This document shows positions 1 to 33,900 of a stretch of 33,900 nucleotides of DNA, piece by piece (position 1 is the first letter of the stretch; every line of letters starts with the position of its first letter). The position numbers were made by a program, and so were the translations under genes. The stretch comes from a virus. The notes under the pieces are model-generated. The model did not search any database. It worked only from the letters and a program-made list of their open reading frames with translations, and had not been told where the DNA came from. The stretch spans positions 1 through 33,900 of IMG/VR virus record IMGVR_UViG_3300009182_000010; one strand, written 5' to 3'.

Positions 1-123
1 AATAAACAAAACCCCTAGAAAATTGGCGTTTTCTAAGGGTTTCTACCAAACAACTAATTAGGAGTTGATATGGATGCCAAAGAGTTTACTATTTCTGCGG
101 AAGAACTGCACCGTTTATTTCAA
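1..123. repeat. Left copy of 123-bp terminal direct repeat
   Basis: These 123 bases are identical to the last 123 bases of the window. The repeat is not bounded by genes: it starts inside the stop codon of the VRR-NUC gene and ends inside the HNH-AP2 gene. It is therefore most simply the overlap left when a circular, or circularly permuted, genome was assembled and linearised. A biological terminal repeat is possible but less likely. Confidence 0.95.
9..42. terminator. Hairpin between VRR-NUC and HNH-AP2 genes
   Basis: The arms AAACCC and TAGAAAA pair with TTTTCTA and GGGTTT. This gives a 13-bp stem with one C/A mismatch and a 6-base loop (TTGGCG). In the circle it starts only a few bases after the VRR-NUC stop and lies 27 bases before the HNH start, a typical place for a terminator. 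The 3' side lacks a long T run (TTTCTACC), so it may be a weak terminator or an RNA-stabilising hairpin. Confidence 0.6.
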
Positions 124-570
124 TACAAAGATGGTCATCTTTATTGGAAAATTCGCAATTCAAACCGAATAAAAATTGGTAGCCAAGCTGGCACGGTTGC
201 CAAAAGAGGCAATATCAACATAAATATAAATAAAAGGCTATATAAAGCCCATCGCATAATTTTCTTTATGCACCATAAATATTTGCCGCCAATAATTGAC
301 CACATAGATGGCAACCCTTTAAATAACCGCATAGAAAACCTTAGACCAGCTACAGAAACACAAAATCATCATAATGTTGGAATGTTTAAAAACAATAAAT
401 CTGGTGTTAAAGGTGTTTGTTGGGACAAAAGCAAGAAAAAATGGCTAGCAAGATGTTGTTTTCAGTATAAAATACATCATATTGGAACATTTGATTCTTT
501 AGAAGAAGCAAGTAAAATGGTAAAACAATATCGTGAATTTCTTCATGGTAGTTTTGCTAGACACGAATAG
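70..570 (+). CDS. HNH endonuclease with AP2 DNA-binding domain
   Basis: A 166-residue free-standing homing-type endonuclease. The HNH core lies at about residues 60-100, with H61 in the first strand, the I-I-D-H pair at 75-78 and conserved Asn at 82, 86 and 90. An AP2-like DNA-binding domain follows at about 110-150 (S-G-V-K-G-V, then W, and G-T-F-D-S-L-E-E-A). This HNH_3 plus AP2 order is common in phage homing endonucleases, which nick or cut DNA at a recognition site and so spread themselves. The start is backed by TTAGGAG six bases upstream. The gene sits alone between a hairpin and the Dps-like gene, consistent with a mobile insertion between modules. Its target site cannot be read from the sequence. 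Confidence 0.9.
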   Translation: MDAKEFTISAEELHRLFQYKDGHLYWKIRNSNRIKIGSQAGTVAKRGNINININKRLYKAHRIIFFMHHKYLPPIIDHIDGNPLNNRIENLRPATETQNHHNVGMFKNNKSGVKGVCWDKSKKKWLARCCFQYKIHHIGTFDSLEEASKMVKQYREFLHGSFARHE

Positions 571-579
571 GAAAAGTTT

Positions 580-945
580 ATGACTGAAACAGCTAATGTA
601 GCAATGTTTGCGGCAACGCTGTTACATTCATCAACGAATGCACACTTTTTTCATTGGTCAACTAATTCTTACTCACAGCATAAGGCTTTGGGCAAATACT
701 ATGATGAAATCGTTGAGCTTGTAGATGATTATGTAGAAGCCTATATGGGCTGCTATGAGCAGATTAAAGAGTTTCCAAGTGTCTACCATCAGCCTAAAGA
801 ACCGCTTAAGTATTTGGAATCATTAAAGAATTTCGTGGCAGAAGCCAATACAGATTTGCCGCAAAAACAAGAATTGATTAACATTGTTGCAGAAATACAA
901 CAGTTAATTGACTCTACCATTTACAAACTCAAATACCTTAAGTAA
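580..945 (+). CDS. Dps/ferritin-like phage protein (DUF5856-like)
   Basis: A 121-residue, mainly helical protein. The N-terminal segment A-H-F-F-H-W-S-T (about 21-28), followed by L-G-K-Y-Y-D-E-I-V-E-L-V-D-D (about 37-50), follows the helix A/B pattern of Dps and other ferritin-like proteins, where a H-W pair and downstream Asp/Glu carry the ferroxidase ligands. It is shorter than bacterial Dps (about 160 residues), as in phage ferritin-like families such as DUF5856. Known Dps proteins bind DNA and oxidise iron. Whether this one does is inference. It has a Shine-Dalgarno (AGGAAAAG) and starts nine bases after the HNH gene. It heads a run of small genes leading to the terminase. Confidence 0.7.
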   Translation: MTETANVAMFAATLLHSSTNAHFFHWSTNSYSQHKALGKYYDEIVELVDDYVEAYMGCYEQIKEFPSVYHQPKEPLKYLESLKNFVAEANTDLPQKQELINIVAEIQQLIDSTIYKLKYLK

Positions 946-954
946 GGAAGCATT

Positions 955-1131
955 ATGCCAATGGACAAATCAGGCTCGGCTCAATCAGTCGGCAAAAACT
1001 ACAAGACAGAAGTTGCCGCAGGAAAGCCTAAAAAGCAAGCCTTGGCGATTGCACTAAGCGAACAAAGAGCGCATTCTAAAGGCAAAGTAAAAGCTAAATT
1101 AGAAGCAGCTTACGAAAAGTACATGAAATGA
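955..1131 (+). CDS. Small basic phage protein, 58 aa
   Basis: A 58-residue Lys-rich protein starting M-P-M-D-K-S-G-S-A-Q, with a central motif G-K-P-K-K-Q-A-L-A-I-A-L-S-E. That central motif (K-x-K-Q-A-x-A-I-A-L-S-E) recurs in small phage proteins of the DUF6496 type, function unknown. AAGGAAG precedes the ATG by six bases. Its TGA overlaps the ATG of the next gene (ATGA at 1128-1131), which implies translational coupling. It could be a small DNA-binding or virion protein, but nothing here proves either. Confidence 0.75.
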   Translation: MPMDKSGSAQSVGKNYKTEVAAGKPKKQALAIALSEQRAHSKGKVKAKLEAAYEKYMK

Positions 1132-1298
1132 AACCAGGTCTTTACGCTAATATTCACGCTAAACAAGAGCGCATTAAAAACGGCTCTGGCGAAAAAATGC
1201 GTAAAGCTGGCAGTAAAGGTGCGCCAAGTGCTTCAGACTTTAAACAAGCCGCCAAGACAAGAAAACAAGTCATTACTGACAAAATGAAGGATATGTAA
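1128..1298 (+). CDS. Small basic phage protein, 56 aa (DUF6321-like)
   Basis: A 56-residue basic protein. The segment G-L-Y-A-N-I-H-A-K-Q-E-R-I, then G-S-G-E-K-M-R-K-A-G-S-K-G-A-P, matches a recurrent phage pattern (usually written G-L-Y-A-N-I-x-A-K-R-x-R-I-x-x-G-S-G-E-x-M-R-K-P-G) that I associate with DUF6321. No function is known. Both ends overlap neighbours: ATGA upstream and TAATG downstream. This tight packing is the best support that such short frames are real. Confidence 0.78.
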   Translation: MKPGLYANIHAKQERIKNGSGEKMRKAGSKGAPSASDFKQAAKTRKQVITDKMKDM

Positions 1299-1519
1299 TG
1301 AAACACATGACTAGAAGCTATCCACCTGAAAACGCTATGCTAAGAGCGCATAAAGAGTCTACGCTTGAGAAACAACAAAAAAAGCGCCAAGAGCACAACC
1401 CACCATTAGAGCTAGACGATAGCGGTATTTTGAATAAAAAAGCCAACCAAAGAATGAAGCGTAAAGAGGCTTTGTCTAAAGCCATGAACAAATACCACGA
1501 CCCTGACATTGTTGGTTAA
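1298..1519 (+). CDS. Small charged protein, 73 aa, unknown
   Basis: A 73-residue, strongly charged protein that I do not recognise. It is rich in Lys, Glu and Arg, with a helical stretch L-E-K-Q-Q-K-K-R-Q-E-H and a second basic patch K-K-A-N-Q-R-M-K-R-K-E-A. The start codon shares its A with the preceding stop (TAATG), and the stop lies two bases before the next gene. It is the third member of a set of small basic proteins, which may act together, but no partner is identifiable. Confidence 0.7.
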   Translation: MKHMTRSYPPENAMLRAHKESTLEKQQKKRQEHNPPLELDDSGILNKKANQRMKRKEALSKAMNKYHDPDIVG

Positions 1520-1521
1520 TT

Positions 1522-2544
1522 ATGCCTACGCTTGCTGATGTTTTGCGCCAAACAGGTTACGCCCAAGATGGAACATTAATTGCTCCTACTACAAATTCAC
1601 CTATGACATCAGCATTGTCTGAACATATTAAGACTTTGCCACAGCAATTAGCTACAAACCAAGCCGCATTAGACAGCGCTATTGGTAGCTGGAATAAGAT
1701 TGATTTTGGCACAGGTCAATCAAACCCAAATTACCGCCCAGAAGCAATGCAAGAGCTAACTCAGTTAATGCCTAATATGGCTGGCATTATTTCGCCCAAA
1801 GCTGTAAACCAAATGGGAATGGTTACCACATTGCCAAAAGATGACATATTTAGCCAAGCGGTAGCAAATACCCCAAACGCAAGAATTACGGATGAAGGTT
1901 TGTATATAAACCTTATGCGTAAACAAAAACCTGAACAAGCCATGACTGAGTCTGTTAGGTCAGGAGTTTTCTATTTGCCTGAAGGTTCTGCCAATATTAA
2001 GCACTATGGTGGTTCTAATAGCTATGGCGGTACAGAAAAAATTACAGGTGAAACATTATATAAAAACCCATTATTTGTAAAAGGTGCAACAGGTGGCAAA
2101 GCGCCAGAAAATGCTTATTTGCAATTAACAGACCCCAATGAATTGCGAAAAATGCAAACAGATGCACAAAAAGTAGGAAGTTATTTATATACAGGTAGAC
2201 CTGGACAAGAAGCTAACAAAGCTATTGAAGTGCAATCATTTTTAGAAAAATATGCACCTGATTTAGTAGATTATGCTGATTATATTGTTAGCAATAGTAG
2301 TAGAGGGAATCAATTAAAATATGCTTTGCAAGAAGCTGCTGTAGCACAAAAAGTAAGAGATGCTGGCTATGACGCAGTAATAGGGCATAGTAAAGGCAAA
2401 CAAGGCCCATTTATATCTGAAATATTTGATATTAGAGAAAGTCATTACCCTGATAAGTTTGGTAACTTTGAATTAAACCCAAAATTTGAAGAAATGACAC
2501 GCAAACAAATACTTGAGCAAGAACTTAAAAAGCGTGTAGAATAA
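1522..2544 (+). CDS. Putative ADP-ribosyltransferase-fold protein
   Basis: A 340-residue protein. The N-terminal 120 residues are unrecognised. From about residue 125 the order of motifs resembles phage-borne ART-fold domains: G-L-Y-I-N-L (about 127), V-F-Y-L-P-E-G with a following Y-G-G (about 149-165), Y-K-N-P-L-F-V-K (about 180), and late G-Y-D-A-V-I-G-H (about 281) with E-I-F-D-I-R-E-S (about 300). In known families the last element resembles G-Y-D-G-x-x-V followed by V-F-D-P-x-Q-I. The catalytic glutamate cannot be assigned with confidence, and it may be inactive or non-enzymatic. The start has only a weak ribosome site. It lies just upstream of the terminase genes. Alternatives are a structural or packaged protein. 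Confidence 0.5.
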   Translation: MPTLADVLRQTGYAQDGTLIAPTTNSPMTSALSEHIKTLPQQLATNQAALDSAIGSWNKIDFGTGQSNPNYRPEAMQELTQLMPNMAGIISPKAVNQMGMVTTLPKDDIFSQAVANTPNARITDEGLYINLMRKQKPEQAMTESVRSGVFYLPEGSANIKHYGGSNSYGGTEKITGETLYKNPLFVKGATGGKAPENAYLQLTDPNELRKMQTDAQKVGSYLYTGRPGQEANKAIEVQSFLEKYAPDLVDYADYIVSNSSRGNQLKYALQEAAVAQKVRDAGYDAVIGHSKGKQGPFISEIFDIRESHYPDKFGNFELNPKFEEMTRKQILEQELKKRVE

Positions 2545-2574
2545 AACCCTTACAAATCAATTACTTGAGAATGT

Positions 2575-2904
2575 ATGGATAATAAAGTGTCGAAATCTGT
2601 AGAAAAGAACTTAAATAGGGCTGGAAGAAAGCCAGGAGTGCCTAATAAAGCCACTCAAGAGGCTCGAGAAGCCGTTAAAGCTATTCTTGATAGTAACCTA
2701 CCATTTATTCAAACATGGCTACAGCAGACCGCTGAAGGCATTATGGATGACCAAACTGGAAAGTACATTGTTCAGCCTAACCCTGCAAAAGCGTGTGAGA
2801 TTGTCCAAAACCTAGTTGAATACTCTGTGCCTAAACTTGCAAGGACTGAAGTAGTAGGAGATGAGAAAGCCCCTCAACGCATGGTGGTGTCTTGGAAGAA
2901 GTAA
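2575..2904 (+). CDS. terS: Putative terminase small subunit
   Basis: A 109-residue protein with an N-terminal basic segment R-A-G-R-K-P-G-V-P-N-K-A-T (about 16-28), a pattern typical of phage small terminases and their DNA-binding N-termini. It continues with helices ending Y-S-V-P-K-L-A-R-T-E, also typical of that group. The small subunit recognises the packaging site and feeds DNA to the large subunit. The call depends mainly on context: the gene immediately precedes and overlaps (13 bp) the large terminase frame. The ribosome site is weak (GAG in TTGAGAATGT). No cos site was recognised. Confidence 0.72.
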   Translation: MDNKVSKSVEKNLNRAGRKPGVPNKATQEAREAVKAILDSNLPFIQTWLQQTAEGIMDDQTGKYIVQPNPAKACEIVQNLVEYSVPKLARTEVVGDEKAPQRMVVSWKK

Positions 2905-4235
2905 TAGATATAGAGCTTGATTACAAGCCTAGAGATGTATTCCTAGATTTTCACGAAAGAACACAACGTTGGGCAGTCATAGTCGCACACAGACGCTGCG
3001 GCAAGACTGTTAGCTGCATTAATGAATTAATCTACAAAGCACTAATAGAGGGCAAAGAAGATGGTCGCTACGCTTATGTTGCACCATATTACAGCCAAGC
3101 TAAAAATATTGCCTGGGACTACTTGTTAAAGTTTAGTAAGCCTGTAATGGCTAAAGCTAATCAATCTGAACTATGGGTGGAACTTATAAATGGAAGCCGT
3201 ATACGACTGTTTGGTGCTGACAATGCTGATAGTTTGCGTGGTTTGTACCTTGATGGAATTGTCTTAGATGAGTATGCAGATATGCGCCCTCGTATTTGGG
3301 GCGAGATTATTCGGCCTTTGCTGGCAGATAGACTCGGTTGGGCAGTTTTCATTGGAACGCCCAAAGGTCATAATGCCTTCTGGGACATTTACACCCATGC
3401 CACCAAGTCTAATGATTGGTATGCCAAAACCCTAAGAGCTAGTCAAACAGGGTTATTGCCTAAGTCAGAGCTTGAAGATGCCGCTAAGTCTATGACGCAA
3501 GACCAATACCTACAAGAGTTTGAGTGCGACTTTGAGTCAGCCATTCTAGGTGCTTATTACGGCAAAGAAATGCGTCAGCTTACTGACCAAGGCCGCATAA
3601 GAGAAATAGAGTTTGACCCTATGTTTCCTGTGCATACAGCATGGGACTTGGGCTATTCTGATGACACCGCTATATGGTGGTTTCAAGTCGTACATGGCGA
3701 GATTCGTATGCTTGACTACCACTCAAGTAATGGTCAACCAGTAGCTTTTTATGCTGGCATTATTCAGTCAAGAGAGAAAGAAAGAGGCTATGTATATGGC
3801 ACACATTACTTACCTCACGATGCAAGAGCTAAAACATTAGCCTCAAATAAGTCCATAATTGAGCAACTTTCAGACAAAATTGCGTTAAAATCTTTAAAAA
3901 TTGTGCCAAGTTTGTCACTACAAGATGGAATACAAGCAACACGACTAGCATTAACTAGAGCTTGGTTTGACCATAAGTGTGAAGATGGCATTGAATGTTT
4001 AAGGCAGTACCAGCGTGAATATGATGAGGACAAAAAAGTCTTTAGGGATAAACCTAGACATGATTGGACTTCTCATGGTGCTGACGCATTTAGGATGCTT
4101 AGTATTGCCTGGAAAGAAGAAGCAAAGTTGCCCCATAAAGATGACTCGATTAAAGGGCTGTTTGTAGGTAAAACCGATGTAAGTTTGAATGATATGTGGA
4201 AACAACAGCCACAGATTTCAAAAGGAAGAATTTAA
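2892..4235 (+). CDS. terL: Terminase large subunit (ATPase-nuclease)
   Basis: A 447-residue packaging motor. The ATPase domain shows Walker A A-H-R-R-C-G-K-T (32-39), Walker B G-I-V-L-D-E (122-127) and the coupling motif F-I-G-T-P-K-G. The RNase H-like nuclease domain has D-L-G-Y-S-D-D-T (about 250) and a late H-G-A-D-A-F-R. Length is normal. The first Met is residue 86, after Walker A, so the start must be non-ATG. TTG at 2892 is the only ATG/GTG/TTG between the in-frame stop at 2862 and Walker A. It lies inside the end of terS, suggesting coupled translation, with only GGTGGTG as a possible ribosome site. The stop overlaps the portal ATG (TAATG). Confidence 0.95.
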   Translation: MEEVIDIELDYKPRDVFLDFHERTQRWAVIVAHRRCGKTVSCINELIYKALIEGKEDGRYAYVAPYYSQAKNIAWDYLLKFSKPVMAKANQSELWVELINGSRIRLFGADNADSLRGLYLDGIVLDEYADMRPRIWGEIIRPLLADRLGWAVFIGTPKGHNAFWDIYTHATKSNDWYAKTLRASQTGLLPKSELEDAAKSMTQDQYLQEFECDFESAILGAYYGKEMRQLTDQGRIREIEFDPMFPVHTAWDLGYSDDTAIWWFQVVHGEIRMLDYHSSNGQPVAFYAGIIQSREKERGYVYGTHYLPHDARAKTLASNKSIIEQLSDKIALKSLKIVPSLSLQDGIQATRLALTRAWFDHKCEDGIECLRQYQREYDEDKKVFRDKPRHDWTSHGADAFRMLSIAWKEEAKLPHKDDSIKGLFVGKTDVSLNDMWKQQPQISKGRI

Positions 4236-6529
4236 TGGCAAACGATAAAGCGACAGTCAATCACACATACGAAGATTGGTATAAATGTATTATGGGCTAT
4301 GAGCGCTCATATAAGCGCTGGGAAGCTAGGGTTGACCGCATTGTTAAGAAATACAAAGATGACAGCCGCTACGATAGAAACCCTAATGCTCGTTTTAATA
4401 TTCTTTGGTCTAATGTACAAACCATTCAGCCAGCCATCTTTGCAAGACTGCCTCGCCCAGACGTTAGCCGCCGATTTCGTGATAATGACCCAATAGGCAG
4501 AGTAGCGTCAATGATGCTTGAAAGAGCATTAGAGTTTGAAATTGAGCATTATGGCGACTATAAGTCTGCAATGAATAACACAGTCCTAGACCGCTTATTA
4601 GGTGGTCGTGGCGTTAGCTGGGTGCGCTATGAGCCACATATTGTTGGCGAAGAAACCAACACAGAGGATATGCCTGAAGATGGCTTAGAAGTTACAGAAG
4701 ATAGTGACGAAGCTGAAACAGCAGAAGCAGTTGAGAATGAAAACCCAGAGCGCATTGAATACGAGTGCTGCCCAGTCGACTATGTCCATTGGAAAGACTT
4801 TGGACATACTATTGCTAGAACCTGGGAAGAAGTCACAGCAGTATGGCGTAAAGTTTATATGAGCCGCCCAGCATTATGTGAGCGCTTTGGCGAAGAATTA
4901 GGTTATAAGATTCCATTAGACACTAAGCCTGATGACTTAAAACAATCCTACAAATCTGATGATGGTGTATATGAGGCGCTGATATATGAAATATGGGACA
5001 AAGAAACAGGCAAAGTATTGTGGATTTCTAAGTCCCTCGGAAAGATATTGGATGAACGTGATGACCCTTTGGGTCTTGAGAACTTCTGGCCTTGCCCTAA
5101 GCCTCTCTATTCAACGCTCACAACTGACAGCCTTGAGCCGATTCCTGACTATGTTATCTACCAAGACCAAGCAAGAGAACTAGACGCTTTATGCGACAGA
5201 ATTGATGGCCTTATTAACGCTATTAAAGTGCGTGGCGTTTACGATGCCTCGGCTTCTGAACTACAACGTCTATTCTCCGAAGGCGAAAATAACACCATGA
5301 TTCCAGTACATAACTGGATGGCTTTTGCTGAAAAACAAGGCATGAAGGGTGCTATTGACTTAGTTGATTTAGCACCTTTTGCAAGCGCTTTGATGACTTG
5401 CTATCAAGCGATGGAGCAAGTTAAAGGTCAAATATATGAATTGATGGGCATTGCTGATATTCAGCGTGGACAGACTGACCCTAATGAAACCCTTGGCGCA
5501 CAAATTATTAAATCTAATAACGCTGCTGGTCGCTTAAAAACTATGCAACACGCAGTAGTAGACTTTGCTACTAGTTTACTAAGTATTAAAGCGCAGATTA
5601 TTTGCAATCATTTTACTGATGACACATTGGTTAAGATTTCTGGCGCAATGCAATTAAGTCCGCAAGACCAGCAACTTATTCCGCAGGCGATTGAATTATT
5701 AAGAAACGAAGCGTCAAAGAACTTCCGTATTGAAGTTACTTCTGACTCAATGATTTACCAAGATGAACAGCAAGAAAAAGCAGATAGGATGCAATTTCTG
5801 CAAGCTATGGGTGGATTTTTACAGCAAACCATGCCAATTATTCAAGCAGCACCTGAATTAGCGCCTATGGCTATTGAAATGATGAAATTTGGCGTAACAG
5901 CATTTAAAGCTGGCAAACAATTAGAAGGCATTATTGACCAAACTGCTGATGAAATTCGCATGAAAGCACAACAAATGCAAGGTCAACCAAAACCACCGCC
6001 ACCAGAAATAATGAAAATACAAATGCAAGCGCAGATGGAACAAGCTAAGATGCAAGCCCAATCCCAAGCTAAACAAGCTGATATGCAAATGACTATGCAA
6101 CTTGAGCAAGCTAAAATGCAAATGCAAATGGAGCTTGAGAAGGCTAAACAAGAATACCAGGCGCAAGAAAACCAACTGAAATTTCAGCTAGAAGAACAGC
6201 GTAATCGCATGGATAGAGAGATGGAAATAAAAGTAGCTCAAATGAAGATGATGACTGAGCGCAATACTCAGGTATTGTTAGCTCATATTAACAATGGCGC
6301 AAAGATTGAAACTGCTCGTATTTCTGCTGGCACAGATGATGGTGAAACAGCTTATATGCATGAAGAAGATATGGCGCAAGTAATGCAAAACCCAATGGAA
6401 ACAGTAGCTTCTGCAATTAATAACAATAGCAATCAAATGGCACAAATGATTAGCGAATTAATGAACAAGTTAAATAAACCTAAAACAGTAGTGCGTGGGC
6501 CTGATGGTAAGATAACTGGAGTCCAATAA
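4235..6529 (+). CDS. P22-type portal protein
   Basis: A 764-residue portal, the dodecameric ring at the head vertex through which DNA enters and leaves. The N-terminal half has the P22-like portal pattern: W, basic helices, D-R-N-P-N-A-R-F-N-I-L-W, then a long helical stem with Q-D-Q-A-R-E-L-D-A-L. The C-terminal 200 residues are Gln/Met/Lys-rich with repeated M-Q-x-Q-M-E-Q-A-K, an extended coiled coil resembling the barrel of P22 gp1. I place the start at ATG 4235, with AAGGA eight bases upstream and overlap with the terL stop (TAATG). An in-frame GTG at 4196 would add 13 residues but lacks that site. The size fits P22-like portals. Confidence 0.92.
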   Translation: MANDKATVNHTYEDWYKCIMGYERSYKRWEARVDRIVKKYKDDSRYDRNPNARFNILWSNVQTIQPAIFARLPRPDVSRRFRDNDPIGRVASMMLERALEFEIEHYGDYKSAMNNTVLDRLLGGRGVSWVRYEPHIVGEETNTEDMPEDGLEVTEDSDEAETAEAVENENPERIEYECCPVDYVHWKDFGHTIARTWEEVTAVWRKVYMSRPALCERFGEELGYKIPLDTKPDDLKQSYKSDDGVYEALIYEIWDKETGKVLWISKSLGKILDERDDPLGLENFWPCPKPLYSTLTTDSLEPIPDYVIYQDQARELDALCDRIDGLINAIKVRGVYDASASELQRLFSEGENNTMIPVHNWMAFAEKQGMKGAIDLVDLAPFASALMTCYQAMEQVKGQIYELMGIADIQRGQTDPNETLGAQIIKSNNAAGRLKTMQHAVVDFATSLLSIKAQIICNHFTDDTLVKISGAMQLSPQDQQLIPQAIELLRNEASKNFRIEVTSDSMIYQDEQQEKADRMQFLQAMGGFLQQTMPIIQAAPELAPMAIEMMKFGVTAFKAGKQLEGIIDQTADEIRMKAQQMQGQPKPPPPEIMKIQMQAQMEQAKMQAQSQAKQADMQMTMQLEQAKMQMQMELEKAKQEYQAQENQLKFQLEEQRNRMDREMEIKVAQMKMMTERNTQVLLAHINNGAKIETARISAGTDDGETAYMHEEDMAQVMQNPMETVASAINNNSNQMAQMISELMNKLNKPKTVVRGPDGKITGVQ

Positions 6530-8331
6530 TGGCTATAACAGTCAAGCATAAGTTTGTAAGTGCCATTCCTGACGCTGGCGATACAACTGTTGTCCAGCCC
6601 TCTAATTGGAACGATGACCACCAGCTAACGGGAACAGTACCTATTGCCAATGGTGGTACAGGCGCTTCTGACGCTCCTACTGCACTTACAAATTTAGGAG
6701 CTTACCCTGCGAGCAACCCTAGTGGTTATGGTACAGGCACAGTTACTAGCGTTGCCGCTACAGTACCTAGTTTTTTAAGCGTAACAGGCAGTCCTATTAC
6801 TACAAGCGGTACATTGGCCTTAACTTATAGTGGCACAGCCCTACCAGTAGCTAATGGCGGTACAGGCGTTACAAGTAGTAGTGGCGCAAATAGTGTAGTT
6901 TTGCGTGATGCTAACGGAAATATAACCACTAACTGTTTATTTGAAGGCTTTAGTAGCCAAGCAGCAAGCGGTACAACAATTACATTAACTGCTTCCTCAG
7001 CTCAAAATTTATTAATTACTGGGTCTGGCGGTCAAACAATTAAGTTGCCTAATGCGACCACTTTGCCCAATGGTGCGTTATTTACTTTTAATAATAACCA
7101 ATCTTCTGGTGCAATTACTGTAGTTAATAACTCTAGTACAACTATAGCTACAATTAATGCAGGCGGTTATGTAACTGTTGTTTTGCTTGATAACTCAATA
7201 GCAGCAGGTTCATGGGATAGACATGACTCAACCCCTTCAAATGTGTCTTGGTCTACCAATACTTTAGACTTTCCTGGTTCTATTACCTCAGCAACTTGGA
7301 ATGGTACTGCTGTTGCAATTAATCGAGGTGGCACAGGGCAATCTACTGCAAGTGCAGCATTTAATGCTTTAAGCCCTTTAACTACTGCTGGCGATACTTT
7401 ATATGGCGGTACAAGTGGTGCTGGCACTAGATTAGCGATTGGCACAGCAGGGCAAGTATTAACAGTAAATTCTGGCGCAACTGCTCCACAATGGTCTACA
7501 CCAACTACAGGAACAGTAACTTCTGTAAGCGGTACTGGTAGCGTCAATGGCATTACTTTAACTGGCACAGTTACTTCTTCAGGCTCATTAACTCTTGGCG
7601 GCACATTAGGTTCTATTGCTAATAGCCAGCTTACTAACAGCGCAATTACTATTAACGGCACAAGCACAAGTCTTGGTGGTTCAATTAGCGTAGGAACTGT
7701 TACAAGCGTAGCTGCACTGACTTTAGGAACAACTGGTACTGACCTATCATCTTCTGTAGCTACAGGCACTACAACCCCTGTAATCACGCTTAATGTGCCA
7801 ACAGCTTCTGCTTCTAATCGTGGTGCTTTAAGTGCCGCAGATTGGACTACATTTAATAACAAGGGTTCAGGCACAGTAACTTCAATTACTGCTGGTACAG
7901 GTCTTTCTGGTGGCACTATTACAGGGTCAGGGACTATTGCTATTGATTCAACAGTTACTACGCTTACAGGCACACAAACCCTTACAAACAAAACACTAAC
8001 AAACCCAACCATTACGAACTACACAGAAACGCTTTATTCGCCTTCTGCTGGTAGTACATTTACTGTTGCATTAACCGATGGTACGGTTCAAAAACTTACT
8101 ACTAATGCCAATACAACAGTTACATTACCTAGTTCTGTAAGTGGCAAATCTTTTATTATTATTATTGCTTATGGTGGTTCTCATTCAATTACATGGGCTG
8201 GTGGCTCAACTATAAAATGGGCTGGTGGTTTTGCGCCAACAGCAACCGCAGTAAATGGAAAATTTGATATATTTACTTTTTTTCAGGATGGTACAAACAC
8301 TTACGCATCTGTATTAGGACAAAACTATTAA
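6529..8331 (+). CDS. Repeat-rich tail fibre protein
   Basis: A 600-residue Gly/Thr/Ser/Ala-rich fibre. The N-terminus (T-V-K-H-K-F-V-S-A, then Q-P-S-N-W-N-D-D-H) is a recurrent head end of phage tail-fibre proteins. Repeated units follow: N-G-G-T-G or R-G-G-T-G at about residues 41, 110 and 267, and G-T-V-T-S at several places (about 70, 326, 387 and 449). This gives a beta-rich, presumably trimeric shaft. A near-terminal L-T-N-K-T-L-T-N-P-T-I and a compact C-terminal domain with I-T-W-A-G-G-S may form the tip. It starts at TAATG with GGAG upstream. It probably binds host surface sugar or protein. The position right after the portal is unusual. Confidence 0.85.
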   Translation: MAITVKHKFVSAIPDAGDTTVVQPSNWNDDHQLTGTVPIANGGTGASDAPTALTNLGAYPASNPSGYGTGTVTSVAATVPSFLSVTGSPITTSGTLALTYSGTALPVANGGTGVTSSSGANSVVLRDANGNITTNCLFEGFSSQAASGTTITLTASSAQNLLITGSGGQTIKLPNATTLPNGALFTFNNNQSSGAITVVNNSSTTIATINAGGYVTVVLLDNSIAAGSWDRHDSTPSNVSWSTNTLDFPGSITSATWNGTAVAINRGGTGQSTASAAFNALSPLTTAGDTLYGGTSGAGTRLAIGTAGQVLTVNSGATAPQWSTPTTGTVTSVSGTGSVNGITLTGTVTSSGSLTLGGTLGSIANSQLTNSAITINGTSTSLGGSISVGTVTSVAALTLGTTGTDLSSSVATGTTTPVITLNVPTASASNRGALSAADWTTFNNKGSGTVTSITAGTGLSGGTITGSGTIAIDSTVTTLTGTQTLTNKTLTNPTITNYTETLYSPSAGSTFTVALTDGTVQKLTTNANTTVTLPSSVSGKSFIIIIAYGGSHSITWAGGSTIKWAGGFAPTATAVNGKFDIFTFFQDGTNTYASVLGQNY

Positions 8332-10343
8332 TGTTCAGTTACGCAACTAAATCTTCTAGTGCTCAATTAGACCCAAATTTTAAACAAGTAAGCACATTGC
8401 TTCATGGTGATGGTACTAATGGTACACAAAACAATACATTTTTAGATTCTTCTACAAATAACTATACGATTACTAGAACTGGAGCGCCTACACAAGGAAC
8501 ATTTACACCTTTTAGTCAGGCGGCAGGATATTGGAGTAATTATTTCCCAACTTCATCGTATGCAGTTGTTGCCACCAATGCTGCTTTTACTTATGGAACT
8601 GGTGATTTTACAATGGAGTGTTGGGTTTATTTAACTACAACAGGCACAATTCAATACATTATTGACCAAAGAAATAGCGGAACAGCCAATGCTGTAATTC
8701 CTGCAATTTATGTTTCAGCCTCTGATGTTCTTACTTATTTTGTATCTAATGCAGCGCAAATTACAGGCACAACAGCTTTAGTTGTAGGCACTTGGTATCA
8801 TGTTGCCGTTTCAAAATCTAGCGGTAATACAAAAATGTTTTTAAACGGAATTCAAGAAGGCTCTACTTATTCTGATTCAAATAGTTATGTAGCCAGTCGT
8901 GTATGTCTTAACGTCAATGGTGCAACTGGTGTTAATATTTTAGTTGGATATACATCTAATGTTCGATTGGTAAAAGGTACTGCCGTTTACACCGACAACT
9001 TCACACCTAGCACCATACCTTTAACAGCCATAACGAATACCAGTTTACTTACTTGTCAATCTAATCGTTTTATAGATAATTCAAGTAATAATTTTGCTTT
9101 AACACTTACAGGAACGCCACAGGTTCAACCTTGGAGTCCTTTTGCTCCCACATCTGCATATAACACAAGTGTCATTGGTGGTAGCGGATATTTTTCAGGG
9201 TCTGCAGGAAATTATTTAAGTGCTACATACAATACATCGTCTTTTGATTGGTGGACAACAGATTACACAATAGAAGGATGGGTATACCCAACAACATTGG
9301 CAGGATGGGGATATATAACTGCTTCAGATACGCAATCAACGCTTATTGGAAACGCAAACGCAACTTCAGTTATAAACTATTGGTCTTTTGGCCCATATAC
9401 AGATGGAACAGTTAAATTTAAATATTACAATGGTCTTTCTGTAACAGTTACATCTACTAATACTGTAAAAAGTAACCAATGGAATCATATTGCAATGGTT
9501 AAAAATTCCTCAGGAATTACATTATATGTAAATGGAATAAAAGATACAAATTCTGCAGTTTCTGGAACACCGCAATCTTCAACAGGAACACCTTTAATTA
9601 TAGGTCAAATCAACACTACAACAATTAATGGATACATTTCAAGCATTAGAATTGTAAAAGGTACTGCTCTTTACACAGCCAGTTTTACTCCACCAACAGC
9701 ACCCCTTACAGCCATTACAAATACTACATTACTTCTCAATGGAACTAATTCTGGCATTGTTGATAATGCTATTAAAAGCGATATAGTTACAGTAGGCTCA
9801 GCACAAATTAATACTTCTGTTGTGAAATATGGCACAGGTTCAATTAGTTTTAATGGAACAACAAGTTATTTAAACTTTCCAAATAACACTTATTATGCTT
9901 TTGGAACTTCAAATTTTACGATTGAAGCATGGGTTTATCCCAATTCTGTAACAGCTTTGCAATCTTTGATAGACACAAGGTCTACTGCGACAGCTACGAC
10001 AGGAATATTAATTTCAATTACTGCACTTGGGTTTATTTCTGTAACAGTTAATAACGCAATTTTGTTTACTTCTTCTACTGGAATTACAATAAGTGCATGG
10101 ACTCATGTGGCTGTAGTAAAAAATGGCTCAACTATTACACTTTATTTAAATGGTACAAAACCCCTTACTGGGTCAGGAACATCATCAACTAGTTTAACTG
10201 ACCAGTTTTTAAGACTTGGTGCATCTGCTGGAACAGCTGCAAACTTTTACAATGGTTATTTAGATGAAGTGCGTATTACTAACGGTATAGCACGATACAC
10301 AGCCAACTTTACTCCGCCAACTGCGCCATTTCCCAATCAATAA
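8331..10343 (+). CDS. Triple LamG/concanavalin-like lectin fibre protein
   Basis: A 670-residue protein made of three LamG (concanavalin A-like) jelly-roll domains at about residues 90-228, 311-460 and 528-668. Each begins with an F-T-M/I-E-x-W-V-Y strand, carries W-x-H-V/I-A and an L-N/V-N-G strand, and ends in R-I/L-x-x-G-x-A-x-Y-T-x-x-F-T-P. Such domains bind glycans in many proteins, so it is likely an adhesin at the fibre tip or baseplate. The copies differ enough to suggest old duplication. The start shares the A of the preceding stop (TAATG) and has only a weak ribosome site. No signal peptide or membrane segment is present, as expected for a virion protein. Confidence 0.88.
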   Translation: MFSYATKSSSAQLDPNFKQVSTLLHGDGTNGTQNNTFLDSSTNNYTITRTGAPTQGTFTPFSQAAGYWSNYFPTSSYAVVATNAAFTYGTGDFTMECWVYLTTTGTIQYIIDQRNSGTANAVIPAIYVSASDVLTYFVSNAAQITGTTALVVGTWYHVAVSKSSGNTKMFLNGIQEGSTYSDSNSYVASRVCLNVNGATGVNILVGYTSNVRLVKGTAVYTDNFTPSTIPLTAITNTSLLTCQSNRFIDNSSNNFALTLTGTPQVQPWSPFAPTSAYNTSVIGGSGYFSGSAGNYLSATYNTSSFDWWTTDYTIEGWVYPTTLAGWGYITASDTQSTLIGNANATSVINYWSFGPYTDGTVKFKYYNGLSVTVTSTNTVKSNQWNHIAMVKNSSGITLYVNGIKDTNSAVSGTPQSSTGTPLIIGQINTTTINGYISSIRIVKGTALYTASFTPPTAPLTAITNTTLLLNGTNSGIVDNAIKSDIVTVGSAQINTSVVKYGTGSISFNGTTSYLNFPNNTYYAFGTSNFTIEAWVYPNSVTALQSLIDTRSTATATTGILISITALGFISVTVNNAILFTSSTGITISAWTHVAVVKNGSTITLYLNGTKPLTGSGTSSTSLTDQFLRLGASAGTAANFYNGYLDEVRITNGIARYTANFTPPTAPFPNQ

Positions 10344-10351
10344 GGATTTAT

Positions 10352-10633
10352 ATGTTAATTGCAAAAATACAAGACGGAAAAATAATTGATTTAGCCGATT
10401 ACCAATCTATGTTTCCTAATACTTCTTTTGCTAGTAGTGGGCCAAATGCAAAATTTTTGGCAGATAACAACTGTATGCTTATTAACACCAATTTAGACCA
10501 TGATTCAAAAACCCAATTTTTGGAATCCACAGAACCTTATATTTTGGGCGATTGGGTATATACAGTTAAAGTATCGGAAAAGCCAATAGTAGAAGATGTT
10601 GATTTCACCAATACAACGGCTACCCTTTTATAA
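10352..10633 (+). CDS. Small fibre-associated protein, 93 aa
   Basis: A 93-residue protein with an N-terminal M-L-I-A-K-I-Q-D-G-K-I strand and a later Y-I-L-G-D-W-V-Y-T-V-K-V segment. The latter resembles the P-Y-x-x-D-G-x-V-Y-x-V pattern of short phage proteins next to tail fibres, some of which act as fibre chaperones. AAGGA precedes the ATG by seven bases. It follows the lectin gene by eight bases, so it probably belongs to the same fibre unit. Function is inferred from position only. Confidence 0.7.
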   Translation: MLIAKIQDGKIIDLADYQSMFPNTSFASSGPNAKFLADNNCMLINTNLDHDSKTQFLESTEPYILGDWVYTVKVSEKPIVEDVDFTNTTATLL

Positions 10634-10645
10634 TGTTTTCTTAAT

Positions 10646-11122
10646 ATGTTTCAGACCGCTTTTCAACCTAATGCGTTTCAAAATAACGCATTTCAGATTG
10701 TTGTTACCCCTACCCCACCTACTAAAACAGGTGGTGATGACGCATGGAGTCCAGAAGAAAGAAAGCGGTATAAGGCTTTACAAAAGAAATTAAGAATTGC
10801 CGAAGAAAAGCGTATTGAAGCATTAAAGACTGATGCCCAAAACCGCAAGCAAAAGATTACAGATTTAGTTGACCCTAAACCTGTTGCAAAAAAGAAACAA
10901 AATAAAGTACAATCCAATCAAGAAGTTAGCGTTGATATACCGTCAAACCTAGCAAATATTGACCGATACATCGCTAATCTTGTTCAACAGCAGCAAGACT
11001 TGCAAACCGCAGTAGCAATAAGGTCAGCTAAACTCCGCTTAGAGCAAGAGTTAGCAGTCCTAGAAGCCAAACGGCAAGCAGAATTAGACGATGAGGAAGC
11101 ATTATTAGCACTCTTACTTTAA
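10646..11122 (+). CDS. Coiled-coil fibre-region protein, 158 aa
   Basis: A 158-residue protein starting F-Q-T-A-F-Q-P-N-A-F-Q-N-N-A-F-Q, an imperfect F-Q-x-x-A/N repeat that I recognise from other phage virion proteins. A Pro/Thr linker follows, then a long charged helical region (E-E-R-K-R-Y-K-A-L-Q-K-K and later Q-Q-Q-D-L-Q-T-A-V) and an acidic Leu-rich C-terminus. It is probably a structural or assembly protein. It has no clear Shine-Dalgarno. Its 3' end overlaps the glycosyltransferase frame by 19 bases if that gene starts at ATT 11104. Confidence 0.72.
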   Translation: MFQTAFQPNAFQNNAFQIVVTPTPPTKTGGDDAWSPEERKRYKALQKKLRIAEEKRIEALKTDAQNRKQKITDLVDPKPVAKKKQNKVQSNQEVSVDIPSNLANIDRYIANLVQQQQDLQTAVAIRSAKLRLEQELAVLEAKRQAELDDEEALLALLL

Positions 11123-12012
11123 ATCCGCACACGGAATATAAAAAAGCCTACGAACACCTACACGCTGGTCGTTTAGACGCTGGATTTAGGCTATTTGAAT
11201 ATAGATGGCATCCTGAAATTATTGCTAACCAGGCACAACCCTACCATCAAAAGCTAAAAATGCCTGTATGGAGAGGTGAAAGCCTATTAGGGAAAACCAT
11301 TACTGTCCAAGCAGAGCAAGGTTTTGGTGACATTATTCAATATGCTCGCTTTTTGCCATTTTTAAAGGTAATGGGCGCTAAAAGTGTTGTTTTATTGCAA
11401 CATGGCTCATTGCATACATTATTTGGGCAAATGGATTGTATTGACACATTTACCAATATGCCAGAAGAAGGCATTGCCACAGAGTCAGACTATTGGATTG
11501 GCATTATTTCCTTGCCTTATTACATAAGTCTTGCACCAGCATACGCTAAGTCTTTATTTCCATGCAATTTAAAGAAGATTGTAGGGTCAGAAGGTTATTT
11601 AGACGCTATTCCTAGCAATATTCCTAAAAAACTCGCAGTTAATTGGTCAACTTCTAAAGGGCTTTTGCACTATGTACGCACAATGCACCCCGAAAAAATG
11701 CTTGAATTAGTAGGCCCTGATGCTTATTCATTTAACCCCGAAGAAGATAGATTTTGGAGTCCACTTCCTAAAGACGGCTGGCAAAAAGATTGGAATAAGA
11801 CTGCAAGCCATTTAAAGGCTTGTAAGGGGCTTGTAACAGTAGACACAGGCATAGCCCACCTAGCAGGTGCTTTGGGCGTTAAAACCATTGTAATCATGCC
11901 TAAAAAAGAGTTTAAATGCTGGCGCTGGAAACATGGCACTTGGTATGACTCTGTAGTCACAGTTGAAGAAGATGATGTTTATAAAATACCCGACCTCATA
12001 AGGAGAATGTAA
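11104..12012 (+). CDS. GT9-like/TPR-type glycosyltransferase, rare ATT start
   Basis: About 302 residues. The frame is open from 11095, after TGA 11092. Conserved sequence begins well before the first ATG (11260): Y-K-K-A-Y-E-H-L-H-A-G-R-L-D-A-G-F-R-L-F-E-Y-R, the TPR-like lead-in of phage and bacterial GT9-type enzymes. W-R-G-E-S-L-L-G-K-T-I, E-Q-G-F-G-D-I-I-Q-Y-A-R-F and C-terminal D-T-G-I-A-H-L-A-G-A-L-G follow. No ATG, GTG or TTG lies upstream in frame. ATT at 11104 sits seven bases after GAGG and is my choice; ATT 11101 is next. Starting at 11260 would remove about 52 residues. Such enzymes transfer sugars, here perhaps onto virion or host envelope. An undetected frameshift is the alternative. 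Confidence 0.8.
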   Translation: MSTLTLNPHTEYKKAYEHLHAGRLDAGFRLFEYRWHPEIIANQAQPYHQKLKMPVWRGESLLGKTITVQAEQGFGDIIQYARFLPFLKVMGAKSVVLLQHGSLHTLFGQMDCIDTFTNMPEEGIATESDYWIGIISLPYYISLAPAYAKSLFPCNLKKIVGSEGYLDAIPSNIPKKLAVNWSTSKGLLHYVRTMHPEKMLELVGPDAYSFNPEEDRFWSPLPKDGWQKDWNKTASHLKACKGLVTVDTGIAHLAGALGVKTIVIMPKKEFKCWRWKHGTWYDSVVTVEEDDVYKIPDLIRRM

Positions 12013-12386
12013 TGCTTTGCCCTAAATGTGGATATTCTGATGGCAATCATGTTGAAGCTAAAAAACTGACTGACGAAGAATTCTTTATGAAATGGTGGAC
12101 TCCTACTATTGGAGAAGAAGCCGCTAAAGCCTCTTGGTTAGATAAGGTTGCCATGAAAACTAGAGTAGCGCCCATGATTATTCCAGACATCCCAGGTCAT
12201 ATTTCTATGGCTGATGGCACTTGGGTAGATAGTCGCTCTAAACACAGAGAAAACCTAAAACGCAACCATTGCATTGAATTAGGCAACGATGTGCCAATGC
12301 AGCAAAAAGCCCCCGAAATGAGCAGACAGTCGCAAGAAGCAAGAAAACGACAAATTGCTGAATTAGCCTACGCCAAACTAAAATAA
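12012..12386 (+). CDS. Conserved phage protein, 124 aa
   Basis: A 124-residue protein with an N-terminal C-P-K-C-G (3-7), half of a zinc-ribbon motif; no second Cys pair is present. A later S-R-S-K-H-R-E-N-L-K-R-N-H-C-I-E-L-G-N-D segment recurs in phage proteins of unknown function in the scaffold/capsid neighbourhood. AGGAGA lies six bases upstream and the ATG shares a base with the preceding stop (TAATG). Followed by the scaffold gene after nine bases. Role unknown. Confidence 0.75.
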   Translation: MLCPKCGYSDGNHVEAKKLTDEEFFMKWWTPTIGEEAAKASWLDKVAMKTRVAPMIIPDIPGHISMADGTWVDSRSKHRENLKRNHCIELGNDVPMQQKAPEMSRQSQEARKRQIAELAYAKLK

Positions 12387-12395
12387 GGAAAAATC

Positions 12396-13442
12396 ATGGA
12401 AGAATTAGACCGCAGAGCATTATTAGAACAAGCAATGGAGTCAGCAGATGAGCAAGAACCCTTGGAAACAGAAGCGGTTTTGGAAAAAGATATACCCGAG
12501 GAGTCCTTTGAAAAGGAAGTTAGCCACGAAAATACAGAAGAACCTGCCGAGAATATTCAAGCTGTTGAACATGAGAGTACGAATGAAGAGGCGCAGGAAG
12601 CTGCTGAAGAAGTAAAACCTGTAAATCGCCCATCTACATGGAAAAAAGAATATGTCCAGATTTGGGACAAAATGGAAGCTGGCGAACAAATTAGTAAAGA
12701 AGATTTTACTAAGTTTGCTGAATATGCTAACCAACGTGAGTCTGAATACAAAAAAGGCGTAAGCACTTATAAAGCTGAAGCTGATAGAGCAAAGGCTTAT
12801 GAAGAAGCAGTTGCCCCTTATGCTAATGATTTACAAAGACGTGGCATTAAACCTGAACAATATATTAGTAATTTAGCTAGGGCTGACCAAATTTTGACCC
12901 ATGCACCAATGCAACAAAAAGTGCAGATATTTCAGCGACTTGCACAAGAATATGGCGTACAATTAAATGGTAGCGGTGAAATGCAACAATTTGACCCCTA
13001 CACGCAACAACTGATGAACCAGCTAAACATGGTTAATCAGGAAGTTTCAAGCATTAAAGGTCGGTTTGCCCAAGAGGAAAACCAACGCTTAATGAGTGAA
13101 ATTGAGAAGTACAGAAGTGATGTGGAGAAATACCCTCACTTTGATGTGGTAAGGGAAGAAATGGCTCAATTACTTGAGTTAGGGAAAGCCCAAGACCTAG
13201 AAACGGCTTACAAGAAAGCTGTGCGAATGAATGACGATGTATGGGCATTGGAACAGGAAAAACTCCTAAAAGATGCCAAACAGACGGCAATCAAGTCACA
13301 GCAAGTAGCGAAAGCTAAGGCTGCTGCGGTTAGTCCAAAGTCCACTACTCCTAGTGGAAAAGTGAGTAACCCAGAAGATAAAAAGGATAGACGCTCACTA
13401 ATCTCCGAGCAATTAGGAGAAGCAATGAGTCGTAGGGTTTAA
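12396..13442 (+). CDS. Capsid scaffolding protein
   Basis: A 348-residue protein with a very acidic N-terminal third (runs of Glu between about 10 and 75), a predicted long helical middle (Q-L-M-N-Q-L-N-M-V-N-Q-E-V-S-S-I-K) and a basic C-terminus (D-K-K-D-R-R-S-L-I-S). This composition and its place directly before the major capsid gene identify it as the internal scaffold that guides prohead assembly and then leaves. AAGGA lies eight bases before the ATG. No protease gene was recognised nearby, so the scaffold may be released intact as in P22. Confidence 0.82.
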   Translation: MEELDRRALLEQAMESADEQEPLETEAVLEKDIPEESFEKEVSHENTEEPAENIQAVEHESTNEEAQEAAEEVKPVNRPSTWKKEYVQIWDKMEAGEQISKEDFTKFAEYANQRESEYKKGVSTYKAEADRAKAYEEAVAPYANDLQRRGIKPEQYISNLARADQILTHAPMQQKVQIFQRLAQEYGVQLNGSGEMQQFDPYTQQLMNQLNMVNQEVSSIKGRFAQEENQRLMSEIEKYRSDVEKYPHFDVVREEMAQLLELGKAQDLETAYKKAVRMNDDVWALEQEKLLKDAKQTAIKSQQVAKAKAAAVSPKSTTPSGKVSNPEDKKDRRSLISEQLGEAMSRRV

Positions 13443-13482
13443 CTAGCCTAATTTTGGGCGCATTTTTTTAAGGATAATAATC

Positions 13483-14466
13483 ATGGCATTTGCTAACTCA
13501 GCAATCACCGATATTATCGCTACCACTATTCAAAGTCGTAGCGGTGAATTGGCAGACAACTTAACACAAAACAACGCAATTCTTCAGCGTCTTTCACAAA
13601 AAGGTAATATTAGGCCTTTCAGCGGGGGAAATGTCATACTCGAAGAAATCATGTATGACGATAGCACAACCAACAACGCTAACTCTTATAGCGGTTACGA
13701 AGTATTAAACATTGCTCCAGATAGCCCTATTTCTGCTGCTCAGTATAAAATTGCTCAGTACGCTGACGCAGTTACTATGTCTGGCTTAGAGATGTTGCAA
13801 AACAGCAGCAAAGAAGCAATCATTGATTTGTTAGATGGTCGTATGCAAGTTTCTGAAGCTCGCTTGTTAAACCGTATTTCTGGTGACTTGTATGGTAACG
13901 GTACTGGTAATGGTGGTAAGAACTTGGATGGTTTAGGCGCTGCTGTTGCAGTTTCTCCTACATCTGGTACTTACGGTGGTATTAACCGTGCTGTATGGAC
14001 TTTCTGGCAGAACCAAATTACTACTGGTGCTACTGGTGGTACTTCTGGAAACATTTTGTCAAAAATGACTGACGCTGCTATCAAACAGATTCGTGGCACA
14101 GACAAAGCTGACTTAATCGTTGCTGGTAACACAATGTATTCCTACTATGTAGGCGCATTGCAAGCTATTCAGCGTATTGCTGCTGAAGAATCTGGCGCTG
14201 CTGGTTTTGCTTCCCTCAAATTCTACGGTGGCGGTACTTCTGCTGACGTAGTATTGGGTGGTGGTTATGGCTCACAAGAAACAGCTACATATATGTATTT
14301 CTTGAACACCAACTACATTTTCTTACGCCCACACAAAGAGCGTAACTTTGTACCTATTGGTGGTGAGCGCCAAGCAATTAACCAAGACGCTATTGTGAAA
14401 CTGTATGGTTGGGCTGGTAACTTGACAACTTCAAACAGCTTCCTACAAGGCTTGTTGACAACCTAA
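13483..14466 (+). CDS. Major capsid protein
   Basis: A 327-residue capsid subunit of the HK97 fold by pattern: N-terminal helix, the extended segment G-N-I-R-P-F-S-G-G-N-V-I-L-E-E, a spine-helix region S-K-E-A-I-I-D-L-L-D-G-R, and a C-terminal D-K-A-D-L-I-V-A-G-N-T-M-Y followed by L-R-P-H-K-E-R-N-F-V-P. It forms the icosahedral shell. AAGGA sits nine bases before the ATG and the gene is flanked by short non-coding gaps, consistent with high expression. Codons are visibly more regular (many GGT, GCT, CGT) than in neighbours, as expected for the most abundant protein. Confidence 0.9.
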   Translation: MAFANSAITDIIATTIQSRSGELADNLTQNNAILQRLSQKGNIRPFSGGNVILEEIMYDDSTTNNANSYSGYEVLNIAPDSPISAAQYKIAQYADAVTMSGLEMLQNSSKEAIIDLLDGRMQVSEARLLNRISGDLYGNGTGNGGKNLDGLGAAVAVSPTSGTYGGINRAVWTFWQNQITTGATGGTSGNILSKMTDAAIKQIRGTDKADLIVAGNTMYSYYVGALQAIQRIAAEESGAAGFASLKFYGGGTSADVVLGGGYGSQETATYMYFLNTNYIFLRPHKERNFVPIGGERQAINQDAIVKLYGWAGNLTTSNSFLQGLLTT

Positions 14467-14471
14467 TAGTT

Positions 14472-14483
14472 GGGGGAAACCCC
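14472..14483 (+). terminator. Short GC hairpin after the capsid gene
   Basis: GGGG-GAAA-CCCC, a four-base-pair stem with a GNRA-type tetraloop, lies six bases after the capsid stop and is followed by TTCTATTTTG. It is too short for a sure terminator. It may tune read-through or protect the 3' end of the capsid message. Confidence 0.4.
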
Positions 14484-14520
14484 TTCTATTTTGTTACTTA
14501 ATATATAAAGGAAATAAATC

Positions 14521-14820
14521 ATGGCATTTTCAACACTCCCTATCGCAGGTGTAGATTTAACAGATACACAAACCGTTGCTGAACAGGCTTTAAATGGCGG
14601 TACTGTTCCAACATTTGGCCCACTCGGTGCAGAAACATTTGCTTCCGATGGTCGCCGTTATGTATGGGCAGTTGCTGGTGCAGCTATTACAGCTTCCACT
14701 ACAACTTGCTCTATTAACGCATCAACCTTTGTAGCTACTGGCTCTGCTGGTACTTACTTAGCCCCAGCCGTAGCAATGGCTTCAGGCGATTATGGTTGGT
14801 TCTCAGCAGCTTCTGTTTAA
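14521..14820 (+). CDS. Probable head decoration or capsid-associated protein
   Basis: A 99-residue Ala/Thr/Ser-rich, beta-type protein (G-G-T-V-P-T-F-G-P-L-G, then Y-V-W-A-V-A-G-A-A-I-T). AAGGAAA precedes the ATG by six bases. Its place between the capsid gene and a terminator, and its low charge, suggest a capsid decoration or cement protein. I do not recognise the family. It shares its first residues M-A-F with the capsid protein, but not more. Confidence 0.68.
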   Translation: MAFSTLPIAGVDLTDTQTVAEQALNGGTVPTFGPLGAETFASDGRRYVWAVAGAAITASTTTCSINASTFVATGSAGTYLAPAVAMASGDYGWFSAASV

Positions 14821-14858
14821 TAGGTTAACCCTCTTAAATTGAAAATGTAGTAAAACGG

Positions 14859-14893
14859 GGACTCTCTCAAAAGGGGAGTCCTTTTTTCTTTTT
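14859..14893 (+). terminator. Rho-independent terminator after the head genes
   Basis: GGACTC (14859-14864) pairs with GAGTCC (14876-14881), with further weak T-G and C-G pairs inside. It is followed at once by CTTTTTTCTTTTT-like T-rich sequence. It lies 38 bases after the decoration-like stop and 30 before the next gene. This is the clearest intrinsic terminator in the window and separates head from tail genes. Confidence 0.85.
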
Positions 14894-14923
14894 ATAAACC
14901 CAAACCACTTTGGAGAATTAAAA

Positions 14924-15547
14924 ATGGCAATAGAGTCCGATATTCAAAACGCAGATTCACGATTAGCAGTCCAATTCTATAAAAAAAGTATGCGACAAGA
15001 AGATGCTTCTAATGAAGCTGGCAGACCGATTTTTAAAGAATTCGATTTTGTACGCATTATGATTCCTGGTGATAATTTGACAGAAATTGACACTTATGCC
15101 CAAGAATCTCATAAACAGCGTTTTCCTCGTCAATGGGCGCATTATCAAAACCAAGTAGCAGGACACGAAGATATTATTGGCACACCTTTAGACCAATGGC
15201 CTCAAGTTACTCGTAGTCAAGCTGAAGAATTGCGTGGGCTTAAATTCCACACAGTAGAGTCTATTGCAGACTGTTCTGACCAGCAACTTCAACGTATTGG
15301 CATGGTAGCTGGGATGTCACCCCATAATTTTCGCCAAAAAGCCAAGGCTTTCTTGAATTTAGCCAATGATTCTGCCGAAGTAGCACAAAGAGAAGCAGAA
15401 TTAACGCAACTCAAAGAAGAAAATGCTAAAATCAAAGCAGAAACAGATGCGAATCTATCCAAAATGCAAGAACAAATGGAAGCGCTACTTGCGGCTGTTG
15501 CGGAAAAGACTCCTAAAACACGCAAACCGAAAGTAGTCGAGGCTTAA
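14924..15547 (+). CDS. Conserved phage virion-region protein, 207 aa
   Basis: A 207-residue protein. The first half carries F-V-R-I-M-I-P-G-D and R-F-P-R-Q-W, then G-T-P-L-D-Q-W-P (about 86-93). A segment L-K-F-H-T-V-E-S-I-A-D-C-S-D-Q-Q-L-Q-R-I-G (about 105-125) resembles a helix-hairpin-helix-like turn. The last 70 residues are a coiled coil ending in a basic tail. I recognise this arrangement as a conserved phage protein, usually beside capsid and connector genes, with no agreed function. GGAGA precedes the ATG by eight bases. It is the first gene after the terminator, so a promoter may lie in 14882-14923, but none is convincing. Confidence 0.72.
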   Translation: MAIESDIQNADSRLAVQFYKKSMRQEDASNEAGRPIFKEFDFVRIMIPGDNLTEIDTYAQESHKQRFPRQWAHYQNQVAGHEDIIGTPLDQWPQVTRSQAEELRGLKFHTVESIADCSDQQLQRIGMVAGMSPHNFRQKAKAFLNLANDSAEVAQREAELTQLKEENAKIKAETDANLSKMQEQMEALLAAVAEKTPKTRKPKVVEA

Positions 15548-15548
15548 T

Positions 15549-16460
15549 ATGTCCCAAACAATGCTCCAAATGGTTCAACAAACTGCTGCCGAGTTAAACT
15601 TGGCAGTACCTACTTATGTTGTAGGCAATACTTCACAAGATGTTCAGCAAATCCTAGCGCTTATGAATGGCGCTGGATATGACCTTCTTAAAGAGTATGA
15701 TTGGCAAGCATTGCAGGTTCAATATCGTTTCTATACTCAATCTTTAACCGCCAATGCCACAACTGTTAATGGTTCTACTACATTAACTTTTGAGGCTGGC
15801 ACAGATTTAAGCAATGTTACAAGCCAATGGCAATTAAGTGGCTATAACATTCCGCAAGACACTTATGTTGTAAGCGCAAATAACACTACTAAAGTAGTAG
15901 TAATGAGCCAAATGGCTAGTGGCACAGGCACACAGTCAGTAGTATGCGCTCAGACTGCTTATGACTTACCTGCTGACTTTGAAACCATTACAGACCGCAC
16001 TCATTGGGATAAATCTAAACATTGGGAAATGTTAGGCCCTGAAGATGCCCAACAATGGCAATGGTTAAAGTCTGGTTATATTTCTACTGGGCCACGAGTA
16101 CGCTGGCGTATTCTAGATAACCAATTTCAAATATGGCCTATTATGAATACCCAAGAGTATTTAGGTTGGGAATATAGAAGTAAAGGTTGGGCAAGAAGCG
16201 CTGCTGGTGCTGTGAAGAATAGCTTTACTGCCGACACAGATACTACTGTTTTAGATGACAGAATTATGGTTTTGCTCACTAAAATGAAGTATTGGGGCAT
16301 TAAAGGCTTTGACACTACTGTTGTAGCTCAAGATTATGCTCGTTACTTGTCTGTTGCTAAAGCCAATGACAAAGGCGCTCCTAATCTTTCTTTTGCGCCA
16401 TATCCTTCAAAAGTCTTAATTGGTTACGCAAACATTCCTGATACTGGCTACGGCTCATAA
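15549..16460 (+). CDS. Head-to-tail connector (P22 gp4-like adaptor)
   Basis: A 303-residue protein. The N-terminus (Q-Q-T-A-A-E-L-N-L-A-V-P, then L-A-L-M-N-G-A-G-Y-D-L-L and D-W-Q-A-L) matches a widespread phage protein that I associate with connector or adaptor rings docking on the portal. The middle is beta-rich with T-Y-V-V-S-A-N, and the C-terminal half is aromatic-rich (W-R-I-L-D-N-Q-F-Q-I-W-P). In P22-like phages the adaptor and the nozzle protein are adjacent, as here. GAGG lies upstream of the ATG. The stop overlaps the next ATG (TAATG). Exact equivalence to gp4 is inferred. Confidence 0.72.
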   Translation: MSQTMLQMVQQTAAELNLAVPTYVVGNTSQDVQQILALMNGAGYDLLKEYDWQALQVQYRFYTQSLTANATTVNGSTTLTFEAGTDLSNVTSQWQLSGYNIPQDTYVVSANNTTKVVVMSQMASGTGTQSVVCAQTAYDLPADFETITDRTHWDKSKHWEMLGPEDAQQWQWLKSGYISTGPRVRWRILDNQFQIWPIMNTQEYLGWEYRSKGWARSAAGAVKNSFTADTDTTVLDDRIMVLLTKMKYWGIKGFDTTVVAQDYARYLSVAKANDKGAPNLSFAPYPSKVLIGYANIPDTGYGS

Positions 16461-18217
16461 TGCGACCAAAGCAAAATACCGCTAAAACAGCTTCTGTTCC
16501 ATCGCCTATTGGTGGTTGGAATGGCAGGGACTCTTTAGCATTAATGTCACCTACTGACGCAGTACAAATGGTTAATTGGTATCCCACGCCAACTGATGTG
16601 ACTATGCGTAAAGGCTATACAAAGTCATCTACAGGCATTACAGGCGCTGTTAATACTTTAATGAATTTTCCTACTACTAGCGGTTATAAACTTTTTGCCG
16701 CTGCTGGTACAAAGATTTGGGATGCCACCGCCTCTACTGCAACGCAAGTTTATGCAAACTTAAACAGCGACAAATTGCAATATGTAAACTTTACCAATAC
16801 CGCAGGAAATTTTCTTGTTACTTGTAATGGCGTAGACCCAGTTACTATTTATGATGGCTCTAACTGGTTTACTGTTGCCACAACTACGACAGCACAAACT
16901 ATTTCAAGCATTACAAGGTCTGGCACTACAGCTACTTTAACGACTGCAAGTCCTCATGGATTAATTACTGGCAATAGAGTCACTATTAGTGGTGCAACAT
17001 CTAGTGAATATAATGGCACTTATGTCATTACTAGAACAGGTGCAAGCACATTTACTTATGTAATGGCTTCTACCCCAGCCGCTAATGCTACAGTAGTCGG
17101 CACATATACAATTATAGGTATAACTGGTGTTGACTCATCTACATTTATTAATGTCAACTTATTTAAAAACCGCTTATATTTTACGCAAAAAAACACATTA
17201 AATTGCTATTATTTGCCTGTAGATTCTATTGGTGGTGCTGCTTCACCGCTTTATTTTGGCTCTATTGCTCGCAATGGCGGTTATTTGCAAGCAATGGGTA
17301 CATGGACTATTGATGCAGGACAAGGCGCTGATGACTACGCTGTATTTGTTACATCAATGGGTGAAACTATTGTATATAACGGCACAGACCCATCCTCTGC
17401 TACTACTTGGGCATTAAAAGGCGTATGGCAATTAGGTCAAACATTTAATAGAAAATGCTTTTTTAAATGGGGTGGCGACTTACTTTTGCTTACCCAAGAT
17501 GGATTAGTACCACTTGCTTCTGCATTGCAATCTAGCCGCCTAGACCCTAGAGTAAACCTTACAGATAAGATTTACTACCCTATTAGCCAAGCGGCTACTA
17601 ATTTTTATGCTAATTATGGCTGGCAAATACAATATTTTGCTAGTGAAAATATGCTAATTTTGTCTATTCCTACAAATTCAGGAATGGAGCAATATGTAAT
17701 GCACACCATTACAAAGTCTTGGGCAAGATTTACAGGTATTCAAGCATATTGTTGGGAAGTGTCAGGCGCAAGCACCATGTATTTTGGTGGAGATGGTTTT
17801 GTAGGTAATTTTTATACTGCCGCTTCTGACGCAGGAAACAATATTACAGCTACTGTTCAACAGGCTTATTCTTATTTTGACTCACCAGGGCAGAACAAAC
17901 GCTTTACAATGGTTCGCCCTATTCTTCAGTCAGATGGTGGTTTACCAAGCGTTTTATGCGGTTTAAGCGTAGATTTTCAACCCTTAGATAATACAGGCGC
18001 AATTACATTTAATCCTAGCTCTCAAGCTGTAGGAATTTGGGACACCGCTAAATGGGATGCTAATAATTGGGGTGGTGGATTAATTACCACTCGTATTTGG
18101 CAGGGTGTAACGGGAATAGGTTTTGCTGGTTCTATTAATTTGACGGCAGTAGCACAAGGTATTGAATTACATTGGGCTTCTACTGATTATGTTATGGAAT
18201 CTGGGGGTGTAATATGA
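16460..18217 (+). CDS. Tail nozzle/DNA-stabilisation protein (P22 gp10-like)
   Basis: A 585-residue beta-rich protein. It opens with P-S-P-I-G-G-W-N-G-R-D-S-L-A and V-N-W-Y-P-T-P, the hallmark of the phage propeller-type stabilisation proteins that plug the head after packaging. Repeated blade-like strands follow (G-T-K-I-W-D, V-F-V-T-S-M-G-E, H-T-I-T-K-S-W-A-R). An inserted immunoglobulin-like segment at about 150-220 (S-I-T-R-S-G-T-T-A-T-L-T-T-A) interrupts the pattern. It follows the connector gene with a TAATG overlap, as expected for the tail hub. Confidence 0.75.
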   Translation: MRPKQNTAKTASVPSPIGGWNGRDSLALMSPTDAVQMVNWYPTPTDVTMRKGYTKSSTGITGAVNTLMNFPTTSGYKLFAAAGTKIWDATASTATQVYANLNSDKLQYVNFTNTAGNFLVTCNGVDPVTIYDGSNWFTVATTTTAQTISSITRSGTTATLTTASPHGLITGNRVTISGATSSEYNGTYVITRTGASTFTYVMASTPAANATVVGTYTIIGITGVDSSTFINVNLFKNRLYFTQKNTLNCYYLPVDSIGGAASPLYFGSIARNGGYLQAMGTWTIDAGQGADDYAVFVTSMGETIVYNGTDPSSATTWALKGVWQLGQTFNRKCFFKWGGDLLLLTQDGLVPLASALQSSRLDPRVNLTDKIYYPISQAATNFYANYGWQIQYFASENMLILSIPTNSGMEQYVMHTITKSWARFTGIQAYCWEVSGASTMYFGGDGFVGNFYTAASDAGNNITATVQQAYSYFDSPGQNKRFTMVRPILQSDGGLPSVLCGLSVDFQPLDNTGAITFNPSSQAVGIWDTAKWDANNWGGGLITTRIWQGVTGIGFAGSINLTAVAQGIELHWASTDYVMESGGVI

Positions 18218-18300
18218 TTTTTGGAGTTATAATGGCAAAAGCCGACTCCTTGGTGTTAAAGAAAATACTTTCATTTGGAGTAAATAATGGCAACTGGTAA
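18214..18300 (+). CDS. Possible 28-aa leader peptide before ejection gene
   Basis: A 28-codon frame (M-I-F-G-V-I-M-A-K-A-D-S) begins at the ATGA overlapping the gp10-like stop, and an in-frame ATG at 18232 follows GGAG. It ends inside the next gene, overlapping its start by 14 bases. It may only maintain ribosomes between genes. Length and lack of recognisable sequence make it doubtful. Confidence 0.3.
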   Translation: MIFGVIMAKADSLVLKKILSFGVNNGNW

Positions 18301-19462
18301 TCCCTATTTAGACGCAGCAATCGCTACCCAACAGGGTAATTATGCTGGCGCACAACAAGCAACTGCTGCTAATCGCATAAATCAATCTACTCCTTATGCA
18401 AATTTAAACTACACGCAATCTACGGATGCTAATGGAAATCCTGTATGGACTGCTAATCAGTCTTTTAATGGTCAATTAGGCAATGCGTTTAACAATATTC
18501 AACAAAATGTAGCAAATACTACACAAAACCCATTTAATGCTTCTGCTTATCAAGCTGGTCAAGTTGGACAAGGCCCACAATTTAATCAAATTGGTAATTC
18601 TCCTAATTTACAAAGCCAAGTACAAGGTACAGGCATGGAAGGATGGGATAGAGCTACTGCTCTTATTAATCAAAGACTTGCCCCACAAATGGCTCAAGCT
18701 GCCGAATCTAATACAGCAGCATTGGCTAATCAAGGTATTGTGCCTGGCACAAAAGCGTATGAAAACGCTATGCGTACATTTAATCAAGGTCAAAATGATT
18801 TATTAACTAATGCTCAATTAGCTGGTTCACAAGTACAAAACACTATGTTTGGTCAAAATTTGGCTGCTGGTCAATTTGGCAATCAAGCTCTTACTCAACA
18901 AAATCAAAATCAATTAGCCAATCTTGGGTTTAATAACGCTACAGGTCAGCAAGGTTTTGCTAATCAATTAGCTGGTACTCAAGCTAATAACGCTGCACAA
19001 GCTCAAAATTTTACGCAAAACTTTAATGCGTACAACAACCCATTACAACAATTAGGTGCTTTTCAAGGGGCTACAACTCCAGGTTATGTAAATCCTTATA
19101 GTCAAGCGGCTGTAAGTGGCCCTGATTATTTAGGTGCTTATTCAACTCAAAACGCACAAGCTATTGCACAGCAAAATGCCGCCAATGCTAAAACCGCTGG
19201 CACACAAGCTGGTCTATATGGTTTAGGTACTGCTGCATTATTAGGTAGTGGTGGTTTAGGTAGCCTAGGCGCTGCTGGTCAAGCAGGAACTGGACTATTG
19301 GGTTTAGGTCAGTCTGCTTACAATTGGTTAAATCCAACTCAATATACAAGTCCTACAGATTATTTACAAACTGCTGGTTTAGGTTCTGGTACAGGATTTG
19401 TTACAAGCGGTTCTGGTGTTGATTTAACAGGTGGCATGGGTTTTAATATGCCTTCATATTAA
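18287..19462 (+). CDS. Gln/Asn-rich ejection-type internal virion protein
   Basis: A 391-residue protein dominated by Gln, Asn, Ala and Gly. It has repeated N-Q/F-G-N-Q segments (G-Q-F-G-N-Q-A-L-T-Q-Q-N-Q-N-Q), a helical middle (W-D-R-A-T-A-L-I-N-Q-R-L), and a C-terminal Gly/Leu stretch L-Y-G-L-G-T-A-A-L-L-G-S-G-G-L that could insert in a membrane. This composition is typical of proteins ejected from podovirus heads to build the DNA conduit. GGAG precedes the ATG by seven bases. It starts the four-gene ejection block. Confidence 0.65.
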   Translation: MATGNPYLDAAIATQQGNYAGAQQATAANRINQSTPYANLNYTQSTDANGNPVWTANQSFNGQLGNAFNNIQQNVANTTQNPFNASAYQAGQVGQGPQFNQIGNSPNLQSQVQGTGMEGWDRATALINQRLAPQMAQAAESNTAALANQGIVPGTKAYENAMRTFNQGQNDLLTNAQLAGSQVQNTMFGQNLAAGQFGNQALTQQNQNQLANLGFNNATGQQGFANQLAGTQANNAAQAQNFTQNFNAYNNPLQQLGAFQGATTPGYVNPYSQAAVSGPDYLGAYSTQNAQAIAQQNAANAKTAGTQAGLYGLGTAALLGSGGLGSLGAAGQAGTGLLGLGQSAYNWLNPTQYTSPTDYLQTAGLGSGTGFVTSGSGVDLTGGMGFNMPSY

Positions 19463-19470
19463 AAAATAAA

Positions 19471-20694
19471 ATGGCTGATAACAATTTCAATTTTGGGTAT
19501 AACCCAGAAACAGGCAATTATGAGCCTATAACCGACAGAAATGCTGTTGGTATGATGAAAACTGTTAATAATTGGTCACTAGATGACCCTTTTGACCCTA
19601 TAGCTGGGACTCATCAAGAATTTGCACCATCTAAATATGATTTTACTGGCGCAACATACGACCCTAAATTATACGCTTTTAAAATGCCAGACGGCAAAGT
19701 TGTTGCCTATAATGCTGGTCAAGACATGGTAACAAATTATATTCCAATAGAGCCAACTTTTTTTTGGACAAATAAAGCTGGACAATATGTAGGAAATTAT
19801 ACAGGCGATTTGCGATTTCAAGGGCAACCATTTGGTGATGAACAGTATGGTTTGCAAGGTGGATATTTAGTTGACCCTAATACAAAACAATATTTAAAAG
19901 ATTCTTCTGGAAATTATATTTTACCTTATGACCCTGGAAGTGGCGGTGGTGGTTTTGCTGATTTTATGACTGAAAATGGTTGGGTGTTGCCATTAGCTAT
20001 GGCTGCTGGTGCTGCTGGTGGTGCTGCTTTAGGTGCTGGTGCTGCTGAAGGAACTGGAGGCGCTGCCCTTGCTGGAGAAGCAGGTGCTGGTGCTGGCGCT
20101 GCTGGAGAAGCTGGTGCTGGAGGCGCTGCCCTTGCTGGAGAGGCAGGCGCAGGAAGCATGGATGCTTATATGGCTTCTGCTGGTTTAAACCCTGGCACTT
20201 ATGTTGCGGCTGATTTTGCCCCTGGTTACGCAAGTATGGGTGACTATATGTCACAAGCTGGACTAGATAGTGAAAACTTTAGTGGTTCAGCTTTTACTTC
20301 TCCAGATGCTAATCCATTAACAGATTACATGAATCAAGCTGGATTAGATACTGGCACTTTTGAAGGTTCTGCATTTGAAATGCCATCAAGCACATCTGCT
20401 TCAGACGCTTATAAAACATTAAGTCGTGCTAATAATTTAGCCAAATTATTAAGTGGTGTTGCTGGCATGGGTAGCAGTAGAGGCACTACTAGTGGCACAA
20501 GTAGCACAAGTAGTATTAATCCACAACAATTAGCAAGCCTTTTAGGTGGTGGTCAACAAACAAATAGTTTTATTGGTCAAATTAAAGGCAATCAAAATCC
20601 ATTTTTATTTACACCACCAAACCAAACGCAAGCAACAAAAGGCACTTATGATGTGTCAGGTTCAAACTTAGCTAACGCATTAAGGAAAGCATAA
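19471..20694 (+). CDS. Gly/Ala-rich internal virion protein with repeats
   Basis: A 407-residue protein. Residues 1-150 contain D-P-x-x-K and Y-aromatic patterns. At about 170-230 lies a Gly/Ala tract built from duplicated A-L-A-G-E-A-G-A-G units, and at about 230-310 three copies of D-A/D-Y-M-x-x-A-G-L-x-x-x-x-F/Y-x-x-x-x-F. The C-terminus is Ser/Gln/Asn-rich. No Shine-Dalgarno is visible (TTAAAAAATAAA before ATG), so translation may depend on ribosomes finishing the preceding gene eight bases upstream. Probably an ejection or internal head protein. The family is not recognised. Confidence 0.65.
   Translation: MADNNFNFGYNPETGNYEPITDRNAVGMMKTVNNWSLDDPFDPIAGTHQEFAPSKYDFTGATYDPKLYAFKMPDGKVVAYNAGQDMVTNYIPIEPTFFWTNKAGQYVGNYTGDLRFQGQPFGDEQYGLQGGYLVDPNTKQYLKDSSGNYILPYDPGSGGGGFADFMTENGWVLPLAMAAGAAGGAALGAGAAEGTGGAALAGEAGAGAGAAGEAGAGGAALAGEAGAGSMDAYMASAGLNPGTYVAADFAPGYASMGDYMSQAGLDSENFSGSAFTSPDANPLTDYMNQAGLDTGTFEGSAFEMPSSTSASDAYKTLSRANNLAKLLSGVAGMGSSRGTTSGTSSTSSINPQQLASLLGGGQQTNSFIGQIKGNQNPFLFTPPNQTQATKGTYDVSGSNLANALRKA
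20054..20141 (+). repeat. Two 25-bp perfect direct repeats in Gly/Ala tract
   Basis: The same 25 bases occur at 20054-20078 and 20117-20141, a 63-base period that keeps frame (21 codons). They encode the repeated Gly-Gly-Ala-Ala-Leu-Ala-Gly-Glu unit. Because the copies are identical at silent positions, the duplication looks recent or is maintained by slippage. Confidence 0.9.
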
Positions 20695-21863
20695 TGGCAC
20701 TAACTCCTGAACAAGAAGCACTAGACTTTAACCCTGAATTACAAGGTTTAAGTCGTGAACGCAAATTAGCTGAATTGCTAATGGCTAAAGGTATGCAACA
20801 ACCACAAGGTCAAATGATTAGTGGTTATTATGTTGCCCCTAGCTTTACTCAGCAATTAAACCCTTTGGCTAATGCGTTAGCAGGTCAAGCTATTGGCGAA
20901 AGAGCAGACACTAAACAGGCTGAAATGGCTGCTGCTTTGCGTGGAAAACAACAAGAAGTTATGAAAGCATGGTCAGAAGCTAAAACTCCACAAGAAAAAT
21001 TTGCGATTGGCACAAGTCAATATGCACCTAAAGAATTGCAAGCTGCTACCTATGAAATGCTTAAACCGCATAATGTTGCTGAAGGTGGAAGTATTCAACA
21101 AATGAATTTAGGAACAGGTGCTTTTGAACCTATTGCACAAGGTAATCAAAAAATTGCTCCTGAAGTTCGTCAGGCTATGCAAACATTAGGAATTAATAAA
21201 CCATTAGAACAATTAAATCCACAAGAATTAAATGCAATTAGAAGTGAAATTTACCAAGTTAAAAGAGCAGCAGCACCAAGTGTAAGCGTTTCTATGGATA
21301 AAGGATTAGCGGCACAAGTTGGCCCTATGATGAAAGAGTCTAAAGAAAAGACTATTGGTGCTGTTAAAGAAATTGATGCAGCCAATCAAGTAATTAATGC
21401 TATTGATGGCAATAAAATGTTTGCAGGCCCATTAGCTAATCAACGCTTAACTGCTGCACAAATTGGTTCTACATTAGGTGTAGGCGGTAAAGATTTACCA
21501 GAAAAAATTAACAACACTAGAGCAGCAATTCAAGGTTTGGCTGAAATTACATTACAAGGCCGCCAAGAAATGCGTGGTCAAGGTGCTATTACTGAATCTG
21601 AAGGTAAATTAGCAGAAAGAGCTAAATCTGGTGATATTAGCTTAACACCTGGTGAATTAAAACAATTAGCAAACGCTGCCAAACGAGCTGGTGAATATAC
21701 TTATAATCAGCATCAAAGTCAATTACAGGCAATGTCACAAAACAATGAAACTCGTCAATTAATGCCTTATTATAATGTTTCTATGATGCCGCAAAAGCCA
21801 CAAACTTTTGCACAACCATCAAATGTACGCTCTTTAGCTGACCAAATTTTGCAAGGTAAATAA
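20694..21863 (+). CDS. Internal virion/ejection protein, 389 aa
   Basis: A 389-residue, mostly helical protein. The N-terminus (L-S-R-E-R-K-L-A-E-L-L-M-A-K-G) with Q-L-N-P-L-A-N-A-L-A-G (about 58-68) is a recurrent pattern in podovirus internal proteins. The middle has E-I-D-A-A-N-Q-V-I-N-A-I, and the C-terminus is Gln/Pro-rich. The start overlaps the preceding stop (TAATG) with AAGGAAAG upstream, and the end overlaps the next start in the same way. The role is probably part of the ejected conduit. Inference from composition and neighbourhood. Confidence 0.66.
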   Translation: MALTPEQEALDFNPELQGLSRERKLAELLMAKGMQQPQGQMISGYYVAPSFTQQLNPLANALAGQAIGERADTKQAEMAAALRGKQQEVMKAWSEAKTPQEKFAIGTSQYAPKELQAATYEMLKPHNVAEGGSIQQMNLGTGAFEPIAQGNQKIAPEVRQAMQTLGINKPLEQLNPQELNAIRSEIYQVKRAAAPSVSVSMDKGLAAQVGPMMKESKEKTIGAVKEIDAANQVINAIDGNKMFAGPLANQRLTAAQIGSTLGVGGKDLPEKINNTRAAIQGLAEITLQGRQEMRGQGAITESEGKLAERAKSGDISLTPGELKQLANAAKRAGEYTYNQHQSQLQAMSQNNETRQLMPYYNVSMMPQKPQTFAQPSNVRSLADQILQGK

Positions 21864-23551
21864 TGGCAACTGCTGACCAATATGCACAATGGATTGTTGA
21901 TAATCAAAACCTTAAAGGTACTGAAAAATTTAACATTGTTGCACAAGCATACCAAGAAGCAAAAAGTGCAGAACCTAAAGCATCTGTGGAAGTAACTTCG
22001 CCTGAAGGTCAGCAATTAAATACACAATTTGGCGAAACTGGTGGTGGCGCTGCGGTAGGTCGCCCACAAGGTATTAATCGTATTAATGTGCAAACCGAAC
22101 CACGCCCATTAGAGTCTGCAATGGCTGGACTTACTAAGTCAATTATGGATGTGCCTGTTTCTGCTGCACAATTAGCAACAGGCGGTCATTTAGGCACAAG
22201 CGAACTAGCGCAAAGTTTAGGAAATCAAGCCCAAGCATATAAAGAAGCTAATCCAATTTCTTATGGAGCTGGTCGTATAGCTGGCATGATTGCACCTGCG
22301 ATGACAGGGGCTAGTGCTATTGGTCAAATTCCTTCTTTTGCTAAAGCTGCCCCAATATTACAAAATGCCACATTAGGCGCTGTATCAGGCGCATTGACAC
22401 CTGAAGAAACAGGAAAGACAGGCGCAGAGCTTTATAAAGAACAAGGCAAACAAGCTGCTCTTGGCGGTGGATTAGGTGTTGCTTTTACGCCACTACAGAA
22501 ATTAGCTGGTATTTTGCGTGGCCCAGAACAACCTGCACAGATGGCACAAGCTGTAGAAAAAGCTAGAGAGGCTGGTTATGTTATTCCACCATCTCAAGCC
22601 AAAGCTGACCTTACAAATCGTTTGATGGAAGGCATTGCTGGCAAAGCTACAACAGCTCAAAATGCTAGTGCTAAAAATCAAGAAGTAACTCATAAGTTGG
22701 TCGCCAAGTCTTTAGGATTGCCTGAATCTGAAGTAATTCTTCCTGAAGTATTAAAAGACATTCGCAAGACTGCTGGCAAAGCATACGCAAAACTTGAAAC
22801 CGTTGGCACTATTACGCCAGGCAAAGAGTATTTAGAAAGCCTTAATAAAATTGCTGGCAAAGCTACAAAGGCACAAGAAGGATTCCCTAATGCTCCTGAA
22901 AGCCCAATTATCGGTTTAGTAGATTCATTAAAATCTAAATCTTTTGATGCTTCTGCTGCTATTGCCAAGATTGAAGATTTAAGAAATACCGCCAATAAAG
23001 CCTATGCTGCTGGTGATACTGCTTTAGGAAAAGCTGCCAAAGACGCATCTAATTTGCTCGAAGATACCATTGAAAAACATTTAGAAACCACCAAAGCTAC
23101 TGATTTGCTTAAAGATTTTAGAGATGCACGGCAATTAATTGCTAAATCTTACTCTGTAGAAAAGGCTTTAAATCCAGCTTCAGGTACAGTAGATGCAAGA
23201 CAATTAGCTGCGCAATTAAAGCGTGGTAAACCATTGTCTGATGAACTTAAAACTGTTGCTCAGTTTGCTGGACAATTCCCTAAAGCAGCTCAAGTTACAG
23301 AAAAAATGGGAAGTTTGCCACAAATTAGCCCTGTAGATATGTATGCTGGTGGTTTAGCTTCATTATTAACTAGCCCCACAGCTATGCTTGGAGTTGCTGC
23401 AAGACCTGCTATTAGAGCAGCAGCATTATCTGAGCCAGTTCAAAATAGATTGGTTCAAGGAGCTAAAATATCGCCAGAGCAAGCAAATTTAGCCAAATTA
23501 TTAGGCATCAGAAGCCTGCAAACAGGAATACAAGGAGTAACAAATGAGTAG
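21863..23551 (+). CDS. Large ejection-type protein, 562 aa
   Basis: A 562-residue protein and the largest of the ejection block. After an N-terminal helical region come Gly/Ala-rich hydrophobic stretches (about 140-180 and 195-210) that could cross a membrane. A long helical middle (about 230-470, e.g. L-L-E-D-T-I-E-K-H-L-E-T-T-K) follows, then a second hydrophobic patch near 498-525 (G-G-L-A-S-L-L-T-S-P-T-A-M-L-G). This amphipathic-helical design fits proteins injected into the periplasm and membrane. No lytic transglycosylase motif was seen. The last eight bases overlap the S74 fibre gene. Confidence 0.66.
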   Translation: MATADQYAQWIVDNQNLKGTEKFNIVAQAYQEAKSAEPKASVEVTSPEGQQLNTQFGETGGGAAVGRPQGINRINVQTEPRPLESAMAGLTKSIMDVPVSAAQLATGGHLGTSELAQSLGNQAQAYKEANPISYGAGRIAGMIAPAMTGASAIGQIPSFAKAAPILQNATLGAVSGALTPEETGKTGAELYKEQGKQAALGGGLGVAFTPLQKLAGILRGPEQPAQMAQAVEKAREAGYVIPPSQAKADLTNRLMEGIAGKATTAQNASAKNQEVTHKLVAKSLGLPESEVILPEVLKDIRKTAGKAYAKLETVGTITPGKEYLESLNKIAGKATKAQEGFPNAPESPIIGLVDSLKSKSFDASAAIAKIEDLRNTANKAYAAGDTALGKAAKDASNLLEDTIEKHLETTKATDLLKDFRDARQLIAKSYSVEKALNPASGTVDARQLAAQLKRGKPLSDELKTVAQFAGQFPKAAQVTEKMGSLPQISPVDMYAGGLASLLTSPTAMLGVAARPAIRAAALSEPVQNRLVQGAKISPEQANLAKLLGIRSLQTGIQGVTNE

Positions 23552-24701
23552 AAACGGAAGCGGTACATATAACCTACCTGCTGGTAATCCAGTAGTTACA
23601 GGCACAACTATAACAACCACATGGGCTAATACAACCCTTAATGACATTGGTTCTGCATTAACTGGTAGCGTAGCCTCTGATGGTCAAACACCTATGAGTG
23701 GTAGCCTTAATATGGCTAATAACAAAGTTATTTCTGTTACTGACCCTACTAATGCTCAAGATGCTGCTACTAAAGCCTATGTAGATTTAGTTGCTGGTGG
23801 CACTAAAGATGGGTCATTTGTAAACCTAGCTTATACGGGTACGCTTACTGGCGGTACAGGAATAGTTAATTTAGGCTCTGGTCAAGTTTATAAAGATGCT
23901 AGTGGTAATGTAGGTATTGGTACTAGTAGTCCTACGGCTCGTCTTACTGTTGCAGATTCTGCTGCACCAAAATTAAATTTTAGTGTTGGTGCATCTACAG
24001 AAAGAGCATTTATTAGTTATACAGAATCAACAGCTTTGATGAGAATTGATAGTGATGCTAGTATTGTTTTTGCCTCTAACAATACAGAAGCTGCTAGGAT
24101 TGATACTAGTGGTAATTTGTTAGTTGGTATTACAACTAGTGTTGATGGAAAAGTTCAAATAAAAACAACTACGGCAAATTGGGGAGTTGCTATTGATTCA
24201 ACCAATGCCACTACGCAATATTTTGAAAGATTTACATATAATGGCACTCAAATTGGATATATTACTGGCAATAATACTAATGTAACTTATTCAACATCTT
24301 CTGATTATCGTCTTAAAGAAAATATAGCACCAATGACAGGTGCTTTAGATACAGTAGCTAAACTTAAACCTGTTACATACAAGTGGAAATTTGATGGTTC
24401 TAATGGACAAGGATTTATTGCCCATGAATTACAAGAAGTTGTTCCTGATTGCGTTACTGGAGAAAAAGATGCTACTCGTATTGAAAAGTACGAAATTTCA
24501 CCTGCTATTCCAGCCGAAGTTGATGAAGATGGCAAAGTAATTAAAGAAGCTGTTGAAGCCGTTATGAGTGAGCGTGAAGTACCAGCTTATCAAGGTATTG
24601 ACACTTCATTCTTAGTAGCTACTTTAACTGCTGCTATTCAAGAACAACAAGCAATGATTGAAGAACTTAAAACTAAAGTATTAGCTTTGGAGGCAAAATG
24701 A
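23544..24701 (+). CDS. Tail fibre/spike with S74 intramolecular chaperone
   Basis: A 385-residue fibre. The N-terminal 110 residues resemble phage fibre connector regions (N-G-S-G-T-Y-N-L-P-A-G-N-P-V, then P-T-N-A-Q-D-A-A-T-K-A-Y-V-D). A short shaft follows with G-N-V-G-I-G-T-S-S-P. From about residue 250 comes S-S-D-Y-R-L-K-E-N-I, the start of a peptidase S74 domain. Here Ser and the Lys of L-K-E-N-I are the usual autocleavage dyad, and the domain ends in a coiled coil (Q-A-M-I-E-E-L-K-T-K-V-L-A-L). Such domains trimerise the fibre and then cut themselves off. AAGGAG precedes the ATG. It is the last structural gene before lysis. Confidence 0.9.
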   Translation: MSRNGSGTYNLPAGNPVVTGTTITTTWANTTLNDIGSALTGSVASDGQTPMSGSLNMANNKVISVTDPTNAQDAATKAYVDLVAGGTKDGSFVNLAYTGTLTGGTGIVNLGSGQVYKDASGNVGIGTSSPTARLTVADSAAPKLNFSVGASTERAFISYTESTALMRIDSDASIVFASNNTEAARIDTSGNLLVGITTSVDGKVQIKTTTANWGVAIDSTNATTQYFERFTYNGTQIGYITGNNTNVTYSTSSDYRLKENIAPMTGALDTVAKLKPVTYKWKFDGSNGQGFIAHELQEVVPDCVTGEKDATRIEKYEISPAIPAEVDEDGKVIKEAVEAVMSEREVPAYQGIDTSFLVATLTAAIQEQQAMIEELKTKVLALEAK

Positions 24702-24868
24702 ACTTTACATTTACATGGATATTAGACAAGTTTGGTTTTGCGCCAAAAGCAAATATTGATTTGCAAGAATGGACTTTTCCTGTAAAAAAGGAAGTTGCCA
24801 AAAAAACAACAAAAGTAGCCAAAAAAGCAACTGTACCTAAAGCCACAACCCGTAAAAAGAAAACATAA
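24698..24868 (+). CDS. Small Lys-rich protein, 56 aa
   Basis: A 56-residue protein beginning at the ATGA that ends the S74 fibre gene. The first half has hydrophobic and aromatic residues (F-T-F-T-W-I-L-D-K-F-G-F). The second half is Lys/Ala/Thr-rich with repeated V-A-K-K-x-T units, resembling histone-like tails. GGAGG-like AGG lies a few bases upstream. It ends one base before the holin start. Possibly DNA-binding, with no recognised family. Confidence 0.6.
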   Translation: MNFTFTWILDKFGFAPKANIDLQEWTFPVKKEVAKKTTKVAKKATVPKATTRKKKT

Positions 24869-24869
24869 T

Positions 24870-25178
24870 ATGTTAGACAAAGACCCAACATCTTACCCAC
24901 TTTTAACTTACGCTTGGGTTTTAGGACTTTCCGCTTTAGGTGGTTTTGTTAGCTTTATGAATAAACTCAAAGAAGGTAAAACTAGAGCATTTAACATTGC
25001 CGAGTTTTTAGGCGAAATTGCTACTTCTGCATTTACTGGTGTTATTACTTTTTGGTTATGCGAAAATGCACAATTTTCCCCATTAATTACCGCAGCATTA
25101 GTTGGTGTATCAGGTCACATGGGTAGTCGTGCTATTAGCTTATTTGAAGAATTTTTAAGTAAAAAGTTTGCTCAATGA
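24870..25178 (+). CDS. Holin (LydA-like, Phage_holin_3 type)
   Basis: A 102-residue protein with three likely membrane segments: about 10-30 (L-L-T-Y-A-W-V-L-G-L-S-A), 44-66 (I-A-E-F-L-G-E-I-A-T-S-A) and 72-92 (L-I-T-A-A-L-V-G-V-S-G-H). The G-H-M-G-S-R motif (about 84-89) is characteristic of LydA-like holins. Holins form lesions in the inner membrane that start lysis. It is the first gene of a standard lysis order and its stop overlaps the Rz start (ATGA). Confidence 0.86.
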   Translation: MLDKDPTSYPLLTYAWVLGLSALGGFVSFMNKLKEGKTRAFNIAEFLGEIATSAFTGVITFWLCENAQFSPLITAALVGVSGHMGSRAISLFEEFLSKKFAQ

Positions 25179-25570
25179 TTGATTACTGGAAAATTGGAAT
25201 TGCTGCTTTACTTTTACTTGGGGCTTTTGCTACTGGTTGGGGTTTACGCAACCGTGATTTTAACGACTATAAACAAGAAGTCAGTAATGCTGCAAAAGCA
25301 CAAGAAGCTCATGTTGAATCCATTAAAAAGCAACAAGTATTAGTCAATAAAGGAATTGAAGATGAATACAATGCGAAACTTGCTTTATTGCGCCAGTATT
25401 ATGCTAACGGGGTGCGCCAGCCCAATACCAGCAAGTTGCCCACCATTTCCAATGCCGCCACAAGTCTTGATGACTTCACCACCAACGGTTTACTTATTAA
25501 ATGTGCCGAAACAACCCAGCAATTAATTAGTTTGCAAGCATGGTTAAATGAGCAAATGGGCATTAAATGA
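25175..25570 (+). CDS. Rz-like inner-membrane spanin
   Basis: A 131-residue protein with one N-terminal membrane segment (about 6-24, I-G-I-A-A-L-L-L-L-G-A-F) and a periplasmic helical region (D-Y-K-Q-E-V-S-N-A-A-K and beyond). This is the topology of Rz i-spanins, which join the outer-membrane Rz1 to fuse inner and outer membranes at the end of lysis. The call is strengthened by a +1-frame lipoprotein gene nested inside it. It starts at ATGA after the holin and ends overlapping the endolysin ATG. Confidence 0.85.
   Translation: MIDYWKIGIAALLLLGAFATGWGLRNRDFNDYKQEVSNAAKAQEAHVESIKKQQVLVNKGIEDEYNAKLALLRQYYANGVRQPNTSKLPTISNAATSLDDFTTNGLLIKCAETTQQLISLQAWLNEQMGIK
25362..25526 (+). CDS. Rz1-like outer-membrane spanin nested in Rz
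   Basis: A 54-residue lipoprotein read in the +1 frame wholly inside the Rz gene. M-N-T-M-R-N is followed by a hydrophobic stretch L-L-Y-C-A-S-I-M and the lipobox L-T-G-C, with Cys18 as the lipidated residue and Ala-Ser after it. The 37-residue mature part is Pro-rich (P-I-P-A-S-C-P-P-F-P-M-P-P), as in lambda Rz1. AAGGA sits seven bases before ATG 25362; ATG 25371 is an alternative. An embedded, +1-shifted, Pro-rich lipoprotein is the lambda-type Rz/Rz1 arrangement. It implies a host with an outer membrane. Confidence 0.9.
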   Translation: MNTMRNLLYCASIMLTGCASPIPASCPPFPMPPQVLMTSPPTVYLLNVPKQPSN

Positions 25571-26073
25571 GTTTTAAAGAGTGTTTAGACCTTGTATTAA
25601 AGTCTGAAGGTGGTTGGGTAAACAACCCTAATGACCCTGGCGGAGAAACGAATTTAGGCGTTACCAAGCGTGTTTGGGAAGAATATGTAGGTCATCCTGT
25701 GACTACATTAAAAAACCTTACGCCAGAGCTTGTAGCGCCAATGTACGAACAAAAATATTGGAGGCCTTGTTATGCAGGAGTATTGCCTAGGGGACTCGAC
25801 TATCTTGTGTTTTCAATGGCAGTTAACGCAGGCCCAGGCAGGTCAGTTAAACTGCTTCAACAGTCTATTGGATGCCTACCTGACGGAGTTATTGGCCCAA
25901 AAACAAGAGAGCTTATTTCCAACAGTAATATTGCAACTTTTATCGCAAAATTCTCAGAAACTAGGCGAGAGTATTACCATTCATTAAAAACATTTCCTAT
26001 ATTTGGTAAGGGCTGGCTTTCAAGGGTTGACCACGAAGAAACACAAGCCCTGCAAATGGCTAAAAACGAGTAG
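25567..26073 (+). CDS. Endolysin, GH108-type N-acetylmuramidase
   Basis: A 168-residue peptidoglycan hydrolase. The N-terminal motif S-E-G-G-W-V-N-N-P-N-D-P-G-G-E-T-N-L-G-V-T (13-33) is diagnostic of GH108 muramidases. Glu14 is the expected catalytic acid, attacking the bond between N-acetylmuramic acid and N-acetylglucosamine. The C-terminal half carries the peptidoglycan-binding-like helices L-L-Q-Q-S-I-G then D-G-V-I-G-P-K-T. No signal peptide was found, so export depends on the holin. It starts at ATGA and its 3' end overlaps the convergent gene by 14 bases, with no terminator between them. Confidence 0.94.
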   Translation: MSFKECLDLVLKSEGGWVNNPNDPGGETNLGVTKRVWEEYVGHPVTTLKNLTPELVAPMYEQKYWRPCYAGVLPRGLDYLVFSMAVNAGPGRSVKLLQQSIGCLPDGVIGPKTRELISNSNIATFIAKFSETRREYYHSLKTFPIFGKGWLSRVDHEETQALQMAKNE

Positions 26074-26245
26074 TTCCGTAATACAGAATTAGCCCTAAAG
26101 CTACTAATACCCCACAAACGCTCCAAAACGTGCTGTATTCGCTTTCATTAGGCATTTCTATAGCTACATACCACTCTGCGTCTTTAAACGCTTCCTGACT
26201 GGTATTATAGGTTTTGCCCACCATTCCAAAGCTGCGTGTACTCAT
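26060..26245 (-). CDS. Small membrane protein, 61 aa
   Basis: A 61-residue protein with one likely membrane segment at the C-terminus (about 43-58, C-G-V-L-V-A-L-G-L-I-L-Y-Y). The N-terminal part has S-Q-E-A-F-K-D-A-E-W-Y-V-A-I-E. GGAGG lies four bases before the ATG, and the ATG overlaps the stop of the previous gene (ATGA). Function unknown; it may be an exclusion or lysis-timing protein. It is last in the leftward operon and converges with the endolysin. Confidence 0.68.
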   Translation of the reverse strand: MSTRSFGMVGKTYNTSQEAFKDAEWYVAIEMPNESEYSTFWSVCGVLVALGLILYYGTTRF

Positions 26246-26424
26246 ACATCCTCCATTAATTCATTTTTTAATTTATTTTTCTTTTTTTCTTGTTTTATGT
26301 ATTGGCGCAAAATACTTAAAATTCCAGCTTCTACCAATATTCCTAGGCCTTCAGCGTCAAAATGCACTAAAGCATCTGCCGACCCATCTTCATGCTCTTT
26401 TACTATTTCTATTTGTATATTCAT
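26242..26424 (-). CDS. Small acidic/basic protein, 60 aa
   Basis: A 60-residue protein, M-N-I-Q-I-E-I-V-K-E-H-E-D-G-S-A-D-A, then V-H-F-D-A-E-G-L-G-I-L-V-E-A-G and a Lys-rich tail. The pattern (beta strand, D-G-S-A, then helix) recurs in small phage proteins of unknown role. It overlaps both neighbours by four bases (ATGA), so it is translated with them. Confidence 0.68.
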   Translation of the reverse strand: MNIQIEIVKEHEDGSADALVHFDAEGLGILVEAGILSILRQYIKQEKKKNKLKNELMEDV

Positions 26425-26657
26425 TCTTTTGCTTTCAATGATTTAAGGTAATTTTGCAATGCTTTATCGTCATCTTTAAATATGCGCTCAAACAACTCTC
26501 TGGTAGGTTGTCTTACTGTGTATTCTTGAAAAATGCCGTGCAAAACATAATAAGAAAAGACTCTGCAAGCCCATTCATTTTCTTTGCAATCTTCTGCTTG
26601 ACTGCATTTGTCGCATGGTGCTTCACCTTCAAAAACACGCCTAATGTATGTGTCCAT
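26421..26657 (-). CDS. Cys-cluster protein, 78 aa
   Basis: A 78-residue protein with Cys15-x2-Cys18-x5-Cys24-x6-Cys31, a spacing compatible with zinc or iron-sulphur binding. It is followed by a helical C-terminus (R-E-L-F-E-R-I-F-K-D-D-D-K-A-L-Q). The start has the TAAGGGGAA site two bases before ATG that recurs on early genes. It is first in a leftward three-gene operon, downstream of a long inverted repeat. The metal and role are unknown. Confidence 0.7.
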   Translation of the reverse strand: MDTYIRRVFEGEAPCDKCSQAEDCKENEWACRVFSYYVLHGIFQEYTVRQPTRELFERIFKDDDKALQNYLKSLKAKE

Positions 26658-26673
26658 ATTCCCCTTAGTAAAA

Positions 26674-26744
26674 ATAGCAGGTCAGGTCTTTTTAGTCTGA
26701 AATCTCCACGAGCCATAGAGCTGAATAGTGTCAAGACCTGCTAT
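26674..26744 (-). promoter_or_regulatory. 10-bp inverted repeat with leftward T-tract (5' leader)
   Basis: ATAGCAGGTC (26674-26683) is the exact reverse complement of GACCTGCTAT (26735-26744), with 51 bases between. A second register pairs CAGGTCTT (26683-26690) with AAGACCTG (26733-26740). Read leftward, the stem runs straight into TTTTTACTAAGGGG and the start of the Cys-cluster gene. It may be a terminator, attenuator or leader switch controlling the three-gene operon. Confidence 0.6.
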
Positions 26745-26797
26745 GAAAGTAATTTATTGCAAAAATCAAGGGAAGGCTACTATGACAAACCCTAATG

Positions 26798-26826
26798 TTG
26801 TTTTTATGTCATATATATTTTATATA
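26798..26826 (+). promoter_or_regulatory. Candidate rightward promoter for a small RNA
   Basis: TTGTTT (26798-26803), 17 bases, then TATATA (26821-26826). This fits sigma-70 spacing and would start transcription close to GGGCTG at about 26831-26833, just before the structured segment. No protein gene follows on this strand. AT-rich DNA gives many such matches, so this stays tentative. Confidence 0.4.
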
Positions 26827-26830
26827 TATA

Positions 26831-26987
26831 GGGCTGTATTTGGCAGTTGCTAACAATGGGTCAGAAAGCCGCAAAATTACCCAATTACTGCATCCTACAT
26901 TGGCGGCTTAACGCCCAGAATAAGGTGAGGCGGCAGGACTCCGTGAATGTATGGTTGTGCAAAGGGGAAAAGCACACCTACCGCCTC
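26831..26987 (+). ncRNA. Candidate structured non-coding RNA
   Basis: The segment is GC-richer than its surroundings. GAGGCGG-C-AGG (26927-26937) pairs with CCT-A-CCGCCTC (26977-26987): ten pairs around one C/A mismatch. Inside, TGTGC (26956-26960) pairs with GCACA (26972-26976). Upstream, AAGCCGC pairs with GCGGCTT, and alternatively GGCG with CGCC; TGGGT also pairs with ACCCA. No T-run follows, and the strand is not certain because stems fold either way. No known RNA family was recognised. Confidence 0.45.
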
Positions 26988-26992
26988 GTGAA

Positions 26993-27739
26993 TTAGTTTA
27001 ACCCAGTTTTGAGTTTGTATATTTTGAGTAACGCTAAAAACATTTCATAGCCATCTCTAAGTGCTTGCTCTGTATGCTCATATATGGCAACTTCTCCAGT
27101 ATCACCATTGACGTACACATTGGCACACCTTGCTTGTGGCGCTAAAACTTCTCTATAGGCCGCTAGCTGTAGTGTATTCTCTAGGTAGGGTGTTAGTTCA
27201 CCAGGGCTTTTTTCTGTCGTCTTAAAGTCAATTACGACCCCATTAAAGTCATGGCGTGGCTTGCAATATAAATCGCATTTTCCGCCATAACCTTCTTGGT
27301 TAACTAGACTCTGTTCAGGAATCCATAGCTGCGCCCCAAAATGAGCCGTTATAGCGTCATCTACTTTGCGGACATAAGCTGGCATATCTGGCAAGTATTC
27401 TTGGTTATAGAAGCTCTCTAGAAAGTCATGTATAAGAGTTCCTCTAGTCATGGCTTCTTGGGACTTTTTCTTTGCCAATTCTAGTATTCTGGCAACATAA
27501 TCTTTTTCTTCTTCTTGCAAACCCCTTGGGTTTTCTGCAGCAGCTTTAATAGCTTCAGACTGCAACCACGACTGAAGGCCATCCTTGGAAAGCTGCTGGT
27601 TTATAGTGGACACCGAAGGCACTAATGTACCTGGTGCTGCTTTGGCATCCCTAAGTGTTGTATTTCTTTCTTTGCCATTTTTACCAATGGTGGTATATCG
27701 TGGTGCGCCTGTAATGGCACAGTACCAGTGCATACTCAT
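26993..27739 (-). CDS. PD-(D/E)XK exonuclease (RecB/Cas4-like)
   Basis: A 248-residue nuclease. Motifs in order: T-R-G-T-L-I-H-D-F-L-E (about 97-107), G-G-K-C-D-L-Y-C-K with the active-site Asp (about 151), V-V-I-D-F-K-T-T (about 168), and L-Q-L-A-A-Y-R (about 190). These are motifs I, II, III and the Q-x-x-x-Y element of RecB-like phage exonucleases. Partnered here with an ERF annealing protein, it would resect DNA ends for single-strand annealing recombination. It lacks the four-Cys cluster of true Cas4. The start is preceded by TTAAGGGGA. Confidence 0.88.
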   Translation of the reverse strand: MSMHWYCAITGAPRYTTIGKNGKERNTTLRDAKAAPGTLVPSVSTINQQLSKDGLQSWLQSEAIKAAAENPRGLQEEEKDYVARILELAKKKSQEAMTRGTLIHDFLESFYNQEYLPDMPAYVRKVDDAITAHFGAQLWIPEQSLVNQEGYGGKCDLYCKPRHDFNGVVIDFKTTEKSPGELTPYLENTLQLAAYREVLAPQARCANVYVNGDTGEVAIYEHTEQALRDGYEMFLALLKIYKLKTGLN

Positions 27740-27758
27740 ATTTTCCCCTTAAAGTCGT

Positions 27759-27962
27759 TTAATTAAGTAAATCTAGTATAGCTTCTCTGTCTATAGGACT
27801 TACACAACAATCAGCGCAAGTCCTAATAACATCTTTAATAACAGCAGCTAAATCATTAACCTCAAATGCTATTAGCTGTCTTTCTTCATCCACTCCAAAT
27901 GGTTCAGTAGAAACAATGGCTTTATCGCCAATAACATCCCGTATATGACTTAGCATTTCCAT
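27759..27962 (-). CDS. Small acidic protein, 67 aa, unknown
   Basis: A 67-residue protein with an acidic N-terminus, E-V-N-D-L-A-A-V-I-K-D-V-I helical middle, and C-A-D-C-C (about 49-53). The Cys cluster could bind metal but is too short to classify. TAGGAGA precedes the ATG. It sits between the mini SSB-like gene and the exonuclease, so it may belong to the recombination module. Not recognised. Confidence 0.62.
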   Translation of the reverse strand: MEMLSHIRDVIGDKAIVSTEPFGVDEERQLIAFEVNDLAAVIKDVIRTCADCCVSPIDREAILDLLN

Positions 27963-27965
27963 CTC

Positions 27966-28205
27966 CTAAAATGGCGTGTCGTCTATAATTTCATCAGACC
28001 CAGCAGGTTTAAAACCCATAGGCTCTTTAACTTTGCCAACTGAAACGCTAAAGAATTTGCCTTTAGCTTCTTCTTTTACCCATGCAGACAACCAATGCTC
28101 TTTGCCATTAAGCATAATTGAGCCGTTGTAGTCTGGGTGATTGTCGGTAGTTTTGCGGCTATTTTTGAAAAGTGAACCGCTACCTTCTTTGGGCGTGTAG
28201 GCCAT
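27966..28205 (-). CDS. Mini ssDNA-binding-like protein with SSB-type tip
   Basis: A 79-residue protein. The core H-P-D-Y-N-G-S-I-M-L-N-G-K-E-H-W-L-S-A-W (about 23-42), then G-K-F-F-S-V-S-V-G-K, suggests a small beta-barrel seen in phage proteins beside recombination genes. The last residues D-E-I-I-D-D-T-P-F resemble the acidic C-terminal tip of SSB (D-D-x-P-F), which in bacteria recruits partner enzymes. It lies between the ERF and exonuclease genes. Binding of ssDNA is inferred. AAAGGAAA precedes the ATG. Confidence 0.68.
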   Translation of the reverse strand: MAYTPKEGSGSLFKNSRKTTDNHPDYNGSIMLNGKEHWLSAWVKEEAKGKFFSVSVGKVKEPMGFKPAGSDEIIDDTPF

Positions 28206-28206
28206 A

Positions 28207-28635
28207 TTAAATTTCCTTTGCTTTTACTACTAATTTAGGTGACGAAGCGGCATTACCGTCATCGTCTGCTTGCACTACTCCTACTACTGCTGCTAATGCG
28301 TACCTACGCATATAAGTTAAAGCCGAGCCAGCGCCTTGTGCGTCAGGCTTAGTTATCGGCACAGACATTTCTTGACTAATCCATTCGCCAGAAGCGTGGG
28401 TAAGAATAGTAGTCAAAGACATGGACTTGTCTAATTCGGAATAAAGTCCAGGGAATTGAGCCACAGCCAAATTATTAATACTAAGAAGCTCACGGCAAGC
28501 ATCCCACACAGACTCAAGGTCAGCATAATTAGATTTAAAGAAAGGGTTTTTACTGTCTTTTTTTGCATAAGTAAGTTTGCCCTGTACGATTGATAGCGCT
28601 TTGGCTAAGTTAGCAATAGAGTCAGATTGATTCAT
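28207..28635 (-). CDS. ERF-family single-strand annealing protein
   Basis: A 142-residue protein matching the ERF core: A-L-S-I-V-Q-G-K-L-T-Y-A-K-K-D-S-K-N (about 13-30), F-K-S-N-Y-A-D-L-E-S-V-W (about 33-44), and the conserved late G-S-A-L-T-Y-M-R-R-Y-A-L (about 102-113). ERF proteins anneal complementary single strands in phage recombination and genome circularisation. It is shorter than many relatives because the variable C-terminal tail is nearly absent. Start overlaps the previous gene (ATGA). Works with the exonuclease and SSB-like protein downstream. Confidence 0.9.
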   Translation of the reverse strand: MNQSDSIANLAKALSIVQGKLTYAKKDSKNPFFKSNYADLESVWDACRELLSINNLAVAQFPGLYSELDKSMSLTTILTHASGEWISQEMSVPITKPDAQGAGSALTYMRRYALAAVVGVVQADDDGNAASSPKLVVKAKEI

Positions 28636-28838
28636 TTTGCACCCCCAAAAATTGCGCCAAAGTCATTAATAACATCACGCAACAATGGGTTTACATGATT
28701 ATTACGTGGCTTGCCACAGGCTTGACGAATACAGTCAACTTGCTCTTGAGTTAGGTATTCATTGCTAAATTCCATGTCATCAAGTGCTGACTCTAAAAAT
28801 TCTTCGTGCTCAAGCATTAATTGGTTTAATTCAGACAT
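28632..28838 (-). CDS. First gene of leftward operon, 68 aa, unknown
   Basis: A 68-residue acidic protein: E-H-E-E-F-L-E-S-A-L-D-D-M-E-F-S (about 10-25) and a later R-D-V-I-N-D-F-G-A-I-F-G. It is the first gene after the leftward promoter and has TAAGGGGAA seven bases before its ATG. Its end overlaps the ERF start. Not recognised. The acidic helical nature could suit a regulator or inhibitor, but this is only a guess. Confidence 0.68.
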   Translation of the reverse strand: MSELNQLMLEHEEFLESALDDMEFSNEYLTQEQVDCIRQACGKPRNNHVNPLLRDVINDFGAIFGGAK

Positions 28839-28858
28839 TTAAGTTTCCCCTTAAATAC

Positions 28859-28874
28859 ATAGCGAAATTGCTAT
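28859..28874. promoter_or_regulatory. Operator-like palindrome at leftward start site
   Basis: ATAGC-GAAATT-GCTAT is a 16-base imperfect palindrome with five perfect outer pairs. It begins where leftward transcription from the promoter at 28881-28909 should start, a place where a bound regulator would block initiation. It does not resemble the palindrome at 28933. Confidence 0.5.
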
Positions 28875-28880
28875 ATAGTC

Positions 28881-28909
28881 ATGGTAAGCATACTTATTAA
28901 ATTTGTCAA
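28881..28909 (-). promoter_or_regulatory. Leftward promoter for the recombination operon
   Basis: On the minus strand TTGACA, a perfect -35 (28909 down to 28904), is followed by 17 bases and TACCAT (28886 down to 28881), a partial -10. Transcription would begin near 28874 and enter the 68-aa gene and the ERF module. On the plus strand TTGTCA at 28903-28908 overlaps it and may serve a rightward promoter for the regulator. Confidence 0.65.
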
Positions 28910-28932
28910 GTGTTATATAAAATAATTATTTA

Positions 28933-28950
28933 TGTGGTAAGATTGCCACA
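28933..28950. promoter_or_regulatory. Operator-like palindrome over the regulator start codon
   Basis: TGTGGTAA-GA-TTGCCACA is an 18-base palindrome (7 of 8 arm positions match) whose last base is the first base of the regulator's ATG. A bound repressor would occupy the transcription start or the ribosome site. This suggests autoregulation by the Cro/YdaS-like protein. Confidence 0.6.
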
Positions 28951-29228
28951 TGGAAAAGCTAAAAATAACTGAGTCCACCATGATTGACTTGCTTGGCGGC
29001 ACTAATAAAGTAGCAAGAATGTGCCAAGTGGCATCAACGGCTGTTACGCAATGGCGAAAAAATGGTATTCCACATGGAAAATTATTGCTTTTAGCCGCCA
29101 GAATAGAAAAAGAAAGTCATGGTTTAGTAACACGCCAAGATATGTTTCCAGGCACATGGCATTTTATTTGGCCTGAGTTGCTTAAACGCAACACATTTGG
29201 CTTGCAAGAAGAATTAAACGAGGAGTAG
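28950..29228 (+). CDS. Cro/YdaS-like transcriptional regulator
   Basis: A 92-residue protein with an N-terminal helix-turn-helix (about 19-38, K-V-A-R-M-C-Q-V-A-S-T-A-V-T-Q-W), then W-R-K-N-G-I-P-H-G-K and L-A-A-R-I-E-K-E-S-H-G-L-V-T-R-Q-D-M-F-P. This is the arrangement of YdaS/Cro-type phage regulators. A palindrome covers its start codon, and a leftward promoter lies back to back, so it likely regulates both directions. No good Shine-Dalgarno is present. The C-terminal 35 residues, including W-H-F-I-W-P-E, extend beyond minimal Cro. Confidence 0.85.
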   Translation: MEKLKITESTMIDLLGGTNKVARMCQVASTAVTQWRKNGIPHGKLLLLAARIEKESHGLVTRQDMFPGTWHFIWPELLKRNTFGLQEELNEE

Positions 29229-29289
29229 TATTGTCCTCCGCACTCCAGGCGTTACTAAGCACCTAAATCGGTGGCGTGGAAGAAAAGAT

Positions 29290-29374
29290 AGGCTAGTCAA
29301 GCACCCGACTGCAAGCCTCGTAGCGTTAAATGGCGACTACACAAGATTTTAGGGACAAGGTGATACAAGACCTT
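29290..29374. ncRNA. Three adjacent hairpins with 8-base loops
   Basis: Hairpin 1: AGGCT-AGTC (29290-29298) with GACT and AGCCT (29307-29318), a 3-base bulge and loop AAGCACCC. Hairpin 2: GTAGCG (29320-29325) with CG-A-CTAC (29334-29340), loop TTAAATGG. Hairpin 3: AAGGT (29357-29361) with ACCTT (29370-29374), loop GATACAAG. Together they suggest a folded transcript, or cruciform DNA at an origin. Strand is unknown. Confidence 0.4.
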
Positions 29375-29410
29375 TAATCGACTGACCATTATCTTAGGAA
29401 GGACTAGTTA

Positions 29411-29426
29411 TTAACATATTTGTTAA
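29411..29426. promoter_or_regulatory. Palindrome 1 upstream of early operon
   Basis: TTAACA-TATT-TGTTAA has perfect 6-base arms. It overlaps TTGTTAACAA (29420-29429), itself a perfect palindrome, which starts the 16-base motif shared with 26847-26862. It shares 10 of 16 positions with palindrome 3, so both may bind the same regulator. Confidence 0.5.
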
Positions 29427-29438
29427 CAATGGGTCGGC

Positions 29439-29454
29439 TGATAGTTTCCTATCA
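29439..29454. promoter_or_regulatory. Palindrome 2 upstream of early operon
   Basis: TGATAG-TTTC-CTATCA has perfect 6-base arms and a 4-base spacer. It could be an RNA hairpin or an operator. Its centre lies 28 bases from palindrome 1 and 55 bases from palindrome 3. Confidence 0.48.
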
Positions 29455-29493
29455 CCCTTGGTCAAACTGTGTCGTAAATTTGCAACTAAGGGT

Positions 29494-29509
29494 TTGTCAT
29501 AGGTGACAA
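29494..29509. promoter_or_regulatory. Palindrome 3 overlapping -35-like TTGTCA
   Basis: TTGTCA-TAGG-TGACAA has perfect 6-base arms, and its left arm is itself a -35-like hexamer. A protein bound here would compete with RNA polymerase for the promoter of the operon starting at 29572. No -10 is at ideal spacing; TGTAAT at 29531 is the closest in sequence. Confidence 0.5.
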
Positions 29510-29571
29510 TAGTTAAAAATGATAAGAAACTGTAATCACTCAATAACGAGTAACCATTTAAGGGGAATTAA

Positions 29572-29883
29572 ATGAAAGACTTTATAGGTAGTTGTTTATT
29601 AGGTGCATTACTTGGCGCAATGTTTGCTTATGGCGTACCAGCTAAAGCGCAAACGTACCCAGTCACTAGCCCACAAGGTTATAACATGGGTACTGTGCAA
29701 ATTAACGGCAATACAGCACAGTTTGTAAACCCAATGGGTTACACAACACAGACTGCTACAATTTACCCTAACCAAGTGGTTATTACGACCCCACAAGGGT
29801 ACGCAACTAGCGTAGTTGGTAACACAGGCTACACAGTACCACCTAGCCCATCTACACCACCAAGCCCAAGGGTGCTGCAATGA
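29572..29883 (+). CDS. Secreted protein with G-Y repeats, 103 aa
   Basis: A 103-residue protein with a signal peptide: M-K-D, a hydrophobic stretch (4-22) and a likely signal peptidase I site after A-K-A at about residue 26. The mature part has three loose repeats, S-P-Q-G-Y-N-M-G-T, N-P-M-G-Y-T-T-Q-T and T-P-Q-G-Y-A-T-S-V, and a Pro/Ser tail. It heads the rightward early operon with AAGGGGAA four bases before ATG. An exported early phage protein could act in the periplasm, perhaps in superinfection control, but this is inference. Confidence 0.72.
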   Translation: MKDFIGSCLLGALLGAMFAYGVPAKAQTYPVTSPQGYNMGTVQINGNTAQFVNPMGYTTQTATIYPNQVVITTPQGYATSVVGNTGYTVPPSPSTPPSPRVLQ

Positions 29884-30146
29884 ATGAAGAAATAATTGAA
29901 GAATCACTTTCTAGAAGGGCTATGAAAAGTAGAATTTTTTACCTTGAAAATAGAATGAAAGATTACATAACTTGTTTTAGAAAGGAAAGAAAAGCCTTAC
30001 ATAAACAATTAAAAGAACTGCTTGTTGCAAACAATAGACTTGAAAAAGAAATTAAACAATATAAACAAGAAGAAGCAAATAAATTATCTGGTTTTTTGAG
30101 TCTTGGGGTTGTTTATAAACCAAAAATTGATAGAAATTACAAATGA
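29880..30146 (+). CDS. Coiled-coil protein, 88 aa
   Basis: An 88-residue, highly charged helical protein. Residues about 15-70 form a heptad-like coil (R-I-F-Y-L-E-N-R-M, then L-H-K-Q-L-K-E-L-L-V-A-N-N-R-L-E-K-E). The tail has V-V-Y-K-P-K-I-D-R. It overlaps the secreted-protein gene (ATGA) and the next small gene in the same way. Not recognised. Probably a dimeric adaptor. Confidence 0.68.
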   Translation: MNEEIIEESLSRRAMKSRIFYLENRMKDYITCFRKERKALHKQLKELLVANNRLEKEIKQYKQEEANKLSGFLSLGVVYKPKIDRNYK

Positions 30147-30262
30147 GTTTTACCATTACTACGCATGACGGCATGAAAGTCATTCAATGGTTTAAAAATA
30201 TTGATGACCTTCTAGAAAGTATGATTAACAACCCAACCGACAGGTATTTTAGGAATGTTTGA
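30143..30262 (+). CDS. Small protein, 39 aa
   Basis: A 39-residue frame, M-S-F-T-I-T-T-H-D-G-M-K-V-I-Q-W-F-K-N-I-D-D-L-L. It fills the space between two supported genes with overlaps at both ends (ATGA upstream, 8 bases downstream), and no other gene explains that gap. Not recognised. The D-G-M-K-V-I-x-W-F strand-turn pattern looks folded rather than random. Confidence 0.6.
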   Translation: MSFTITTHDGMKVIQWFKNIDDLLESMINNPTDRYFRNV

Positions 30263-30626
30263 TGAATTCTGGTCTTTATATCCACGAAAAATTGCTAAAG
30301 CAACTGCAAGAAAAGCATGGGCAAAATTGTCCGCAGAACAACAACTTATGGCTGCAAAAGCTATTGACACACATTGCCAATACTGGCGAGCAAAAGAAAC
30401 AGAGTTAGAATTTATACCCTATGCCTCCACCTGGTTAAATGGTGAACGCTATGAGGATAAGTTAGTAATTGAACCCAAGAAAGAAAAGATTGACAAAAAG
30501 TGGATGTTTAGCAACGAAGGTATTGAAGCTAAAGCTAGAGAGCTTGGTGTCTTGGGGACAGGATATGACTCATACGACAGCCTTAAACGCAAATGTATGA
30601 ACAAGCTAAACATGAATGTGGAGTAA
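30255..30626 (+). CDS. Replication-initiator-like protein
   Basis: A 123-residue protein opening F-D-E-F-W-S-L-Y-P-R-K-I-A-K-A-T-A-R-K-A-W (2-22), followed by H-C-Q-Y-W (about 44-48) and I-P-Y-A-S-T-W-L-N-G-E-R-Y-E-D (about 54-68). This module is commonly the C-terminal part of phage replication proteins (lambda O or DnaD-like), here alone without the N-terminal DNA-binding half. It may recruit host helicase or be a truncated initiator. AGGA lies only a few bases before the ATG. Confidence 0.7.
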   Translation: MFDEFWSLYPRKIAKATARKAWAKLSAEQQLMAAKAIDTHCQYWRAKETELEFIPYASTWLNGERYEDKLVIEPKKEKIDKKWMFSNEGIEAKARELGVLGTGYDSYDSLKRKCMNKLNMNVE

Positions 30627-30805
30627 GGTATTTATGTTATTTGCGGCATAAAAAAGGGTTGGCTTGGTTTAGAAATTACATAAGTGATAAAGACTTTAGC
30701 CAAGCATTGTTAAATGATTTTTATACGGCTTATAAAGCTGGTAACAAAGGGGAATGGAAATGTATGAAAGGTATATTGTCGCAGCAACAGGGCTTGGGTA
30801 TTTAG
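30593..30805 (+). CDS. Small conserved phage protein, 70 aa
   Basis: A 70-residue protein: H-E-C-G-V-R-Y-L-C-Y-L-R (7-18), K-K-G-L-A-W-F, then L-L-N-D-F-Y-T-A-Y-K-A-G-N-K-G-E-W. The pattern E-C-x-V-R-Y-L, then a W and D-F, recurs in small phage proteins of replication modules, of unknown role (possibly DUF7696-like). It overlaps the initiator-like gene by 34 bases and has no clear Shine-Dalgarno, so it likely relies on translational coupling. Confidence 0.65.
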   Translation: MYEQAKHECGVRYLCYLRHKKGLAWFRNYISDKDFSQALLNDFYTAYKAGNKGEWKCMKGILSQQQGLGI

Positions 30806-30906
30806 TAGTAGGTTTAGCCCAATACTTCAAAGGCTCAACACCTAACGCATTTATTTGGTTAGGTTACGCAGCAGCTCAAATTGGCTTATGGATGAATTTA
30901 AAATGA
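30760..30906 (+). CDS. Small two-span membrane protein, 48 aa
   Basis: A 48-residue protein with two hydrophobic segments: about 5-22 (Y-I-V-A-A-T-G-L-G-Y-L-V-V-G-L) and 30-45 (A-F-I-W-L-G-Y-A-A-A-Q-I-G-L-W), joined by a short loop K-G-S-T-P-N. AAAGGGGAA lies seven bases upstream. Another in-frame ATG at 30754 is too close to that site. Its end overlaps the next ATG (ATGA). Possibly a superinfection or membrane-disturbing protein. No family recognised. Confidence 0.68.
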   Translation: MYERYIVAATGLGYLVVGLAQYFKGSTPNAFIWLGYAAAQIGLWMNLK

Positions 30907-31235
30907 CCAAAGATTACGACCCCAATGATGCGATTGATTTTATATTCAAAACAGCCCCAGCGTATGCAAAAGCGAAAGGTAACCTCGCTCAATTCGAGGC
31001 ATTTAAACACAGTCTTAAAGCTATTGAAATGTCTAAGTCGGAGGCAACAACGATTGGGGGCAAAGAAATGGATGCGTATAAGTCACAGGCTTACCAAGAG
31101 TTATGTGAGGCCATTGGATTGGCGACAGAAGAAGCAGAAGCCCTTAGATGGCAATTAGAAGCAGCTAAAATGAGATTTGAAGCATGGCGCAGTCAAGAAG
31201 CGTCAAATAGAAACATAGACAGGCTAACCAAATGA
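30903..31235 (+). CDS. Conserved phage protein, 110 aa
   Basis: A 110-residue helical protein. I place the start at ATG 30903, whose codon overlaps the preceding stop (ATGA). An upstream in-frame TTG at 30855 would overlap the small membrane gene. The C-terminal half E-A-E-A-L-R-W-Q-L-E-A-A-K-M-R-F-E-A-W-R-S-Q-E-A, then D-R-L-T-K, is a recurrent pattern in phage replication modules with no assigned function. It may contact DNA or the replication proteins. Confidence 0.76.
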   Translation: MTKDYDPNDAIDFIFKTAPAYAKAKGNLAQFEAFKHSLKAIEMSKSEATTIGGKEMDAYKSQAYQELCEAIGLATEEAEALRWQLEAAKMRFEAWRSQEASNRNIDRLTK

Positions 31236-31408
31236 CCGACTACTCTGAAAACTACCTTAAAATTCAACAGCTATTAAAGTCTTACCATAATGCTACGCTT
31301 AAAAACCAATACGAAAAAGCTACATTAATAGCCCATGAATTAGCAGAAGAAACCATAAAGCTAGAGTTTTCTACTTATGACCAAGTAAGGAAACAATGGC
31401 TGAGTTAA
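31232..31408 (+). CDS. Small helical protein, 58 aa
   Basis: A 58-residue protein, largely one or two amphipathic helices (Y-L-K-I-Q-Q-L-L-K-S-Y-H and Y-E-K-A-T-L-I-A-H-E-L-A-E-E). The ATG overlaps the preceding stop (ATGA) and the 3' end overlaps the nuclease gene by 13 bases. Not recognised. Real because the operon packing leaves no other reading. Confidence 0.66.
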   Translation: MTDYSENYLKIQQLLKSYHNATLKNQYEKATLIAHELAEETIKLEFSTYDQVRKQWLS

Positions 31409-31764
31409 TGCGTACTGCGCCTACTCATATTGACTATGGGGACTTTGTTGGTTTATTGCCAACTTCACCAGGCTTTACTCCTAGTAATGTTGATGGAATT
31501 TGCGAAAGAAAAGGCAAGTTTTTAATAATGGAATGGAAGCGCCCCAATGAAAAGTCAAGCAAAGGCCAACAGTATATGTTGCAAGCATTGGCGGCTAAAC
31601 CTGATTTTATTGTTGTTATTATTCGGGGCGATACTGACAATGGAGTAAATATGGGTAATTACTACCTTGTGCAACCGCAAGGTGGGTGTATATTAATTGG
31701 GCATGGTTTTGAATCCTTCAAGGCCTATTACAGACAATGGTACGAATGGGCTGATGGCAACTAA
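31396..31764 (+). CDS. PD-(D/E)XK-like nuclease, 122 aa
   Basis: A 122-residue protein with the core N-V-D33-G-I-C-E-R-K-G-K-F-L-I-M-E46-W-K48-R, the Asp plus Glu-x-Lys signature of PD-(D/E)XK nucleases. A downstream Q-Q-Y-M-L-Q-A-L helix follows, as in small phage nucleases. Strand F-I-V-V-I-I-R-G-D may complete the fold. Likely cleaves branched or ended DNA during replication, but its exact substrate cannot be read. AAGG is upstream of the ATG. Confidence 0.75.
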   Translation: MAELMRTAPTHIDYGDFVGLLPTSPGFTPSNVDGICERKGKFLIMEWKRPNEKSSKGQQYMLQALAAKPDFIVVIIRGDTDNGVNMGNYYLVQPQGGCILIGHGFESFKAYYRQWYEWADGN

Positions 31765-32026
31765 AAATGAAAAGAACTATATGGCAAGAGTTGCCAGACT
31801 CGGTTGTATATTGTGCAGTACCGTGCTTGGGTATGAAGGTAGCCCTGCCGAAATACACCACATTAGACGGGCTGGTGTCCGTGCTACAAGCCCCATTATC
31901 CCCCTCTGTTCTGAACATCACAGAGGAAACGATGGTATTCACGGAATGGGTAGAAAGGCTTTTGAAAGAAAATGGCAAACAACCGAGGAAGCGTTACTAC
32001 AGAAAGTCAGGGAGAGCTTGGGGTGA
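31754..32026 (+). CDS. Ref/HNH-like zinc nuclease, 90 aa
   Basis: A 90-residue protein: C18-x2-C21, E-I-H35-H36-I-R, P-L-C52-S-E-H55-H56-R-G, then G-I-H63-G, F70. This is the pattern of Ref-type, RecA-dependent HNH nucleases and relatives, which also bind zinc by the Cys/His pairs. I choose ATG 31754, which overlaps the previous stop region; a TTG at 31697 would extend 19 residues without conserved sequence. It probably acts in recombination together with the preceding nuclease. Confidence 0.84.
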   Translation: MATKNEKNYMARVARLGCILCSTVLGYEGSPAEIHHIRRAGVRATSPIIPLCSEHHRGNDGIHGMGRKAFERKWQTTEEALLQKVRESLG

Positions 32027-32106
32027 ATGACATACTGTTAGCGTTTGGCATATTAGTTATTTTATTGCCAGCTATTGCCGTATGGATTAGCACAAAGTTT
32101 ATGTAA
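32023..32106 (+). CDS. 27-aa single-span membrane peptide
   Basis: A GTG-started frame (GTGA overlapping the Ref-like stop) encodes 27 residues, mostly one hydrophobic segment (I-L-L-A-F-G-I-L-V-I-L-L-P-A-I-A-V). GGAG sits eight bases upstream. It ends 45 bases before the convergent SprT-like gene. Size and hydrophobicity suit a phage membrane micropeptide. The only support is position, ribosome site and composition. Confidence 0.52.
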   Translation: MNDILLAFGILVILLPAIAVWISTKFM

Positions 32107-32151
32107 AAAGGATAAACTTACATAACATTCCTATAATGTGTTTCTCAAACT

Positions 32152-32502
32152 TTACAATTCTAATGGGTCTATAAAACCTAATTCTTTAGCAATGCGATGC
32201 GCTCTATTGCGAAATTCTTTGTCGTAATGTGTCCAGCGTTGAGTTTTATGGCGGCTCATGTGAATACACTCATGGAATAGCACCTTTAAAACTGTGTCTA
32301 TGCTGCCACAACGAGCCTCTGAAATGGTAATAATATGCTCATATTTACCACCATCATCATATAAATAAGTACCCATTGTTGCTGGGTCTTTATCTACAAT
32401 AAAATTAATTTCTTCTGGTAAAGGCATATTCCACCTATCAAAAGGCTTCATGCAATAAACAGCGCTATATAAGTTTTTAAGGATGGCTGGTGTAAGTTTC
32501 AT
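32152..32502 (-). CDS. SprT-like zinc metalloprotease
   Basis: A 116-residue protein with H77-E78-C-I-H81, the HExxH zinc site, and H92 (T-H-Y-D-K-E-F) as the probable third ligand, matching the SprT family. Relatives cleave DNA-protein crosslinks (SPRTN) or act in unknown ways in phages. The N-terminal 70 residues hold the expected helices and strands. The start overlaps the metallophosphoesterase stop (ATGA), so the two are co-translated. It converges with the rightward early operon. Confidence 0.86.
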   Translation of the reverse strand: MKLTPAILKNLYSAVYCMKPFDRWNMPLPEEINFIVDKDPATMGTYLYDDGGKYEHIITISEARCGSIDTVLKVLFHECIHMSRHKTQRWTHYDKEFRNRAHRIAKELGFIDPLEL

Positions 32503-33455
32503 ACGCCAATAATTTGCCCACGAAATTCAACTTCATCTTCCCCAAAAACCCTAAATGTTTCTGGTTGCAATAATTTGCTGCGCTCAAACGATAGCATTAC
32601 AAAGCCACTATTCCAGTCTTTAGGCGTGTCCTCTGTGTAATTGAACTGTGGCCCATTAGGGTCAGCTAAAGTGCCTGTCTGAACACCATAGCGTGTACCG
32701 TTGTAGTCGTTATAAGGAATACTAGACAAAACATGGGTATGTCCTGTAACCATTGAAACACCAGCATTAACTGCGTTGTTTCTGCCGCCTGTCCAACCAC
32801 CCTTCCAGCGATGTTTAATAATGACATCTTCATTAATCCACACAGACCAACAAGGTTGCCAACGTGGGAAATATTCTTTTAAGGAAGTACCAGGCACACC
32901 TTCAAAAGCTGGAAGAAAATTCACAACATTAAAAGTAAACCTCATGTCATGGTTTCCTAAAGGCCAATACATCTTAGCGCCCTTGGCTACTGCTTCAATT
33001 TCACCTAAATAATGCTGACAGGCTTCTAATTCTTCTTTAACGCTTGGTAATTTGTCAAAGTCCATTCTAGGATGCCTACTAATGCCAGCCCCGTCAAAGG
33101 CATCGCCATTGCAAATAATGGCAGTTGGTTTGTATTCTTTAATAGCTTCTAATAATGCTTTAAATGCAGTAGTAGTAATGTCAGGCCAAAAATGAGCGTC
33201 AGAAAATACCATAACTCGCCCTTTTTTAACATCAAACCCTCTACGAGTATGCCCATCGGTTTGCATTATTTTCTTTTCTACGCTAACACGCTGGTCATTA
33301 AAACTTGGCAATTCAATACCATGTCTTGTTTCTAATGAGCGTCTGCGGTTATAAATAGAGCGAATGTCATATTTATGGACTTCTGCAAATTTTTGTGGGC
33401 TACCTATTTTTTTCCACTCTGCAATCCATTCTTCATCATTCAAATGATAAGCCAT
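32499..33455 (-). CDS. Calcineurin-like metallophosphoesterase
   Basis: A 318-residue protein. The N-terminal 60 residues may form a helix-turn-helix-type region (F-A-E-V-H-K-Y-D-I-R-S-I-Y-N-R-R). The metallophosphoesterase core shows D86-x-H88, G117-D118, G-N168-H169-D170, H215 and G-H239-T-H241, all expected metal ligands. Substrates of phage relatives include nucleic acid or cyclic phosphodiesters; not determinable here. Its start has TAAGGGGAA six bases upstream. It heads a leftward two-gene operon divergent from the VRR-NUC gene, with only 45 bases between. Confidence 0.9.
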   Translation of the reverse strand: MAYHLNDEEWIAEWKKIGSPQKFAEVHKYDIRSIYNRRRSLETRHGIELPSFNDQRVSVEKKIMQTDGHTRRGFDVKKGRVMVFSDAHFWPDITTTAFKALLEAIKEYKPTAIICNGDAFDGAGISRHPRMDFDKLPSVKEELEACQHYLGEIEAVAKGAKMYWPLGNHDMRFTFNVVNFLPAFEGVPGTSLKEYFPRWQPCWSVWINEDVIIKHRWKGGWTGGRNNAVNAGVSMVTGHTHVLSSIPYNDYNGTRYGVQTGTLADPNGPQFNYTEDTPKDWNSGFVMLSFERSKLLQPETFRVFGEDEVEFRGQIIGV

Positions 33456-33472
33456 TCAATTCCCCTTATACT
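33444..33472 (+). promoter_or_regulatory. Rightward promoter for the VRR-NUC gene
   Basis: ATGATA (33444-33449), 17 bases, then TATACT (33467-33472), a good -10. Transcription would start near 33479, giving a leader of about 22 bases. It overlaps the ribosome site of the divergent phosphoesterase gene. No Shine-Dalgarno precedes VRR-NUC. Confidence 0.5.
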
Positions 33473-33500
33473 GTAAGTAACGAAACACTAACATAAATAT

Positions 33501-33782
33501 ATGTCTTATATTAAAAAAGTTGATAAAAATCAAAAGGATGTTGTAAAGGCGCTACGAGATTATGGCGCTACTGTTTTCCTTTTGCATACAGTCGGTGGAG
33601 GAATCCCTGACTTAATGGTGTGCTATGCAGACCAGACTATTCTAATGGAAGTTAAAGATGGGGAAGATAAAAAGCTAACCCCACAACAAATAACCCTTTT
33701 TGACAACTGGGTCGGTGGCCCACTTCATAGGGTAAATAGTGTGCAAGAGTCTATAGAAGTGCTAAAATTGTATGAAGAATAA
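33501..33782 (+). CDS. VRR-NUC-domain nuclease, 93 aa
   Basis: A 93-residue stand-alone VRR-NUC (PD-(D/E)XK) nuclease: G-G-G-I-P-D37-L-M-V, then I-L-M-E50-V-K52, and L-T-P-Q-Q (59-63), all standard catalytic positions. Relatives cut branched DNA such as Holliday junctions or flaps. A Shine-Dalgarno is absent (ACTAACATAAAT before ATG), which may mean weak translation. The stop TAA spans the repeat boundary. In the circle this gene is followed by a hairpin and then by the HNH-AP2 gene. Confidence 0.9.
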   Translation: MSYIKKVDKNQKDVVKALRDYGATVFLLHTVGGGIPDLMVCYADQTILMEVKDGEDKKLTPQQITLFDNWVGGPLHRVNSVQESIEVLKLYEE

Positions 33783-33900
33783 ACAAAACCCCTAGAAAAT
33801 TGGCGTTTTCTAAGGGTTTCTACCAAACAACTAATTAGGAGTTGATATGGATGCCAAAGAGTTTACTATTTCTGCGGAAGAACTGCACCGTTTATTTCAA
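33778..33900. repeat. Right copy of 123-bp terminal direct repeat
   Basis: Identical to bases 1-123. It includes a second copy of the hairpin (33786-33819) and the first 54 bases of the HNH-AP2 gene (33847-33900). These should be annotated once on the circular molecule. Confidence 0.95.

Follow-up and report, generated by a model that had tools for sequence, protein, structure and literature searches.

A pair of genes in the window (the whole stretch of DNA analysed here, 33,900 nucleotides of an uncultured tailed phage) almost certainly encodes a two-component spanin of the lambda type, in which the gene of the o-spanin lipoprotein Rz1 is embedded in that of the i-spanin Rz. The basis obtained in this analysis comprises the two reading frames, the selection acting on the second of them, the lipobox, the membrane helix, the conserved cysteines and the neighbouring genes; lipidation, dimerisation, complex formation and membrane fusion are taken from the lambda system.

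The gene pair and its lysis cassette

The i-spanin gene Rz (25175..25570, + strand) starts with ATG and encodes 131 aa; its assignment comes from the open reading frame, hydropathy, an AlphaFold2 model and the PHROG matches of its relatives. A hydropathy peak places an N-terminal transmembrane helix at about residues 7-23, and the model, of low confidence (mean pLDDT 61), consists of a helix (4-77), a linker (78-99) and a C-terminal helix (100-127) containing the sole cysteine of the protein, C110. Exactly one periplasmic cysteine was found in each of the 79 Rz sequences counted. The o-spanin gene Rz1 (25362..25526, + strand), assigned from its open reading frame, conservation, synonymous constraint and hhalign comparison to lambda Rz1, has its ATG at 25362, 187 nt past the Rz start (25175), and is therefore in the +1 frame. 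As its stop codon ends at 25526, 44 nt before the end of the Rz stop codon, Rz1 lies wholly within Rz, spanning 0.47-0.89 of its length. The 54-aa product is MNTMRNLLYCASIMLTGCASPIPASCPPFPMPPQVLMTSPPTVYLLNVPKQPSN. A Shine-Dalgarno site, AAGGA (25350..25354, + strand), is located within Rz 7 nt before this ATG, and its GGA codon is kept in relatives. The longer version of the ORF listing, starting at TTG 25356, was rejected, since a start only 1 nt from the Shine-Dalgarno site is unlikely. Residues 1-17 form a signal peptide with a hydrophobic stretch at 7-17 (hydropathy), followed by the lipid cysteine C18 of an L-T-G-C lipobox (15-18), signal peptidase II cleavage before C18 having been assessed by motif only. 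The mature part comprises 37 residues, 11 of them proline, with P33, P40 and P41 invariant in A2, and carries a second cysteine (C26) eight residues past the lipid cysteine. The initial annotation had described this 54-codon frame wholly inside Rz, with the same coordinates, its own AAGGA site, an L-T-G-C lipobox and a Pro-rich mature part, and proved right in all of them.

Rz/Rz1 is flanked by a LydA-type holin (holin superfamily III, 102 aa) upstream (24870..25178, + strand; phrog_785, E 2.6e-28; PF16083 Phage_holin_3_3, E 3.3e-23) and by a glycoside hydrolase 108 (GH108) endolysin of 168 aa downstream (25567..26073, + strand; PF05838, E 8.8e-23; phrog_315, E 9e-42), which also has a weak PG_binding_3 match. 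A 56-aa Lys/Ala/Thr-rich ORF without PHROG or Pfam match lies between a tail-fibre-like gene and the holin (24698-24868). An endolysin common to all relatives of the pair was rejected, as GH108-like ORFs were detected by a simple motif in only 38 of 76 loci. In two loci (L048, 2759-4201; L062, 2741-3992) the spanin pair adjoins a GH19-like endolysin, not GH108, and the small ORFs upstream of it have no Pfam match; there, the spanin module has been retained and its neighbours exchanged.

A host with an outer membrane, proposed from the lipoprotein in the initial annotation, stands as a fair inference; the host itself was not found, a search of bacterial genomes with the Rz profile having returned no relative. 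Elsewhere in the window, the portal protein (4196-6529) has named relatives (26-38% identity) in phages of six genera, namely Bradyrhizobium, Myxococcus, Rhizobium, Stenotrophomonas, Microcystis and Ruegeria, all of them outer-membrane bearing. The PHROG families matched by a 670-aa ORF (8331-10343) are many, of baseplate-wedge and virion structural types; the matches fall mostly towards its C-terminus and in three stretches apart from one another, which suggests that it carries a repeated domain.

Retention of the embedded frame and selection on it

A protein search of viral contigs recovered 80 loci with 48-100% Rz identity; 78 sequences (the window and 77 loci) were scored, after exclusion of two truncated contigs and of the identical L001. 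In 77 of the 78 the +1 frame is complete (51-58 aa) and contains both the lipid cysteine and the second cysteine; it starts with ATG in 75 cases and with GTG in two, and a simple motif scan detected a Shine-Dalgarno-like motif upstream of Rz1 in all but one sequence. The lipobox reads L[TMQ][GA]C in 75 of these 77 frames and QLAC in the other two, and the cysteine corresponding to C26 is kept in 77/77. Stop codons or cysteine loss in the +1 frame beside an intact Rz, regarded beforehand as grounds for refutation, were limited to L017, in which Rz is intact (3001-3399) and a single in-frame TGA interrupts Rz1 midway through its mature part, after ...PPASLM. The sequence beyond this TGA continues to match Rz1, and the codon may be either a real loss or an error. 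More distantly (30-33% Rz identity), two GenBank genomes from Manatee Spring, MW202520 and MW202796, retain the +1 frames ...IIMLTGCSQIPVAVTCPPFPSPPNVLMSAPPTQDLL... and ...FILAGCSTVPVASSCPKFPSPPEELMKAPPTQDLL.... Rz1 is unannotated in both of them, and Rz also in one, which agrees with the initial view that such genes are overlooked.

Could such a frame be open by chance, the composition of Rz disfavouring +1 stops and Rz being an unrelated membrane protein? This is extremely improbable, although openness itself is not rare. When Rz was recoded synonymously, following the codon usage of the window itself (20,000 trials), a +1 stretch of at least 60 codons remained open in 4.3% of the randomisations, so that openness alone is weak evidence. 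In addition, a separate +1 open stretch (Rz nt 4-166) is found in many relatives, probably due to composition; it was not taken as a gene, because L025 has several stops there and because the Rz codons past the membrane helix show no drop in synonymous change. On the other hand, a start, a lipobox and a Pro-rich tail together, the strict definition of Rz1, arose in the +1 frame in none of the 20,000 randomisations. Among non-redundant relatives (n=50, DNA identity <93%) this definition is satisfied by 47, against an expectation of 0.000, and in the +2 frame of the same 50 by none; the three exceptions are L017 and the two sequences with a QLAC lipobox. The persistence of the frame in all but one of the scored sequences, and in the two remote genomes, is also contrary to chance.

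A further test is that of synonymous sites. In the +1 overlap, each third position of Rz doubles as a second position of Rz1, and the first positions of Rz are the wobble positions of Rz1. In the non-redundant relatives, Rz third positions diverge by 0.51 ahead of the overlap; the value falls to 0.34 over the signal part of Rz1 and to 0.30 over its mature part, and is 0.52 past the overlap. At unchanged Rz residues, the share of pairs with different codons is 0.44, 0.24, 0.21 and 0.41 in these four segments. All of these values are to be taken as effect sizes, since the sequence pairs are related and not independent. Synonymous codon change in Rz is thus halved within the overlap, where its third positions are conserved, and the first positions are most variable in the mature-Rz1 part (0.42). 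This constraint is confined to the Rz1 overlap. Rz-silent substitutions are under-represented there, which selection on the second frame would predict. Moreover, where the Shine-Dalgarno site overlies a Gly codon of Rz, that codon is GGA in 35 of 43 cases, versus 56 of 354 for the other Gly codons of Rz (Fisher p 4e-18, not corrected for relatedness and therefore also an effect size, not an exact probability). The synonymous constraint already refutes a chance open frame, which the randomisations and the synonymous-site tests together rule out.

Relationship to known spanins

If the Rz1 frame is translated, its product could still be a lipoprotein with another role, such as superinfection exclusion of the Cor type, instead of a spanin subunit. 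One of 16 Rz1 relatives does match a Cor superinfection exclusion profile weakly (E 0.042), and the spanin reading has its own counterpoints: the window proteins alone reach no Pfam cut-off and give weak PHROG E-values (Rz, 0.026; Rz1, 0.063), Rz resembles its lambda counterpart weakly (10% probability), and L017 carries its TGA in Rz1 beside an intact Rz. Nevertheless, profiles of Rz-like spanin PHROG families match 9-11 of the same 16 Rz1 relatives, and the best such family matches 7 of 25 Rz relatives (best E 2e-4). Furthermore, Rz1 is embedded in an i-spanin-like gene inside a holin-endolysin cassette, and its profile aligns to lambda Rz1 over the lipobox, Cys29 and the Pro-rich PPxxxMxxPP segment (hhalign, one pair compared: 85.9%, E 5e-6), the alignment to known Rz1 proteins that had been suggested as a check. 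A role other than that of a spanin subunit is therefore very unlikely. A unimolecular spanin (u-spanin) was also discarded, as the lipobox and the membrane helix lie on two proteins from two frames.

The spanin reading is further supported by the architecture, which matches that of lambda (NC_001416; Rz 45966-46427, Rz1 46186-46368) and that of the published survey. In both lambda and the window, Rz1 is fully embedded in the +1 frame and ends shortly before the Rz stop, the lipobox ends in G-C, a single further cysteine lies 8-9 residues past the lipid cysteine, the mature Rz1 is Pro-rich with PPxxxMxxPP, and the i-spanin combines an N-terminal membrane helix with a helix-linker-helix periplasmic domain (here in a low-confidence model). 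In lambda, mutation-sensitive parts of one spanin protein overlie tolerant parts of the other (PMC5295617); similarly, the DNA of the Rz linker in the window also encodes Rz1 residues ~16-37, that is, the lipobox and the first half of the Pro-rich part. Among the 528 two-component spanins surveyed, about 70% of the embedded o-spanins start at ~0.4-0.5 and end at ~0.9-1 of the i-spanin length (PMC6139136), an arrangement like that found here. Differences from lambda exist too. The cassette order is holin-spanin-endolysin instead of holin-endolysin-spanin, with a GH108 endolysin and a LydA-type holin; Rz has one periplasmic cysteine, in its last helix, whereas lambda Rz has C99 and C152; an uninterrupted pentaproline is absent; and the Rz sequences are hardly alignable. 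T7 gp18.5/18.7 and P2 LysB/LysC are likewise two-component spanins with a +1 o-spanin, embedded in T7 but overlapped in P2 (PMC6139136); some Rz1 relatives match PF17531 and PF23793 weakly, although this similarity is sub-threshold only.

Proposed function and significance

By analogy with lambda, Rz would be anchored in the inner membrane through its N-terminal helix, and Rz1 would be lipidated and sent to the outer membrane. The holin and the GH108 endolysin would first open the inner membrane and the cell wall, and the Rz-Rz1 complex, probably made of homodimers joined through candidate disulfides at Rz C110 and Rz1 C26, would then collapse, fuse both membranes and complete lysis. Lambda requires a homotypic disulfide at either Rz C152 or Rz1 C29 (PMC5295617). 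Given one periplasmic cysteine in Rz and the retained second cysteine of Rz1, the same disulfide safeguard is likely in this family, with Rz C110 and Rz1 C26 as candidates.

In sequence the pair constitutes a new family, but the kind of spanin is known and the design ordinary. It is a tentative and rather doubtful idea that the family forms a spanin lineage of its own among uncultured phages, with an i-spanin non-homologous to lambda Rz and an embedded o-spanin that either shares ancestry with lambda Rz1 or has converged on its motif. The understanding of spanins is unchanged by this family. Its value is in confirming the lysis annotation, in supporting a host with an outer membrane, in offering a clean case of two frames selected simultaneously and in extending the known embedded spanins by a large family of uncultured phages that had gone unannotated.
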